The notes under the pieces: generated by a model
The model's database searches: none
What the model was told of the DNA's origin: nothing
The model's input: the letters and a program-made list of their open reading frames with translations, nothing else
Assembly: GCF_036860695.1 (NCBI RefSeq)
Contig: NZ_JAYKGJ010000003.1
Span: 62,001 to 126,000, forward strand
Source: Rosettibacter firmus
GTDB lineage: Bacteria > Bacteroidota > Ignavibacteria > Ignavibacteriales > Melioribacteraceae
Length of the DNA stretch: 64,000 bases
Direction of reading: 5' to 3'
Position numbers and translations under genes: made by a program
In this document: piece after piece, positions 1 through 64,000 of the stretch
Layout of the letters: each line of letters begins with the position of its first letter
How positions within the stretch are numbered: position 1 is the first letter of the stretch

Positions 1-598
1 TTTTTTCTGCTTCTACAATATCTTTTGGTGGTGGAATTATAACCTTATCCTGAATTAATTCATTATTAGGCCAGTTTTCTGGTAAAGCAACTTTATTCTG
101 ATCAGAAATTTGCAATGCTTTTAATGCTCGTAAAATTTCATCAATCTGTCTTCCTACTTCAGGTGGATAATAAATCATTAATCTAATTATTCCCTGAGGA
201 TCAATTATAAAAACTGCTCTTACTGTGTTTGTCCCTTTACCAGGATGAACCATTCCAAATGTAGTTGCTACTTTTCCCATATCATCAGCAATAATCGGGA
301 AAGGAATTTCAACTCCAATATTTTCCTTTATCCATTCAACCCATTTAATATGAGAAAAAACCTGATCGATCGATAAACCAATTAATTCTGCATTTAATTT
401 CTTAAACTCCTCATTCCGTTTTGCAAAGGCAACAAATTCTGTTGTGCATACTGGTGTAAAATCTGCAGGATGACTGAATAAAACAATCCACTTACCAGCA
501 TAATCTTCAGGAATTCTTTTTTTTCCGTGTGTTGTTTGAACTTCGATACCGGGCATTCTTTCGCCTAATAGAGGAATACCTTTCTTAATCTCTTCCAT
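1..598 (-). CDS. Peroxiredoxin, Prx6 (1-Cys) type, C-terminus beyond window
   Basis: The protein reduces hydrogen peroxide and organic or lipid hydroperoxides in the cytoplasm through one peroxidatic cysteine. The visible 199 residues contain the Prx6 active-site block [12 protein letters not shown] (about residue 35-50), followed by the family's HIKWVEWI and PIIADD segments and the long C-terminal arm typical of 1-Cys enzymes of about 215-220 residues, so only a short tail is missing at base 1. The ATG at 598 follows a GGAGA ribosome site. It is the last gene of a dps-smORF-prx cluster on the minus strand, and this context suggests a peroxide-defence operon. Family assignment is firm. Prx6 against a closely related AhpC/TSA subgroup is decided by the [12 protein letters not shown] motif. 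Confidence 0.93.
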
Positions 599-618
599 AA
601 TAATCTCCTATTTTTATT

Positions 619-732
619 TTATGCATTATTTAGTTTGTATGAATTCTTTCTAACAAGTGAAATTAATTTTGAAAATAACTTATAGATTTCACTAAAAAGT
701 AATTTTCTACCATAACTGCAATCGCATACCAT
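619..732 (-). CDS. Putative 37-aa CxC small protein between dps and peroxiredoxin
   Basis: This open frame encodes 37 residues beginning MVCDCSYGRKLLFSEIYK, then a basic, amphipathic stretch ending in NNA. I do not recognise it. Three things argue that it is translated. Its ATG directly abuts the dps stop (TAAATG). An ideal GGAGG lies 7 nt upstream, formed by the last dps codons. It also fills most of the gap before the peroxiredoxin with a proper stop at 619. The N-terminal Cys-Asp-Cys pair could bind metal or act in thiol redox chemistry, which is inference from context only. The alternative is a chance frame in a long 3' region of dps; the ribosome site may then be accidental. Confidence 0.5.
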   Translation of the reverse strand: MVCDCSYGRKLLFSEIYKLFSKLISLVRKNSYKLNNA

Positions 733-1212
733 TTAATTCCCTCCTTCAATTATTGATTTTAATAACCACACATGTTTTTCATATCTTTCTGCAATGCTAT
801 ATAATTTCCCGGCAGTAACTTCATCTCCAAATTCAGATTGAACTTCGTAACCAATATCTCTAATCCTTGATGCAAGGAAATCATAGTCATTAGCAATTCT
901 TTTTACCATTTCAAATTGATCTGGATAATTTCCTTCAGCTTCTTCTTTTAATTGTGCAATTTTCAAAAATTCTTTCATAGTACCTGGAGCATATAAACCA
1001 TAAGCACGTATTCTTTCTGCTGTTTCATCAATATCATCAGCTAATTCGTTATAAAGTTCTTCGAATTTTTTATGAAGTGTTAAAAATTGAGAACCCTGAA
1101 CATTCCAGTGATAATTTCTTGCTTTTGTATAAAGCACAAATTGATCTGCCAGAATAGGCTTTAAAATTTCAGCTATCTTAGCTTTTGAAACACTACTTAA
1201 TATCATTTCCAT
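733..1212 (-). CDS. dps: Dps-type mini-ferritin, DNA-protecting iron storage protein
   Basis: Dps oxidises ferrous iron with hydrogen peroxide and stores it in a dodecameric shell, protecting DNA from Fenton damage. The 159-residue product matches the family length and carries the inter-subunit ferroxidase ligands: His in NYHWNV, His in LHKKFEELY, and Asp and Glu in DDIDETAERI. I start it at 1212, where GGAGG lies 6 nt upstream of ATGGAAATG. The longer frame back to 1320 adds a basic extension with no ribosome site and would run into the regulatory region. It is the first gene of a minus-strand group with a small ORF and a peroxiredoxin, and a sigma54-like promoter sits about 30 bp upstream. 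Confidence 0.93.
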   Translation of the reverse strand: MEMILSSVSKAKIAEILKPILADQFVLYTKARNYHWNVQGSQFLTLHKKFEELYNELADDIDETAERIRAYGLYAPGTMKEFLKIAQLKEEAEGNYPDQFEMVKRIANDYDFLASRIRDIGYEVQSEFGDEVTAGKLYSIAERYEKHVWLLKSIIEGGN

Positions 1213-1242
1213 TTCCAACCTCCATTGTTTTTTATCTTTATA

Positions 1243-1258
1243 GCCAATCTTTATGCCA
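1243..1258 (-). promoter_or_regulatory. Possible sigma54 -24/-12 promoter of dps
   Basis: On the minus strand this reads TGGCATAAAGATTGGC, against the sigma54 consensus TGGCACG-N4-TTGCW. The -24 TGGCA block is exact. The -12 block is TTGG at canonical spacing, or GC one base too far. It lies 30 bp in front of the dps ATG and next to a divergent sigma54 activator gene, which makes it more credible than the match alone would. Confidence 0.42.
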
Positions 1259-1320
1259 TTAATTTTATTTTTGAAAACAAACCAAATAAGTAGTTTTTTT
1301 AATCTACTTTTATTTAACAA

Positions 1321-1370
1321 CGATATTTAGTAATATTGCATAACTAAATATAGTTGCCAACTAAATATCG
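1321..1370. promoter_or_regulatory. Operator array: three ACTAAATAT sites in the dps/activator intergenic region
   Basis: Three copies of ACTAAATAT occur in 50 bp: inverted at 1323-1331, direct at 1343-1351 and direct at 1360-1368. The first two form a perfect inverted repeat ATATTTAGT-N11-ACTAAATAT with half-sites 20 bp apart, about two helical turns. The outer pair forms an 11-bp perfect inverted repeat (CGATATTTAGT/ACTAAATATCG). TAGTTG-C-CAACTA at 1351-1363 adds a third symmetry. The array lies 63-112 bp upstream of the -24 element of dps and immediately before the activator start, as expected for an upstream activating sequence that also autoregulates its activator. Confidence 0.6.
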
Positions 1371-1377
1371 GTGAAAA

Positions 1378-2877
1378 ATGAATGAGGTTGAACTTTTACA
1401 ATCACAACTAACTTACCTAACTCCTCAGAAAACAATGGAAATAGTTTTAGATACAATTAGTGAAATAATTCCTTATGAGCTTGCTGTAATTTTAAGCAAA
1501 GAACCAAATGACTATTTAAAAGTAAGATATGTAAGAGGAAGTCTTGTAAATGAAAGACTTAAAAACTATGAAATACCTTTATCAAGTCGACCGGATATAC
1601 AGGAAGTTTTACAAATTGGTGAAGTAAAACTTGTAGAAGAAACAAAAAATCCAGAACATGTTGATACATACAAAGGGATTGTTGATTTACCAATTGGACA
1701 TTCATGTATGCTTGCACCTTTAAAAATTAATGGAGAACCATTTGGACTTATGACACTTGATCATAGTCAATGCGATATGTTTACACCACAACGAGTAAGT
1801 ATTGCAAATTCTCTAACAAAATTAATTGCACTTGCTCTTGCACAAACCATTGTAAATGATACTCTTATGAGTGAAAAGGAAACTTTAATTTATGAACGAA
1901 ATTCACTTATTGGAGATATAAATACAGTTTATGAAGGATTAATTGGAAATACACCTGTATGGTTACAGGTAATTGAAAAAATTAAATTAGTAGCTCCCAC
2001 AGATTCTCATGTTATGATTTTAGGTGAGACAGGCACAGGTAAAGAACTTGTAGCAAGAGCTATTCATGCTTTATCAAAGAGATCATCAAAACCTTTCATA
2101 ACATTAAATTGTTCTGCTCTTAATTACAACTTGGCAGAAAGTGAATTATTTGGTCACGAAAAAGGAGCTTTTACCGGAGCTACATCAACACGGCGTGGTA
2201 GATTTGAACTTGCAGATGGTGGTATTTTATTTCTTGATGAAATTGGTGATCTCCCGCTCGAAATTCAACCAAAACTTCTCAGAGCAATTCAAGAAGGAAC
2301 ATTTGAAAGACTCGGCAGCGAAAAAACTATTCATGCTGATGTTAGAATTATTTGTGCTACAAATGTCGATCTCGAACAAAAAGTAAAAGAAGGAAAATTT
2401 AGAGAAGATTTATTTTATCGATTAAATGTATTTCCTATCTATCTTCCCCCACTTCGAGAAAGAAAAGAAGATATTTACTTATTAACAAATTACTTTTTAG
2501 AAAAACTTTCCCAAAAATTTGAGAATAAAAAATTTACCATAACAAAAGAAGCTTTGAAATTATTAAATGAAAATCCATGGTATGGAAATATACGAGAGCT
2601 TCAAAATACACTCGAAAGAGCTGCAATACTAAGTAAAGATGGAACTATAAGAGCTTCTCATTTAATCTTTGAAAAAAAGAGTGGAACAAAAGATTTTATT
2701 AAAGAAAATAATATATCAATTGGTTCTTTCGAAGAAGAGACAAAAAAAATTATTAAAAAAGCTTTAGAACTCTGTAATGGTAAAATTTATGGCAAAGATG
2801 GTGCAGCTGCACTTTTGAAATTAAAACCAACTACACTGCAGAGTAAAATAAAAAAGTTAAAGATAAACTATAAATAA
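1378..2877 (+). CDS. Sigma54-dependent activator with GAF sensor (FhlA/NorR-like architecture)
   Basis: This 499-residue bacterial enhancer-binding protein has a GAF sensor (about 14-160), an AAA+ ATPase (about 187-410) and a C-terminal Fis-type helix-turn-helix (about 455-497). Walker A is GETGTGKE near residue 215. The sigma54-contacting loop GAFTGA is intact at 263-268, Walker B is LFLDEIGD near 287, and the arginine-finger region [12 protein letters not shown] is present, so it should remodel sigma54-RNA polymerase. There is no receiver domain, so the signal is probably a small molecule or redox/NO cue bound by GAF. GGTGA precedes the ATG. It is divergent from dps with a shared operator array, suggesting control of the peroxide-defence cluster and of itself. 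The actual ligand and targets are unknown. Confidence 0.92.
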
Positions 2878-3008
2878 TAAATACTTTGAAGATTTACTCA
2901 TTAAGATAAATTAAGTATATAACAACAGTTACCTTATTTTACACCATTACTCTATTTATTCCTGAAAAAATTTAGAGTATTTTTGTTATAACTTTTTTAT
3001 GGTTTAAT

Positions 3009-3458
3009 GTGAATGACGATATTAAATATCTTAAACATTGTTTAGAACTGGCATTGAGAGGAAAAGATAAAGTTGAGCCAAATCCAATGGTGGGAGCTGT
3101 AATTGTTAAGGATAATAAAATAATTTCAGAAGGCTGGCATGAATATTTTGGTGGACCACATGCTGAGGCTAATGCAATTAAAAATTCTAAATTAAATCTC
3201 GAAGGTGCTACACTTTATTGTAATTTAGAACCCTGTAGCCATACAGATAAAAAAACTCCACCATGTGTTCCTTTAATAATTCAAAATAAAATTGCTCGTG
3301 TTGTTATTTGTACTTTAGACCCCAATCCAAAAGTTAATGGTAACGGAGTTAAAAAATTAATAGATGCTGGTATTAAAGTAGAAATCGGTTTACTCGAAAA
3401 TGAAGCAAAAGAATTAAATAAAAATTATTTCGAACAATTTAATTGTAAAAATGTTTAG
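3009..3458 (+). CDS. ribD: RibD deaminase domain only (pyrimidine deaminase of riboflavin synthesis)
   Basis: This enzyme deaminates 2,5-diamino-6-ribosylamino-pyrimidinone phosphate in riboflavin synthesis. The 149 residues hold the complete zinc-dependent cytidine-deaminase-like domain: PNPMVGAVIV, HAEANAI (His ligand and catalytic Glu) and PCSHTDKKTPPC (two Cys ligands). Typical bacterial RibD runs to about 360 residues with a C-terminal reductase. Here translation stops right after the deaminase and ribE begins within its last codons, so the reductase is absent rather than frameshifted nearby. The start is GTG at 3009 with no clear ribosome site. It is first in the ribD-ribE-ribBA-ribH operon. 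No FMN riboswitch consensus was seen upstream. Confidence 0.93.
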   Translation: MNDDIKYLKHCLELALRGKDKVEPNPMVGAVIVKDNKIISEGWHEYFGGPHAEANAIKNSKLNLEGATLYCNLEPCSHTDKKTPPCVPLIIQNKIARVVICTLDPNPKVNGNGVKKLIDAGIKVEIGLLENEAKELNKNYFEQFNCKNV

Positions 3459-4092
3459 TGGAATAATTGAAGATATTGGTCAAATCCAAAAAATTGATAC
3501 AATAAAAGGTGGAATTAGATTAACAGTATCTGCCAGTAAAATTTTTGATGATCTCAAAATTGGTGATTCAGTTTCTGTTGATGGAGTTTGCTTAACAGTA
3601 ACTTCAATTAATAATAATAATTTCACAGTAGATGTAGTTGGAGAAACTCTCAAAAAAACTACATTAAAAAAAATAAAAAATAAATCCTATGTTAATCTTG
3701 AAAGAGCAATAAAATTTAATGAAAGAATAGGAGGACATTTAATTCAGGGACATATTAACAATACTGCCAGAATCAAACAACTTAAAAGATTAGGTGAAAA
3801 TTTTTTACTTAAATTAGAATTGCCAGACGATCTCATGAAATATATTATAAAAGAAGGTTCAATAGCAGTTGATGGTATTAGTTTAACTGTAGCAGATAAA
3901 TTTGAAAATACAATCAGTATTTCAATTATTCCACATACATGGCAGCATACAACTTTAAAATTCAAAAAAGAAAATGATCTGGTAAATATTGAAGTTGATT
4001 ATACAGCCAAGTATATAGAAAATTTTATTAATAATTATTTTTCACAGAAGAGTGATTTAAAAGAATTGCGATTAAAAAACTTAGGTTATTAA
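3451..4092 (+). CDS. ribE: Riboflavin synthase alpha subunit
   Basis: Riboflavin synthase dismutates two 6,7-dimethyl-8-ribityllumazines into riboflavin plus the pyrimidine precursor. The 213 residues start with the hallmark [10 protein letters not shown] and contain two homologous lumazine-binding barrels, with the repeated signature SVDGVCLTV (about 47-55) and AVDGISLTV in the second half, and GGHLIQGHI between them. Length is normal. It overlaps the 3' end of ribD by 8 bp and is 2 bp from ribBA, so translational coupling is likely. Confidence 0.97.
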
Positions 4093-4094
4093 AA

Positions 4095-5333
4095 ATGGAA
4101 GAATATAACATAGAGACAATCAAAAATGCGATTAAAAGATTTCGCAATGGAGAAATGATTATAGTTGTTGATGATGAAAATCGCGAAAACGAAGGCGACT
4201 TAATAATGGCTGCTGAATTTATAACTCCAGAAGCTGTAAACTTCATTACAAAAGAAGCAAGAGGAATTTTGTGTGTTGCAATAACTCCAGAACGTGCACA
4301 GGAATTAGAACTTCAAATGATGGTTAAAGAAAATACTTCGTTGCATCAAACTCCTTTTACTGTATCTATCGACTATATTCACGGAACCACAACAGGAACA
4401 TCTGCTTTCGATAGAGCTAAAACTATAAAAGCAATTACAGATAAAAATGCTAAGCCAGAAGACTTTGCGAAACCAGGACATATTTTCCCGCTGGTGGCAA
4501 AAAAAGGTGGAGTATTAAAAAGAGCAGGTCATACAGAAGCTGCCGTTGATTTAGCAAAATTAGCAGGATTATATCCAGCTGGAGTTTTATGTGAAATTTT
4601 AGATAGTGATGGAACTATGTGTCGTGGAGAAAATCTCCAGAAGTTTGCTCATAAACATAATTTATGTATAATCACTATTGCAGATTTAATTGAATATAGA
4701 AGAAGAAAAGAAAAATTAGTTAGAGAAGTTGTAAGTGTTAATCTCCCTTCTAAATATGGTGAATTCAAACTTCATCTTTACGAAAACATTTTAGATCCAT
4801 CTGAAAATGCTATTGCACTTGTTAAAGGAAAAATTGATGATGGAGAACCTGTGCTTGTTAGAGTCCACTCAGAATGTTTAACTGGAGATGTATTTGGTTC
4901 ACTTAGATGTGATTGTGGAGATCAATTAACTACTGCTCTTCAGATGATTGAAAAAGAAGGTAGAGGTGTTCTTCTTTACATGCGACAGGAAGGTAGAGGA
5001 ATTGGACTTGTTAATAAATTATTCGCATACTCAATGCAAGAAAAAGGGAAAGACACAGTAGAAGCTAACGAAGCACTTGGTTTTAAAGCTGATTTAAGGG
5101 ACTATGGAATTGGTGCTCAGATCTTAAAAGATCTCGGAATTTCTAAAATTAGATTGCTTACAAATAATCCTAAAAAAATTATTGGTCTTAAAGGTTATGA
5201 TCTCGAAATAGTTGAAAGAGTACCGATTGAAATTCCACCAAACAAAATCAATATTAAATATCTCAAAACAAAAAAAGAAAAACTTGGTCATTTATTTAAT
5301 GAAAATACCTTAAAAAATATTTTACCAGAATAA
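4095..5333 (+). CDS. ribBA: Bifunctional DHBP synthase / GTP cyclohydrolase II
   Basis: It makes both riboflavin precursors: 3,4-dihydroxy-2-butanone 4-phosphate from ribulose 5-phosphate, and the pyrimidine precursor from GTP. The N-terminal RibB half (about 1-205) has [11 protein letters not shown] with the acidic metal site and [10 protein letters not shown]. The C-terminal RibA half (about 208-405) has the zinc-binding [20 protein letters not shown] cysteines and RQEGRGIGL. At 412 residues it matches the fused family length, and both catalytic sets look intact. It lies 2 bp after ribE and 18 bp before ribH. Confidence 0.97.
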
Positions 5334-5351
5334 AAAACAATTGGAGGAAAA

Positions 5352-5816
5352 ATGGCTGAAGTAATTCAAGGTTATCTTAATGCTAAAGGAAAAAAGTTTG
5401 CAATTGTAGTATCACGATTTAACGAATTAATCTCCAATCAACTTTTAAATGGTGCAGATGATTGTTTAATTCGACACGGTGCAGATGAGAAAGATATAAA
5501 AGTATACTGGGTACCTGGTTCATTTGAAATTCCATTAATAGCAAAAAAAATTGCACTCACAAAAAAATTTGATGCAGTGATTTGTCTTGGTGCAGTTATC
5601 CGGGGCGATACACCACACTTTGAATATATTGCTGCAGAAGTTTCTAAAGGCATTGCTAATGTAGGTCTGGAAACTGGTATTCCAGTAATCTTTGGAATTA
5701 TTACTTCTGATAATATGGAACAAGCATTAGAAAGAGCTGGTGTTAAAGCTGGCAATAAAGGCTGGGATGCTGCTCTTACTGCTATTGAAATGAGTGATTT
5801 AATTAACAAAATTTAA
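5352..5816 (+). CDS. ribH: 6,7-dimethyl-8-ribityllumazine synthase
   Basis: RibH condenses the dihydroxybutanone phosphate with the ribitylamino-pyrimidine to give lumazine, the substrate of RibE, usually in an icosahedral or pentameric assembly. The 154 residues carry VSRFNELIS, the WVPGSFEIP substrate loop, [15 protein letters not shown] with the catalytic His, and NKGWDAA near the end. A strong GGAGG ribosome site precedes the ATG. It is last in the riboflavin operon, and its product feeds back to ribE upstream. Confidence 0.97.
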
Positions 5817-5861
5817 TTACTGGTAGTAATAATCAACTACTTTACTTAATTAAATAAAATT

Positions 5862-5894
5862 GATACTGGTTGATATAATTCAATACCAGCTATC
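5862..5894. terminator. Weak bidirectional hairpin between convergent ribH and acyl-CoA synthetase genes
   Basis: GATACTGGT (5862-5870) pairs with ACCAGcTATC (5885-5894) around a 14-nt loop, with one bulged base. On the minus strand it is followed by AATTTTATTT. It lies in the convergent gap, where both units must end. The stem is short and the T-tract imperfect. Confidence 0.35.
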
Positions 5895-5946
5895 AGGAAT
5901 ATGGTTTTAGTAAATTTATCTTAAAAAATTCTTATTAACTTAATTA

Positions 5947-7659
5947 CTAATTACCATTATTCGCTAAATATCTTTTAATTTTTTGTGTTGTTGTTTTTTC
6001 GAATTCTTTTTCTCTGATATAATACTTTTTGATTTGTTTATAACTTGCTAATTGTTTATTGGCTTTTTCAACTTCTTCAGAAATAATTTTATTAATAAGT
6101 TCTTCTGTAATTTGAATTTTCTTGTTCTCTGCGTATTCTATTAATGCTTCGGCATCTACAACAATTTTTGCAGCAATAATTTCATCCTGCTTTGGGTCTT
6201 TTTCTCCATAAACCAAAGATTCAAGTATGAATGGACTTCTATTTAATATGTCTTCTATTTCTTCGGGAAATACATTTTTACCACTCTTTGAAATAATAAC
6301 ATTTTTCTTTCTACCATTTATATGAAGAAAACCATCTTCATCAATATAACCTACATCACCGGTTTTGAACCATCCATCAAAAAAGGCTTCGTTAGTTGCT
6401 TTTTCATTTTTATAATAACCAAGCATTACATTTGGTCCTTTTGCCCAGATTTCACCACTTCCGTTCTCATCCGGATTATGAATTTTTATTTGCACATGAG
6501 GTAATGGTAATCCAGCAGCATCATCTTTAAAATTATCCAGTCTATTAAGAGCTAAAATTGGTGATGTTTCTGTTAATCCATAGCCCTGAATGAAAGTAAA
6601 ACCAAACTCACGTAAACCTTTTGCTACGAGTGGATCCGGGGCAGCACCACCTGCAATAAATATTCTAATTGCTCCTCCAAACTTTTCATGAAGTTCGGCA
6701 AATATTTTTTTCTTAATATTTTTAAAACCAGCAAGTGCAATAAGATTGGTTAGTTTAACTAATGGTGGTACTATAATCGATTTTAATTTACTTTCTTTAA
6801 TTCCCTTAATAATTCTTCTAAACATTTTATCATATAGTAATGGTACTCCAAGTAAAATTGTTGCATGCACTTTTTGAATATCATCAACTACAGTTTTTAA
6901 AGAACGTGCATAGTGAGCAGAAGCTCCTGTATATAAAGGACACAACATACCACAGGTACATTCATATGTATGATGCATTGGAAGTACAGAAAGAAATCGA
7001 TCTTGCTCTGTTATTAAAATCATGCTAACCATATCCATTAGATTAGATGCCAGGTTTTTTTGTGATAACATTACTCCTTTTGCTCTCCCAAGCGAACCAG
7101 AAGTAAATATAATTTCTGCTAATTCATCCGGATTAATTTCAGGTAAATCGCTAATAGATGCAGGTTCTGTTTTATCAATTAAGTCCTTCATTATTAAGAA
7201 ACTTTTGTCTTCACTTGTTTCGTCCATGCAGATATAATACTTTAATTTTTTTAAGAAGCTCTTCCCTTCTGCCATTATACCAGCAAAGCTTCCAGAAAAT
7301 ATAATTGCTTCGGTATCAGATTCGTGAATAATGTTCATTATTTCATTTGTTGTAAGGTTTTTATCGATAGGTACTATAACATAATTAAAACACATCGCAG
7401 TTAAGTAACTTATTGCCCATTGAACTCTGTTTTCTCCTATTACAGCAATATGAGTTCTTTCAGGAATTCCTAATTTTCTAAGTGCATTCCCAAATCTTAA
7501 GATATTATCAAGTAATTCGCCATATGTAACTTTTTTGATTGGAGTATCATTTAAATCTTCGAGTGCAATCTTTTTCTCAAATTTTTTGGCTGATTGCAAA
7601 ATCATATCCTGGATTGATTGAATATTTGGTACATTATAAAGTTTTAATTCATGTTTCAT
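5947..7659 (-). CDS. AMP-forming long-chain acyl-CoA synthetase
   Basis: A 570-residue adenylate-forming enzyme that activates a fatty acid to acyl-AMP and then acyl-CoA in the cytoplasm. The phosphate-binding loop is IIFTSGSLGRAKGVMLS (about 189-205), a variant of the usual TSGTTGxPKG. The rest is canonical: YGLTETSP (about 362), GWFKTGDVGYIDEDG (adenine/ribose Asp) and GRKKNVIISKSGKNVFPEEIE with the hinge region. No catalytic Lys is obviously lost. It is the distal end of a minus-strand group after pepD (42-bp gap) and could feed beta-oxidation, consistent with etfAB nearby. The exact acid substrate cannot be read from sequence. Confidence 0.9.
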   Translation of the reverse strand: MKHELKLYNVPNIQSIQDMILQSAKKFEKKIALEDLNDTPIKKVTYGELLDNILRFGNALRKLGIPERTHIAVIGENRVQWAISYLTAMCFNYVIVPIDKNLTTNEIMNIIHESDTEAIIFSGSFAGIMAEGKSFLKKLKYYICMDETSEDKSFLIMKDLIDKTEPASISDLPEINPDELAEIIFTSGSLGRAKGVMLSQKNLASNLMDMVSMILITEQDRFLSVLPMHHTYECTCGMLCPLYTGASAHYARSLKTVVDDIQKVHATILLGVPLLYDKMFRRIIKGIKESKLKSIIVPPLVKLTNLIALAGFKNIKKKIFAELHEKFGGAIRIFIAGGAAPDPLVAKGLREFGFTFIQGYGLTETSPILALNRLDNFKDDAAGLPLPHVQIKIHNPDENGSGEIWAKGPNVMLGYYKNEKATNEAFFDGWFKTGDVGYIDEDGFLHINGRKKNVIISKSGKNVFPEEIEDILNRSPFILESLVYGEKDPKQDEIIAAKIVVDAEALIEYAENKKIQITEELINKIISEEVEKANKQLASYKQIKKYYIREKEFEKTTTQKIKRYLANNGN

Positions 7660-7701
7660 AATTGTTCATTTATTTAGTTATAGAATAATATCCAATTCCT
7701 T

Positions 7702-9177
7702 TTAAGTCCTTTCTTTTGATAATTCAGAAATAATAGCTTTAAGAAGTTTATAAAATTTTTCAACGTCAGAAATTTTAACTCTTTCATCTGGTGAGTGAGC
7801 TCCTTCGATTGTAGGACCAAGAGAAATCATATCAAGCCATGGAAATTTATTTATTAATATTCCACATTCTAATCCTGCGTGTACTGCTTTAAATTCAGGT
7901 TCAGCACCAAATAATTTTTTATAGACATTTTTCGAGAGTTCTAATAATCTTGAATTTGTATTGGGTTGCCAGGCAGGGTATTTATCTAATACACTAATTT
8001 CGGCACCGGCAAGTTCAAATACTGCTCTTACTGAATTTCCAATATTTCTTTTTGCACTTTCAACAGAACTTCTTTGACTGGTTCCAATTCTCAAATAATC
8101 ATCTTCAATAATCAATGTAGCAAGATTTGAAGAGGTTTCAACAAGTCCATCTATTTCTGCACTCATTGAAATAACACCATGAGGAATTGCAAGAATTACA
8201 TTTATAATTTTATTAACAAAATCGGAACTAAATACTTTTTTGCTTAAACCATTTGTTTCTTTTCTTTCAAAAATAATTTTTATATCGCTTTCTTTATTTT
8301 TATACTCAAAAGTTGATTCTATTACAAAAGCATTTACACTTTCAATTGCTTTTAATTCATCATCGGGGTGTAACCATAAAATAGCTTCTGCCTCGCGGGG
8401 TATTGCATTTCTTTTTGAGCCACCAGCAATGTAACTAATCTGATAATTAAGTCCTTCAAGATTTTTAAGAATTTGTCCCAATAATTTAATTGCATTGGCT
8501 CTTCCTTCGTGGATATTAATTCCTGAATGCCCTCCTTTTAATCCCGAGATAAATAAATAGTAAGGAGTATACTCCTTATTAAATTTTCCATATTCAATTT
8601 TAAAAGTACCAACTGTATCCATTCCTCCTGCACAACCAATATAGAAAGCACCATCTTCTTCGGTATCTAAATTCAATAAATATTTTCCTGTAATAAAATC
8701 TCTTTCAAGACTATCTGCACCTGTCAAACCTGTTTCTTCGTCAACTGTAAATAATAATTCTATTGGTCCATGTTCAAAAGAATTATCGAGAGCAATAGAT
8801 AAAGCAGCAGCCACACCAATTCCATTATCAGCTCCGAGTGTAGTACCATTAGCTTTAATCCAATCACCATCTCTAATTAATTCTATTGGGTCTTTCTCAA
8901 AGTCATGAACTTTATCTTTATTCTTCTCACATACCATATCTACATGGCTTTGCAAAACAATGGTTGGAGAGTTTTCAAATCCAGGGACGGGAGGTAAGTA
9001 GATTACAATATTTCCTGCTCTGTCTTCTTTATAAATGAGATTATTAACACCTGCAAAATTTTTTAAGTAAGTTCTTATTTTATCTTCATGTTTAGATTGG
9101 CGGGGTATTTGACTTATTTCATAAAATTTTTCCCATAAAATTTCGGGGATTAAACCTTCAATAACATTCTTGGACAT
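7702..9177 (-). CDS. pepD: Aminoacyl-histidine dipeptidase (M20, PepD)
   Basis: PepD is a cytoplasmic M20C di-zinc peptidase cleaving Xaa-His and other unblocked dipeptides. The 491-residue length fits. Visible metal-site motifs are LQSHVDMVCEKN (about 80), LGADNGIGVAAAL (bridging Asp) and the catalytic/zinc FTVDEETGLTGAD, with the late His in EGAHSPDERV. The insert lid domain sits in the middle. It is separated by 15 bp from the upstream GTPase gene and probably co-transcribed with it. Confidence 0.94.
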   Translation of the reverse strand: MSKNVIEGLIPEILWEKFYEISQIPRQSKHEDKIRTYLKNFAGVNNLIYKEDRAGNIVIYLPPVPGFENSPTIVLQSHVDMVCEKNKDKVHDFEKDPIELIRDGDWIKANGTTLGADNGIGVAAALSIALDNSFEHGPIELLFTVDEETGLTGADSLERDFITGKYLLNLDTEEDGAFYIGCAGGMDTVGTFKIEYGKFNKEYTPYYLFISGLKGGHSGINIHEGRANAIKLLGQILKNLEGLNYQISYIAGGSKRNAIPREAEAILWLHPDDELKAIESVNAFVIESTFEYKNKESDIKIIFERKETNGLSKKVFSSDFVNKIINVILAIPHGVISMSAEIDGLVETSSNLATLIIEDDYLRIGTSQRSSVESAKRNIGNSVRAVFELAGAEISVLDKYPAWQPNTNSRLLELSKNVYKKLFGAEPEFKAVHAGLECGILINKFPWLDMISLGPTIEGAHSPDERVKISDVEKFYKLLKAIISELSKERT

Positions 9178-9192
9178 TAAATATTCTCTTAT

Positions 9193-10272
9193 TTAATTAT
9201 GTCGTATATTCAAAATGTCGCCATCTTTTACAATATATTCTTTCCCTTCCAGTCTCCAGGCTCCAGCTTCTTTACATTTACTAAATGAACCATATTTTAT
9301 AAAATCATCATAGTGAACAACTTCTGCTCTAATAAATTTATTGTAAAAATCTGAATGAATAACACCTGCGGCTTGTTGTGCATTGTAATTTTTTTTAATT
9401 GTCCAGGCTCTGCATTCATCTTCTCCTACAGTAAAGAATGATTGCAAACCAAGCATTTCATAGGAAGTTCTTAATATTTTACTCAGAGCAGATTCTTTAA
9501 TTCCATAATCTTCCATAAAAATTTTCTGGTCTTCTTCACTTAAATTAGAAAGTTCAAGCTCTATTTTTGCAAAAAATGGGATTACAGGAACATCTAACTT
9601 AATTAATTGATTTTTAATATCATTAATTTCTTTATCAACAGATTGAATTGAGTCTTCATCAAAATTAATTGCAATGGCAAGAGGTTTAAGAGTAATTAAT
9701 TGATAACCTGATAACATTTTTAATTCATTATCATCAAGATGAAGTGATCTGAGAGGTTGTTCTTTTTCGCAATGTGCATAACATTTTTCAATTACAGGAA
9801 ATTCTCTTTTCAATCTTTCATCTTTTGATTTTTGTAAATCCTTTTTAAGCTTCTCCAGTCTATTTTCAAGAAAAGCTAAATCAGAAAGTAAAAATTCTGT
9901 CTCTAAAAATTCGATATCTCTTACAGGATTTACATCTCCCATCGGGTGAATTATTGTTTCATCTTTAAATGCTCTTATGACATAAAATAATGCATCATTA
10001 TTTCGAACACTATTAAGAAAAGTTGAGGTTATTTTAACTTTATTTTCCTCTGACATTTTTAAACCAGGAATATCAAAAACTTCGATAGTAGCATTAACCT
10101 GCTTTTTAGGATTAAAAATTTTTGTGAGATTGTCTAATCGTTCATCTGGTACTTTTACTACTTCAATTGATGCTTCTTCTTTCTGTGAACTTATGTTCGA
10201 TGAGGTTTTTGAAAGAGTTTTGAAAAGAGTTGTTTTACCAGAATATTGTAATCCAACTAAACCAATTTGCAT
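9193..10272 (-). CDS. ychF: YchF/OLA1-like GTPase (or ATPase) with divergent P-loop
   Basis: A 359-residue TRAFAC-class protein with the YchF layout: N-terminal G domain, coiled-coil insertion (about 125-165) and a C-terminal TGS-like domain ending in GAWRLEGKEYIVKDGD, characteristic of DUF933. G3 is DIPGL, and G4 is NFDE, the NxxE form that shifts YchF toward ATP. The P-loop is GLQYSGKTT instead of the usual GxPNVGKST, and the G2/linker is unusual, so this may be a paralogue of the classical housekeeping YchF. YchF proteins bind ribosomes and influence oxidative-stress responses. The name is a family-level call. Confidence 0.82.
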   Translation of the reverse strand: MQIGLVGLQYSGKTTLFKTLSKTSSNISSQKEEASIEVVKVPDERLDNLTKIFNPKKQVNATIEVFDIPGLKMSEENKVKITSTFLNSVRNNDALFYVIRAFKDETIIHPMGDVNPVRDIEFLETEFLLSDLAFLENRLEKLKKDLQKSKDERLKREFPVIEKCYAHCEKEQPLRSLHLDDNELKMLSGYQLITLKPLAIAINFDEDSIQSVDKEINDIKNQLIKLDVPVIPFFAKIELELSNLSEEDQKIFMEDYGIKESALSKILRTSYEMLGLQSFFTVGEDECRAWTIKKNYNAQQAAGVIHSDFYNKFIRAEVVHYDDFIKYGSFSKCKEAGAWRLEGKEYIVKDGDILNIRHN

Positions 10273-10406
10273 TTGATTTTCTCAAAAAATTAATTTCAAA
10301 AATTCATTGTGTTAATATAACAAATAAAGAATAAGTGATTAAAAATAATTCTTTTTTAATTTTCTAAATAATCAACTGATGTTTATTATAAATATGCACG
10401 AATTAA

Positions 10407-10691
10407 CTAAGAAACTATCTGGGTATGTAATGCAATTTCCTCAAGTATTGAAGTTACTTTTAGACAATCACTTAATTCACCGGAGAAAACTACTGCTTTC
10501 CCTTTTACATGTGCCTCGAATGCATATTTGCGGGCTTGTTCGTAGCTACAACCTGTTGCTTTTATTAATTGTCCAATTACTTCATCAAAAGTATGAACAT
10601 CATCGTTATAGAGAATTACTTTATATGGAAGATTCACTGTTACATCTTCTTCAACTACTGGTTCAACTTTTCCTGGTTTAATTTCTTCCAT
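10407..10691 (-). CDS. clpS: ClpS adaptor of the Clp protease
   Basis: ClpS delivers N-degron substrates to ClpA- or ClpC-type unfoldases. The 94-residue protein has the short acidic N-terminal tail (about 1-20) followed by the core YKVILYNDDVHTFDEVI, which includes the substrate-binding NDD, and HVKGKAVVFSGE with the conserved hydrophobic wall. GGGG lies 8 nt before the ATG. No clpA/clpC is adjacent; clpX is about 31 kb away. It is divergent from etfB across 240 bp of AT-rich sequence. Confidence 0.95.
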   Translation of the reverse strand: MEEIKPGKVEPVVEEDVTVNLPYKVILYNDDVHTFDEVIGQLIKATGCSYEQARKYAFEAHVKGKAVVFSGELSDCLKVTSILEEIALHTQIVS

Positions 10692-10867
10692 AATTAATTC
10701 CCCTATTTTCTACTAAATTATAAAATTGAATTATAAAAATGAATTCAAAATATTTTCTCATATTTTTATAACTTTAAATAAGAATATAATATAAATTTAT
10801 TACCATAACTTTAATCTAAAAATTATATTTTTTGGTACTCTTATTAATATTATTTTTATATTATTCT

Positions 10868-10896
10868 TTGAAAATTCAAGTCTGTGATAATATATT
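10868..10896 (+). promoter_or_regulatory. Likely housekeeping promoter of etfBA
   Basis: TTGAAA (10868-10873) and TATATT (10891-10896) are separated by exactly 17 bp, each one mismatch from the sigma70 consensus. The predicted transcription start near 10903 leaves a short leader to the etfB ATG at 10932. No other hairpin or gene is visible in the 240-bp clpS/etfB gap. Confidence 0.5.
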
Positions 10897-10931
10897 AGAT
10901 TTTAAAGATAGAATATTTTTGTGGAGGCAGA

Positions 10932-11678
10932 ATGAAAATTGCAGTTTGTATTAACCATGTTCCTGATACAGCAGCAAAAATTAATATTGGAAACGACCGT
11001 AAAAGCATTGATACTGCAGGAGTTGCATACGTTGTTAATCCTTATGATGAATTTGCAATCGAAGAAGCACTTAAAACAAAAGAAAAATTTGGTGGAGAAA
11101 CAGTTGCTATAAGTCTTGGTAGCGATGCAAATAAAGAGACATTAAGAAAAGCACTTGCTATGGGTATTGACGAAGCAATTCTATTAAAGGATGAAAGTTA
11201 TCGTGATTCTTTATCGGTTGCAAAAGCACTTGCAGATGAAATCAAATCACAAAATGCTGAAATTGTTTTCTTTGGCAAACAGTCTGTTGATTTCGATAAT
11301 GGTGTAATTGGACAAATGGTTGCCGAGTTATTAAATTACAATTCAGTATCCAATGTTATTAAATTAATTATTGAAGGAAATAAGATTACGGCAGAACGAG
11401 AAATTGAAGGTGGAAAAGAAATTGTTGAGACCACATTACCTGTTGTTATTACAGCACAGAAAGGTTTGAATGAGCCACGATACGCTTCTTTAAAAGGAAT
11501 TATGGCTGCAAAGAAAAAAAATATAATTGAAAAAATTCCAGCTAATTATCAAAATAATGTTGAATTAATTGAAATGAAAAAGCCAGCATCAAAACAACCA
11601 GGTAGAATTATTGGAACAGATGCATCGGCAGTTCAAGAATTAATCCGTCTACTTAAAGAAGAAGCAAAAGTAATTTAA
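10932..11678 (+). CDS. etfB: Electron transfer flavoprotein beta subunit
   Basis: EtfB pairs with EtfA to carry electrons from acyl-CoA dehydrogenases and related flavoenzymes to the quinone pool or other acceptors. The 248 residues begin MKIAVCINHVPDT and include VNPYDEFAIEEAL, the AMP/FAD-binding GKQSVDFDNGVIGQMVAE and the recognition-loop region PRYASLKGIMAAKKK. GGAGG precedes the ATG. It is 9 bp upstream of etfA in an etfB-etfA-bifunctional nuclease operon. It is a typical non-bifurcating length, but bifurcation cannot be ruled out from sequence. Confidence 0.96.
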   Translation: MKIAVCINHVPDTAAKINIGNDRKSIDTAGVAYVVNPYDEFAIEEALKTKEKFGGETVAISLGSDANKETLRKALAMGIDEAILLKDESYRDSLSVAKALADEIKSQNAEIVFFGKQSVDFDNGVIGQMVAELLNYNSVSNVIKLIIEGNKITAEREIEGGKEIVETTLPVVITAQKGLNEPRYASLKGIMAAKKKNIIEKIPANYQNNVELIEMKKPASKQPGRIIGTDASAVQELIRLLKEEAKVI

Positions 11679-11687
11679 GGTGAAAAA

Positions 11688-12659
11688 ATGGCTAATAAAG
11701 TTTTAGTAATATTAGAACAAAGAAATGGTAAAATAAAAAAATCTTCTTTTGAAGCTGTAAAAGTAGCTTCTGAAATTTCTTCCAGAATTAATTATGAAAC
11801 CGAAGCAGTAATTATTGGAAATAATATTGAGAATATTGAAGAGACAGGTAATTATGGAGTTTCTAATGTTGTTCATTTTAGAAATCCAGAATTAGAAAAC
11901 TATTCAACAAGTGCTTATAAAAAAATTCTATTAGAGCATATTAATTCGACAAATCCTGAAATAATAATTATCCCGGGAACTTCACTTGGTAAAGATTTAG
12001 CACCACATATTTCTGCAAAATTAGATTGTGGATTAATTAGCGATTGTATAGCTTTGAACTATACAAACAATGAATTAATTGCAACAAGACCAATATTTGC
12101 TGGAAAGCTTTTAGCAGATTTTAAAGTAACAAGCACTAAAAAAATTTTTGTTCTACGTCCAAATGTATTTAAAGCAGATAAAATTTCTGATATGAAAGCA
12201 GACGTAAAAACTATTGATGTTGATAATTTAGATTTATCAACAAAAGTTATTGAGATTAAAAAAACAGATACTAAATTAGATGTAGCAGAAGCAGATATTA
12301 TTGTATCCGGTGGTAGAGGAATGAAAGCACCAGAAAATTTTAAACTAATTGAAGAACTGGCAGAGTTATTGGGGGGAGCTGTTGGTGCTTCTCGTGCTGT
12401 AGTTGATGCAGGCTGGCGACCACATAGTGAACAGGTAGGTCAAACAGGAAAAACAGTTTCGCCAACTTTATATGTTGCTCTTGGTATTTCAGGTGCAATA
12501 CAGCATCTTGCAGGTATGAGATCATCGAAATATATTGTGGCTGTAAATAAAGATAAAGATGCACCTATTTTTCAAATAGCTGATTATGGAATTGTTGGTG
12601 ATGTTTTTGAAATTGTTCCAGCAATGATTGAAGAACTAAAAAAAGTAAAATCAAATTGA
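11688..12659 (+). CDS. etfA: Electron transfer flavoprotein alpha subunit
   Basis: EtfA holds the redox-active FAD of the ETF heterodimer. The 323 residues show an N-terminal alpha/beta domain and the C-terminal FAD-binding domain: VSGGRGMKAPENF (about 206), GAVGASRAVVDAGW, EQVGQTGKTVSPTLYVALGI, SGAIQHLAGM and DAPIFQIADYGIVGD. The GQTGK arginine/lysine and D-x-G-I-V-G-D residues are all in place. Its stop codon overlaps the TTG start of the next gene, a translational coupling. Confidence 0.97.
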   Translation: MANKVLVILEQRNGKIKKSSFEAVKVASEISSRINYETEAVIIGNNIENIEETGNYGVSNVVHFRNPELENYSTSAYKKILLEHINSTNPEIIIIPGTSLGKDLAPHISAKLDCGLISDCIALNYTNNELIATRPIFAGKLLADFKVTSTKKIFVLRPNVFKADKISDMKADVKTIDVDNLDLSTKVIEIKKTDTKLDVAEADIIVSGGRGMKAPENFKLIEELAELLGGAVGASRAVVDAGWRPHSEQVGQTGKTVSPTLYVALGISGAIQHLAGMRSSKYIVAVNKDKDAPIFQIADYGIVGDVFEIVPAMIEELKKVKSN

Positions 12660-13255
12660 ACAAAGTTCAGGTTGAAATATTAGGTTTATCAGCAAGCCCT
12701 TCCACTGGAGGGGCTTATGCCTTGCTTCTTAAAGAGGTTTACGGCGTAAGACGCCTTCCAATAATTATTGGCTCTTTTGAAGCTCAATCCATTGCTCTTG
12801 AAATGGAAGGAATTAAAGCACCAAGACCACTTACTCACGACCTACTCAAAAGTGTTATAGAACATCTTGGCGGAACAGTAATTGAGGTTATTATCGATGA
12901 ATTAAAAGACAATACATTTCATGCAAAAATCAAAATTGAAATTGCATCGTTTACTCACGAAATAGATTCCCGTCCAAGTGATGCAATTGCTCTGGCTGTC
13001 CGAACAGGTTCACCACTTTATGTAGCAGAAGAAGTGATGAGACTTGCAGCTTTTGTTCCTTCTACAGAAGACATTGAAGAAGATACTTCTTCTGAAGTAG
13101 ATGAGAAAGAAGAAGAATTAGATAAAAATATTACTAAAGAAACAAAACTTGCCGAATTACAGGATCAACTTCGCGAAGCAATTGAAAAAGAAGATTACGA
13201 ACGTGCTGCTAAATTAAGAGATGAAATAAACAAATTAAAAGGAAAGCAGAATTAA
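12656..13255 (+). CDS. Bifunctional nuclease (BFN/DUF151) domain fused to a UVR motif
   Basis: 199 residues: a BFN domain at about 1-135 (GGAYALLLKEVYG, LPIIIGSFEAQSIA, the SRPSDAIALAVR signature), an acidic linker (about 143-162) and a C-terminal UVR helix pair (about 165-197, DYERAAKLRDEINKLKG) like those of UvrB/UvrC and McsA. BFN proteins have been reported to have RNase and DNase activity; their cellular role is unclear. Translation starts at TTG 12656, whose TG is shared with the etfA stop (TTGA), so the start is set by overlap, not by a ribosome site. Why it travels with etfBA is unknown. Confidence 0.9.
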   Translation: MNKVQVEILGLSASPSTGGAYALLLKEVYGVRRLPIIIGSFEAQSIALEMEGIKAPRPLTHDLLKSVIEHLGGTVIEVIIDELKDNTFHAKIKIEIASFTHEIDSRPSDAIALAVRTGSPLYVAEEVMRLAAFVPSTEDIEEDTSSEVDEKEEELDKNITKETKLAELQDQLREAIEKEDYERAAKLRDEINKLKGKQN

Positions 13256-13275
13256 ATCTGAATGTTGTTTAATTA

Positions 13276-14760
13276 TTAATTAAAAGCAACTTTCCCTATT
13301 TCACATTCAAGACATTTTCCCTTCGAGCAATAACTTCTAAATAAATCTATTATTCCCTGTGATATTATTGTACGGTTAATATGATCTTTCATTAAAATTG
13401 CATTGCCAACATCTGTAATTATCTGATTTTCTGATTTCTGTTCATAAATACTATATATTTTCATTATCTTTTTAGGTAACAATTTATTTCCAAACATTTC
13501 AAAATAAACTGCAAAAAATGGTAAAACAACATTTATAACTATTTCGTCTGCTCGAGTAGCTCCCACAAAATACTTAATTTCACTTTTAGCTGGTTGATTA
13601 AATACATAGTGAGTTTTCCAGTATCCATCAGATTTAATAACAAATAATGAACGTAAAGAATTGATTAATACTGTTAACTTTTGTATTTCGGCTATTTTCT
13701 TTGCAATTACAGAAATTAAATCTTCGTGTAATATTTCTTTTAATAATCTCGCACCTGCTGCTATTCTTATGGTAGGAAAATTTTGTGGACGAAGACGGAA
13801 AAAGTGCCACTGTGTTTCATTCATATATTTACTATCATAAAATACTTTTATTGAATTCCAGTGAAGAGAAATATTGTCAAGATAGTTTTTGCTTTCTTCA
13901 TCTATGATTTTTTCACTTGAATTAATCAAACCAGAAATATTCATCAACGCTGCTTCATATTTTTGAATAAGTACTCCATCTTTTTCAATTTTTTTAAGGA
14001 AGTCCACATTTGCATATTGTGCAAGTGTTATCATTTGTGATTTATTTTTTGAATAGCCAAGAGCTTCAAAAACGAGTTCATAAAATAATTGTTGCCAGAC
14101 TTCTTTATTTGTAAAATCTGAATGCTTGAATTGTCTTTCGTGAAATTTTTGTGTCAATTCATAAGAAACAACAGGTTCTTTTATATTCAATTCTTTTAGA
14201 AATTGAAGTTCCTTTAATCTTTCATAAATCCTTTTGCATTTTTTATTAAATCTTTCAACACCAAGTTGAATTAAAAATTTTTCTTTTGTTTCGAACGGAA
14301 CTAAATGAATTGATTCAGTACATTTCAGTAAATTTACAGCATCACTTTTTTCTTCCTGTTCAATACTATTTTTAAGTTGTTCAATCAAATCGTTATGGAT
14401 TAAATCAGAAATACATATTGAAGGGACTTTTCTACCATTTTTCGTATATACATAACCCTGTCTATTTTTATTGGTAAGAGTAACATGAAGGATTACACTG
14501 TTGTATTTATTATCAATATTGTGTCCATGTGCTTTCCAATCAGAATAATCTAAATCAATCTCAACATCGCCTACATAAGTAAGATTTCCAATTCTAATTC
14601 TTGCATTTCTAAAATCGGGACCTGCAGAATCTTCGTTTCGATTCCCCTTATCGATAATAAAAATATCATACTCATCGGAAGTCTTTATGATATCATTAAA
14701 GTTTTGTTTCTGCCAGATTTCGTAGAGTTTGCTCTCTTGAACTTTTGAAACTGAACCCAT
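13276..14760 (-). CDS. DUF2851 family protein, function unknown
   Basis: A 494-residue soluble protein of the DUF2851 family, seen mainly in Bacteroidota, Chlorobi and Ignavibacteria. Recognisable blocks are the N-terminal SAGPDFRNARIRIG and VGDVEIDLDYSDWKAHGH (about 45-75), resembling a nuclease-like acidic core, and the C-terminal cysteine cluster CSKGKCLECEIG. No signal peptide or membrane segment is visible. The family function is not established. The ATG follows ACGGACC. It is the last gene after pyrF (87-bp gap) and is convergent with the BFN gene. Confidence 0.85.
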   Translation of the reverse strand: MGSVSKVQESKLYEIWQKQNFNDIIKTSDEYDIFIIDKGNRNEDSAGPDFRNARIRIGNLTYVGDVEIDLDYSDWKAHGHNIDNKYNSVILHVTLTNKNRQGYVYTKNGRKVPSICISDLIHNDLIEQLKNSIEQEEKSDAVNLLKCTESIHLVPFETKEKFLIQLGVERFNKKCKRIYERLKELQFLKELNIKEPVVSYELTQKFHERQFKHSDFTNKEVWQQLFYELVFEALGYSKNKSQMITLAQYANVDFLKKIEKDGVLIQKYEAALMNISGLINSSEKIIDEESKNYLDNISLHWNSIKVFYDSKYMNETQWHFFRLRPQNFPTIRIAAGARLLKEILHEDLISVIAKKIAEIQKLTVLINSLRSLFVIKSDGYWKTHYVFNQPAKSEIKYFVGATRADEIVINVVLPFFAVYFEMFGNKLLPKKIMKIYSIYEQKSENQIITDVGNAILMKDHINRTIISQGIIDLFRSYCSKGKCLECEIGKVAFN

Positions 14761-14847
14761 TGGTCCGTCAATTATATTTTATTTAATGAATTGTCTTATC
14801 TACTTTTTCAAATTAATATTATATTTTTCTAAAAGCTACAACTTTTA

Positions 14848-15648
14848 TTATGATTGTACGATTCGATTTAAATTCCTAATTTCTCTTTCGACCGAATAAG
14901 GAAAATCTTTCGAATCATCACAATATATTAAAGAACGACTCACATTAATCAAATAATTATTATTCTTTTTTTCATCAAAGATTTTAACAACTTCATTTAA
15001 GTCACCCCCCTGAGCCCCTACTCCTGGAAGTAATATAATTAAATCACCAAAAATATCAGCATTTTCTTTTAATTCTTCAACATTTGTTGCTCCAAAAACA
15101 ATTCCACAATTTTTATTAAAGTTCCACTCTTTTACTTTTTCAATTATGGTTTGAAATAAAAACTTATCGTTCTTAAGACGGAGCTTCTCAAAATCATTAG
15201 CTCCATTATTAGATGTAAGAGCAAGAATAAAATTTAATTTATCCTTAAAAAGTAAAAATGGTTCAATTGAATCATAACCCATATATGGATGAAGTGTGAC
15301 TGCATCACAACCAAATGTATTAAAAATTGATTCAGCATACATTTTAGAAGTGTTGCCAATATCTCCCCTTTTAGCATCGCCAATAATTAATATATCTTCT
15401 GGAATTAATTCAATTGTAGATAAAAGATTTTCTATACCTTTAATGCCATCTTTTTCGTAGAAAGCAAAATTAATTTTATATGCAGCTGCATGATTGTATG
15501 TATTTTCAATAACTATTTTATTGAATTCCAGAACTGGATTTTTTTCTTTTTTTAAGTAGTCTGGAATTTTATTTATATCGGTATCAAGACCAACACAAAT
15601 ATGAAAATTTTTCTTAAGTTTTTGATATAATTTTTCGATTGCTGTCAT
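14848..15648 (-). CDS. pyrF: Orotidine 5'-phosphate decarboxylase (type 2)
   Basis: PyrF decarboxylates OMP to UMP in de novo pyrimidine synthesis. The 266 residues form the longer type-2 barrel, with HICVGLDTDINKIP at the start, the catalytic Asp-Lys-x-x-Asp in IIGDAKRGDIGNTS (about 90) and LPGVGAQGGD near the end. It starts 8 bp after rodA with no clear ribosome site, so coupling to rodA translation is likely. This places UMP synthesis at the end of the cell-wall elongation operon. Confidence 0.96.
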   Translation of the reverse strand: MTAIEKLYQKLKKNFHICVGLDTDINKIPDYLKKEKNPVLEFNKIVIENTYNHAAAYKINFAFYEKDGIKGIENLLSTIELIPEDILIIGDAKRGDIGNTSKMYAESIFNTFGCDAVTLHPYMGYDSIEPFLLFKDKLNFILALTSNNGANDFEKLRLKNDKFLFQTIIEKVKEWNFNKNCGIVFGATNVEELKENADIFGDLIILLPGVGAQGGDLNEVVKIFDEKKNNNYLINVSRSLIYCDDSKDFPYSVEREIRNLNRIVQS

Positions 15649-15656
15649 AATTTATT

Positions 15657-16886
15657 TTAAGCATGAAGTTTTCTGTTTCGATAAATATTTAAGACTATTC
15701 CAAGTAAAATCATATTAGTCAACAAAGAACTACCACCATAACTCAAAAAAGGAAGTGGTAAACCTATCACAGGAGTTAATCCTAAATTCATTCCAATATT
15801 TATTACGAAATGTGAAAATAATAAACACAAAAATCCAACTATTATTAAAACACCAAATTTATCTTTAGCCAGTGAAGATAATTTTAATAATCTCAAAAAG
15901 ATTATTAAGAACAATGTTAAAACAATTACACTACCAATAAAACCAAATTCTTCACCAATTACACAATAAATAAAATCGGTCCACTGTTCAGGAATAAATC
16001 TCAATTGAGTTTGATTTCCCTGCATAAAACCTTTACCAAATAAACCGCCAGAACCAATTGCAAGTTTTGCCTGAAGAGCATTATAACCAGAACCAAGAGG
16101 ATCTGCAGATGGATCTAAAAAAGCTGCTATTCTTTTCTGCTGGTGAGGTTTCAATAGTTTATAAGCATAATCAAAGAAAAAGCTCGCACCCAAATTGATA
16201 ACAAAAACAATCGTGCTGTTAAAAATATCTTTTCTAAATAAAATCAGTGCAATTATAACACCCACAAGCGAAAGAACAAATGGCACTGTTCCAAACAACG
16301 ACATAAATGTAACAATTCCCGGTGAAAGGACTACAAATAATCCAAACAAACTTATACCACTCCAGTAAATTAAGAAAAGAGTTATAAATGCAAAAACAAT
16401 TGCAGTGCCTGTATCTGGTTCAAGCAAAATTAATATCACAGGTAAGAAACCAATTATTAATGCAATTCCAATATCTTTGATATTATTTATATCTCTATCA
16501 TTATTTGTTAACCAATAAGATAATGCCAGTATAGTACCAATCTTGGCAAATTCAGAAGGTTGAAAACCTATAAAACCAAAACTAAGCCAGCTCTTAGAAC
16601 CATAAACAGTTTTTCCCATTATTAAAACAAGTAAAAGAAGGAATATAGAAAAAATATATGCTGGTATTGTGAATTTCTTAAATGTTTGTTGTGGGAGAGA
16701 ATACACAATAAAAAAAACAATCAATGATAAGACAACAAAAAAAAGTTGTTTTTGAAAATTTCCACTGGCAGTAGGATGATTAGCTGTAGAGCTATATATA
16801 GCTATTAAACCTATAGTAATAAGAAGAATTACAGGAATAAAAATTATTAAATCAAACTTATCATTGAGTTTATATTCAATTTTCAT
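15657..16886 (-). CDS. rodA: RodA, SEDS peptidoglycan glycosyltransferase
   Basis: RodA polymerises lipid II into glycan strands during lateral wall growth, working with PBP2. The product is almost wholly hydrophobic with about ten membrane segments and carries SEDS signatures: [20 protein letters not shown], the extracellular [18 protein letters not shown] loop and [13 protein letters not shown] near the end. I prefer the ATG at 16886 (AGGA nearby; 11-bp overlap with mrdA); a GTG at 16907 would add seven residues. It is directly downstream of its partner mrdA. Confidence 0.95.
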
Positions 16887-18699
16887 TTTTACTTTTCCTG
16901 AAATCACTCACTTTACTCAGATAACGTGGTTGTTCCATTTTAAATTTATCTTTTTTCAAATAAGCTTTAATTATATCCCGAGCTATAGGTGCAGCAGCTA
17001 CACTTCCAAAACCAGCATTTTCTACGATTACCGCAATAGCTATTTTAGGATTCTTATAAGGTGCAAATCCAATAAAAATTGCATGGTCATTTCCATGTGG
17101 ATTTTGAGCTGTTCCAGTTTTACCAGCTATTTCAATATCAGGCATTCGAATATTGGTTGCAGTTCCAGCTCCATTTACTACTTTATACATTGCTCTTCTT
17201 ACAATATCAAAAGTATGCTTACTAATTCCTACATCAAAATATTCAGGTTTAATTTCTACATATCTACCAGTTTTAGTTTCTACATAACCTTTAAGAAAAT
17301 GTGGTTTTGCTGTTTTACCATAATTAGCTAAAATTGCAGCATACTGAGCTAATTGGATTGGTGTAACACTCAATTCTCCCTGTCCAATACCCAAACTAAC
17401 TAAAATTCCTTTTGGCCAGCGATCTTTTCCAAATACTTTATCATAAAATTCTTTGGTTGGAACAATTCCAGGAGATTCTTCGCTTATATCAACGCCGGTC
17501 TTTTTACCAAAGCCTAACTTTTTAGCATATTCAGACCACTTTTCAATTCCAATTTTAAGTGCTAATTGGTAGTAAAATGTGTTACAAGATTTTTCAATTG
17601 ATGTTTCGATATCTACAGTACCATGAACATGAAGACATTTGAAAAATCGATTTCCAAATTGAAATCCTCCACCACAATATGTTCTATAATTTGTATCAAT
17701 AATACCTTCTTCCAAAGCTGCCAATGCAGAAACCATTTTAAAAGTAGAACCAGGAGAATAAATTGACATAGTAGCACGATTAAATAAGGGTTTGTCCTTA
17801 TCTAAATTTAATTTTTTCCATACTTCATTTGGTGTAACTGAAGCAAAATCTGCTAAATTGTATTGTGGTGAACTTAAAAAAGCAAGAATTTCACCAGTAG
17901 AAGGTTCAATTGCTACAACAGCACCACGTTTATCTACAAAAGCTGATTCTGCTACCATCTGGGCATCTTTATCTATAGATAAGATCAAATCATATCCTTT
18001 AATTGCAGGTTTATCAAGTTCACCATTTTTATAATTTCCAATAATTTTTTGTCTGGAATCAACAAGAACATATTTGACCCCTTTTTCACCACGCAAAAAA
18101 TTTTCATATGTTTTTTCAAGTCCTACAAAGCCAATTTCATCACCCATCATATATTCATCTTTCTTTTTTCTTAAAATATCTGGTGGAATCTCTTTGGTAT
18201 ATCCAAACATATGCGAAGCATTAACGCCATATGAATAATCTCTTTGTGTTTCAACAACATAATCTACACCGGGAAGTTTATCTGAATTTTCCTCGTACCA
18301 TGCTATAACATTAAAAGGAACATCTTTTGCAATTCTCCTTGGAATATAAGGAGAATATTGTTGAGTTTGTTTTAATATTCTATCAATATATCCGGGTTTC
18401 ATCCCGAGAATATTTTCAATATATGGTGATAATTCTCTTTTAAATTGAGCCGGAATAATTCTCAAAGTAAATGTTGGTTTATTACCAACAAGAATTCTAT
18501 GATATCTATCGTAAAAAACTCCCCTTGGTGCTACTTGATAAATTGGTTTTATACTATTTTCATTTGCTTTTACAGTATAAGTTTTCCCCTGAAGGATTTG
18601 CATATTAAATAATTGAAATACCGAAATGCAAAAGAAGCCAATTATTACTGCAAAAATTACTCTTGCTCTTAATACTGATCCAAAACCTGTGTCATTCAT
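16876..18699 (-). CDS. mrdA: Penicillin-binding protein 2, transpeptidase of the elongasome
   Basis: PBP2 crosslinks new peptidoglycan with RodA. The 607 residues comprise a single N-terminal transmembrane anchor (about 12-33), the dimerisation/pedestal region starting with [10 protein letters not shown], and a class-B transpeptidase domain with SPGSTFKM (nucleophile Ser, about 313), SCNTFYYQ and [10 protein letters not shown]. Length is normal for the family. It overlaps mreD by 4 bp and rodA by 11 bp, so stoichiometric production of the rod complex is likely. Confidence 0.96.
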
Positions 18700-19184
18700 A
18701 CAAATGCCTTTCGTGAATTCAATATAATTACAGGTAATGAAAAGAAAGCAGTATAAAGACCCGGTAAAATACTTCCTTCAAGGATAAGATAGAAAATATT
18801 AAAATCTTTATCTGTACTGGAAATTAAAGTATATAAAAATGAATTAATTGTAGAACATAAGAATACAACAATTATAAATGCATAAGAAGTTGTATAAATA
18901 TCAACCTTGTTTTCATTATAAAAATATCCAGCTGAAAAACCTGCAATAGTAAATGTAAGCATAAAAGCACCAAGCAATCCACCAGAAATTAAATCGAAAA
19001 TTAATCCAATAACAAAACCAAGTAATGTACCATAAATCTGTCCATATTTTAGTGTATAGAAACAAATTAATATTACAATTATGTTTGGATTTATATCATT
19101 TATTGAAAGTAAAGGAACAATCACAAGTTGAATTGATGCAATTGGTATAAATATTAAAATTGGTTTTAAAAAATTCCAGAGCAT
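18696..19184 (-). CDS. mreD: Rod-shape protein MreD
   Basis: MreD is a small inner-membrane member of the Rod complex. The 162 residues are nearly all hydrophobic, with about five or six membrane spans and the weakly conserved LLGAFMLTFTIAGFSAGYF segment. The family is poorly conserved, so the call leans on position between mreC (1-bp gap) and mrdA (4-bp overlap) as well as topology. Confidence 0.9.
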   Translation of the reverse strand: MLWNFLKPILIFIPIASIQLVIVPLLSINDINPNIIVILICFYTLKYGQIYGTLLGFVIGLIFDLISGGLLGAFMLTFTIAGFSAGYFYNENKVDIYTTSYAFIIVVFLCSTINSFLYTLISSTDKDFNIFYLILEGSILPGLYTAFFSLPVIILNSRKAFV

Positions 19185-19185
19185 A

Positions 19186-20016
19186 TTATTTCTTTAATAA
19201 ATTCATTTCCAACTGATTTATTTGTTTACTTGGGATAACTTTAAGAACAAATATATTATCAACAGAATTAATATCAACAAAAGGTTTTACTGTAAGATTA
19301 TGAAGTAATCCTATTGGCACTTCTTCTCTTTTAGAAATTATTCCTACTGGAATTCTTGGTGGAAAAATTGTACTGAAATCAGAAGTAACAACACTATCAC
19401 CAACTTTTATTTCATAAGTAGAAGGAATATTTTTAATTATTAATTTATTACCATCCCAGTTTAATATACCATCTATATTCAGCCGTTCAATTGTAACAGC
19501 TATGTTAAGATTATTGTTATAGAGTGTTCGAACAATAGAAAAATTTTTAGCTGTATCAACTACAATTCCTATCAATCCTTGAAAGTTAAGAACAGGCATT
19601 CCGATTAGAACTCCGTCTGCAGAGCCACGATTTATAATAAAATTACCCTGCATTTTATTTACAAGTTTGGAAATAACATCTGCACTTATCAAAGAGAAAC
19701 TACTTGTGTCTTTAAAGTTCAACATAGAGCGAAGATGTTCATTTTCAAGGCTTTTACTTCTCAATCGACTAATTTCTAACATTAACTTTGCATTTTCTTC
19801 TTCCAGCTCTTTTAATGAATAATCATTTTTAAATATTGATAGAGGATAATTCAATATTTCATTCAAAAGAGCATAATTTCCAAAAGCAAAGGTTCTAAGT
19901 CTTTTTATTTCAGGTTTATTATTTAATGAAAGAAGTGTAATACTTATGATAGATAGGATTACTAATAAAAAGTATTCTTTGTAGTTACTTATTAATCTTT
20001 GTAAGAATTTTATCAT
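19186..20016 (-). CDS. mreC: Rod-shape protein MreC
   Basis: MreC is a periplasmic scaffold that activates the PBP2-RodA synthase. The 276 residues have an N-terminal transmembrane anchor (about 14-31), a coiled coil (about 65-95, ELEEENAKLMLEISRLRS) and the beta-barrel MreC domain with NRGSADGVLIGMPVLN, GLIGIVV and VGDSVVTSDFSTIFPPRIPVG. Its first base is shared with the end of mreB. Confidence 0.95.
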   Translation of the reverse strand: MIKFLQRLISNYKEYFLLVILSIISITLLSLNNKPEIKRLRTFAFGNYALLNEILNYPLSIFKNDYSLKELEEENAKLMLEISRLRSKSLENEHLRSMLNFKDTSSFSLISADVISKLVNKMQGNFIINRGSADGVLIGMPVLNFQGLIGIVVDTAKNFSIVRTLYNNNLNIAVTIERLNIDGILNWDGNKLIIKNIPSTYEIKVGDSVVTSDFSTIFPPRIPVGIISKREEVPIGLLHNLTVKPFVDINSVDNIFVLKVIPSKQINQLEMNLLKK

Positions 20017-21041
20017 CAGTAAGTTCTTTTACGAATAAAGACTTTAGAATATTTATTCATATTTTCAAGTGCTTTACCAGTACCACGAACAACAGCTGTT
20101 AATGGATCGTCTGCTACATGAACAGGAAGATTTATTTCCATTCTAATTCTTTCATCCAATCCTTTTAATAATGCACCTCCTCCTGTAAGCATAACGCCTC
20201 TATCCAGAATATCAGCAGAAAGCTCTGGTGGAGTTCTTTCAAGAGTCTGACGTACAGCATCAACTATTTGAGTTATACTTTCATTTAAAGCTTCACGAAT
20301 TTCTACAGAACTAACTTCTGTAGTTTTTGGAATACCGCCAACAAGATCTCTACCTTTAACTTGAATGGTAATCTCTTCTTTAAGAGGAACTGCAGAACCC
20401 ACTTCGCATTTAATTGCTTCAGCTGTTCTTTCACCAATTAAAAGATTATAATTTTTCTTAAAGAATTGCATAATAGCATTATTCATCTCATCGCCAGCAA
20501 TACGAATAGATTCTTCGTTAACAATGCCTCCCAAAGCAATAACAGCGATTTCGGTTGTACCTCCCCCAATATCGATAATCATGTTTCCAACTGGAGCTTC
20601 TACATCAATACCAATTCCAATAGCGGCAGCCATTGGTTCAGCGATGAGATGGACTTCTTTAGCTCCTGCGTGTTCAGCTGCGTCGCGTACCGCTCTCTTT
20701 TCAACTTCTGTAACACCACTCGGGACAGCAATAACTATTCTTTTACTTGTAAAAGTATTTGGTGTAACTTTTTTAATAAATGCTCGAATCATTCCTTCAG
20801 CAATTTCAAAATCTGCAATAACACCATCACGCATCGGTCTTGTTACACGTATATCGCGATGTTCTCTTCCCTGCATTTCCTTTGCTTTATTTCCAAGTTC
20901 AATTATTTTTTTTGTATTTCTATCAAATGCAACAATTGATGGTTCGTTTAAAACTATCCCTTTACCTTTAATATAAATTAAGGTATTAGCAGTACCAAGA
21001 TCAATTGCAACATCTGTTGTAAATAAATCAAATAATCCCAT
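20016..21041 (-). CDS. mreB: MreB actin-like cytoskeletal protein
   Basis: MreB forms membrane-bound filaments that orient lateral wall synthesis. The 341 residues include the actin-fold motifs AIDLGTANTLIY (phosphate 1), VGNMIIDIGGGTTEIAVIALGG (phosphate 2) and LTGGGALLKGLDE (adenosine), together with the conserved EPMAAAIG. GAGGAACT just before the ATG is a strong ribosome site. It is the first rod gene after purH, 8 bp downstream. Confidence 0.98.
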   Translation of the reverse strand: MGLFDLFTTDVAIDLGTANTLIYIKGKGIVLNEPSIVAFDRNTKKIIELGNKAKEMQGREHRDIRVTRPMRDGVIADFEIAEGMIRAFIKKVTPNTFTSKRIVIAVPSGVTEVEKRAVRDAAEHAGAKEVHLIAEPMAAAIGIGIDVEAPVGNMIIDIGGGTTEIAVIALGGIVNEESIRIAGDEMNNAIMQFFKKNYNLLIGERTAEAIKCEVGSAVPLKEEITIQVKGRDLVGGIPKTTEVSSVEIREALNESITQIVDAVRQTLERTPPELSADILDRGVMLTGGGALLKGLDERIRMEINLPVHVADDPLTAVVRGTGKALENMNKYSKVFIRKRTY

Positions 21042-21049
21042 AGTTCCTC

Positions 21050-22567
21050 TTAATGTTTAAAATTTCTAATGCCAGTAAAAATCATAGAAATATTTTTTTC
21101 GTTTGCAGCTTTTATAACTTCTTCATCTCGAACAGAACCACCTGGTTGAATTACAGCAGTAATACCATGAGATGCAATCTCAAGAATTCCATCAGCAAAT
21201 GGGAAAAAGGCATCTGATGCTGCAACAGCTCCATTTAGTTCGTGACCATATTGTTTAGCTTTCATTGCTGCTACTTTTACAGAATCAAGTCGTGACATTT
21301 GACCAGCTCCAACACCAATTGCTTTTTTATCTTTAACAAAAACAATTGCATTCGATTTAGTATGTTTACAAACTATCCAAGCAAATTTCAAGTCGCTTAA
21401 TTCTTTTTCGCTGCATTTTTTTTCTGTAACAAATTTTAAAATTGAGTCATCTAATCTGGAATTATCTTTTTCCTGAACAAGTAAGCCACCCCGAACGCTC
21501 TTAATCTCAAATTCGTTCTCATTAAATTTATTTTTTACTCTTATTAATCTACGATTTTTTTTCGATTTTAATATTTCCAAAGCTTTCTCTGTATACGAAG
21601 GAGCACAAATAATTTCCAGAAATATTTCATTTAATTTAATTGCTGTTTCTTCATCTACTTCTGTATTAAAAGCTACAATTCCTCCAAAGGCAGAAACAGG
21701 GTCACAGGATAAAGCTTTTTCGTATGCGTCTTTAGTATTAATTCCAATTGCAGCTCCGCATGGATTTGTATGCTTAATTATTGCACAACCACTTTTTTCC
21801 ATTTCCTTTACAAGATCTACTGCTGCAGATAAGTCGACAATATTATTGTATGAAAGTTCTTTTCCATGCAGAACATCAAAATATTCATCAATGTTACCAA
21901 ATAGATATGCTTTTTGGTGTGGATTTTCACCATATCGTAAATTAAGAGATAATTTATAATTTATTCTTATTTCCTTTTTAGGTTGATTAAATTCTTTTTC
22001 GAAGTAATTAGCAATTAAAGTATCATAATATGATGTATAAGCAAAAGCTTCGTAAGCCAATTTTTTTCTGGTTTCTAAACTTATTCCACCACTTTTAAGT
22101 TCAGATAAAAATTCATCGTATTGCAAAGGATTAGTAAGTATAGAAACGTATTTGTAATTTTTAGCAGCCGCACGAATTAAACTTGGACCTCCAATATCAA
22201 TATTTTCAATTTTTTCATCTAAAGAAATATCTTCTCTATTTACAACTTGAGGAAAAGGATATAGATTAACACAAACTATATCAATTGGAAAGATTTTATT
22301 TTCTTCTGCTTGAACTTTATCATCAGGGTTATCCCTTCGCATAAGAATACCACCAAATATTTTGGGATTCAGGGTTTTAACTCTCCCTGAAAATATTTCG
22401 GGAAAAGAAGTAAAAGTACTAATCTCAATACAATCAATATTGTTTTCAAGTAGAAGTTTTGAAGTATTACCTGTAGCAAGAATCTTGTAATTAAGAAAGT
22501 TTAGTTCTCTTGCAAATTCTACTATATTTGTTTTATCAGAAACACTTATTAAAGCAAATTTATCCAA
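21050..22567 (-). CDS. purH: Bifunctional AICAR transformylase / IMP cyclohydrolase
   Basis: PurH performs the last two steps to IMP. In 505 residues the N-terminal cyclohydrolase domain (about 1-190) shows SGRVKTLNPKIFGGIL and NIDIGGPSLIRAAAKN. The transformylase domain has LRYGENPHQKAYLF, the catalytic Lys-His in IIKHTNPCGAAIG, and VGAGQMSRLDS and ASDAFFPFADG further on. It lies 14 bp after purN, which supplies an earlier purine step with the same formyl-folate cofactor. Confidence 0.97.
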   Translation of the reverse strand: MDKFALISVSDKTNIVEFARELNFLNYKILATGNTSKLLLENNIDCIEISTFTSFPEIFSGRVKTLNPKIFGGILMRRDNPDDKVQAEENKIFPIDIVCVNLYPFPQVVNREDISLDEKIENIDIGGPSLIRAAAKNYKYVSILTNPLQYDEFLSELKSGGISLETRKKLAYEAFAYTSYYDTLIANYFEKEFNQPKKEIRINYKLSLNLRYGENPHQKAYLFGNIDEYFDVLHGKELSYNNIVDLSAAVDLVKEMEKSGCAIIKHTNPCGAAIGINTKDAYEKALSCDPVSAFGGIVAFNTEVDEETAIKLNEIFLEIICAPSYTEKALEILKSKKNRRLIRVKNKFNENEFEIKSVRGGLLVQEKDNSRLDDSILKFVTEKKCSEKELSDLKFAWIVCKHTKSNAIVFVKDKKAIGVGAGQMSRLDSVKVAAMKAKQYGHELNGAVAASDAFFPFADGILEIASHGITAVIQPGGSVRDEEVIKAANEKNISMIFTGIRNFKH

Positions 22568-22581
22568 GTTTACTCCAATAT

Positions 22582-23193
22582 TTATTCTAAAATCAATACG
22601 CGATTATTTTCTATTTTAATTTTATTATCAGCAAATTTTTCTACTACATAAGGAAGTAATTCATGTTCTATTTTCAAAACTCTTTCTGCAATTTCTTCTG
22701 GTGATTTCACATCTTCAATATCTACAGCTCTTTGTGCAATAATTTTTCCATTGTCATAAATTTTATCTACAAAATGAACTGTAGCTCCAGAAACTTTAGC
22801 CGAAGAATTAAATACAGCCTGATGAACATATATTCCATACATTCCTTTACCACCAAAAGATGGAAGAAGTGCTGGATGAATATTTATAATTTTATTTTCA
22901 AAAGCATCCACAAACTCATCTGGAATTTTTTTTAGAAATCCAGCTAATACAATTAAATCAACATTCAATCTTTTTAATTCATCAATCAGCTTAAAATAAC
23001 TTATAAAATCTTCTTTTTCTTTTGAACTAACAAAATAAACAGGAATATTTTTCTCTTTAGCAAATTCTATAGCTTTGCAATCTTTTTTATCGCTAACAAC
23101 TGCACTTATTACAACTTTTGATTTAGGAACCTTTTCATAAATTGCTCTAAGGTTTGAGCCTCTTCCCGATACAAAAACAGCTATATTTAACAT
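22582..23193 (-). CDS. purN: Phosphoribosylglycinamide formyltransferase
   Basis: PurN transfers the formyl group from 10-formyl-THF to GAR in purine synthesis. The 203-residue protein has the nucleotide-phosphate loop VSGRGSNLRAI, the catalytic Asn/His block INIHPALLPSFGGKGMYG (the GGKGMYG variant common in Bacteroidota-type PurN) and the catalytic Asp in VHFVDKIYDNGKII. It is directly upstream of purH, with which it shares formyl-folate chemistry. Confidence 0.96.
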   Translation of the reverse strand: MLNIAVFVSGRGSNLRAIYEKVPKSKVVISAVVSDKKDCKAIEFAKEKNIPVYFVSSKEKEDFISYFKLIDELKRLNVDLIVLAGFLKKIPDEFVDAFENKIINIHPALLPSFGGKGMYGIYVHQAVFNSSAKVSGATVHFVDKIYDNGKIIAQRAVDIEDVKSPEEIAERVLKIEHELLPYVVEKFADNKIKIENNRVLILE

Positions 23194-23253
23194 ATTTTAT
23201 TTTTAATAAAATTTATCCAAAATGGAATGAATAATCAATGAACTCTTCTGGAA

Positions 23254-26402
<3,149 letters not shown>

Positions 26403-26491
26403 TTATGGTAGAAAATCACGGGTTGAAAAATAAGAAAAATTGTTGATTTGTCTATAAAAAATCATTAGTGATTAAGAGAAAATTTCATTTT

Positions 26492-27445
26492 TTATTCATC
26501 AAAAGCAAAGTATTCATTGTTTTTGGGAATTTTAATTAAATAAATTTTATTTGATTTATTGGGAAGATAATTATCTCTAAGCCATGGATTTAAAAGTTTG
26601 AGCACTTTGTAGTTTATTCCATGCTTTTCTGCAAAGTTAGCTAGATTGTTAATGGAGCTTTTAACTATAATTTTTTCTGTTTCTATTGGCTGGTATAAGT
26701 CTTCTTTTTTAAGATAATAACCATATTTTTCTGGATTTCTCATTATCTCTTTCATTGCAATAATTCTTGCAACGAATCGATATGTTTCTGTATTAAGAAA
26801 AAGATTATAGTAATTTTTTGTTTTTTGACGATTAATCTGTAAATCGATCCCATTCATTCCATAATTATAAGAAGCAGCTGCCAGTGTCCAACTTTTATAT
26901 TTTGAGTAAACTTCTCTTAAATATTTGCATGCAGCTTCAGTAGATTTTTCAATATTATATCTTTCGTCAATTTCTTTTGTAACTTCCAGTCCATATTTTT
27001 TTGCTGATGCTTCCATTAATTGCCAGAAACCTGTAGCTCCTGCATTTGAAACTACATTTGATAAGTTACTTTCTATCACTGCTAGATATTTAAAGTCGTC
27101 CGGTATTCCATACTTTTTCAATATTGGTTCTATAACAGGAAACCACCTGTTTGCTCTTTTCATCGCAAGTATTGTTGAAGAATGCCAGTAAGCATTAACA
27201 AACAATTCTCTTTCAATGCGTTCTTTAACATCAAGATCATTAAGTGGCACTTTTTCACCACAAAAATCCAATTCTTCTGGAAGTTGAGGAATAAAAATCT
27301 TATAATCTGCGGGTTCTACTTTAACAACAACCTGTTGAATATTTTTTCTTTCTTTAAATGCCATATAACTCATAATTAACGAAAGCAGAGAAATTATAAT
27401 AGTTAAACTTATCCCTACGGTAACAAAAATATTTTTATTGTTCAT
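26492..27445 (-). CDS. Membrane-anchored lytic transglycosylase (SLT, MltD-like)
   Basis: Lytic transglycosylases cleave the glycan strand with formation of 1,6-anhydroMurNAc. The 317 residues include an N-terminal membrane anchor (about 7-30), the SLT catalytic fold (about 100-240) with catalytic Glu in YLAVIESNLSN, GATGFWQLM and AASYNYGMNGI, and a short LysM-like tail (about 260-310, INNLANFAEKHGINYKVLKLLNPWL). It matches the MltD architecture with only one LysM-like unit. It is located between the citrate synthase terminator and pyrG. Confidence 0.88.
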   Translation of the reverse strand: MNNKNIFVTVGISLTIIISLLSLIMSYMAFKERKNIQQVVVKVEPADYKIFIPQLPEELDFCGEKVPLNDLDVKERIERELFVNAYWHSSTILAMKRANRWFPVIEPILKKYGIPDDFKYLAVIESNLSNVVSNAGATGFWQLMEASAKKYGLEVTKEIDERYNIEKSTEAACKYLREVYSKYKSWTLAAASYNYGMNGIDLQINRQKTKNYYNLFLNTETYRFVARIIAMKEIMRNPEKYGYYLKKEDLYQPIETEKIIVKSSINNLANFAEKHGINYKVLKLLNPWLRDNYLPNKSNKIYLIKIPKNNEYFAFDE

Positions 27446-27579
27446 GACATTAACGTTATATTAAATCATTGATTGCAATATAAAATTTCCTGTTTATAAA
27501 ATAAAAAATTAGATGTCAAGAAATAAAAGATTAGGAAACTCGAATTGTTTTTATAAAAAATATTAACTGGAAATATAGA

Positions 27580-27604
27580 AAGCCGGAGTAAGATTCTCCG
27601 GCTT
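27580..27604 (-). terminator. Rho-independent terminator after citrate synthase
   Basis: AAGCCGGAG and CTCCGGCTT form a perfect 9-bp stem with a 7-nt loop, and the minus-strand reading runs on into TTCTATATTT. It lies 16 bp past the citrate synthase stop, and the stem is GC-rich in a very AT-rich region. Confidence 0.85.
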
Positions 27605-27619
27605 GTTTAGTTAAGCATA

Positions 27620-28927
27620 TTATTTTTTACCAAATGCAATTTCTTCCAGCATTGCAGTAGTAACCGATTTTGGTCTTTCAATCGGATAACCAAGAGCACG
27701 AGCCCAGATAATATTTGAACAAACACCAAGAGCTCTTCCTACACCAAATAGAACAGTATAGAAATCATATTCTTTTACACCATAATGCCATTGGATAACA
27801 CCTGATTGAGCATCAACATTTGGCCATGGATTTTTTGCTTTTCCCTGTTCCATCAATATAGGTGGAACAACTTTAAAGAGTAAATCAACATATTTAAAGA
27901 TTGGATCGTCTGGCAAATGTTTTAAGCAAAATTCTCTTTGAGCCATATAACGAGGATCAGTTTTTCTTAACACTGCATGACCAAATCCAGGAATAACTTT
28001 TCCTGCTTTAAGAGTATCCCATACAAATTGCTTCATTTCATCTTCAGTTGGAATCTTTCCTCCCATAGATTCCATTACACCATGTAACCATCGCAAAACT
28101 TCTTCGTTTGCCAGACCATGTAGTGGACCTGCAAGACCATTTAGCATAGCACTGATTGAATAGTAAATATCTGAAAGAGCACTTGCAACTAAATGACCTG
28201 TATGTGCACTTACATTACCACTTTCGTGATCACTATGTAAAATAAAATAAAGTCTGGAAACATCATCATATGGTTTACCAATTCCCATCATATGAGCAAA
28301 ATTACCACCAAAATCGAGATGAGGATCACCTGGAATAATATCACCATCTTTATATTTCCATCTGTAAATATGTGCTGCGATTTCTGGGATTTTAGCCAGT
28401 AAATTCATAGCATCTTCATAATAAGCAGCCCAATAATCGGTTTTCTTTAAGCCCTTTCGATATTCTTTTGCAAAAACTGATTCACGATGCATTGACATAA
28501 TTGCTGAAGCAAACATTGTCATTGGATGTGAATCTTTTGGTAATGCGTGAATAACATCAAAAACATAAGATGGCACTTCTTTTCTTTGATTAAACTCTTT
28601 GTGAACTTCTTCTACTTCCTGTTCTGTTGGAATATCACCAGTTAGCAAAAAGTAAAAATGACCTTCTACATAAGGCATTTCTGCTCCTGGTACTTTAGGA
28701 AGTTTCTCAAGCACTTCAGGAATTGTAAGACCTCTAAATCTGATCCCTTCGTATGGATCGAGATACGAAATATCTGTAACCAGACATTTAATATCTCTCA
28801 TCCCACCTATTACCTGATTAATCTTAACTTCATCAACTTTTACATCACCATATTCTTTCAGTAGCCTTTCTGTGCGTGGCCTTTCCTGAATAATTTTCTC
28901 TAATAATTTTTCTTTTAAGGATGACAT
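27620..28927 (-). CDS. gltA: Citrate synthase, mitochondrial/eukaryotic type
   Basis: The enzyme condenses acetyl-CoA and oxaloacetate to citrate. Its 435 residues resemble mitochondrial Si-citrate synthases rather than the short or hexameric bacterial types: HSDHESGNVSAHTGHLV, GLAGPLHGLANEEVL (catalytic His), IPGFGHAVLRKTDPRY (catalytic His) and NVDAQSGV (catalytic Asp). It has no mitochondrial presequence, as expected. A strong AGGGGGA precedes the ATG. It is 44 bp after hpnE and could be read from the hpn operon, with a dedicated terminator downstream. Confidence 0.95.
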   Translation of the reverse strand: MSSLKEKLLEKIIQERPRTERLLKEYGDVKVDEVKINQVIGGMRDIKCLVTDISYLDPYEGIRFRGLTIPEVLEKLPKVPGAEMPYVEGHFYFLLTGDIPTEQEVEEVHKEFNQRKEVPSYVFDVIHALPKDSHPMTMFASAIMSMHRESVFAKEYRKGLKKTDYWAAYYEDAMNLLAKIPEIAAHIYRWKYKDGDIIPGDPHLDFGGNFAHMMGIGKPYDDVSRLYFILHSDHESGNVSAHTGHLVASALSDIYYSISAMLNGLAGPLHGLANEEVLRWLHGVMESMGGKIPTEDEMKQFVWDTLKAGKVIPGFGHAVLRKTDPRYMAQREFCLKHLPDDPIFKYVDLLFKVVPPILMEQGKAKNPWPNVDAQSGVIQWHYGVKEYDFYTVLFGVGRALGVCSNIIWARALGYPIERPKSVTTAMLEEIAFGKK

Positions 28928-28971
28928 ATATCCCCCTACATTTTTTTTGAATAAAGTTAATAAGGAATAAT

Positions 28972-30267
28972 TTATTTAGATTTTTTTATCAACTTAGATA
29001 CTTGATATCCACTCAACACTGCGCTTTCTATTGTTGACGGTAAATTAATATTAACCCAATCTCCTGCAATATATAAATTATCAAACAAATTCTTTATTTT
29101 TTTTCTTTCATCTATTGAGTTAATATCTGGAATAAAAGTAGCTTTTTTTTCTTTAATTATTTTATAATCAATTACAAATTGACGTTTGAATATAGGAAAA
29201 TATCTCTCTAAATCCGAATAAAAAAGTTCGAGTAATTCATTGTCTTTCAAATTAATAATTTTTTCTGCTGCACTTGTCGTTAACGAAATATGCTTTCCAT
29301 GATTGAAAAGCCAGTGTATTTGTGAATCTATCAGACCATAAAACTTTTCGCTAAATGGGTTTTCTTTCAACCATAAATGGACATTTAAAATTGGGGAATA
29401 TTTTAATTCTGGTAAATAAAAAAAATTACTGGAAAGCTCAGAGTTTTCAATATCAATTTTTTTTAATGAATGTAATGGTATAGCTGAAATCACATAATCA
29501 AAATCTTCGTAGCAATTTTTATTAGTGAGAACTTTGATAACTTTATTTTTTTCAACTACAAATTTTATAACTCTTTCGGATTTATTAATTATTCCGCCCC
29601 TGTCTTTAATATATTTTTCAGAATTAATTACATACAAATCCGTCAAATTTGTTTCTGGTATTAAAATAGTTTGCGATTTTGAACTCTTAAAAATTCTTTT
29701 TAAAATTTCAGAAAATACTTTAGCTGAAGCCAATTCTGTATTCGTATTTAAAGCTCCTACTGTGAGAATTTCCCAGAAAGATTTTATCGATTCATCAGTT
29801 TGATTTTTCTTTCTCAACCATTCTTTTATTGTTAATTTTTCGAGTGCGTGATTTCTTATAAAAAAATTTTCAAATATAAATCTGATTATTTTTATTCTTG
29901 AGTTTATATCAATAGCAGAATATTGTAAAAAAGCTTTTATTGAATTGAATGGATAAAAAAGTCCAGATGAATTTAATCGATGAATCTTTCCGTTTTTTTC
30001 AACCAGGTTTATTATTAAAGCATCTGGAAATTGAATTTTGTTGAGTGCATTGATTTTTTTTAAGAATCGAAGAGTATACTTATAACAGCCCATCAAGATA
30101 TGCTGGCCATTATCATAAAAATCATCATGCTGTGAATTATAAATTGAATAAGCACGACCACCTAATTTTGGAGAGGCTTCTAATAAGGTAACTTTAAAAT
30201 TTTCAGAAAGGTAAACGGCAGAGCTTAAGCCTGCAAAACCACCACCAATAATTAAACATGATTTCAT
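28972..30267 (-). CDS. hpnE: Hydroxysqualene dehydroxylase HpnE
   Basis: HpnE is an FAD-dependent amine-oxidase-like enzyme that reduces hydroxysqualene to squalene. The 431 residues start with the Rossmann fingerprint IIGGGFAGLSSAVYLS, continue with LEASPKLGGRAYSI (FAD ribose) and DNGQHILMGCY, and end with LYIAGDWVNINLPSTIESAV, the second FAD site. The family is hard to separate from phytoene-desaturase-like oxidases on its own, but the tight hpnC-hpnD-hpnE order makes HpnE the best call. Confidence 0.88.
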   Translation of the reverse strand: MKSCLIIGGGFAGLSSAVYLSENFKVTLLEASPKLGGRAYSIYNSQHDDFYDNGQHILMGCYKYTLRFLKKINALNKIQFPDALIINLVEKNGKIHRLNSSGLFYPFNSIKAFLQYSAIDINSRIKIIRFIFENFFIRNHALEKLTIKEWLRKKNQTDESIKSFWEILTVGALNTNTELASAKVFSEILKRIFKSSKSQTILIPETNLTDLYVINSEKYIKDRGGIINKSERVIKFVVEKNKVIKVLTNKNCYEDFDYVISAIPLHSLKKIDIENSELSSNFFYLPELKYSPILNVHLWLKENPFSEKFYGLIDSQIHWLFNHGKHISLTTSAAEKIINLKDNELLELFYSDLERYFPIFKRQFVIDYKIIKEKKATFIPDINSIDERKKIKNLFDNLYIAGDWVNINLPSTIESAVLSGYQVSKLIKKSK

Positions 30268-31109
30268 TAATAAATAAGACTATATTTTGCCCATACACCA
30301 AGTGAAATAGCAGCTTTCTCAAACGTATTTACTCTAATTTGATTATTCAAAACATCATATTCTTTATTCTTAATTTTTTTCAGAAGTTTAAGGTAAATAT
30401 GTTGCATGGCACGTGCTGGAAATAATAAAGGTTTATCTTCATAATCAATAAATTGTTCTGCTTTTTGAAAGTAGTATAAAGCTCTCTCACTCTCAAATTC
30501 CATTAATTGTTTGAAATTACTATTATATTTTTTCTGAATTAATTCTTTTTCTGTATAATTAAATTTTATCAGATCTTTTTGGGGAAGATAAATTCTACCT
30601 TTATCTACATCTTTACCAACATCTCTCAAAATATTAGTTAATTGCATTGCTATGCCAAGATTAACAGCATAATCTTTAGCGGAATTATTTTTATAACCAA
30701 AAATTTCAATACACATTAAACCTACAGTCGAAGCAACTCTATAGCAATAATGAATAAGATCATCAAAACTTATATAACTTTTTTTCTGGAGATCCATTTC
30801 TACGCCAGAAATCAACTCAAAGAAAGGTTCAAGCGGAATATTAAATTGTCTAATAATCTTTGCTAATTTATTTAAAAGAAAAAATTCTGATTGGCCATGA
30901 AGAGCTTTTTCTAATTCATTACGCCACTTTCTTAATTGTTCATATTTAATATTTTCGTCTTCGTTGCTTTCATCAACAATATCATCGGTTTTTCTACAGA
31001 AAGCATAAACAGTATTCATTGCCTCACGTTTTTCTCGGGGTAATAAGCTAAAAGCATAATAAAAACTACTTTTGCTTTCTTTAGTAATTATTTTAGATTG
31101 ATCTTGCAT
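30267..31109 (-). CDS. hpnD: Presqualene diphosphate synthase HpnD
   Basis: HpnD joins two farnesyl diphosphates head-to-head into presqualene diphosphate. The 280 residues carry both aspartate-rich motifs of the squalene/phytoene synthase fold: FCRKTDDIVDE (about 43-53) and LRDVGKDVDKGRIYLP (about 163-178), plus YCYRVASTVGLMC. Overlaps of 1 bp with hpnC and hpnE indicate a coupled operon. By sequence alone a phytoene/dehydrosqualene synthase is possible; context favours HpnD. Confidence 0.9.
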   Translation of the reverse strand: MQDQSKIITKESKSSFYYAFSLLPREKREAMNTVYAFCRKTDDIVDESNEDENIKYEQLRKWRNELEKALHGQSEFFLLNKLAKIIRQFNIPLEPFFELISGVEMDLQKKSYISFDDLIHYCYRVASTVGLMCIEIFGYKNNSAKDYAVNLGIAMQLTNILRDVGKDVDKGRIYLPQKDLIKFNYTEKELIQKKYNSNFKQLMEFESERALYYFQKAEQFIDYEDKPLLFPARAMQHIYLKLLKKIKNKEYDVLNNQIRVNTFEKAAISLGVWAKYSLIY

Positions 31110-31975
31110 TATTCAAATAAAGCTTTATAAAATAATTTTATAATATCTTTCTTAGATAAAACAGGTCTAATGTTCAATGTATTATAATCAATTTCTTCTA
31201 TCTTATCTAATATTTTCTTTCCTCCAAGTATAGTAAGTTTAATCTGAAATTTTAAATTACCAGGTAAAAATTTTAATATATTTTCCCCTTTATTGAAAAA
31301 CTCTTTTGTCCTTTCAATATTACATTTTAATAACTGTTTAAAGTTAGCACTATTTTTCTTTAACTCAAAAGTGTTTTCATCAATGTCATATTTTTTTAAA
31401 TCATCAAGGGATAGATATATTCGATTTTTCTTATAATCAATGGATATATCCTGATAAAAATTTGTAAGCTGAAGTGCAGTACATATAGCATCTGAATATT
31501 CAACAACTTCACTGTTACGGATATTAAATAATTCCAGTATTAATCTTCCGACAGGATTAGCAGATCTTTCACAGTAATTAAGAACATCATCGAAAGTTTT
31601 ATATCTATTTACAGTAATATCCTGCTCAAATGCACTTAAAAGATCATAAAAGTGTTTTGGTGAAAGATTCATTTTGTTAATAGTATTATTCAATGCCATC
31701 CAGAAATTATTTTTAAAATTTCCATTAAGAGAATTTTTTAGATCATTTTTATAATTTTCAAGCAACATCAATCGAAAGTCTACAGGATAATTATTTTCAT
31801 CTGCAATATCATCTGCCTGGCGAGCAAACTGATAAATTATTGCTATGTGTTTTTTTAATTTTTTAGGAAGGAAGAAAGAAACAACTGGAAAATTCTCATA
31901 ATGCGACTTGGTAAATTTTATTGCTTCTTTATAAGCTTTATTTATAAGTCTATGCTGTTTATTCAAAAAATGCAT
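31109..31975 (-). CDS. hpnC: Hydroxysqualene synthase HpnC
   Basis: HpnC converts presqualene diphosphate to hydroxysqualene. The 288-residue squalene/phytoene-synthase-fold protein has FPVVSFFLPKKLKKHIA, ARQADDIADE (first Asp-rich motif), YCERSANPVGRLIL (the NPVGR typical of HpnC) and YQDISIDYKKNRIYLS (second motif). It is the first gene of hpnC-hpnD-hpnE, with a tRNA-Leu gene upstream. No squalene-hopene cyclase lies in the window. Confidence 0.91.
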   Translation of the reverse strand: MHFLNKQHRLINKAYKEAIKFTKSHYENFPVVSFFLPKKLKKHIAIIYQFARQADDIADENNYPVDFRLMLLENYKNDLKNSLNGNFKNNFWMALNNTINKMNLSPKHFYDLLSAFEQDITVNRYKTFDDVLNYCERSANPVGRLILELFNIRNSEVVEYSDAICTALQLTNFYQDISIDYKKNRIYLSLDDLKKYDIDENTFELKKNSANFKQLLKCNIERTKEFFNKGENILKFLPGNLKFQIKLTILGGKKILDKIEEIDYNTLNIRPVLSKKDIIKLFYKALFE

Positions 31976-32103
31976 TTATTTTAAGTGTATGTTACTTTAT
32001 TATAAAAATTATGCATAATATAAAGTTCATCTATTTGTAAAAGTAGTAAAAGGAAATCAATATAGTAATCAGGGGAATTAGAGTTTAGATGAAAAAAATT
32101 ATG

Positions 32104-32187
32104 TGCCCGGAACAGGACTCGAACCTGCACGGCGTTACCGCCACTAGCTCCTGAAGCTAGCGTGTCTACCAATTCCACCATCCGGGC
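32104..32187 (-). tRNA. tRNA-Leu (anticodon CAG)
   Basis: The minus strand folds as an 84-nt class-II tRNA. The acceptor is GCCCGGA/TCCGGGC with discriminator A, the D arm contains GGTAGACACG, and the anticodon stem CTAGC/GCTAG carries loop TTCAGGA, giving CAG. A long variable arm (TGGCGGTAACGCCGT) is typical of leucine, and the T arm has GGTTCGAGTCC. The 3' CCA is not encoded. An ORF over this region is a shadow. Confidence 0.97.
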
Positions 32188-32236
32188 AAAAATACATTTC
32201 AAAAATAATTACAATGATTTTGAAAACAAAGTTATC

Positions 32237-34510
32237 TTACTTAAATCCAGTTGTTGTGTCATTATTCATAAATCTGGGAGGAGTAATTCTATTGTCAATA
32301 AAAGCATCAAAACTTTCAGGTAAATTTTTAATATTTGCAATATCTGTATAAACTCCACCTCTACAATCATTGGAATAAAGTTTAGGATTGCCATATTCAA
32401 AAATTGATTCTCTACAAAATTTTACAGGGACAACATTACCACTTGCAGGAGGTTGAAAATCTTCGAGTGGTAAATTTAATTGTTCGTATACATCATGCAT
32501 AAAAATTGCCCAGATAGGCAAAGCTGCTCTTGCCCCCTGTCCATAATCTCCTGTAAAAGAAATTTTCTGGTCATCAAATCCAACCCATACACCAGCTACA
32601 AGTTGAGGTGTAAAACCAACAAACCAGGCATCGGCATAATCCTGTGTTGTACCTGTTTTACCAGCAGCAGGTCTTTGAAAATTATAACGATATCTTGCAG
32701 CAACACCTGTTCCCTGATCAATAGCAGATCTCATCATATCAGTTACAATATAAGCAGTTTCCTCTGATATTGCTTCTCTCGATTCCGATACAAATTTATC
32801 TATCAGCATTCCATCTTTATCTTCAATTCTTAAAATAGAAATTGGTTCGTTATAAATTCCATGATTTGCCAGTGTTGCATAAGCAGAAGTAAGTTCAAGA
32901 GGTGTAACAAGTGAAGTACCAAGTGCGATTGATGGATAAAGTTCCAGTTTACTTTTTATTCCTAATTTTTCGGCAATTCTACCAATTTCGGGAAGAGGGG
33001 CATAATCTTCAATTATTAATCGAGCAGCTACAATATTTATAGAATACATTAATCCCTGTCGCAATGTAGTAAATCCACCTGTTGATAAATCAAAATTTTG
33101 AGGACTCCATCCATTGTAATTAAATGGTTGATTTAATATCGGATAAGCTGGATACAAACCTCTATCAATTGCAACCGTATAAATTATTGGTTTGAAAGCA
33201 GAACCAGGTTGACGTTTAATTTGAGTAACATGATTTAATCCATACAAAAATTTTTGATTTCTCCCTCCCACCATTGCTCTTATTTCACCAGTTTTAACAT
33301 CCATCACAACAAAACCAACTTCTATTTTTTTTGCTGCATTTTTAACTGAATCTATAAATGCTGGATCATTTTTTAATCTGTAATAAATATTTCTTTTTTC
33401 TGATTCACTTGTTGCAGTTTTATATTCAATCCTATCTTTAATTGCTTTATCAATTAAATCATCAATCATACCTTTATATTTATTCCATGACCATGATTTA
33501 TCGAATTGCTTTTGAAATTCATTTAAGTGAATCTCAACAGCTCGATTAGCTATTCTTTGCATTCGGCTATCGAGAGTTGTATAAATATTTAATCCATCTC
33601 TATACAAATCATAACCATACTTTGCACAAATCTTTTCCATTTGTTGACGAACATATTCAACAAAATGAGGAGCAATTGTTCCTCGAATTCCCTGTTCAAT
33701 TCTTTTATATGATAATCTAATTGGTTTTACTTTCAATCTTTCATATTCATCTTCGCTTAAAAAGTCCATATCAACCATATTTTTAAGTACTAAATTTCTT
33801 CTTTGAAGTGCTCTTTCATATTTTTCATAAGGATCATAATAGACCCATGATTTCAAGAGTGCAATTAATAAAGCTCCTTCTTCTATGGTCAAGTCTTTCA
33901 CATCTTTATCAAAATATACCTTAGATGCCATAGCAATTCCATAAGCTCCATGACCAAACCATTGTATATTAAAATACATTTCAAGTATTTCTCTTTTTGT
34001 ATAAGTTTTTTCAATTTGAACAGCAGTAATCCATTCTCTAATTTTTCTGATTACTGTATCAAATAATGATTCTTTCTCCGACTTCAATTCATATAAATTT
34101 TTTGCAAGCTGTTGAGTTATTGTACTTGCCCCTTCACGTTTGAATAAAAAAACATTTTTAAACATTGCTTTTATAAATCTTACTAAATCAACACCCCAGT
34201 GATCATAAAATTTTCTATCCTCTGTTGCTATTAATGCATTTACTACATGTGGCGGGATGCTATCAATACTTACTTCAACTCTGTTTTCTTTAAAAAATTG
34301 TCCAATAAGTTCACCATCAATACTATAAACATTACTTGCAAGTTGTGGTTTTGGATTTTCGAGTTCATCAAGTGAAGGCAGTCCTTCAAAAATATACTGA
34401 ATTAGCAAAATTGATATAACAAGAATTATTAATCCTGAAAACAATAAAAAGAATTTGAATCCTTTCCCTTTTTTATTCTTTTTTTTAAATGGTATTTGAC
34501 TTTTTATCAT
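32237..34510 (-). CDS. Penicillin-binding protein 1A (class A, bifunctional)
   Basis: A class-A PBP with glycosyltransferase and transpeptidase activities anchored in the inner membrane. It has a basic cytoplasmic tail, a transmembrane helix (about 20-42), the GT51 domain with ATEDRKFYDHWGVD, STITQQLAKN and KREILEMYFN, and the transpeptidase domain with QPGSAFKPIIY (nucleophile Ser), YSINIVA and AGKTGTTQDYAD. About 757 residues is normal. I start at ATG 34510; a TTG at 34534 adds eight residues with no better ribosome site. It overlaps lpxH. Confidence 0.93.
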   Translation of the reverse strand: MIKSQIPFKKKNKKGKGFKFFLLFSGLIILVISILLIQYIFEGLPSLDELENPKPQLASNVYSIDGELIGQFFKENRVEVSIDSIPPHVVNALIATEDRKFYDHWGVDLVRFIKAMFKNVFLFKREGASTITQQLAKNLYELKSEKESLFDTVIRKIREWITAVQIEKTYTKREILEMYFNIQWFGHGAYGIAMASKVYFDKDVKDLTIEEGALLIALLKSWVYYDPYEKYERALQRRNLVLKNMVDMDFLSEDEYERLKVKPIRLSYKRIEQGIRGTIAPHFVEYVRQQMEKICAKYGYDLYRDGLNIYTTLDSRMQRIANRAVEIHLNEFQKQFDKSWSWNKYKGMIDDLIDKAIKDRIEYKTATSESEKRNIYYRLKNDPAFIDSVKNAAKKIEVGFVVMDVKTGEIRAMVGGRNQKFLYGLNHVTQIKRQPGSAFKPIIYTVAIDRGLYPAYPILNQPFNYNGWSPQNFDLSTGGFTTLRQGLMYSINIVAARLIIEDYAPLPEIGRIAEKLGIKSKLELYPSIALGTSLVTPLELTSAYATLANHGIYNEPISILRIEDKDGMLIDKFVSESREAISEETAYIVTDMMRSAIDQGTGVAARYRYNFQRPAAGKTGTTQDYADAWFVGFTPQLVAGVWVGFDDQKISFTGDYGQGARAALPIWAIFMHDVYEQLNLPLEDFQPPASGNVVPVKFCRESIFEYGNPKLYSNDCRGGVYTDIANIKNLPESFDAFIDNRITPPRFMNNDTTTGFK

Positions 34511-35234
34511 TTTGTACCCAATCAATAATTTCAAAAGTATTTATAAATTTTCCATAGCATGGTTTCTGTAACCAGGAACCCAGATTGATATAATATCCAT
34601 TTTCAAATTTTTCTTTCGATAATACATGTGAATGCCCAAATATTACATAATCATATCCATCTTTAATTTTTTCTTTAGCTACTTCAAAAAGGCAATCTTT
34701 ATTATATTTTTTTGAATTATAATTTCTGCTTGTTTTGCTTGATAAACTTGCAAGTTTAATTCCTAAATCAGGATGAATAAATGAATACATTTTCTGAAGA
34801 ATCTTATTCCTCAATATTGCTTTCAATATTTTATAACCAATATCATTTTTAATTAAGCCATCACCATGACCAATAAAAAATTTTTTCCCATTTAATTCAA
34901 AGTGAGCTGGCTGATAATAAAGTTTTGCCCCAATTTCTTTTTCAAAAAAATCTCGATGTAGAAAATCATGATTACCAATGAAATAATGAAGCTTTCTACC
35001 AGTTTCTGTAAATTCTTTTAATGCGGTAAATGTTTTATAAAATCCTTTTTGAATTACTCTTTTATATTCAAACCAGTAATCAAATAAATCTCCCATTATA
35101 AATAATTCGTCACAATTACTTTTAGCATAGTTTAAAAATAAAATCAATTTTTTTTCTTTCTCAGTTTCAACATCCCTGGATTCCAGACCAAGGTGTAAAT
35201 CAGAAATAAAAAAATATGTTTTAAATGAATTCAT
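34485..35234 (-). CDS. lpxH: UDP-2,3-diacylglucosamine diphosphatase (LpxH-type)
   Basis: LpxH hydrolyses UDP-2,3-diacylglucosamine to lipid X in lipid A synthesis. The 249 residues hold the full calcineurin-like di-metal set in order: FISDLHLG, MGDLFDYW, FIGNHDFLHRD, IGHGDGL and FGHSH. The GD-x-FD-x-W form and the DFLHRDFFE insert favour LpxH over generic phosphodiesterases. Its presence is evidence for an LPS-bearing outer membrane. It lies 5 bp after the M1 peptidase gene. Confidence 0.88.
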   Translation of the reverse strand: MNSFKTYFFISDLHLGLESRDVETEKEKKLILFLNYAKSNCDELFIMGDLFDYWFEYKRVIQKGFYKTFTALKEFTETGRKLHYFIGNHDFLHRDFFEKEIGAKLYYQPAHFELNGKKFFIGHGDGLIKNDIGYKILKAILRNKILQKMYSFIHPDLGIKLASLSSKTSRNYNSKKYNKDCLFEVAKEKIKDGYDYVIFGHSHVLSKEKFENGYYINLGSWLQKPCYGKFINTFEIIDWVQNDKKSNTI

Positions 35235-35239
35235 AAAAT

Positions 35240-36952
35240 TTATTCTGCTAATTTAAATTCTGCAAGTAACCAATTATCTGGATCAACTTCAATTGATGAT
35301 GGTTTATATTTAGTTATAAATTCAAAACTATTCTTCTTGTCTTTAACATAAATATTCTTTAGTTCAGATTCTCCATTTTCAAAAATAATTTTCAAATCAA
35401 CAGGAAATTTATAAATATCATAGTCATTTTGTAATTGTTGGATTTTAAAAATTATTTTATAACCATCCTTAATAGGAAAATATTTCCAGCTATATTCAGC
35501 TTTAATTATTTCTTTTCCCTTATAAATCCATTGATCAAAAAAATAACTTAGATTTCTTTTGGAAACTTTTTCGCATATATTTTGAAAATCTTTAGTAGAT
35601 GCGTTTTTATATTTATAAGTCTCGAAATATGTTCTGAGTATTTTAAAAAACAAACTATCTCCCACTTCTCTTCTCAACATATGAAGAACCCATGCACCTT
35701 TATTATACACAAGATTGCTAAACAAATTATTCTCTGGATTATATAAAGTTCCACTTAGAAATTTAATTGACTTCGATTTCATGGTTGATATAAGAGCACT
35801 TTTACCTGCCTGATATTCCCAGTATAAAGCTTCTGAATAAGTTGCAAAACCTTCATTGAGCCAGATATCTTTCCAGGTTTTTGGACTCACTGCATTTCCC
35901 CACCAGTGATGTGAAAGTTCATGAATATACATATCCTGAAAAAATTTTTTACCAGTTATGAATTTAGAACCTATACCTGTAATTGTTTGATGTTCCATTG
36001 CACCATATGGCCATAAGAATTCTGCAACTGCATACTTTTCTTTTATAAATGGATATGGACCAAAAAGTTTTTCAAAAGTATAAATGTATTTAGAATGACC
36101 AGAAAAATCATTAATTGCATCATTAAACTTTTCAGGAAAAGCATAGCAATAAAGCTGTAGTGTATCCCCTGTAATTGAAACATATTTTTGATGATAAGAT
36201 TTATAATTGCCTGAGTAAATTGCAATTAAGTATGTTGAAATAGGATAGAAAGTTTTCCAGTGATATGTTTTTTTATCTTTGTTAGAAATTATTTCAATCA
36301 ATTTACCATTAGAGAGAGACACATAAGATGAATCATTGGTAATAAAAATATCTACTAAAGCTTTATCATCTGGTTTATCGATACATGGAAACCATGTTGA
36401 AGCATAGAATGGTTCACTTATAGTATAAACAACATTTTTACCATTAATATCTTCAAAAGAAAAAGAACCGAATCCTAAATTTTTTGGCTCTCCTTCATAA
36501 ATTATTTTTATCTCTGATGTGTCTTTAAGATTTGATTCTGGCAATATTTTTAAAATAGTATCATCTCTTTTATAAGTAGCTATTTTATCATTTAATGATA
36601 AATTTATAATCTTGAGATTGTCATAAAAATTAATATCAATCTCTTTAACTAAAGGATTATTTGTAATAAACTTAATTTCAACATCTCCTTTAATAAACTT
36701 GGAATCAGGATTTAATTCGATATGAATATTATAATGCAATACATCCAGCTTTGTTTGAGTAGGCGGATTATATTCTTCAATAAATTTATTATCAAGTTGT
36801 GGAGTTTGTATACCTACATTCAAATAGCTTACTGATTTGCTAATAAAAGGAAGAATATTCTTTGTTAATGGAATAATTACAAAAACTGAGAATAAAATTG
36901 ATGTTAATGCAATTACTATTGCTATAACAAATGGATTTTTCTTAATCGTCAT
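35240..36952 (-). CDS. M1-family zinc aminopeptidase, membrane-anchored
   Basis: The 570-residue gluzincin has an N-terminal membrane anchor (about 9-29), a beta-saddle domain and an M1 catalytic domain with GAMEH (in place of GAMEN, the exopeptidase loop), zinc motif HELSHHWWG (H-E-x-x-H) and the third ligand in WLNEGFATYSE 18 residues later. The orientation suggests periplasmic removal of N-terminal residues from peptides. It is divergent from glgC and first in a group with lpxH and PBP1A. Confidence 0.92.
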   Translation of the reverse strand: MTIKKNPFVIAIVIALTSILFSVFVIIPLTKNILPFISKSVSYLNVGIQTPQLDNKFIEEYNPPTQTKLDVLHYNIHIELNPDSKFIKGDVEIKFITNNPLVKEIDINFYDNLKIINLSLNDKIATYKRDDTILKILPESNLKDTSEIKIIYEGEPKNLGFGSFSFEDINGKNVVYTISEPFYASTWFPCIDKPDDKALVDIFITNDSSYVSLSNGKLIEIISNKDKKTYHWKTFYPISTYLIAIYSGNYKSYHQKYVSITGDTLQLYCYAFPEKFNDAINDFSGHSKYIYTFEKLFGPYPFIKEKYAVAEFLWPYGAMEHQTITGIGSKFITGKKFFQDMYIHELSHHWWGNAVSPKTWKDIWLNEGFATYSEALYWEYQAGKSALISTMKSKSIKFLSGTLYNPENNLFSNLVYNKGAWVLHMLRREVGDSLFFKILRTYFETYKYKNASTKDFQNICEKVSKRNLSYFFDQWIYKGKEIIKAEYSWKYFPIKDGYKIIFKIQQLQNDYDIYKFPVDLKIIFENGESELKNIYVKDKKNSFEFITKYKPSSIEVDPDNWLLAEFKLAE

Positions 36953-37003
36953 TAAATTGTAGATATTTTATATATTCAATTGCAAAGTTAATCATTTCTT
37001 AAA

Positions 37004-37032
37004 TTGCCAATCAATTCATAATTAAATATATT
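37004..37032 (+). promoter_or_regulatory. Likely housekeeping promoter of glgC
   Basis: TTGCCA (37004-37009) and TATATT (37027-37032) are spaced by exactly 17 bp, close to sigma70 consensus, with the expected start near 37039 and the glgC ribosome site GGAG just before the ATG at 37056. Confidence 0.5.
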
Positions 37033-37055
37033 TTATGTAAAGACTGGAGACTATC

Positions 37056-38297
37056 ATGAGAAATTATGCTGGTTCAGAAATCTTGAGAAAAACATTAACA
37101 ATGATTTTAGCTGGTGGACAGGGAGAAAGATTATATCCACTAACAAAAGAAAGGACAAAACCTTCAGTCCCTTTTGGTGGTAAGTATAGAATTATTGATT
37201 TCACTCTTTCAAATTGCTTAAACTCAGGTTTTAGAAAAATATTTGTTCTTACTCAATACAAATCTGATTCATTAAATCGTCATCTTTATGAAGCCTGGAA
37301 TATTTTTAATCCAGAACTTGGTGAATTTATTTATTCAATTCCACCTCAATTTAAAACTGGTAGAGACTGGTATTTAGGAACTGCAAATGCAATACACCAG
37401 AATTTTAATTTAATTACAGATAATGTTTATGAATGGTTACTTATACTTTCAGGCGATCATATATATAAAATGGATTATTTAAAGATGATTCAATATCACA
37501 TCGAAAAGAAAGCTGCTTTGACTGTCTCAGCAATCGAAATTCCTAAAGACGATGCTTATAGATTTGGTGTACTTGAAATTGCACCAGATTATCGAGTCAT
37601 TTCTTTTCAGGAAAAACCTAAAAAGCCTCCTATTATTCCAGACAAGCCAGATTACTCTTTCGTAAATATGGGTATTTATGTTTTTAATGTCCCTGTAATT
37701 AAAGAAGTAATGAATAGAATGGAAATCGAGAAAGTACCAAATATTGACTTCGGGAAAAATGTAATTCCCTATATGATAAAAAATAATTATCATGTTCAGG
37801 CATACAGATTCATTGATGAAAATAAAAAAGAACAACCATACTGGGTTGATGTAGGAACTATTGAAAGTTATTATGCTGCGAGTATGGATTTAATCAGTGT
37901 TAATCCTCATTTTAATCTTTATGATCAGGAATGGCCATTAAGAACCGAACAAAGGCAATTTCCACCAGCAAAAACTGTTTCGCACGAAGGTGAAAGAGTT
38001 GGTCGTGCAATTAATTCATTGATTACAGATGGTACAATAATTTCTGGTGGATTGGTAGAGCGGTCAATTCTTGGTTTTAATGTTCGTGTTAATAGTTACA
38101 CTTATATTACAGATTCTATAATAATGGATAATTGTAATATTGGTCGTCATTCAAGGATTCGTAGAGCGATAATTGATAAAAATGTGATTATACCAGAAGG
38201 AACAGAAATCGGTTTTGATATTGAAATGGATAAAAAAAGATTTACTGTTTCAGAAACAGGGATTGTTGTAATTCCCAAGAACTATAAATTCAACTAA
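37056..38297 (+). CDS. glgC: Glucose-1-phosphate adenylyltransferase
   Basis: GlgC makes ADP-glucose for glycogen. The 413 residues show the pyrophosphorylase loop MILAGGQGERLYPLTKERTK, the allosteric/substrate region KPSVPFGGKYRIIDF, SGDHIYKMDY (metal Asp), FQEKPKKPP, YWVDVGTIESYY and a C-terminal left-handed beta-helix (about 300-405) with hexapeptide-like TDSIIMDNCNIGRHSRIRRA. GGAG 7 nt before the ATG sets the start. No glycogen synthase is adjacent; a GH13 enzyme is 16 kb away. Confidence 0.97.
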   Translation: MRNYAGSEILRKTLTMILAGGQGERLYPLTKERTKPSVPFGGKYRIIDFTLSNCLNSGFRKIFVLTQYKSDSLNRHLYEAWNIFNPELGEFIYSIPPQFKTGRDWYLGTANAIHQNFNLITDNVYEWLLILSGDHIYKMDYLKMIQYHIEKKAALTVSAIEIPKDDAYRFGVLEIAPDYRVISFQEKPKKPPIIPDKPDYSFVNMGIYVFNVPVIKEVMNRMEIEKVPNIDFGKNVIPYMIKNNYHVQAYRFIDENKKEQPYWVDVGTIESYYAASMDLISVNPHFNLYDQEWPLRTEQRQFPPAKTVSHEGERVGRAINSLITDGTIISGGLVERSILGFNVRVNSYTYITDSIIMDNCNIGRHSRIRRAIIDKNVIIPEGTEIGFDIEMDKKRFTVSETGIVVIPKNYKFN

Positions 38298-38330
38298 AAT
38301 TAATCTGATTAAATCGCAATTCATTAAAAA

Positions 38331-38530
38331 TTATTTTAAAAAAATCATTTTCCTTACTGAATTGTATTTATCATTACTTAACACATAAAAGTAAATTCCA
38401 GTTGATAAATCTTTCGCATCGAATTTTATTTCGTGTGTTCCTGAAAACATCAATTCATTATTTATTAGAGTAGTAAATTCTATTTTTGGGTAACTCTTTT
38501 CTCAATGTTTTTATATATGTTAATCCACAA
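38331..38530 (-). pseudogene. Decayed type IX secretion C-terminal sorting domain
   Basis: Minus-strand reading down to the stop at 38331 gives an ending that is clearly a T9SS sorting domain: SGTHEIKFDAKDLSTGIYFY, then VRKMIFLK and stop. Upstream the frame hits TGA at 38504-38502. A frameshifted piece (NIYKNIEKRVTQK) resembles the preceding sorting-domain strand VYNILGEKVATL, and no start codon or passenger remains. So this is the 3' scar of a deleted secreted-protein gene, in the 309-bp gap after glgC. It is evidence that this lineage uses, or used, type IX secretion. Confidence 0.8.
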
Positions 38531-38606
38531 ATGAATATAAATATTTATTCTTAAATAACTTGAATGTATTTTTAAATAGCTTATTAATGTATTATCTAAA
38601 ATAATT

Positions 38607-40433
38607 ATGAATCCATTATTAGAAGATAAATTAAAAAATATTCCTGCTTTACCAGGCATTTATCAGTTCAAGAATGAAAAAGGGAAGGTTATTTATGTAG
38701 GTAAAGCAAAAAATTTAAGAAATCGTGTCCGTTCATATTTTCAAAAAAATATTGATTCACCTAAAACTGCTGCATTAGTCTCTAAAATTCATGATATAGA
38801 ATTAATTATTACAGATAACGAAATTGAAGCTCTTGTTCTTGAAAACAACTTAATTAAAGAACTCAAACCTCGTTACAATGTTAATCTAAAAGACGATAAA
38901 TCTTATCCATACATTAAAGTAACTAATGAACCCTATCCTCAGATTTATCCCACAAGAAATATTGTTAAAGATGGTTCAAAATATTTTGGACCATATACAG
39001 ATGTAAAAAACATGAAACAATCTTTGAGATTAATTAACAAGGTTTTTAAGATTAGAAGTTGTAAGTATGAAATAACAGAAGAAGCAATCCAGAAAAAGAA
39101 ATTCAAAGTATGTCTTGATTATCACATAAAGAAATGTGATGGACCATGCGAAGGTTTAATTTCTCAGTATCAGTACAATCAAATGGTTAATCAGGTTGTA
39201 AAAGTTTTACGTGGTAAAACTGATGATTTAATAGAAGAACTAAAACAACAAATGAACGAAGCAGCTGAAAAACTTGAATTCGAAAAAGCTGCAGAATTAC
39301 GTGATAGAATTGAACAACTTCAAATTTATTCTTCAAAACAAAAAGTAGTTTCTAATGATTTAGAAGATAAAGATATAATTAGTGCAGCTTATGAAGGTAA
39401 AGATGTTGCAGCTACAATTTTAAATATTCGTTCTGGTAAGCTTGTTGGTAAAAGACAATTTGCACTCATATCAGAAGAGAATGAAGAAATAAATCAAATT
39501 TATTCAGCAATTATTAGATTTTATTACGATGAATATGTTGAAATACCCAGGGAAATAATTGTTGAAGTTGAACCATCGGATTCCGATACACTGCTTGAAT
39601 GGTTAAATAGCAGAGCATTAAAGAAATGCAAGTTTATAATTCCTCAAAAGCAAAGTGAAGCAAAAGCTCTTTTAATGATGTGTAAACAAAATGCACAATT
39701 ATATCTCGAAGAAATTCAATTACAAAGAATGAAAAAAGAAGGAAATGTTCCTTATGCACTTTCAGCACTTCAAAGAGATTTACATTTAAAAAAGCTGCCA
39801 AGAAAAATTGAATGCTTCGATATATCGAATTTACAGGGGAGTGATTCTGTAGCAAGTATGGTTGTCTTTGTTGATGGAAAACCTAAAAAAAGTTTATATC
39901 GAAAATTTATAATCAAAACTGTTGAAGGACCAAATGACTTTGCAAGTATGCAGGAAGTTTTTTATAGGCGATATTCTAAACTTCTTGAAGAAAATGAACC
40001 AATGCCAGATTTGATTATGGTTGATGGAGGAAAGGGACAGCTTTCAAGTGCAATTGAAGTATTAAAAAATCTGGGCATAAAAGATTATGAAATAATTGGT
40101 TTGGCAAAAAGATTAGAAGAAATTTATTTACCAGATGAAGAAGACCCACTATTAATCTCTAAAACTTCATCGAGTTTGAAACTTTTACAACAAATTAGAG
40201 ACGAAGCTCATCGTTTTGCAATTACATTTCATAGAGAAAGAAGAAATAAACGTACATTTACAAGTGAATTACTCGAAATAAAAGGAATTGGAGAAAAAGT
40301 TGCTCAAAAACTTCTTTCAAAATTCAGTATTGATGAAATTAAAAACATGGAAGAAAATAGATTAGCTGAAGTTATTGGAAAAGCAAAAGCAAAAATTATA
40401 TTTAATCATTACCATCCAGAACAAAACCAGTAA
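38607..40433 (+). CDS. uvrC: UvrC, excinuclease ABC subunit C
   Basis: UvrC makes both incisions in nucleotide excision repair. The 608 residues contain the GIY-YIG nuclease (PGIYQFKNEKGKVIYVGKA, with RNRVRSYF, about 14-95), a UVR helix pair (about 205-240, KLEFEKAAELRDRIEQL), the RNase-H-like endonuclease domain (DLIMVDGGKGQL, about 475; IECFDISNLQGSDSVASMVV) and C-terminal helix-hairpin-helix (IKGIGEKVAQKLL). Length and catalytic Asp residues are intact. Translation begins at ATG 38607 without a strong ribosome site. Confidence 0.97.
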   Translation: MNPLLEDKLKNIPALPGIYQFKNEKGKVIYVGKAKNLRNRVRSYFQKNIDSPKTAALVSKIHDIELIITDNEIEALVLENNLIKELKPRYNVNLKDDKSYPYIKVTNEPYPQIYPTRNIVKDGSKYFGPYTDVKNMKQSLRLINKVFKIRSCKYEITEEAIQKKKFKVCLDYHIKKCDGPCEGLISQYQYNQMVNQVVKVLRGKTDDLIEELKQQMNEAAEKLEFEKAAELRDRIEQLQIYSSKQKVVSNDLEDKDIISAAYEGKDVAATILNIRSGKLVGKRQFALISEENEEINQIYSAIIRFYYDEYVEIPREIIVEVEPSDSDTLLEWLNSRALKKCKFIIPQKQSEAKALLMMCKQNAQLYLEEIQLQRMKKEGNVPYALSALQRDLHLKKLPRKIECFDISNLQGSDSVASMVVFVDGKPKKSLYRKFIIKTVEGPNDFASMQEVFYRRYSKLLEENEPMPDLIMVDGGKGQLSSAIEVLKNLGIKDYEIIGLAKRLEEIYLPDEEDPLLISKTSSSLKLLQQIRDEAHRFAITFHRERRNKRTFTSELLEIKGIGEKVAQKLLSKFSIDEIKNMEENRLAEVIGKAKAKIIFNHYHPEQNQ

Positions 40434-40444
40434 ATAATTAAAAA

Positions 40445-40540
40445 AGCCAAGCCTCCAGACCACCCAGGTTAAATACTTACCGTTGCTTCCTTCCGGACCT
40501 GGCGGGGTTGGGTATTAACCTGCCGATCTAAGGCCTGGCT
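40445..40540 (-). ncRNA. ffs: Signal recognition particle RNA, small bacterial 4.5S type
   Basis: The minus strand forms one long hairpin: outer arms AGCCAGGCC/GGCTTGGCT (about 9 bp, one mismatch), then CAGGTTAATACCC paired to GGTATTTAACCTG, with the universal apical domain CAGGTCCGGAAGGAAGCA and CAACGG. This is diagnostic of 4.5S SRP RNA, about 96 nt. The helix runs directly into a T-tract (TTTTTT) at 40440-40445, an intrinsic terminator. It is convergent with uvrC. Confidence 0.95.
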
Positions 40541-40661
40541 AAACTTTTTCAAGAAATTAATCTTAACAATAGAACTAAATTTTATAAACAGACTATATTA
40601 AGTACTTTCCAATATTTGGCGTGCAAATATAGAAATTTTACAACTATCAAAAAATGCAATT

Positions 40662-41915
40662 TCAGGTTTTTTGCTCTTTCTTTTTTGCGGCGGGAAAAAG
40701 AATATTATTAAGAATTAATCTATAACCTGGCGAGTTTTTAAATAAACTCAAATCTGTTGGTGGATCGCCAACTGCATGTTGATAATCTTCGGGATCGTGG
40801 CCACCATAAAATGTAAAAGTACCTCTTCCAAAATTTCCATGAATATATTTCACTTGATCAGTTCCTGCTCGTTCTGCAAGAATATAGACAGAACTTTTTA
40901 TATATTTTTTTCTAAACATTGTAGTTTGTCCCATAAAACCATGAATAACATTAACATGATTTTGTGTAAGCATAGTAGGAACTGGATCATACTTTGCTGA
41001 AAATTCAAAGAGCGTAAAATAATCATTCTGTTCACTACCAATTTCAGCAGGTTGAATATCTATATCGCTGTATTCATATATCAAAGGATTCATTTCAAGT
41101 TTGAAATCCTGAAAAGCTAATGTTTGAGAATAATCAAGTTTATTTTGTGCATCCGGGTCTGGTGGATCACCATCATACATTTTATCAACTATGTCTACAT
41201 TCAATGCGGCAAGAGCAATATCATAAGAATCAGTTGCAGAACACATAGCAAATAAAAATCCTCCCTGAGCAACATAATTTTTTATAGCTAATACTACAGT
41301 TTTTTCCATTTCAGATACTTTTTTGAATCCAAGTTTTTTAGCTTCTCTTTCATAAATATTCTGCTGTTCAATATACCATGGGGCATTACTGAATGAAGCA
41401 TAAAACTTTCCATATTGCCCTGTAAAATCTTCGTGATGAAGATGTAACCAATCATATTTTTCAAGGTCACCTCTCAAAATTTCTTCGACCCATATTTTAT
41501 CATACTGCACTTCAGCATAATCAAGTGCTAATGTTACTGCATCATCCCAAGGTTTAAAGTTAGGTGGAACATAAACAGCAATTTTAGGAGCCTTTTCGAG
41601 TCGTACTACTTCCATGTTCTGTTCTTCACTTTGAACAAGCGAATAAATTTGTACTGCTTCTTGCTGAGTTAATGTTTGAAATGCAACTCCTTTAATTCTA
41701 CATTTTGCTGCTAATTTTTCTGAATAATCAAACATAAATGAACCACCACGATAATTTAAGAGCCAATCACCAACCATTCCATCTTTTAGAGCATTGTATG
41801 CAATCCCATAAGCTTTGAGATGATCAGTTTGATTCAAATCCATGTAGATAAGAATTTTTGCTTGTGCAAGTATTAAGGAAGCAAAAAGAAAATTTATTAG
41901 AAATAATTTTTTCAT
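40662..41915 (-). CDS. Secreted orphan of the family mislabelled 'asparagine synthetase B'
   Basis: The 417 residues begin with a signal peptide (about 1-17, LINFLFASLILAQA) and are recognisable from the Bacteroidota/Ignavibacteria family found in databases as 'asparagine synthetase B'. Conserved blocks seen are DLNQTDHLKAYGIAY, DWLLNYRGGSF, WLHLHHEDFTGQYGKF, FLFAMCSATDSYDIALAAL, ENPLIYEYSDID-type text, TFYGGHDPEDYQH and the tail NSPGYRLILNNILFPAAKK. It has neither the ATP-pyrophosphatase motif SGGxDS nor an N-terminal catalytic Cys2, so asparagine synthesis is not supported. The GGHDPEDY and MCSATDS segments recall class-I glutaminase-like folds. True role unknown. Confidence 0.8.
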   Translation of the reverse strand: MKKLFLINFLFASLILAQAKILIYMDLNQTDHLKAYGIAYNALKDGMVGDWLLNYRGGSFMFDYSEKLAAKCRIKGVAFQTLTQQEAVQIYSLVQSEEQNMEVVRLEKAPKIAVYVPPNFKPWDDAVTLALDYAEVQYDKIWVEEILRGDLEKYDWLHLHHEDFTGQYGKFYASFSNAPWYIEQQNIYEREAKKLGFKKVSEMEKTVVLAIKNYVAQGGFLFAMCSATDSYDIALAALNVDIVDKMYDGDPPDPDAQNKLDYSQTLAFQDFKLEMNPLIYEYSDIDIQPAEIGSEQNDYFTLFEFSAKYDPVPTMLTQNHVNVIHGFMGQTTMFRKKYIKSSVYILAERAGTDQVKYIHGNFGRGTFTFYGGHDPEDYQHAVGDPPTDLSLFKNSPGYRLILNNILFPAAKKKEQKT

Positions 41916-41957
41916 AATTCATAAATTTCTATGAAGAAAAAAGAATGCTTTAAAAAA

Positions 41958-42024
41958 TTTGCGCCTTCTCTGCGAACTCTGCGGTTAAAAAATAAACCGT
42001 AAAAAAACACAAAGAAGGCGCAAA
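41958..42024. repeat. Palindromic TTTGCGCCTTCT element between clpX and the secreted orphan
   Basis: A 12-bp perfect inverted repeat TTTGCGCCTTCT (41958-41969) / AGAAGGCGCAAA (42013-42024) encloses CTGCGAACTCTGCGG and an inner CGGTT/AACCG hairpin. This wording resembles widespread interspersed 'TGCGCCTCTGCGGTT' repeats found in many unrelated bacterial genomes, including Bacteroidota. It carries no gene. It may end transcription from clpX. Only one copy is visible in this window. Confidence 0.7.
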
Positions 42025-42038
42025 GCAAATTAAAATTA

Positions 42039-43298
42039 TCAAGCTATCTTTCTATCGGATTCGATATAAATTGGTTTCTCTCCTTTTACTACTACGTCAC
42101 GAGTTATCAAGCATTTGTCAACATTTTCCATAGTTGGAATTTCATACATAATATCGAGAAGAATACCTTCAACAATTGATCGAAGGGCACGCGCACCGGT
42201 TTTTCTTTCAATTGCTTTTTTAACTATTTCATCTAAAGCCAATGGATCAAATTCTAATTCAACTCCTTCGAGCGCAAATAATTTTTTATATTGTTTAATA
42301 ATTGCATTTTTTGGTTCTGTTAAAATATTTCTTAATGCTTCTGGACTGAGAGAATGTAATGGTGCAATAACTGGTAATCTACCCACAAGTTCTGGAATCA
42401 ATCCAAATTTAATTAAATCTTCTGGTTGAACTTTTTGAACAAGATTATCTTTATCGAGGTCTTCATTATCAGATACATCTGTAATAAAGCCAACAGGATT
42501 TCTATTTATTCTCGATGCAATTATATTTTCTATGCCTTCAAATGCACCACCACAGATGAATAAAATATTTTTTGTATTTACATTAATTAGACTTTGCTCC
42601 GGATGTTTTCTTCCTCCGCGTGGTGGAACTCCAGCAATTGTTCCTTCAAGAATTTTCAATAATGCTTGTTGAACACCTTCACCTGATACATCTCTTGTTA
42701 TTGAAACACTTTCACTTTTACGGGCAATTTTATCTATTTCATCAATGTACACAATTCCTTTTTGAGCTTTTTCTAAATTATAATCTGCTGCTTGGAGTAA
42801 TCGAACCAAAACAGTTTCAACATCATCACCCACATAACCAGCTTCTGTTAAAGTAGTGGCATCTGCAATAGCAAATGGAACATCAAGAATTCTTGCCAGC
42901 GTTTGTGCAAGTAATGTTTTTCCTACTCCTGTAGGACCAATTAAAAGAATATTACTTTTTTCAATTTCAACATCATCTACATCAAAATAAGAAACCGGGG
43001 CATTTATTCTTTTATAATGATTATAAACAGCCACTGCAAGAATTTTTTTTGCAAGTTCCTGGCCTATTACATATTCATCAAGACTTTTCTTTATTAGTTC
43101 TGGAGTTAAAGAAAGATTAACGGTTTCTTTTTTCCCGAAAGAAGAAACATTATTTTTAAGAATTTCTACACTGGTCTTTATGCATATGTCACAAATATAG
43201 GCGTCGGGTCCAGCAACCATACTGGATACTTCACTTCCGTCTCGCCCACAAAAGGAACATCTAATTGTTTTTGGTTCTCTATGTCCACCCATTTTCAA
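42039..43298 (-). CDS. clpX: ClpX, ATP-dependent unfoldase of ClpXP
   Basis: ClpX unfolds tagged proteins for ClpP. The 419 residues have the N-terminal C4 zinc domain ([11 protein letters not shown] and YICDICI), Walker [13 protein letters not shown] (about 120), Walker [14 protein letters not shown], the GYVGDDVE pore loop, the RKHPEQ sensor region and the IGF-like loop near GFITDVSD. All are intact. No clpP is adjacent; upstream is a TPR protein gene with a 4-bp overlap. Confidence 0.97.
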
Positions 43299-45148
43299 CC
43301 ATTATTTGTTTGTAATTCGTTTAAATATTCTCTTACTTGTTCAAAATATAATGAATTTGGGAATTTCTCAAGAAGTTTCTGATAAATAGAGACTGCTTTT
43401 GTTTTATCTTTAATTCCAAAATGATAGATTTTCCCTAATAAAAAGAGTGATTTATCACTAAAAATTCCTGTTTTTGAACTTTCTGCTAATTCTTCAAGCA
43501 CTTCAATAGAAGTTGGTAAATCATTCATTGCTATTAAAGTTTCTGCCAGTTTATATTTTGCATATTCACTGATTAAACTGAAAGTTTGGGTATTTGATAA
43601 ATCTTTAAACTCTCTTGCAGCTTCTCTAAATTTTTTCTGATATAACATTAAATCTGCAGCTGCATATTTTATTAAATTCAAAGAGTCGCTTTTGGAAAAA
43701 TTTATTAATGATATAAGTTCCAGAGCATCGTTTGCAAAATCGTTAGAAAGAATTTTGGTTGTTTCTGAAAGATATTTAATTGCATCTGTAAAATTTCCAC
43801 TCCAGAAATTGATTTTTCCCAAATAATAATTTGCTTCTGATTGATGATTTAAATTACTTCGATTATTAATTAAAACTTTTTCGTAATACGACTTAGCATC
43901 TTCCAGTTGATTATTTAATATCGATATTTTCCCTTTCTGCAAAAATGCAAGAACTGAAAACTCGGTATTTGATGCTCTTAAATTTATTAATGTATACAAA
44001 CTTTCTGCTTTTTGATAATTACCCACACGATTAAAATAAATTTCTGCCATTCTAAATAATATTTGTGGAGTTAATGAATTCTCTGGATAATCCTTTATAA
44101 TTGACTCATAGGAGTTAATAACATCTCGTAATTTTTCTTCTTTAATTAAATTAAAATTGTTATAAGGTTTCCATAATTCATTTTCACTTTTAATAGTACT
44201 TTCAAAAAGCATTTCAAGTGATGATGCATAATAAAATCTCCACAAAGGTAATAACTGTTTATTATTACTATTTTTTATTAAATAATCGTAAGCTTTCAGA
44301 GCCACATCATATACTTTATTTTGATAAGCGTTATTTGCAAAAGATATAATTGTATTACCATTTCCATTAATTTTATTTTCATATTCTATTAATCTTTGAA
44401 ATGCATAATCATATTTACCAATCAATGAATAATAATAAGCTAACATATCATACAAAGCTGGTTTGGGATTATCCTTAATTTTATTTTCTATTGAAGTAAT
44501 AAATTGATTGATTGCATCTTTATTATCAGAATAAAAATTAATTCTTGCTTTAATGTTACTAATCTGCTCTGGATTTTTAATAATTAAATCACAGATTTCA
44601 TTTCCAGCATCTTTATATCTCATATTTGCAAGGTAAATATTTATAAGATCTATAGAAAACAATTCCTGATCATTAGAAATTTTTTTACCTCTTTGAAGAA
44701 TATCTATTGCTTTTTCAAAAGCTCTGCTCTCAATTGCATAATTAGCCATTACACGATACGCAATAATTAAATTGGGACTAACTCTCAAACCTCTTTCCCA
44801 CGCATCATAAGCTTTTGAAACATTATCTGCCATAAAGTAAACCGAACCAAGAAGACCAAAAAGATTGATATCCTGTGGTGTAAGCGAAATTCTTTTTTCA
44901 ATCAATTGAGTTGCTTCTGTATATTTTTTTTGTTTGATGAGAATTTTTGTATAAGCATCAAAGTATGTATAGTTTTCAGGGTAGCTATTCTGAAGTTCGC
45001 GCAATATGGCTTCAGCTTTATCAAGCTGTCCTGCTTCTTCGTAGCTCTGAGCTAATCTCAAACGATTATCAAGAAGATTATTTTGTGCAGTAATTGTAGA
45101 AGCAAGTAGAAATAATAAAGTGAGAATAAATATTTTATTTTTAGTCAA
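43295..45148 (-). CDS. Exported tetratricopeptide-repeat protein
   Basis: About 617 residues, almost entirely TPR units ([27 protein letters not shown] and similar; at least twelve) after a signal peptide ending ASTITAQ. I start at TTG 45148, which has GAGAA upstream and gives a proper signal peptide, overlapping the FAD-oxidase stop by 8 bp. The longer ATG at 45178 has no ribosome site and a poor leader (MWGTFFTR). The C-terminal half resembles YbgF/BamD-style TPR arrays. It is probably a periplasmic scaffold. It overlaps clpX by 4 bp. Confidence 0.78.
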
Positions 45149-46619
45149 AATAATTCTCGTAAAAAATGTTCCCCACATTTAAAATTTTATTCGGGTCGAA
45201 TATCAATTTGAGTTTTGCCATTTGTTTAATTACATCTTCACTATACATTTTTAAAAAATAATCTCGTTTAAGTTTTCCAATGCCATGTTCTGCTGATATT
45301 GTACCTTTTAATTCAACAGCACGTTCACATATTTTCATATAAATATTTTTAGAAATATTATACTCCTCTTCATTTTCTGGAAGCATATTTAAATGCATGT
45401 GAGAATTTCCAAAGTGACCATAGACTACATATTCCAATCCTCTATCTTCTACAATTTTTTTTGCTTCATAATAAAAATCTTTAAAAACATTGTCTGGAAC
45501 AGCAACATCAGTCCCAACTTTTTTTAATTTTCTTCTTGTAACATATTCGTTTACTTTCCATGCAATAGCATGTCGAAAATCTTTGAATTGTTCCTGTTCC
45601 TTTTTGTCTGCTGCGATCCAGGAATTTTCTTCCAATCCCGAATGTTTACTTATCAAGTCCATCCATTGAGAAATAATTTCATCTTCGTTGTCATCCAATT
45701 CTTGTTCAAACCAAACAGCAGCTTTAGCCTCTGCTGGAATGTTTGAATAATCATCCAATAAAAATTGGAGTGTATAATAATCAAAAAATTCAAGACCTCT
45801 TGCAGAAATCAAAGATAAATCGTTTGTAATTTTCTTTTTAGAAAGGTCACGAGCCTCTTCAATAAAATTAAGAGCATTTATTTCTTCATCAAAAAATATT
45901 ACACACGAAAGAATTTTTTCAGGCAATTCGATTATCTTTAATTTGATTTCAGAAAAAATACCCAGTGTTCCTTCGGAGCCAATGAAAAGATCAATTAAAT
46001 CCATATCTTTTTTACAGTAATATCCAGCAGCATTCTTTGTTTCTGGCATAAATATCTGAGGTAATTGAAATGAAATAATTTTACCACTTTCTGTTTTTAG
46101 ATTAGCATTATAGCCATCAGCTAAATATTCTCCTCTTTGCAAAGTTAATTTTTCTCCATCTGGTAGAACTATTTTTAAGCCCAAAACATAATCTCTTGTT
46201 GGTCCATATTTAAATGTTCGAGCACCAGATGAGTTTGTAGCCACATTAGCACCAACATGACAATTCCTTTCTGTTGGATCTGGTGGATAAAATAATTTTT
46301 GTTCTTCAAGATAATCCTGTAAATCTTTTAGTATAACACCTGGTTGAATTGTAACATATTTCTTTTCTTTATTTACCTCAAGTATTTTATTCATTCCTTC
46401 AAGTGATAAAACAATGCCACCTTCTGGAACTCTACCACCAGTTAATCCAGTTCCATTTCCAGAGATTGTAACTCTTTTACCTGTTTTATTACATTCTTTT
46501 ATGATATTAATAATTTCATTTTCATCTGAGGGGATATAGACTGCTTCACAATTGCCTGTATAATTGGAGGCATCTGATAAATAGTTTTGTATTTCGTCTT
46601 GATTGTTTTTTATTATCAT
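45141..46619 (-). CDS. FAD-binding oxidase of the GlcD/D-lactate dehydrogenase family
   Basis: A VAO-type flavoprotein oxidising a 2-hydroxy acid (glycolate or D-lactate type). The FAD-binding PCMH region has VTISGNGTGLTGGRVPEGGIVLSL (about 52-75) and GANVATNSSGARTFKYGPT, the substrate domain has YGHFGNSHMHLN (about 400), and the C-terminal signature is EHGIGKLKR. Start at ATG 46619 is preferred over TTG 46643 because the latter overlaps the Trm112-like gene and has no ribosome site. There is no adjacent GlcE/GlcF, so it is the single-subunit type. Substrate not determinable. Confidence 0.9.
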   Translation of the reverse strand: MIIKNNQDEIQNYLSDASNYTGNCEAVYIPSDENEIINIIKECNKTGKRVTISGNGTGLTGGRVPEGGIVLSLEGMNKILEVNKEKKYVTIQPGVILKDLQDYLEEQKLFYPPDPTERNCHVGANVATNSSGARTFKYGPTRDYVLGLKIVLPDGEKLTLQRGEYLADGYNANLKTESGKIISFQLPQIFMPETKNAAGYYCKKDMDLIDLFIGSEGTLGIFSEIKLKIIELPEKILSCVIFFDEEINALNFIEEARDLSKKKITNDLSLISARGLEFFDYYTLQFLLDDYSNIPAEAKAAVWFEQELDDNEDEIISQWMDLISKHSGLEENSWIAADKKEQEQFKDFRHAIAWKVNEYVTRRKLKKVGTDVAVPDNVFKDFYYEAKKIVEDRGLEYVVYGHFGNSHMHLNMLPENEEEYNISKNIYMKICERAVELKGTISAEHGIGKLKRDYFLKMYSEDVIKQMAKLKLIFDPNKILNVGNIFYENYFD

Positions 46620-46635
46620 TTTATACTTTTCTAAG

Positions 46636-46851
46636 TTAATCAACTTTAATATTATTCCGAATCATTATTTCTTTCCATGTTTCATAATCCAATTCTTCCG
46701 ATTCTTCTACAAGCATTACCGGGATATCATTTTCTATTCGATACCTTCGTCTTGTATTTTTATCTGTAGAAACAAGATAATTGTTGTCAAGAATTAAATT
46801 TGCTTTTGAAACAGGACAGCATAAAATTTCTAACAGTTCTTTAGATATCAT
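46636..46851 (-). CDS. Trm112-family small zinc-binding-like protein
   Basis: The 71-residue protein resembles the Trm112/YcaR family that in other organisms activates methyltransferases: LLEILCCPVSKANLIL and RRRYRIENDIPVMLVEE. The usual four zinc cysteines are reduced to the CCP pair, so zinc binding is doubtful. The upstream TTG at 46860 adds three residues; ATG 46851 is used here. It is 16 bp upstream of the FAD-oxidase start and may be a maturation or regulatory partner for neighbours, unproven. Confidence 0.82.
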   Translation of the reverse strand: MISKELLEILCCPVSKANLILDNNYLVSTDKNTRRRYRIENDIPVMLVEESEELDYETWKEIMIRNNIKVD

Positions 46852-46922
46852 TTTTATCAAATTAGATTATGAAAATGTTACTTTGAAAAGTCAATTAAAA
46901 AGAAATTGACTTTTCAGGAAAA

Positions 46923-47660
46923 TCACAATTGAATTCTTTTTTTTGCTTCTTCAGCTATTTCAGCAGAAACTAAAATTCTTCCACAAGACTCACATGAAAA
47001 GATTCTTTTATTCTGTTTTATTTCAAGTTGTCTCTGTGGTGGTATAACATTATGGCAACCAGAACAAGCAGAACGTACAACAGTTACAACTGCTTTTCCA
47101 CCTAATGCTTTTCTAATTCTCATATAGCTTGCATAATCCTGTTTACGAACCTTAGCAGCAACTTTTTCTCTTTTCTCTTTGAGTTTTAGTTCTTCACGTT
47201 CGTTGGCTTTTATTATTTGTTTTAATTCAGCTTCTTTTTCTTTAAGTTCTTTTGTTAATGCATTGAGCTGGGGTTCAATTTCGGCAATCTCAGCTTTTAA
47301 TTTTTGTACAAGATCTTCCAGAGCAATACTTTCAGTTTCCAGCTTTTCTATTTGAGCTTCTGTATGATCGATTTCTTTTGTTAATGCATCGTATTCTTTG
47401 TTGTTTCGTACCTGATAAAGTTGACTCTTAAATTTCTTTAAGTTTGCTTTAAGTCGTTCTACATCTTCATCATTCTGTTTTCGCTTTTGCAAAGATCTTT
47501 TTTTCTCTGCTTCTTTAGTATCGATCTGCTCTTTAATTGTATTGATTTGTGCTGTAAGCTCATTAACAATAGCTGGAAGATCGCCTCTTAAATCCTCAAG
47601 CTCATCGAGTTGATCATCAATAAGTTGAAGCTCGTAAAGTACCATTAATCTTTCTACCAA
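46923..47660 (-). CDS. Coiled-coil zinc-ribbon protein (CdsZ/zf-RING_7 family)
   Basis: The 245 residues form a long alpha-helical coiled coil (about 8-180, rich in E/K/Q such as KKFKSQLYQVRNNKEYDAL) followed by a C-terminal zinc ribbon with CSGCHNVIPP and FSCESCGRIL (four cysteines). This family is often next to Nif3 genes, as here (11-bp gap). Proposed roles include a scaffold for secretion or DNA-related complexes; no enzymatic motif is seen. Confidence 0.88.
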   Translation of the reverse strand: MVERLMVLYELQLIDDQLDELEDLRGDLPAIVNELTAQINTIKEQIDTKEAEKKRSLQKRKQNDEDVERLKANLKKFKSQLYQVRNNKEYDALTKEIDHTEAQIEKLETESIALEDLVQKLKAEIAEIEPQLNALTKELKEKEAELKQIIKANEREELKLKEKREKVAAKVRKQDYASYMRIRKALGGKAVVTVVRSACSGCHNVIPPQRQLEIKQNKRIFSCESCGRILVSAEIAEEAKKRIQL

Positions 47661-47671
47661 TTTATTACTCC

Positions 47672-48784
47672 TTAATGTTTATAAAACTTTATTGGATTAG
47701 TACTTTTATTATATTTATAAACTTTTAAATTGCTTTTTTTTCCTATGAAATTTTCTATTTTTTTCTTAACAGCGTCCAATATTAAAACTTCGGTTTCATA
47801 GTGACCTGCATCTATTAACATTATTCTATTATTAGCACTATGAAACTCATGATATTTTATATCTGCTGTTATAAAAGCATCTGCTCCAGAATTTATTGCG
47901 TCATCTATCAAACTCGCACCAGATCCACCACACACAGCAACTTTATTAATCACTCTATTTTTTCCGTTACAATATTTTATAGCTTCTGTATTCAAAGATT
48001 TTGAGATGTGATACAAAAATTCATTTTCGTCCATCTTATTTTCAAGATAACCTATTGCACCTGCACCATAATTTACATTTTTATTTTTTACATGATAAAT
48101 ATCATAAGCAGGTTCTTCGTATGGATGAACTTTTAATATTGCAGAAATTACATTGCTTAGATTCCATTCATCAACAATAAATTCGAGACGAATTTCTTCA
48201 ACTTTTTCAAAAACATTTTTTGATCCAATTGCTGGATTTGTTTTCTCTGAACCTTTAAAAGTTCCTTCACCTTTAATTCTAAAACTACAACTGGAATATT
48301 CACCAATTATTCCAGCTCCTGCAGAAAATGCAGCATTTGAAACCTGTTCCAAATAATTTTCTGGCACAAAAACCACAACTTTAAATTGATTTGCTTCTTG
48401 ATTTTTAAGAAAACATATATTTTTAAGTTTTAATCTCTTTGCTAATTCAAAGGAAACCCCATCTTTGACAAAATCCAGATTGGTATGGGCAGAGTAAACC
48501 GTAATGTCATGTTTAATTATTTTTTCAATTAATTGTGAAGTTTGGTTCGAATGAAAATCCAATTTCTTAACTGGATTAAATAACAAAGGATGATGTGTGA
48601 ATATAAAATTACAATTTTTATTTATTGCATCTTTAAGGACTTCGTCCGTAAGCTCAAGACAAATCATTATATTTTTAATTCTGTTACCCCGTGAGCCAAT
48701 TTGAAGTCCCACATTATCTTTTTCCCAAGCGGCTCCACGGGGAAACCAGCTTTCAAGATATTCTGTTAATTCTTCAGCGCTCAT
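47672..48784 (-). CDS. Nif3-like dinuclear metal-centre protein, long form
   Basis: A 370-residue Nif3/DUF34 protein. Metal-ligand motifs FTHHPLLFNP (about 60), SAHTNLDFVKDG (about 95) and the late HYETE plus Glu are present, with a CutA1-like insert domain (about 130-240, VHPYEEPAYDIY) characteristic of the longer members. Function in bacteria is undecided; GTP cyclohydrolase-related or metal-chaperone roles have been proposed for the family. It is coupled to the zinc-ribbon gene downstream and has the ispG terminator just upstream. Confidence 0.9.
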   Translation of the reverse strand: MSAEELTEYLESWFPRGAAWEKDNVGLQIGSRGNRIKNIMICLELTDEVLKDAINKNCNFIFTHHPLLFNPVKKLDFHSNQTSQLIEKIIKHDITVYSAHTNLDFVKDGVSFELAKRLKLKNICFLKNQEANQFKVVVFVPENYLEQVSNAAFSAGAGIIGEYSSCSFRIKGEGTFKGSEKTNPAIGSKNVFEKVEEIRLEFIVDEWNLSNVISAILKVHPYEEPAYDIYHVKNKNVNYGAGAIGYLENKMDENEFLYHISKSLNTEAIKYCNGKNRVINKVAVCGGSGASLIDDAINSGADAFITADIKYHEFHSANNRIMLIDAGHYETEVLILDAVKKKIENFIGKKSNLKVYKYNKSTNPIKFYKH

Positions 48785-48786
48785 AT

Positions 48787-48823
48787 ATAAAAAAAATGCA
48801 CCCCATTATAACTGGAGTGCATT
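48787..48823 (-). terminator. Intrinsic terminator after ispG
   Basis: On the minus strand AATGCACTCC pairs with GGGGTGCATT (7 bp, one mismatch, then 2 bp) around a 9-nt loop and runs into TTTTTTTATAT. It lies 115 bp past the ispG stop, right before the Nif3 start codon, so it separates the two units. Confidence 0.75.
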
Positions 48824-48937
48824 CCATTAAATACTTCCTTGAATAACTTGGTAAATATTTTTATACTTTTTTTTGAATAATTGTCCATATACCTATTCAA
48901 AATATATAATAATGAAATAAGAACTTCAAGAAGGAGA

Positions 48938-50902
48938 TTAAAAATCTCCTCTCTCAACCCATTTACCATCAGCTTTGATTAAATCAATAAGCTCGTTTAT
49001 AGCATTTTCAGATGGAATATTTCTTTTTACTATCTCTTTCCCTCTATACAAAGTAATTTTATCTGGACCAGAACCAACATATCCATAATCAGCATCTGCC
49101 ATTTCTCCCGGTCCATTCACTATGCAACCCATAATTGCAATTTTAACTCCTTTTAAATGTTCTGTTTTTTCTTTGATTCTATTTGTTACTTCGATTAAAT
49201 CAAATAAAGTTCTTCCACACGAAGGGCAGGCAATATATTCAGTTTTAGTTATTCTTACTCTTGCTGCCTGTAGAATTCCAAAAAGTGTTTTATTAATAAA
49301 TGAAACATCAATATTATTTGAATCTTTACTTTCAAAAGTAATCCATACACCATCACCAAATCCATCTATTAACAGAGCTCCCAGATCCGTAGAAGAATAG
49401 AGTAACAATTTCTCTTGATTGATATTTTGATAATCCCTTTTAATTATTACCGGATTTGTGATATCTCTTAAAATAAATTCAAAAAATATTCTTCGTTGTT
49501 CAGCCATGCCATGGAGATTATTGGTTTCAACAATAAATACTACTGTTCTATTATTTTTTATTTTTTCAAAAGCTTCAGAAAAAACATCATTGATTTTGAT
49601 CTTAACAAAGTTAATTTCTTCTGAATGTAAATCTGCATTTAAAAATTCTTCAATTGAAGAATAAAGTGGTATACTATTCAATTTATTAGTAACATTTATC
49701 CATTTACTATAATCATAAATTAATTTAAGATTAGCAGGTATTTCAATTTGAAAATCTTTATTCCCGGTGTAAATAAAATCTGCAACTGTATCATTTAAAA
49801 ACCATTTATCTATTTTAGCAGAATAATTATATCCAGCTTTTTTTATGGTAGAGTAAGAAATTTCTTCCTTACTGAAATCCAGTATTACTCTTGGGACATT
49901 TTTACCGCCAATATTTGAGACTTCAAATGTTTCTCTTTTATTGTAACTAAATGGATCTATTGGAATATCTTCTATTTCAATAATTGGCGAGTGTTTTTCT
50001 CTCTCTTTATATCTATCTACAAGTATTTTGGCAACAGGTACTTCGAATTCAGGTTCTTCTGCCAGCGAAACTCGAATTGTATCACCTAATCCATCTTCGA
50101 GCAAAGTGCCAATTCCTACTGCCGATTTTATTCTTCCATCCTCTCCAAAACCAGCCTCTGTAACTCCAAGATGCAATGGATAATTCATTCCTTCGCTTTC
50201 CATTTTATTTACCAGAAGACGATAAGCTTCAACCATAACCAGTGGATTACTTGCTTTCATCGAAAGTACAATTGAGTGAAAATTTTCTTCGTTGCATATT
50301 CTTAAAAATTCCATTGCAGATTCTACCATTCCTAAAGGTGTATCACCATAACGACTCATAATCCTATCTGAAAGTGAGCCATGATTTGTCCCAATTCTCA
50401 AAGCAGTTCCATATTCTTTACAAATCTTTAATAATGGTATAAACTTCTCACGGATTCTTTCTAATTCTTCTTCATATTGTTTATCGGTATATTCAATAAT
50501 TTGAAATTTCTTTTTGTCAACAAAATTTCCGGGATTAATTCTTACTTTTTCTACAATTCGAGCAGCTACTTCAGCTGCATTTGGTGTATAGTGTATATCG
50601 GCAATTAATGGTGTATTAAAACCACGTTTTCTAAGTTCATTTTTTATATTTAATAAATTTTTTGCTTCATTTATACTTGGGGCTGTAATTCTAACATAAT
50701 CACAACCAGCTTTAATCATACGTATAGCCTGTTCAACTGTTGCAATAGTATCGAGTGTATTTGTGGTTGTCATCGACTGGATACGAATAGGATTGTTTCC
50801 ACCAAGCGGGACTTCTCCAATATATACTTCTCGTGTTTTATATCTTGAATATTGAGTAAGACTATTACAATATTTTTTTATTGATTGAATTTTATTTATC
50901 AT
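48938..50902 (-). CDS. ispG: IspG (GcpE), long insert-containing form
   Basis: IspG is a 4Fe-4S enzyme that reduces MEcPP to HMBPP in the MEP isoprenoid pathway, feeding squalene synthesis among others. The 654 residues are much longer than the about 370 of E. coli. The TIM barrel (about 20-300, IRIQSMTTTNTLD, CDYVRITAPS, LIADIHY) and the iron-sulphur domain (about 560-640, YIACPSCGRTLFD, IMGCIVNGPGEMADADYGYVG, three Cys and Glu) are separated by a central insert (about 300-555), as in plants, Chlamydia and Bacteroidota. It is followed by the terminator before nif3. Confidence 0.96.
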   Translation of the reverse strand: MINKIQSIKKYCNSLTQYSRYKTREVYIGEVPLGGNNPIRIQSMTTTNTLDTIATVEQAIRMIKAGCDYVRITAPSINEAKNLLNIKNELRKRGFNTPLIADIHYTPNAAEVAARIVEKVRINPGNFVDKKKFQIIEYTDKQYEEELERIREKFIPLLKICKEYGTALRIGTNHGSLSDRIMSRYGDTPLGMVESAMEFLRICNEENFHSIVLSMKASNPLVMVEAYRLLVNKMESEGMNYPLHLGVTEAGFGEDGRIKSAVGIGTLLEDGLGDTIRVSLAEEPEFEVPVAKILVDRYKEREKHSPIIEIEDIPIDPFSYNKRETFEVSNIGGKNVPRVILDFSKEEISYSTIKKAGYNYSAKIDKWFLNDTVADFIYTGNKDFQIEIPANLKLIYDYSKWINVTNKLNSIPLYSSIEEFLNADLHSEEINFVKIKINDVFSEAFEKIKNNRTVVFIVETNNLHGMAEQRRIFFEFILRDITNPVIIKRDYQNINQEKLLLYSSTDLGALLIDGFGDGVWITFESKDSNNIDVSFINKTLFGILQAARVRITKTEYIACPSCGRTLFDLIEVTNRIKEKTEHLKGVKIAIMGCIVNGPGEMADADYGYVGSGPDKITLYRGKEIVKRNIPSENAINELIDLIKADGKWVERGDF

Positions 50903-50934
50903 ATTAAAAAAACAAATAAATTAAATAAGTAGTT

Positions 50935-51471
50935 CTAAGATCTTTTAGATAATTCATATAAAAATTTAGAAACAAATTCTGGTGCAGCTGAAGGATCTCT
51001 TCCAGTAATAATATTTTTCTCTATTACTACTGGTTCATTTTTGAATTCTATTCCTTCTTTTTCTAATTCATGCTTATCATCAGGATAACATGTAGCTTCT
51101 TTTTTAATAATACCTGCCTTTGCCAGAATTATTGGTGCACTACATATTGCTCCAATAATTTTATTGCTTTGATTAAAGTTTTTTGCGATTGTATGAAGTA
51201 TTTTATTATTCCAGTAATTTCTTACTCCTTTTCCACCAATAAAAATAATCCCACCAAAGTTATTTTCATGAACATTATAAAGAAGAATATCATTTTTGAC
51301 TTTTAAATTATTAGAACCAATACATAACGAATTAGTATCCGATGCAATAAATAATTTTTTACCATCACTTAATAAAGCTTTCGATATTACCAGATATTCC
51401 TGCTCATTAAAGTCTTGAGCTGGTAGGATTAAAAGGATACTGTTTTTTACCAAATAGAAATGACTCACCAT
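50935..51471 (-). CDS. DJ-1/PfpI family protein
   Basis: A 178-residue class-I glutaminase-like protein with the nucleophile elbow GAICSAPIILAKAG (Cys about 109) and ITGRDPSAAPEF near the C-terminus, as in DJ-1/YajL/PfpI proteins. Possible roles include glyoxalase III, protein or nucleotide deglycation, or chaperone-like redox sensing. The start is ATG 51471; a TTG 42 bp upstream has no ribosome site. It is divergent from dnaG. Confidence 0.87.
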   Translation of the reverse strand: MVSHFYLVKNSILLILPAQDFNEQEYLVISKALLSDGKKLFIASDTNSLCIGSNNLKVKNDILLYNVHENNFGGIIFIGGKGVRNYWNNKILHTIAKNFNQSNKIIGAICSAPIILAKAGIIKKEATCYPDDKHELEKEGIEFKNEPVVIEKNIITGRDPSAAPEFVSKFLYELSKRS

Positions 51472-51586
51472 AATTTTCAAATCGAAAATAATAATATTAA
51501 TTTTGATGAGCAATCTTGTTTCCTACTATTAATTAATAATAAGTTTTAAAATGTAATATTTCTTTATTTTATACTGGAGCGTTTTA

Positions 51587-53452
51587 TTGAAAATTTCAGA
51601 ACAAAAAATAGAAGAGATTCGTTCTGCCGTTGATATTGTTGATATTATTTCTGGTTATGTACATTTACGCAAAAGGGGGAAAAATTTTGTTGGCTTATGT
51701 CCTTTTCATCATGAGAAAACACCATCTTTTACTGTAAGCGGCGAAAAACAAATTTATCATTGTTTTGGATGTGGAGCTGGTGGTAATGTATTTAAGTTTT
51801 TAATGGATTTTAAAAATATTTCTTTCAAAGAAGCAGTTGAAGAAATTGCTGAATATGCAGGCATAAAAATACAATATGAAAAATCGGAATTAACTGGAAT
51901 ACAAAAAGAACTTGAAGAGCTTTATGAAATTAATGTATTTGCTGCACGATATTTTGTAGAAATATTAAATAAAAGTCCAGATGCAGAAGAAGCACGTCTA
52001 TACTTAAAAAAACGAAACATAAAACCACAAACACAAAAAATATTTGGAATTGGTTTTGCTCCATTTGGCTGGGATAATTTTTTAAAAGCAGCAAAAGACA
52101 ATGGCATAGATCTAAATAAAGCCAGAGCACTTGGCTTAATTGATATAAACGAAAAAGGTGAATATTACGATAAATTTCGTGGAAGAATCATCTTCCCTAT
52201 TTTCTCACCGAATGGTAGAGTAATAGCCTTTGGTGGAAGAATTCTTGTCGAAGGCGAAAATGTTGCAAAGTATCTTAATTCTCCAGAATCTCAAATTTAT
52301 TCTAAAAGAAAATCACTCTATGGACTTTTTCATTCAAAAGAAGAAATCAGAAAACTCGATAAAGCAATACTTGTTGAAGGCTATCTGGATTTAATTTCAC
52401 TCTATCAAGCAGGTATAAAAAATGTTGTTGCTTCTTCTGGAACTTCTTTAACTGAAGAACAGGTACAGTTGTTATCAAGATTTACAAAAAATGTTGTTTT
52501 ATTATTTGATGCAGATGTTGCTGGTCAAAAGGCTTCACTTCGAAGTATTGAGATATTATTGAAACAGGATTTTGATATTAAAATAATGACACTCCCTAAA
52601 GGCGAAGATCCAGATTCTTTCATTAATAAATTTGGTAAAGAGAAATTTGAAGAATTAATTTCATCTGCAAAAGATATTGTTGAATATCAAACTTCTCAAT
52701 ATGAATCAGAAGGAAAATTTAATGATCCTTCTACTGCAACTATGGCTATTCGAGAAATTGTTAAAACTCTGGCTCTTGTTAATGATGAATTAAAAAGAAG
52801 TCTTCTAATAAAATCAATAGTAAAAAAATTTGGATTAAGAGAAAGAGTAATAGAAGATGAATTAAAAAAATTCCTCGATTCTCAACAAGGAAAAACTATA
52901 CCTCAGAACTTAAAAACTACTTCTTCAAATATTATATATGAAAATAATATTTCTTCATTTGCAGATATAACAAATATATCTTCGTATGAAAAAGAAATTA
53001 TAAGATTACTATACAGTGGAAACGAGAATATTGTAGAATATATTCTTGAAAAAATTAGTCCAGATCATTTTACCAATCCCGATCTAAAATATTTGGTTAA
53101 TCTTGTTGTCGAAGGATATAACGATAAAAATATATCACCAGCATATTTAATCGATAAGATTACAAATGACAGATTAAAGAATTTTATTTTCAAGCTTACA
53201 ATGACCGAAGAAGCAATCAGTCAAAAGTGGGATGAATTCTCTTTAAATGGCAAAATAGAAAAAGATTCTCTTGAATATGCAATAGAAACTGTGCTTAATT
53301 TTTTGATTTATCAAATTGAACAAGAAATCAAATCGAATATCAAAATAATGGAAAATACAAAAGATGAACATTTACATATAGAACTACTTAATAGGAACAA
53401 GGAATTATTAAACGAAAAAAAAATATTACTTAATCAAAAAGTAAAAAAATGA
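51587..53452 (+). CDS. dnaG: DNA primase DnaG
   Basis: DnaG makes RNA primers for replication. The 621 residues hold the CHC2 zinc ribbon (CPFHHEKTPSFTV and YHCFGCGAGGN, about 38-67), the N-terminal RNAP-like basic region, TOPRIM (VEGYLDLISLYQAGI with Glu about 266, FDADVAGQKAS) and a helicase-binding C-terminal part. The TTG start at 51587 is set by GGAG 7 nt upstream; there is no ATG nearby. The last base triplet overlaps the next gene by 4 bp (ATGA). Confidence 0.97.
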   Translation: MKISEQKIEEIRSAVDIVDIISGYVHLRKRGKNFVGLCPFHHEKTPSFTVSGEKQIYHCFGCGAGGNVFKFLMDFKNISFKEAVEEIAEYAGIKIQYEKSELTGIQKELEELYEINVFAARYFVEILNKSPDAEEARLYLKKRNIKPQTQKIFGIGFAPFGWDNFLKAAKDNGIDLNKARALGLIDINEKGEYYDKFRGRIIFPIFSPNGRVIAFGGRILVEGENVAKYLNSPESQIYSKRKSLYGLFHSKEEIRKLDKAILVEGYLDLISLYQAGIKNVVASSGTSLTEEQVQLLSRFTKNVVLLFDADVAGQKASLRSIEILLKQDFDIKIMTLPKGEDPDSFINKFGKEKFEELISSAKDIVEYQTSQYESEGKFNDPSTATMAIREIVKTLALVNDELKRSLLIKSIVKKFGLRERVIEDELKKFLDSQQGKTIPQNLKTTSSNIIYENNISSFADITNISSYEKEIIRLLYSGNENIVEYILEKISPDHFTNPDLKYLVNLVVEGYNDKNISPAYLIDKITNDRLKNFIFKLTMTEEAISQKWDEFSLNGKIEKDSLEYAIETVLNFLIYQIEQEIKSNIKIMENTKDEHLHIELLNRNKELLNEKKILLNQKVKK

Positions 53453-54912
53453 ATCCTACTCTTTACGAAATAAACATTAGAACATTCCTGAAACGCTTCG
53501 GCAAAAGTGCAAAATTAAATGAGATATCAGAAGAATACTGGAATTATTTCATACAAAAGAAATTTGATTACATCTGGCTAATGGGCATATGGAAAACAAA
53601 TAAAAGTGTAATAGAAAAATATTGTTTTGAAGATTATTTAATTCAAAGCTATCAAAAAGCATTAAAAGACTGGAATAAGAATGATGTTATTGGCTCACCA
53701 TATTCGATAGATATTTATGAAGTCAATCCAGAAATTGGAAATTTTGATATGCTTCTGGAATTAAAAAACTTTCTAAATAAAAACAACATTGGATTAATAC
53801 TTGATTTTGTACCGAATCATTTTAGTGCAGAAAGCCAGTTGATTAAAAAATATCCATCATTTTTTTTAAGTGTCGATAAAGACACATTTGAAAAAGATTC
53901 AAATACATTTTTTAAACCTTTTGAAGATTGCGAAAAATATTTTGCTCACGGTCGCGATCCTTTTTTTCCAGCATGGAAAGATACCATTCAGGTAAACTAT
54001 TTCAGTAAAGATGTCCGTGAATACTTCAAAAAAATATTAATTGATTTAAAAAAATATTGTGATGGCGTAAGATGTGATATGGCAATGCTTGGATTAAATA
54101 ATGTATTTAAAAGTACATGGGCTGGAGTAATAGAAAAAAGTAACTCAGATACATTAACTACAGAATTCTGGAGCGATATTATTTCTACAGTTAAAAAAGA
54201 AAGAAATGATTTTTTATTCATAGCAGAAGTTTACTGGAATCTTGAGAAAGATTTACAACAACTTGGATTCGATTATACTTACGATAAAAGCATACTCGAT
54301 AAACTCAAATCTGGCAGTGCACTCGACATTAATGATCATCTTACTATGGATAAAGAATATCAATATAAATCTGTGCGATTCATTGAAAATCATGATGAAG
54401 AAAGAGCAATAGTATCATTAGGAAAAGAGAAATCAAAAGCTGCAGCAGTAATAATTAGCACAATTCCAGGTATGTGTTTATTCCATGATGGACAATTTGA
54501 AGGGAAAAAAATTAAATTGCCATTACAACTGGGTCGTGAGCCAGAAGAACAGATACAATCTGACTTAAAGGAATTCTATGATAAGCTCCTTGATATCAAA
54601 AGTTATGACATTTTTAAAAAAGGAAACTGGAAACTACTTTCAACTTTACCTTCGTGGGATGGAAATCATACTTTTACTAATTTATTAGCATGGCAATGGA
54701 ATTTAAATTCTGAAAATTGTCTTGTGGTTGTAAACTTTTCGAATACAACTTCTTCTTGTAGAATTAAATTAGATGTAAGAAATTATCCCGAGACATTTGA
54801 GATTAGAGATGAGCTCAATAAGCAAACTTATTTTCGTTCTTCTGAAGAAGTTTATCACCAGGGTTTATATATAGAATTAAAACCATATCAAGCACATATA
54901 TTTTTTTATTAA
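53449..54912 (+). CDS. Cytoplasmic GH13 alpha-amylase-family enzyme
   Basis: A 487-residue glycoside-hydrolase-13 protein without a signal peptide. The four conserved regions are present: LDFVPNHFS (region I), GVRCDMAM with nucleophile Asp (about 206), FIAEVYWN with acid Glu (about 260) and FIENHDEERA (region IV). A C-terminal beta domain follows. So it is catalytically complete, and acts on alpha-1,4-glucan such as glycogen or malto-oligosaccharides. It is translationally coupled to dnaG by a 4-bp overlap, which is unexpected for a carbohydrate enzyme. glgC in the window fits a glycogen link. Confidence 0.93.
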   Translation: MNPTLYEINIRTFLKRFGKSAKLNEISEEYWNYFIQKKFDYIWLMGIWKTNKSVIEKYCFEDYLIQSYQKALKDWNKNDVIGSPYSIDIYEVNPEIGNFDMLLELKNFLNKNNIGLILDFVPNHFSAESQLIKKYPSFFLSVDKDTFEKDSNTFFKPFEDCEKYFAHGRDPFFPAWKDTIQVNYFSKDVREYFKKILIDLKKYCDGVRCDMAMLGLNNVFKSTWAGVIEKSNSDTLTTEFWSDIISTVKKERNDFLFIAEVYWNLEKDLQQLGFDYTYDKSILDKLKSGSALDINDHLTMDKEYQYKSVRFIENHDEERAIVSLGKEKSKAAAVIISTIPGMCLFHDGQFEGKKIKLPLQLGREPEEQIQSDLKEFYDKLLDIKSYDIFKKGNWKLLSTLPSWDGNHTFTNLLAWQWNLNSENCLVVVNFSNTTSSCRIKLDVRNYPETFEIRDELNKQTYFRSSEEVYHQGLYIELKPYQAHIFFY

Positions 54913-54974
54913 ATAATTTGTTTAAAAAATGGTAAGTGATAAAGAAAAGTATAGTATAATAAATTGAGAAAAAA

Positions 54975-55385
54975 TTATTCTATCTTTTTACCAGTCTTCT
55001 TTTCATAAGTTTTAATTAAAGAATCCAGTAAAACACTATTCTGAACTGGTTTAGTAATAAATAAATCGACACCTGCGTTATAAGCATTGTCTTTATCTCT
55101 TTGAAAAGCATGGGCAGAAAGACCAACAACAGGAATATCTTTGGTTTCTTCTGATTCACGTAATTCTTTTGTCAATTGTAAACCATCTTTTCTTCCTCTT
55201 AGAGAAATATCCATTAAAATAATATCAAATTTTTTCTCGTTCATTTTTTCATAAAAAGTTTCGGCAGAATCACAAACATCTACCTCGAACTTTCGTTTTA
55301 AAAACAACTGAAGAAATTTTTGATTTTCAAAATCATCTTCTACTATTAATAATCTTGGTTTATTTTTATCATTGATTTCAGACAT
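54975..55385 (-). CDS. Single-domain response regulator
   Basis: A 136-residue CheY-like receiver without output domain. The acidic pair is in LLIVEDDFENQ, the phospho-acceptor is Asp59 in IILMDISLRG, the switch Ser is in PVVGLSAHA and the Lys in LFITKPVQ. I start at ATG 55385 (GGGA upstream) rather than GTG 55415. It lies 108 bp after a large histidine kinase and probably receives its phosphate; being output-less it may be part of a phosphorelay. Confidence 0.94.
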   Translation of the reverse strand: MSEINDKNKPRLLIVEDDFENQKFLQLFLKRKFEVDVCDSAETFYEKMNEKKFDIILMDISLRGRKDGLQLTKELRESEETKDIPVVGLSAHAFQRDKDNAYNAGVDLFITKPVQNSVLLDSLIKTYEKKTGKKIE

Positions 55386-55493
55386 AACTATGTTCCCTAA
55401 TAAGTTTATAATCACTAAAAATTTACGAAACTAAGATAAACATTTCAAATAAACATATAAAGTGATTTTACACAAAGTATTAAAATAAACCGA

Positions 55494-58400
55494 TTAAGAT
55501 TTTTTGAATATAACTGTAAATGTTGTACCAATATCTTTTTTACTTTCAACAAAAATTTCTGCATTATTTATTTCGCAATATTTCTTAACAAGTGCTAATC
55601 CTAAGCCACTTCCCTCAAATCTTCTTGTATATCCCTGTTCTTCCTGTGTAAATGGTTGAAATAATTTTGGAATAAATTCATTACTAATCCCTATTCCTGT
55701 ATCTTTTACTTTAATTACAAGATTATTCTCATCATTTCTATCCACAGTCACTTCTACACAGCCTTTTAAAGTATACTTAATTGCATTATCAATTAGATTT
55801 GAAAATATTTGTGTTATACTATAATCATCTGCAAAAAGCTCTAAATCTTGTGTGCTATAAACAATTGAAAAATCTAAGCCCTTTTCTTGAGCAATTAATT
55901 TGAACTCGGATTCCAGTGGTTCCAAAACATCACTCTTAATATTTATTGTTTTAAAACTTGTTTTATAAGATCCTGATTGAATTGCAGACATATTTAAAAT
56001 CAGATCAATCGTTCTAGTGATTCTTTTGGAAGCCATATCAATACTATCAAAACTTTGAAGCAAATCTGATGATAATTTATCTTTAATTTCTTCTTTTATA
56101 AAATTACAGAAACTAACTATAACATTAAGCGGGGTTCTAATTTCATGTGACATTTGCGCAAGAAAATATGTTTTAAGTTTGTCTGCCTGTTCAGCTTTTT
56201 CTTTTGCAATTATTAATTCTTCCTCAGCTAATTTCTTTGTTGTAATATCTTCTGCTGTTCCTTCAAAATATGCAATGCTACCATCATGGTTTTTATATGC
56301 TCTTGCGTTTTCTCTAATATAAATTATTCTTCCATCCGTTCTTTTCCATTTCTGTTCAAATCCATAAACATAACCTTCTTCCATCATTATATTTAAGAAC
56401 AAATCGCGTGTACCTTTTTCAGCATAAACTTCATCCATTTTAATTTTTGATTGTGCTTCTTCGAGAGAATCAAAGCCAAGCATCGAAAGAAAAGCTGGAT
56501 TAGCAAGAAGCAATTTCCCATCGGGAGTAGTTCTATATACACCAATAGTAAGACTTTCATAAATATTTCTGAATCTCTCTTCACTTTCTTTCAATTTTTC
56601 TTCAGCAATTTTTCTATCGGTTATGTCAAATGCAGTTCCTATAGCAGCAATTTCTCCTTTATAGTCAATTAAAGTAGAAGTAAATGTAATCCATTTTTCT
56701 TTACCATCTTTTGTAAGAATTTTAAAATCATAGCTCGAAGGAACATCTTCTCCTCTTTGACGTGCCAATCCTCTTTCTTTTATTAATTCTCTATAATCTG
56801 GATGAACAACTTCCCAGAAATTCATATTCAATAGTTCTTCTTTTGAATATCCAGACAATTTTTCTGTTGCTGTATTTACATAAACAAACCTAGCTCCTTG
56901 ATAAATAAAAATAGCAGTATTAGTCGATTCAGCTAATTTTCTGAATTTTTCTTCGCTTTCTCGTAGATTTTCTTCAGCTATTTTTCTTGCTGTGATATCT
57001 CGAGCTATCCCTTGAATAGCAACTAGCACTCCCTTTTCATCATATATTGGAACGTTCGTTTGTTCTGTCCATATAATTTGTCCATCTTTTCTGATACATC
57101 TAAATTCCACGGGTTGGGTGGAAATTTTATCTTCAAAGAAAGATTGTAAATTTGGAAGATCATCGGGATGAACAATTTTAATCCCAAGCATAGGATCAGA
57201 ATAATATTCTTCTGGTGTATAACCTACAATTTTAGTTACTGAAGGACTAATATATTCGAATCCAAGACTGGGTTTAATTCTATAGACAAAAATTAAATCG
57301 CGTGATCTTTCTGCAATAAATCTAAATTTCTGTTCGCTTTCTTTAAGAGCTCTCTCTACTTCTTTAAGCTGTGTAATATCCTTAGAAATAATTGTTACAG
57401 CAACAGTTTCGTTTGTTTGTGGATTTTTTACAGGGCTTAATGTTCTAATAAAATATCTCCCATCTCTATTACTTTGATATTCATAAACCATTGAAATTCC
57501 AGTGTTGCATACTTTTTTAATTTTTTCTTCAAAATCTTTTGAGCCTTCTGGAGTATGGAAGTCACTATACGGTCTGCCTACTACATTTTTTAGCGTCTCA
57601 CCAAGTCTTAACAAATATCTCTTATTCATATGGAGATATTTACATTCCTTATCAACAAGATATATAGCATCTTCGCTTGATTCTATAAGTGTAGAATACA
57701 TTTCAACATTTTGTTTTAGTGTTTCTTCTACTTTTTTTCTTTCTCTTTCATTTTCAATGTATTCAAGTGAATACGATAAATCCATCGTAAGTTCTTCGAG
57801 TAACTTTATTTCTTCTTCGTCAAAGAAATTTTCTTTATTTGAATATAAATTAAAAACACCAATATACTCACCAAACATCCTAATAGGGAATGAAGCAAAT
57901 GAATTAAATCCATAGTTTCTTGCAATTTGATGACATAGTCTTGTTCTTCTATCTTTCAACACATTATTGGATATGAATGATTTGCCACTTTTTATTACTC
58001 TATTAATTTGCCATAAATTTCTGAGTGTTTTTAAATCTTCTTCAAATTGTTTCATTAATTCATCATTAAAGCCATAAGCGGAATTTATGTAATAATTATT
58101 TTCAAACTTTTCCTTTAATATTATACAAGACAAAGTAAAATTCCCCACTTCAACTGCAATACGATTAATTGCATTAAAAATTTCATTTGGTTCGTGTGTT
58201 GTAACCATCTTATGATTTATCTCGCTTAGCATCCTATAAGTACGAGTCAATTTTTGAATCTTTTCTTCAGCAATTTTCTTTTCAGTAATATCTTCAATTG
58301 CAAGGAGTATTAATTCTGTTTTACCAGTATCTCTATAAATTCTACGAGCATTAAGTAACATTGTTTTTTTACCAATTCGAGGGAAATCGTGCTCAACTTC

Positions 58401-59414
58401 AAAATCACTAAACGAAGTATTTTGAGGTAATATCTTCTCCAATAATTCTTTTAATGCTTGAATATTCCATTGTTGATTTCCGAGGTGATATAGAGATTTT
58501 CCAATAGTTTCATCTGGTGAAGTTTTGAATGTCAAATAAAAAGATTTGTTTGCAGCAACAACTTTCATTTTAGAATCAAGTACAAGAAGTGGTTCTCTAA
58601 TTGTTGCAATTATACTTTCTGCAAATATTTTAGCTTCTTCAATTTTTCTTTGAGTTTCTCGCTCTTTTGTTTGATCTCTAAAAACAAGAACAACCCCAAT
58701 AATTTTTCCTTCTTTATCTTTAATTGGTGAACCACAATCTAATATTGGTATTTCATTTTTATTTTTCGATATTAAAATTGTATGATTGGCTAATCCAACA
58801 ACAATACCTTCTCGTAAAACTCTTTTTACAGGATTTTCAACTTTTTTACGAGTATACTCATTGACAATATTAAAAATTTTTTCAAGTGGTTTCCCCTTAG
58901 CTTCTGATTCTTTCCAGCCTGTTAATTTCTCAGCTACAGAATTCATCATTACAATCTTACCTTTCGCATCAGTTGATATAACAGCATCTCCAATACTATA
59001 AAGTGTAGCTCTTAACTGTGATTCAATGTTTATCAATTTTTGAGTTGTATCTAAATGTTCAGTTATATCTTGAATAATTACAAATACACAATTCTGGCTT
59101 TCATAAACAATTTTATGAGAAGCAACCTGAACATTTATAAGTTTCCCGGATTTTGTTTTATGGTTCTGGTTGGTAAAATTTTTCTTGTTACTTATTTCAA
59201 AATTTTCTTTGGTAGGATAAAGGTGTGTAAATTTAATTTTTAGAAATTGATTTTTATTATAACCATATTTTCTTATAGCAGCATTATTAACATAAAGAAT
59301 CTTGCATGAATTAATATTGTAAATAATTACTGGTAATGGGAAAAAATCGAATAAAGATTTAATAGATTCTTTGCTTAGGGTATTATTTAGTTTTTCTGCC
59401 TTTCCACCTAGCAT
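55494..59414 (-). CDS. Multi-PAS/GAF soluble sensor histidine kinase
   Basis: A 1306-residue kinase with no transmembrane segment visible. Order by inspection: PAS at about 15-125, 130-250, 265-385; GAF at about 390-565; PAS at 575-690, 695-815, 820-930, 940-1060; HisKA with SHEIRTP (His1090); and HATPase ending near 1306 with SNLIDNAIKYT (N box), VKDTGIGIS and GSGLGLALVKKY. Several PAS linkers end in DITxxK-type tails. It lacks a receiver of its own; a receiver gene follows. AGGGG precedes the ATG. Ligands are unknown; GAF and PAS pairings suggest intracellular redox or small-molecule sensing. Confidence 0.94.
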   Translation of the reverse strand: MLGGKAEKLNNTLSKESIKSLFDFFPLPVIIYNINSCKILYVNNAAIRKYGYNKNQFLKIKFTHLYPTKENFEISNKKNFTNQNHKTKSGKLINVQVASHKIVYESQNCVFVIIQDITEHLDTTQKLINIESQLRATLYSIGDAVISTDAKGKIVMMNSVAEKLTGWKESEAKGKPLEKIFNIVNEYTRKKVENPVKRVLREGIVVGLANHTILISKNKNEIPILDCGSPIKDKEGKIIGVVLVFRDQTKERETQRKIEEAKIFAESIIATIREPLLVLDSKMKVVAANKSFYLTFKTSPDETIGKSLYHLGNQQWNIQALKELLEKILPQNTSFSDFEVEHDFPRIGKKTMLLNARRIYRDTGKTELILLAIEDITEKKIAEEKIQKLTRTYRMLSEINHKMVTTHEPNEIFNAINRIAVEVGNFTLSCIILKEKFENNYYINSAYGFNDELMKQFEEDLKTLRNLWQINRVIKSGKSFISNNVLKDRRTRLCHQIARNYGFNSFASFPIRMFGEYIGVFNLYSNKENFFDEEEIKLLEELTMDLSYSLEYIENERERKKVEETLKQNVEMYSTLIESSEDAIYLVDKECKYLHMNKRYLLRLGETLKNVVGRPYSDFHTPEGSKDFEEKIKKVCNTGISMVYEYQSNRDGRYFIRTLSPVKNPQTNETVAVTIISKDITQLKEVERALKESEQKFRFIAERSRDLIFVYRIKPSLGFEYISPSVTKIVGYTPEEYYSDPMLGIKIVHPDDLPNLQSFFEDKISTQPVEFRCIRKDGQIIWTEQTNVPIYDEKGVLVAIQGIARDITARKIAEENLRESEEKFRKLAESTNTAIFIYQGARFVYVNTATEKLSGYSKEELLNMNFWEVVHPDYRELIKERGLARQRGEDVPSSYDFKILTKDGKEKWITFTSTLIDYKGEIAAIGTAFDITDRKIAEEKLKESEERFRNIYESLTIGVYRTTPDGKLLLANPAFLSMLGFDSLEEAQSKIKMDEVYAEKGTRDLFLNIMMEEGYVYGFEQKWKRTDGRIIYIRENARAYKNHDGSIAYFEGTAEDITTKKLAEEELIIAKEKAEQADKLKTYFLAQMSHEIRTPLNVIVSFCNFIKEEIKDKLSSDLLQSFDSIDMASKRITRTIDLILNMSAIQSGSYKTSFKTINIKSDVLEPLESEFKLIAQEKGLDFSIVYSTQDLELFADDYSITQIFSNLIDNAIKYTLKGCVEVTVDRNDENNLVIKVKDTGIGISNEFIPKLFQPFTQEEQGYTRRFEGSGLGLALVKKYCEINNAEIFVESKKDIGTTFTVIFKKS

Positions 59415-59447
59415 GCATACACCCCTAGTTTATTTTTAATATATCAG

Positions 59448-59462
59448 GTTCTTACAAAGAAC
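59448..59462. promoter_or_regulatory. Inverted repeat in front of the histidine kinase
   Basis: GTTCTT-ACA-AAGAAC is a perfect 6-bp inverted repeat with a 3-bp centre, 34 bp before the kinase start codon. Its position fits an operator for autoregulation. Nothing binding it is known here. Confidence 0.4.
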
Positions 59463-59688
59463 ATTAACAGTTTTTAGAAGCTAAAATTAAAAGTAAAATT
59501 TATAAATCTTCTTAATAAACTTTTAATTAATTAAAAATACAAGATTTCCTTAATAAATAAAATAAAAAAGAACACAACAGCATTTCTACTAAATCATATT
59601 ACTAATTACATTTTAATAACATTGTACGTTTGAATAGAAACGACTGACGGGATAATTTAATTACAAAAACTGCTGGTGAAAGTTTAAA

Positions 59689-59704
59689 GAAGTAATATTA
59701 CTTC
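59689..59704. repeat. GAAGTAATATTACTTC palindrome in the carB/kinase gap
   Basis: The 16-bp fully symmetric sequence lies in the 383-bp gap between carB and the kinase gene (59415-59797). Another GAAGTAAT half copy follows at 59718. I see no gene or tRNA in that gap; it is AT-rich, with short unlikely ORFs only. It may be an operator or a downstream hairpin of carB. Confidence 0.4.
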
Positions 59705-59797
59705 ATCAACTTTTTGGAAGTAATAAATTTCGTTGTAACTGTGATTAGAATTATCAAAAGTTAACAATGCAAAATATTTTATTCAGATAAAGTATTA

Positions 59798-62700
59798 TTA
59801 ATATTCATCCCAGCTTTTAGCTTCTAATTGCAAAGGATTTTTATTTACGAGTGCTTCAGCCAATCTCATCGCAAGTTGTCTATTTGTAATTAATGGTATT
59901 TTAAAATCGACTGCAGTTCTTCTTATTAAATAATCATTTGTTAACTCTTCTTCCTGGAAATTTTTAGGAATATTAATTACAAGATCAATTTTGCCAGCTT
60001 TTATAAAATCAACAGCATTGGGACTTTTACCATTTAATGGCCAATCAAGAGTTTCAACAGGAATTCCATTTGATTCCATAAATTTTGCAGTACCAGGTGT
60101 TGCATAAAACTTAACTCCACATTTCAATAGCTGTCTAGTTGATTCAAGAAGTTCAGATTTAGATTCAATTGTACCGGAAGAAATCAAAATTGATTTTATA
60201 GGAAACTTATATCCCACTGCTGTTAATGCTTTTAAGAATGCTTCGTCAAAATCATTACCAAGGCATGCAACTTCTCCAGTTGAAGCCATTTCTACTCCAG
60301 TCGTAGGATCAGCTCCTTCTAGACGGGTAAATGAGAATTCTGGTGCTTTCACTCCAACATAGTCATAATTAAATGTTAGATCATCTTGCTTTTCAACTTT
60401 TTTACCTACAATTACTTTAGTTGCTAAATCAATAAAATTAATCTTTAATGTTTTTGATACAAATGGAAAACTTCTCGATGCTCTAAGGTTACACTCAATT
60501 ACTTTCACTTTATTATCCTTTGCAAGAAATTGAATATTAAAAGGACCATTTATGTTAAGAGATTTTGCAATTGCAGCTGAAAATTTTTTAATCTGTTTCA
60601 TTGTTTCAAGATATGTTCGTTGTGCAGGTAAAACAAGTGTAGCATCTCCAGAATGCACACCAGCGTTTTCAACGTGTTCAGATATTGCAGAACAAATTAT
60701 TTCTCCATTTTGAGCAACCGCATCAAATTCAAGTTCTTTTGCGTTAACAAGAAATTTTGAAATTACAACAGGATGTTCTGGAGAAACATCAACAGCTTTT
60801 TGCAAATATCGTGTAAGTTCAACATCATCTGTTGCAATTGCCATAGCAGCACCGCTCAAAACATAAGATGGCCTTACTAAAACTGGATAACCAACTTTGT
60901 TAGCAAATTGTAATGCATCTTGAATAGTATTTAATTTACTCCATTCTGGTTGTTCTATGCCTAATTGGTCTAATAATGCAGAAAATTTGCTGCGATCTTC
61001 TGCAGTGTCAATTGATTTAGGAGATGTACCAAGTATTTTCACACCAATATTATGAAGTTTAAGAGCAAGATTATTAGGTGTTTGTCCCCCCATCGAAACT
61101 ATTACACCGCGAGCTTTAATAGTATCATAAATTTCCCAGATTGTTTCTGTTGTTAATTCTTCAAAGAATAATGCATCGGATTCATCATAATCTGTGCTAA
61201 CGGTCTCTGGATTACAATTTATCATAACAGTCTTATATTTTAATTCTCGTAAAGTTTTAACAGTATTTACACAACACCAATCAAATTCTACGGAACTACC
61301 AATTCGATAAGGACCAGAGCCAAGAATAATTATGCTGTCTTTAAGTTTAAAATCAAAATCGTGAGCAGAACAGTTATAAGTAAGATATAAATAATTTGTT
61401 TTAGCAGGGTACTCAGCTGCAAGTGTATCAATATGTTGAATAAAAGGTCTAATATTATATTTTCTTCTTAATAAATAAATATCGTGAGCATCTTTATTCA
61501 ATATATTTGCAATTTGTCTATCAGAAAATCCATGTTGTTTTGCTTCGAGTAAAAGTTCTTTTGTTAATTTATTAGAAGCTGCAATTTTCTTTTCTATCTC
61601 TACAATATTCTGAATTTTATATAAAAACCATTTATTGATATGTGTTAATGAATGAATCCAGTCAACAGAATAACCTTTCTTAAATGCCTGAACAACAGCA
61701 AACATTCTTTCTTCTGTAGGATGACTTAATGCTTCTTCTAAATTATCGAATTCAATTTTTGTTCTACTTGCTGTCAGACCTTCCACACCAATATCGAGCA
61801 TACGCATTGCTTTTTGAATAGCTTCTTCAAATTTTCGACCAATTGCCATAACTTCGCCAACAGATTTCATTGAAGAACCGATGTTACGTTTAACAAGTCT
61901 AAATTTTTTCAAATCCCACCGAGGCACTTTTACAACAATGTAATCCAGTGCGGGTTCAAAAAATGCTTTTGTAGTTTTTGTAACTGAATTCGGTAATTCA
62001 TGCAAACCATAGCCGAGTGCTAATTTTGCAGCTACAAATGCCAGTGGATATCCTGTTGCTTTAGAAGCCAGAGCAGAACTTCTTGATAATCTTGCATTAA
62101 CTTCTATAACACGATAGTCTGATGAATTTGGATCGAGTGCAAATTGTATATTACATTCTCCAACTATATTAAGATGACGAATTGTTTTTATTGCAACTTC
62201 TCTTAGCATGTGATATTCATAATTCGTAAGAGTTTGACTAGGTGCAACAACAATACTTTCTCCAGTATGAATTCCCATTGGGTCAATATTTTCCATATTG
62301 CAAACTGTGATACAATTATCATAGCGGTCACGAACTACTTCATATTCAATTTCCTTCCAGCCTTCAAGATATTCTTCTACAAGAATTTGTGAAGAATATG
62401 ACAATGCTTTTGTAGCCAGTTTTTTAACTTCTGTTTTATTTCTACAAATTCCAGAGCCCAATCCACCAAGTGCATAAGCAATTCTTATAATAACAGGGAA
62501 TCCTATTTTCTTTGCATATTCAATTGCATCTTCAACTGTTGTAACAGCTTTGCTCTGAGGAAATTTTACATTTATCTCAGAAAGTTTATTGCAGAATAAT
62601 TGTCTATCTTCTGTATTCTCGATTGCTTCGATTGGAGTTCCCAATACTTTCACTTTATATTTTTCAAGAATTCCTTCACGATAAAGTGCAAGACCACAAT

Positions 62701-62977
62701 TCAAAGCAGTTTGTCCACCAAAACCAAGAAGAATACCATCAGGTTTTTCTTTTGCAATTACTTTTTCTACGTAGTGTGTATTAATCGGGAGGAGATAAAC
62801 TTTATCTGCAAGATAATCTGATGTTTGAATTGTAGCAATATTTGGATTAATCAGGATTGTAAAAATCCCTTCTTCTTTTAATGCTTTTATAGCTTGTGAA
62901 CCTGAATAATCAAATTCACCTGCTTCACCAATTTTTAACGCAGAACTTCCTAAGATTAATACTTTTTTGATTTTCAT
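59798..62977 (-). CDS. carB: Carbamoyl phosphate synthase large subunit
   Basis: CarB makes carbamoyl phosphate for arginine and pyrimidine synthesis. The 1059 residues contain two ATP-grasp halves (ILGSSALKIGEAGEFDYSG at about 9 and IILGSGPYRIGSSVEFDWC near 557), the intervening oligomerisation domain and a C-terminal MGS-like allosteric domain (about 925-1050). Ligand loops ECNIQFAL and GPFNIQFLAK are intact. It is 44 bp after carA, so this is a carAB operon. Confidence 0.97.
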   Translation of the reverse strand: MKIKKVLILGSSALKIGEAGEFDYSGSQAIKALKEEGIFTILINPNIATIQTSDYLADKVYLLPINTHYVEKVIAKEKPDGILLGFGGQTALNCGLALYREGILEKYKVKVLGTPIEAIENTEDRQLFCNKLSEINVKFPQSKAVTTVEDAIEYAKKIGFPVIIRIAYALGGLGSGICRNKTEVKKLATKALSYSSQILVEEYLEGWKEIEYEVVRDRYDNCITVCNMENIDPMGIHTGESIVVAPSQTLTNYEYHMLREVAIKTIRHLNIVGECNIQFALDPNSSDYRVIEVNARLSRSSALASKATGYPLAFVAAKLALGYGLHELPNSVTKTTKAFFEPALDYIVVKVPRWDLKKFRLVKRNIGSSMKSVGEVMAIGRKFEEAIQKAMRMLDIGVEGLTASRTKIEFDNLEEALSHPTEERMFAVVQAFKKGYSVDWIHSLTHINKWFLYKIQNIVEIEKKIAASNKLTKELLLEAKQHGFSDRQIANILNKDAHDIYLLRRKYNIRPFIQHIDTLAAEYPAKTNYLYLTYNCSAHDFDFKLKDSIIILGSGPYRIGSSVEFDWCCVNTVKTLRELKYKTVMINCNPETVSTDYDESDALFFEELTTETIWEIYDTIKARGVIVSMGGQTPNNLALKLHNIGVKILGTSPKSIDTAEDRSKFSALLDQLGIEQPEWSKLNTIQDALQFANKVGYPVLVRPSYVLSGAAMAIATDDVELTRYLQKAVDVSPEHPVVISKFLVNAKELEFDAVAQNGEIICSAISEHVENAGVHSGDATLVLPAQRTYLETMKQIKKFSAAIAKSLNINGPFNIQFLAKDNKVKVIECNLRASRSFPFVSKTLKINFIDLATKVIVGKKVEKQDDLTFNYDYVGVKAPEFSFTRLEGADPTTGVEMASTGEVACLGNDFDEAFLKALTAVGYKFPIKSILISSGTIESKSELLESTRQLLKCGVKFYATPGTAKFMESNGIPVETLDWPLNGKSPNAVDFIKAGKIDLVINIPKNFQEEELTNDYLIRRTAVDFKIPLITNRQLAMRLAEALVNKNPLQLEAKSWDEY

Positions 62978-63021
62978 TTCTCCTTTTATTAACCAATTTT
63001 TTTGAAAATTAATGTTGAAAA

Positions 63022-64000
63022 TTAGATGTCTTTTAAAAATTCATCAAAGATAAATGAAGTATCAACTGGACCAGGAGTTGCTTCTGGATGAAATTGAACA
63101 CTTCTGAATGGTAATCTCTCGTGAATCATTCCTTCATTAGAATAATCATTTAGGTTTTCGAACCATGGATACCAACCACGTGGTAATGTTTTTGTATCCA
63201 CAGCAAATGAATGATTTTGAGAAGTTACATAACACTTATTCGAATTAACTTCTTTTACTGGTTGATTTTGACTTCGATGACCATATTTTAGTTTATATGT
63301 TTTGGCACCTGCAGCAAGAGCAAGTATTTGATGTCCCATACAAATTCCAAGTATGGGCACCTGTTTCTGAATTAATTTTTTAGTAGATGCAACTAATTGT
63401 TTATATACTACAGGATTACCAGGCCCATTAGAAATAACTACGCCATCATAATCTTCCTTTTCTACATCATAATCATAAGGGACTCGTATAACTGTTACAT
63501 CTCTTTCTAAAATATTAGTTAAAATACTTTTTTTACATCCACAGTCAATTAATAAGATTCTTTTTTTGCCATTTCCATATTTAGTAACATTTGAAACTGT
63601 AACTTTCGAAATTAGATCATCTTTATCTGGATCGTAGTAGTCTACTTTTTCATTACCAACTTCAATTTTACCAAGCATGGTTCCATGTTCTCTTAAAATT
63701 TTTGTTAACATTCTTGTATCAATACCATATAAACCAGGAACATCAAATCGTTTTAACCAATCATTCAAACTTTCAACTGAATTCCAGTGGTTATAAGCTT
63801 CAGATTCTTCTGAAACTATTAAACCAGAAACCTGAACTCTTGATGATTCAAAATTTTGTGGAATATCATCACTATCCATTTGGGGAATTCCATAGTTCCC
63901 AATTAGAGGATACGTCATGACAAGGATTTGTCCTTTATAAGATGGGTCTGTTAGAGTTTCAGGATATCCAACCATTCCTGTATTAAAAACAACTTCGCCT
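63022..64000 (-). CDS. carA: Carbamoyl phosphate synthase small subunit, N-terminus beyond window
   Basis: CarA hydrolyses glutamine and channels ammonia to CarB. The visible frame extends to the window edge (GEVVFNTG before MVGYPET), so the start lies beyond 64000; about 30-50 residues are missing. It includes the N-terminal CarA domain with LTDPSYKGQILVMTYPLIGNYG, the class-I glutaminase nucleophile in ILGICMGHQILALAAG, GHRSQNQPV and the catalytic His/Glu in SVQFHPEATPGP. It is normal except for truncation. Confidence 0.97.
   Translation of the reverse strand, partial: GEVVFNTGMVGYPETLTDPSYKGQILVMTYPLIGNYGIPQMDSDDIPQNFESSRVQVSGLIVSEESEAYNHWNSVESLNDWLKRFDVPGLYGIDTRMLTKILREHGTMLGKIEVGNEKVDYYDPDKDDLISKVTVSNVTKYGNGKKRILLIDCGCKKSILTNILERDVTVIRVPYDYDVEKEDYDGVVISNGPGNPVVYKQLVASTKKLIQKQVPILGICMGHQILALAAGAKTYKLKYGHRSQNQPVKEVNSNKCYVTSQNHSFAVDTKTLPRGWYPWFENLNDYSNEGMIHERLPFRSVQFHPEATPGPVDTSFIFDEFLKDI

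Follow-up and report, generated by a model that had tools for sequence, protein, structure and literature searches.

The minus-strand gene at 40662..41915 of a 64,000-nucleotide stretch of the Rosettibacter firmus genome (hereafter the window, meaning that whole stretch) raises a simple question: what does a highly conserved, apparently exported protein of 417 aa do when its family is reportedly labelled asparagine synthetase B? The question has a practical side, since a wrong enzyme name hides the family from searchers.

Coding frame, name and export

The open reading frame, which runs from an ATG start to a TAA stop, is real, and the motifs quoted for it in the first-pass annotation are all present in the product: HLHHEDFTGQYGKF at residues 158-171, MCSATDS at 224-230 and GGHDPEDY at 371-378. 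A search of the organism's own genome with the 417-aa protein returned a single match, the gene itself. Scans for promoters and terminators gave hits at chance level only.

Asparagine synthetase B is a class II amidotransferase with its Cys at position 2. The SGGxD[S/T] motif was found in 0/66 aligned homologues and the MCG-type start, which would supply an N-terminal Cys nucleophile, likewise in 0/66, a signal peptide standing in its place; nor did profiles detect an Asn_synthase or class II amidotransferase domain in Pfam or NCBIfam at E≤10, and an Asn_synthase match is present elsewhere in the same genome. The name is wrong because fold, motifs and export signal all differ, and the protein is not an asparagine synthetase. 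That it is nonetheless a true asparagine synthetase B, or the remnant of one, is scarcely credible: the reported label alone speaks for this, and apart from that label the protein differs from the enzyme in fold class, motifs and location. The earlier suspicion of a misleading name without SGGxDS was thus correct. So was the statement that Cys2 is missing, but this is no argument against an active site, because the fold is class I, with an internal elbow Cys-His-Glu, and not class II. A 605-aa predicted AsnB that appears in an excerpt of PMC6120980 was considered and set aside as a different protein from the 417-aa product.

Read by eye, the N-terminus consists of a short basic segment and a hydrophobic run followed by Ala-Gln, and the putative signal peptide covers approximately residues 1-18 (41862..41915, minus strand), as expected of the secreted protein that had been described. 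In 61 of the 72 homologues read (81 homologues, namely the window and the best 80 of at least 587 loci, minus 9 without the start motif), a Gln precedes the mature start motif by no more than 4 residues, in agreement with the Q-rule for Bacteroidetes signal peptidase I substrates as it is given in an excerpt of PMC10653852. The window protein shows no lipobox by eye, and the predicted fold takes in the conserved C-terminus, which is no extra sorting domain. With a type I-like signal peptide, no lipobox and a C-terminus that lies within the predicted fold, the simplest reading is that the mature protein would be soluble in the periplasm, and these features lend no support to the surface role proposed for it. 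One homologue, that of locus L066, could by eye be a lipoprotein.

Distribution and conservation of the family

The 417-aa protein had no match in Pfam, NCBIfam or PHROGs at E≤10. Against the PDB, the sequence gave a lone chance match (E 0.75) and the 66-row profile nothing at E≤10; when the 66 members were run against Pfam, the best E-value was 0.023 and no family was common to more than three members, hence we attribute these hits to chance. Neither a search of viral contigs, which gave no useful match, nor one of a plasmid collection, which gave none, added a relative. The literature searches found no paper on the family and no assay in print for the conserved function. The family is therefore absent from the family libraries searched, though its fold superfamily is known, and the description of the protein as one of no known function holds.

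Conservation is extensive. Among relatives, a homologue was found in 37 of 39 genomes (own genome included) and in all 33 that are near-complete; in a sample of the phylum, the gene is present in 275 of 395 genomes; and a scan of a contig collection gave at least 587 related stretches, the best 80 of which carry record titles from Ignavibacteria, Kapabacteria, KSB1, Calditrichota, Neomarinimicrobiota, Zixibacteria, Cloacimonadota, Gemmatimonadetes, Bacteroidales, Sphingobacteriales, Pedobacter and others. Set against 17 selected loci from other phyla, the 417-aa protein has a median identity of 61%; by the same comparison the figure is 52% for DUF4159 (10/17 matched) and 23% for the TPR neighbour (13/17 matched), both of which are taken up below. 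The high conservation claimed at the outset is plain from these figures. In the group to which the Gemmatimonadetes locus belongs, the gene is in 7/7 genomes, which may reflect how the set was drawn.

Phylum matches were at E 1e-140 or better in all but three genomes, and these weak matches have their own explanations: in G239 the gene runs into a contig end, in G170 a 100-residue remnant is left (the last 100 residues), and in G294 the gene is in broken pieces. No divergent tail of the family was found, the profile giving nothing in 13 of 18 genomes searched again. The broken or remnant copies, at L155, L158, L159 (G294:C53) and L156 (G170:C13), could be due to sequencing error or decay; other members of the families of G294 and G170 have the gene whole. 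Short extra C-terminal copies were also seen, one of 36 residues at 100% (G003:C14:10884-10991) and one of 26 residues at 77% that lies some 0.9 kb away from the complete gene (G037:C1:1106379-1106456).

Predicted fold and candidate active site

The AlphaFold model of the full chain (mean pLDDT 91.4, pTM 0.90) places residues 108-412 (40680..41594, minus strand) in a class I glutamine amidotransferase/ThuA-like domain. Foldseek gave 34 PDB matches at E≤1e-3, and VIA-align superposed this part of the model on domains of that kind with Z 10.5-13.1 over 174-229 residues. The top score (Z 13.1 over 184 residues) belongs to a domain of a GH42 enzyme, and 297 of 1000 chains reach Z ≥8, among them ThuA-like 1t0b (12.3), the acylase 8i5a (12.3), homoserine succinyltransferase 7cbe (11.7), the Pdx2 glutaminase subunit of PLP synthase (2iss_D, 11.3) and an IFT52 domain (10.6). 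The N-terminal domain, residues 19-109 (41589..41861, minus strand), modelled alone over 91 residues with pLDDT 95.5, is predicted to be ferredoxin-like, strand-helix-strand-strand-helix-strand and then a helix and a strand, and it has 13 invariant positions, including Gln29 and His32 (62 rows). Its best structural match, UreE, is weak (Z 8.1, rmsd 2.2 over 65 residues), with designed ferredoxin folds next in line and no Foldseek match under 1e-3. For the combination of the two domains no full-length structural match was found.

In class I enzymes a strand, the Cys and a helix follow one another, and the last strand leads into the His/Glu pair and the C-terminal helix. The model has this order: strand 220-224 is followed directly by Cys225 (codon 41241..41243, minus strand) and helix 226-236, forming a predicted nucleophile elbow, and strand 365-370 is followed by His373-Asp-Pro-Glu376 (40788..40799, minus strand) and the C-terminal helix 396-409. 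Cys225 and His373 are each present in 128/128 loci and Glu376 in 127/128, a set in which some genes were fetched twice (e.g. L001, the window's own gene), and a GHxxE[D/A] motif is found in 66/66 aligned homologues. The candidate His and Glu occupy the class I topological place with HxxE spacing, the usual class I spacing being HxE. Just as constant, at 128/128 each, are His320, His380 and, within residues 158-171 (41403..41444, minus strand), which may form a pocket strand or a metal site, His158, His160, His161, Glu162 and Asp163. The periplasm is an unusual place for a free Cys nucleophile, which speaks against catalysis, as does a second Cys, Cys72, found in 55/66 rows. By its predicted fold and the Cys at its elbow, then, the protein is a member of the class I amidotransferase-like superfamily. 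Structure prediction and fold search thereby bear out the glutaminase-like fold that had been guessed, and invariant His, Asp and Cys residues do lie in the quoted motifs. The motif reasoning behind that guess survives in part: MCSATDS and GGHDPEDY do fall at class I catalytic positions, but the fold they belong to is class I and not the class II fold of the Cys2 enzymes.

Two known groups are close enough for comparison. ThuA (PF06283) has the same fold (Z 11.6 for 4jqs and 10.6 for 4e5v, in addition to 1t0b), the Gly-rich strand ahead of the elbow and a C-terminal GHxxE-like motif; however, six aligned ThuA proteins of relatives have no Cys at the elbow, and the 417-aa protein differs further by its additional N-terminal domain and an HxHHED strand. 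The ThuA Pfam profile did not match the protein, nor is ThuA one of the 18 families hit at E≤1 by any of the 66 members, and profile comparison with ThuA or DUF4159 gave short motif matches only. Class I amidotransferases (Pdx2, 2iss/2nv0; aminodeoxychorismate/anthranilate synthase domains, 8hx9/1i1q) share the fold, the elbow Cys and a His and Glu before the last helix, whereas the 417-aa protein is apparently exported, has no sequence family match, and has HxxE spacing and an N-terminal domain of its own. A literature search combining ThuA, glutamine amidotransferase and crystal structure found nothing.

Gene order

On the minus strand of the window, the order is a gene for a GlcD-like FAD oxidase (scoring below its family's cut-off), a TPR gene (43295..45178; Pfam TPR, with a signal-peptide-like start), clpX (42039..43298; NF003745, 632 bits) and the gene of interest. 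The TPR gene shares 4 bases with clpX. In a set of 81 loci (the window and the best 80 of at least 587), clpX separates the TPR gene from the target in the window and in 17 others, all within L041-L064, the most similar. The unfoldase encoded by clpX is cytosolic; we do not count clpX among the members of the module proposed below.

The TPR gene is a more regular companion. A member of its family occurs in 45 of the 81 loci, on the same strand every time, and it is the same-strand upstream neighbour in 43 of the 73 loci for which 2 kb or more of upstream sequence is present; for 26 of 46 TPR entries, the TPR gene ends 0-324 bases ahead of the match. These counts come from a greedy ORF caller that found the target gene in 77 of 81 loci and lost it in 4, and that may hide TPR genes beneath antisense ORFs in L085 and L112. 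Moreover, in 12 of the best 80 of at least 587 loci, DUF4159, DUF4175, the TPR gene and the target follow one another on one strand (representatives identified by Pfam); by title these 12 are KSB1, Neomarinimicrobiota or Marinimicrobia, FCB group, or just "bacterium". Where the upstream sequence extends to 6.3 kb or more (57 loci), DUF4175 is found upstream in 14 and DUF4159 in 13. In the R. firmus genome itself and in most of the Bacteroidota loci that were read, the genes of the module do not lie together, the TPR gene alone being nearby in the former. Since DUF4159 and a 1118-aa DUF4175 protein are encoded side by side on a different contig of the R. firmus genome (L123, 9282-13301), with 12 bases between the genes, the cluster appears either to have come apart in this lineage or to have arisen elsewhere.

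The other side of the gene is more varied. A UPF0047 gene lies downstream of the target at nine loci (L078, L091, L094, L100, L102, L104, L107, L108 and L110), and in other relatives a gene of the fumarylacetoacetate hydrolase family does. In the window, the bacterial small SRP RNA (RF00169, 64.9 bits; 40442-40540, minus strand) lies between a uvrC-like gene and the target, an ordinary finding.

Co-occurrence with DUF4175 and DUF4159

Co-occurrence was scored in a single draw of 395 phylum genomes. DUF4175, searched for with the organism's own protein as query, is in 275 of them, and these are exactly the 275 genomes that have the target, with equal tallies for near-complete genomes and for genera; the genome counts are not independent events, the genomes being related, and the 120 absences therefore represent far fewer events. 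DUF4159 is in 280 genomes, 273 of them in common with the target; 2 genomes have the target only and 7 have DUF4159 only, two of the latter being marginal. It was also found in 8/8 genomes to which named loci from other groups led, by title Gemmatimonadetes, Zixibacteria (twice), Neomarinimicrobiota, KSB1, Cloacimonadota, Calditrichaeota and Kapabacteria. The identical genome set with DUF4175 and the near-identical one with DUF4159 are new here; the first-pass annotation did not mention these partners. The exact match with DUF4175 turns a "conserved hypothetical" into a testable gene pair.

Five genomes (G110, G181, G221, G277 and G295) have DUF4159 and are missing both the target and DUF4175. 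A weaker DUF4159 subfamily in the genomes with DUF4159 alone was considered and not borne out: five of their matches are among the lower-scoring ones, at E 8.6e-57 to 3.9e-52, but those of the gene-bearing genomes G060, G146 and G157 are alike. The DUF4159 protein (PF13709; related by sequence to the solved 4i66) is, like the target, exported by eye, and the two share a short local similarity around the elbow strand. It differs in having Asp-Asp-Asn or Asp-Asp-Asp in place of the Cys (17 aligned sequences) and in having no such N-terminal domain. The literature search found no paper on DUF4159.

Proposed function and its alternatives

A protein that is conserved, about 61% identical across phyla, and equipped with a candidate active site, all without a library family match, marks a conserved envelope function. 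The 417-aa protein probably belongs to an unstudied cell-envelope machine, and it is likely to be the catalytic periplasmic subunit of this uncharacterised module. The partners would be the large DUF4175 protein, which by the look of its N-terminus is a membrane protein, the second exported protein, DUF4159, and the TPR protein as scaffold. Building on the sequence and its conservation, the predicted folds, gene order and co-occurrence, we infer a periplasmic location, a physical complex with these partners and a catalytic activity. With its ferredoxin-like N-terminal domain joined to a class I amidotransferase/ThuA-like domain in which Cys225, His373 and Glu376 are retained, the protein would most likely be a cysteine hydrolase, or an acyl or amide transferase, acting on an envelope substrate: Cys225, activated by His373 and Glu376, would attack an amide or ester carbonyl in a pocket lined by the HLHHED strand. 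To this explanation as a whole, a two-domain periplasmic Cys hydrolase or transferase serving as a subunit of a DUF4175-DUF4159-TPR envelope module, we give a probability of roughly 0.45. The HxxE spacing, the second Cys, the missing elbow Cys in the ThuA relatives and the scattered module genes in most Bacteroidota loci read count against it, as do the genomes that have DUF4159 or the target but not both.

The same fold could instead serve the module without any chemistry, with the domain binding a ligand such as a glycan, a peptide or a lipid head group. The second Foldseek match is chain G of a levan utilisome (Z 12.2 over 214 residues), which we take to be a binding protein; the matched GH42 middle domain and IFT52 domain are of the same fold and are not known to be catalytic; and Trp, Tyr, Gln or Asn occupy many of the invariant positions. 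We nevertheless regard a binding subunit as doubtful, though worth keeping in mind, given that an invariant Cys225 and His373 and a near-invariant Glu376 at class I catalytic positions exceed what binding needs. Moreover, the ThuA relatives without an elbow Cys show that the fold tolerates change at this position. A metal-dependent enzyme or carrier, in which His158, His160, His161, Asp163, His320, His373 and His380 would bind the metal with Cys225 as a ligand, is more doubtful still. All of these residues are invariant, and UreE, a nickel protein, tops the structural list for the N-terminal domain; in an excerpt of PMC9478572, moreover, the ten transcripts that drop most in a Bizionia (Bacteroidetes) iron-regulator mutant include an "asparagine synthetase B", which falls together with iron-uptake genes. 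But the UreE match is weak and its fold a common one, designed proteins included, and the iron link may concern another gene, a true AsnB.

Beyond the preferred reading of a catalytic envelope subunit lies a broader one, in which the protein would form the catalytic centre of a hitherto undescribed envelope machine made up of four proteins in Bacteroidota and related phyla, performing a new kind of cysteine-dependent amide or acyl chemistry in the periplasm, possibly in cell division or in the envelope of type IX secretion. Taken in full, we consider this speculative and unlikely. The division link comes from AdvA of Acinetobacter baumannii, a DUF4175-domain protein that, according to an excerpt of PMC7481262, is essential and located at midcell, its depletion giving filaments; the literature search turned up no other paper on DUF4175. 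AdvA carries the domain of the partner, in a stretch before residue 203, and is from another lineage, and the excerpt reports no link between AdvA and the gene studied here, so that its role, if carried over to the large DUF4175 protein, would be a lead only.

The type IX link comes from the translocon protein SprA, scored as a control by its SprA_N domain: all 275 target genomes have it, as do 12 of 14 target-bearing genomes of other groups, with several of the 12 matches partial. In the remaining two (G413 and G416, completeness unstated) SprA was not found. A reading of the target as a component of type IX secretion only is weakened, not refuted, by these two genomes and by the broader distribution of SprA, which is in 303 of the 395 genomes; SprA is kept without the target or DUF4175 in 28 genomes of 7 families.
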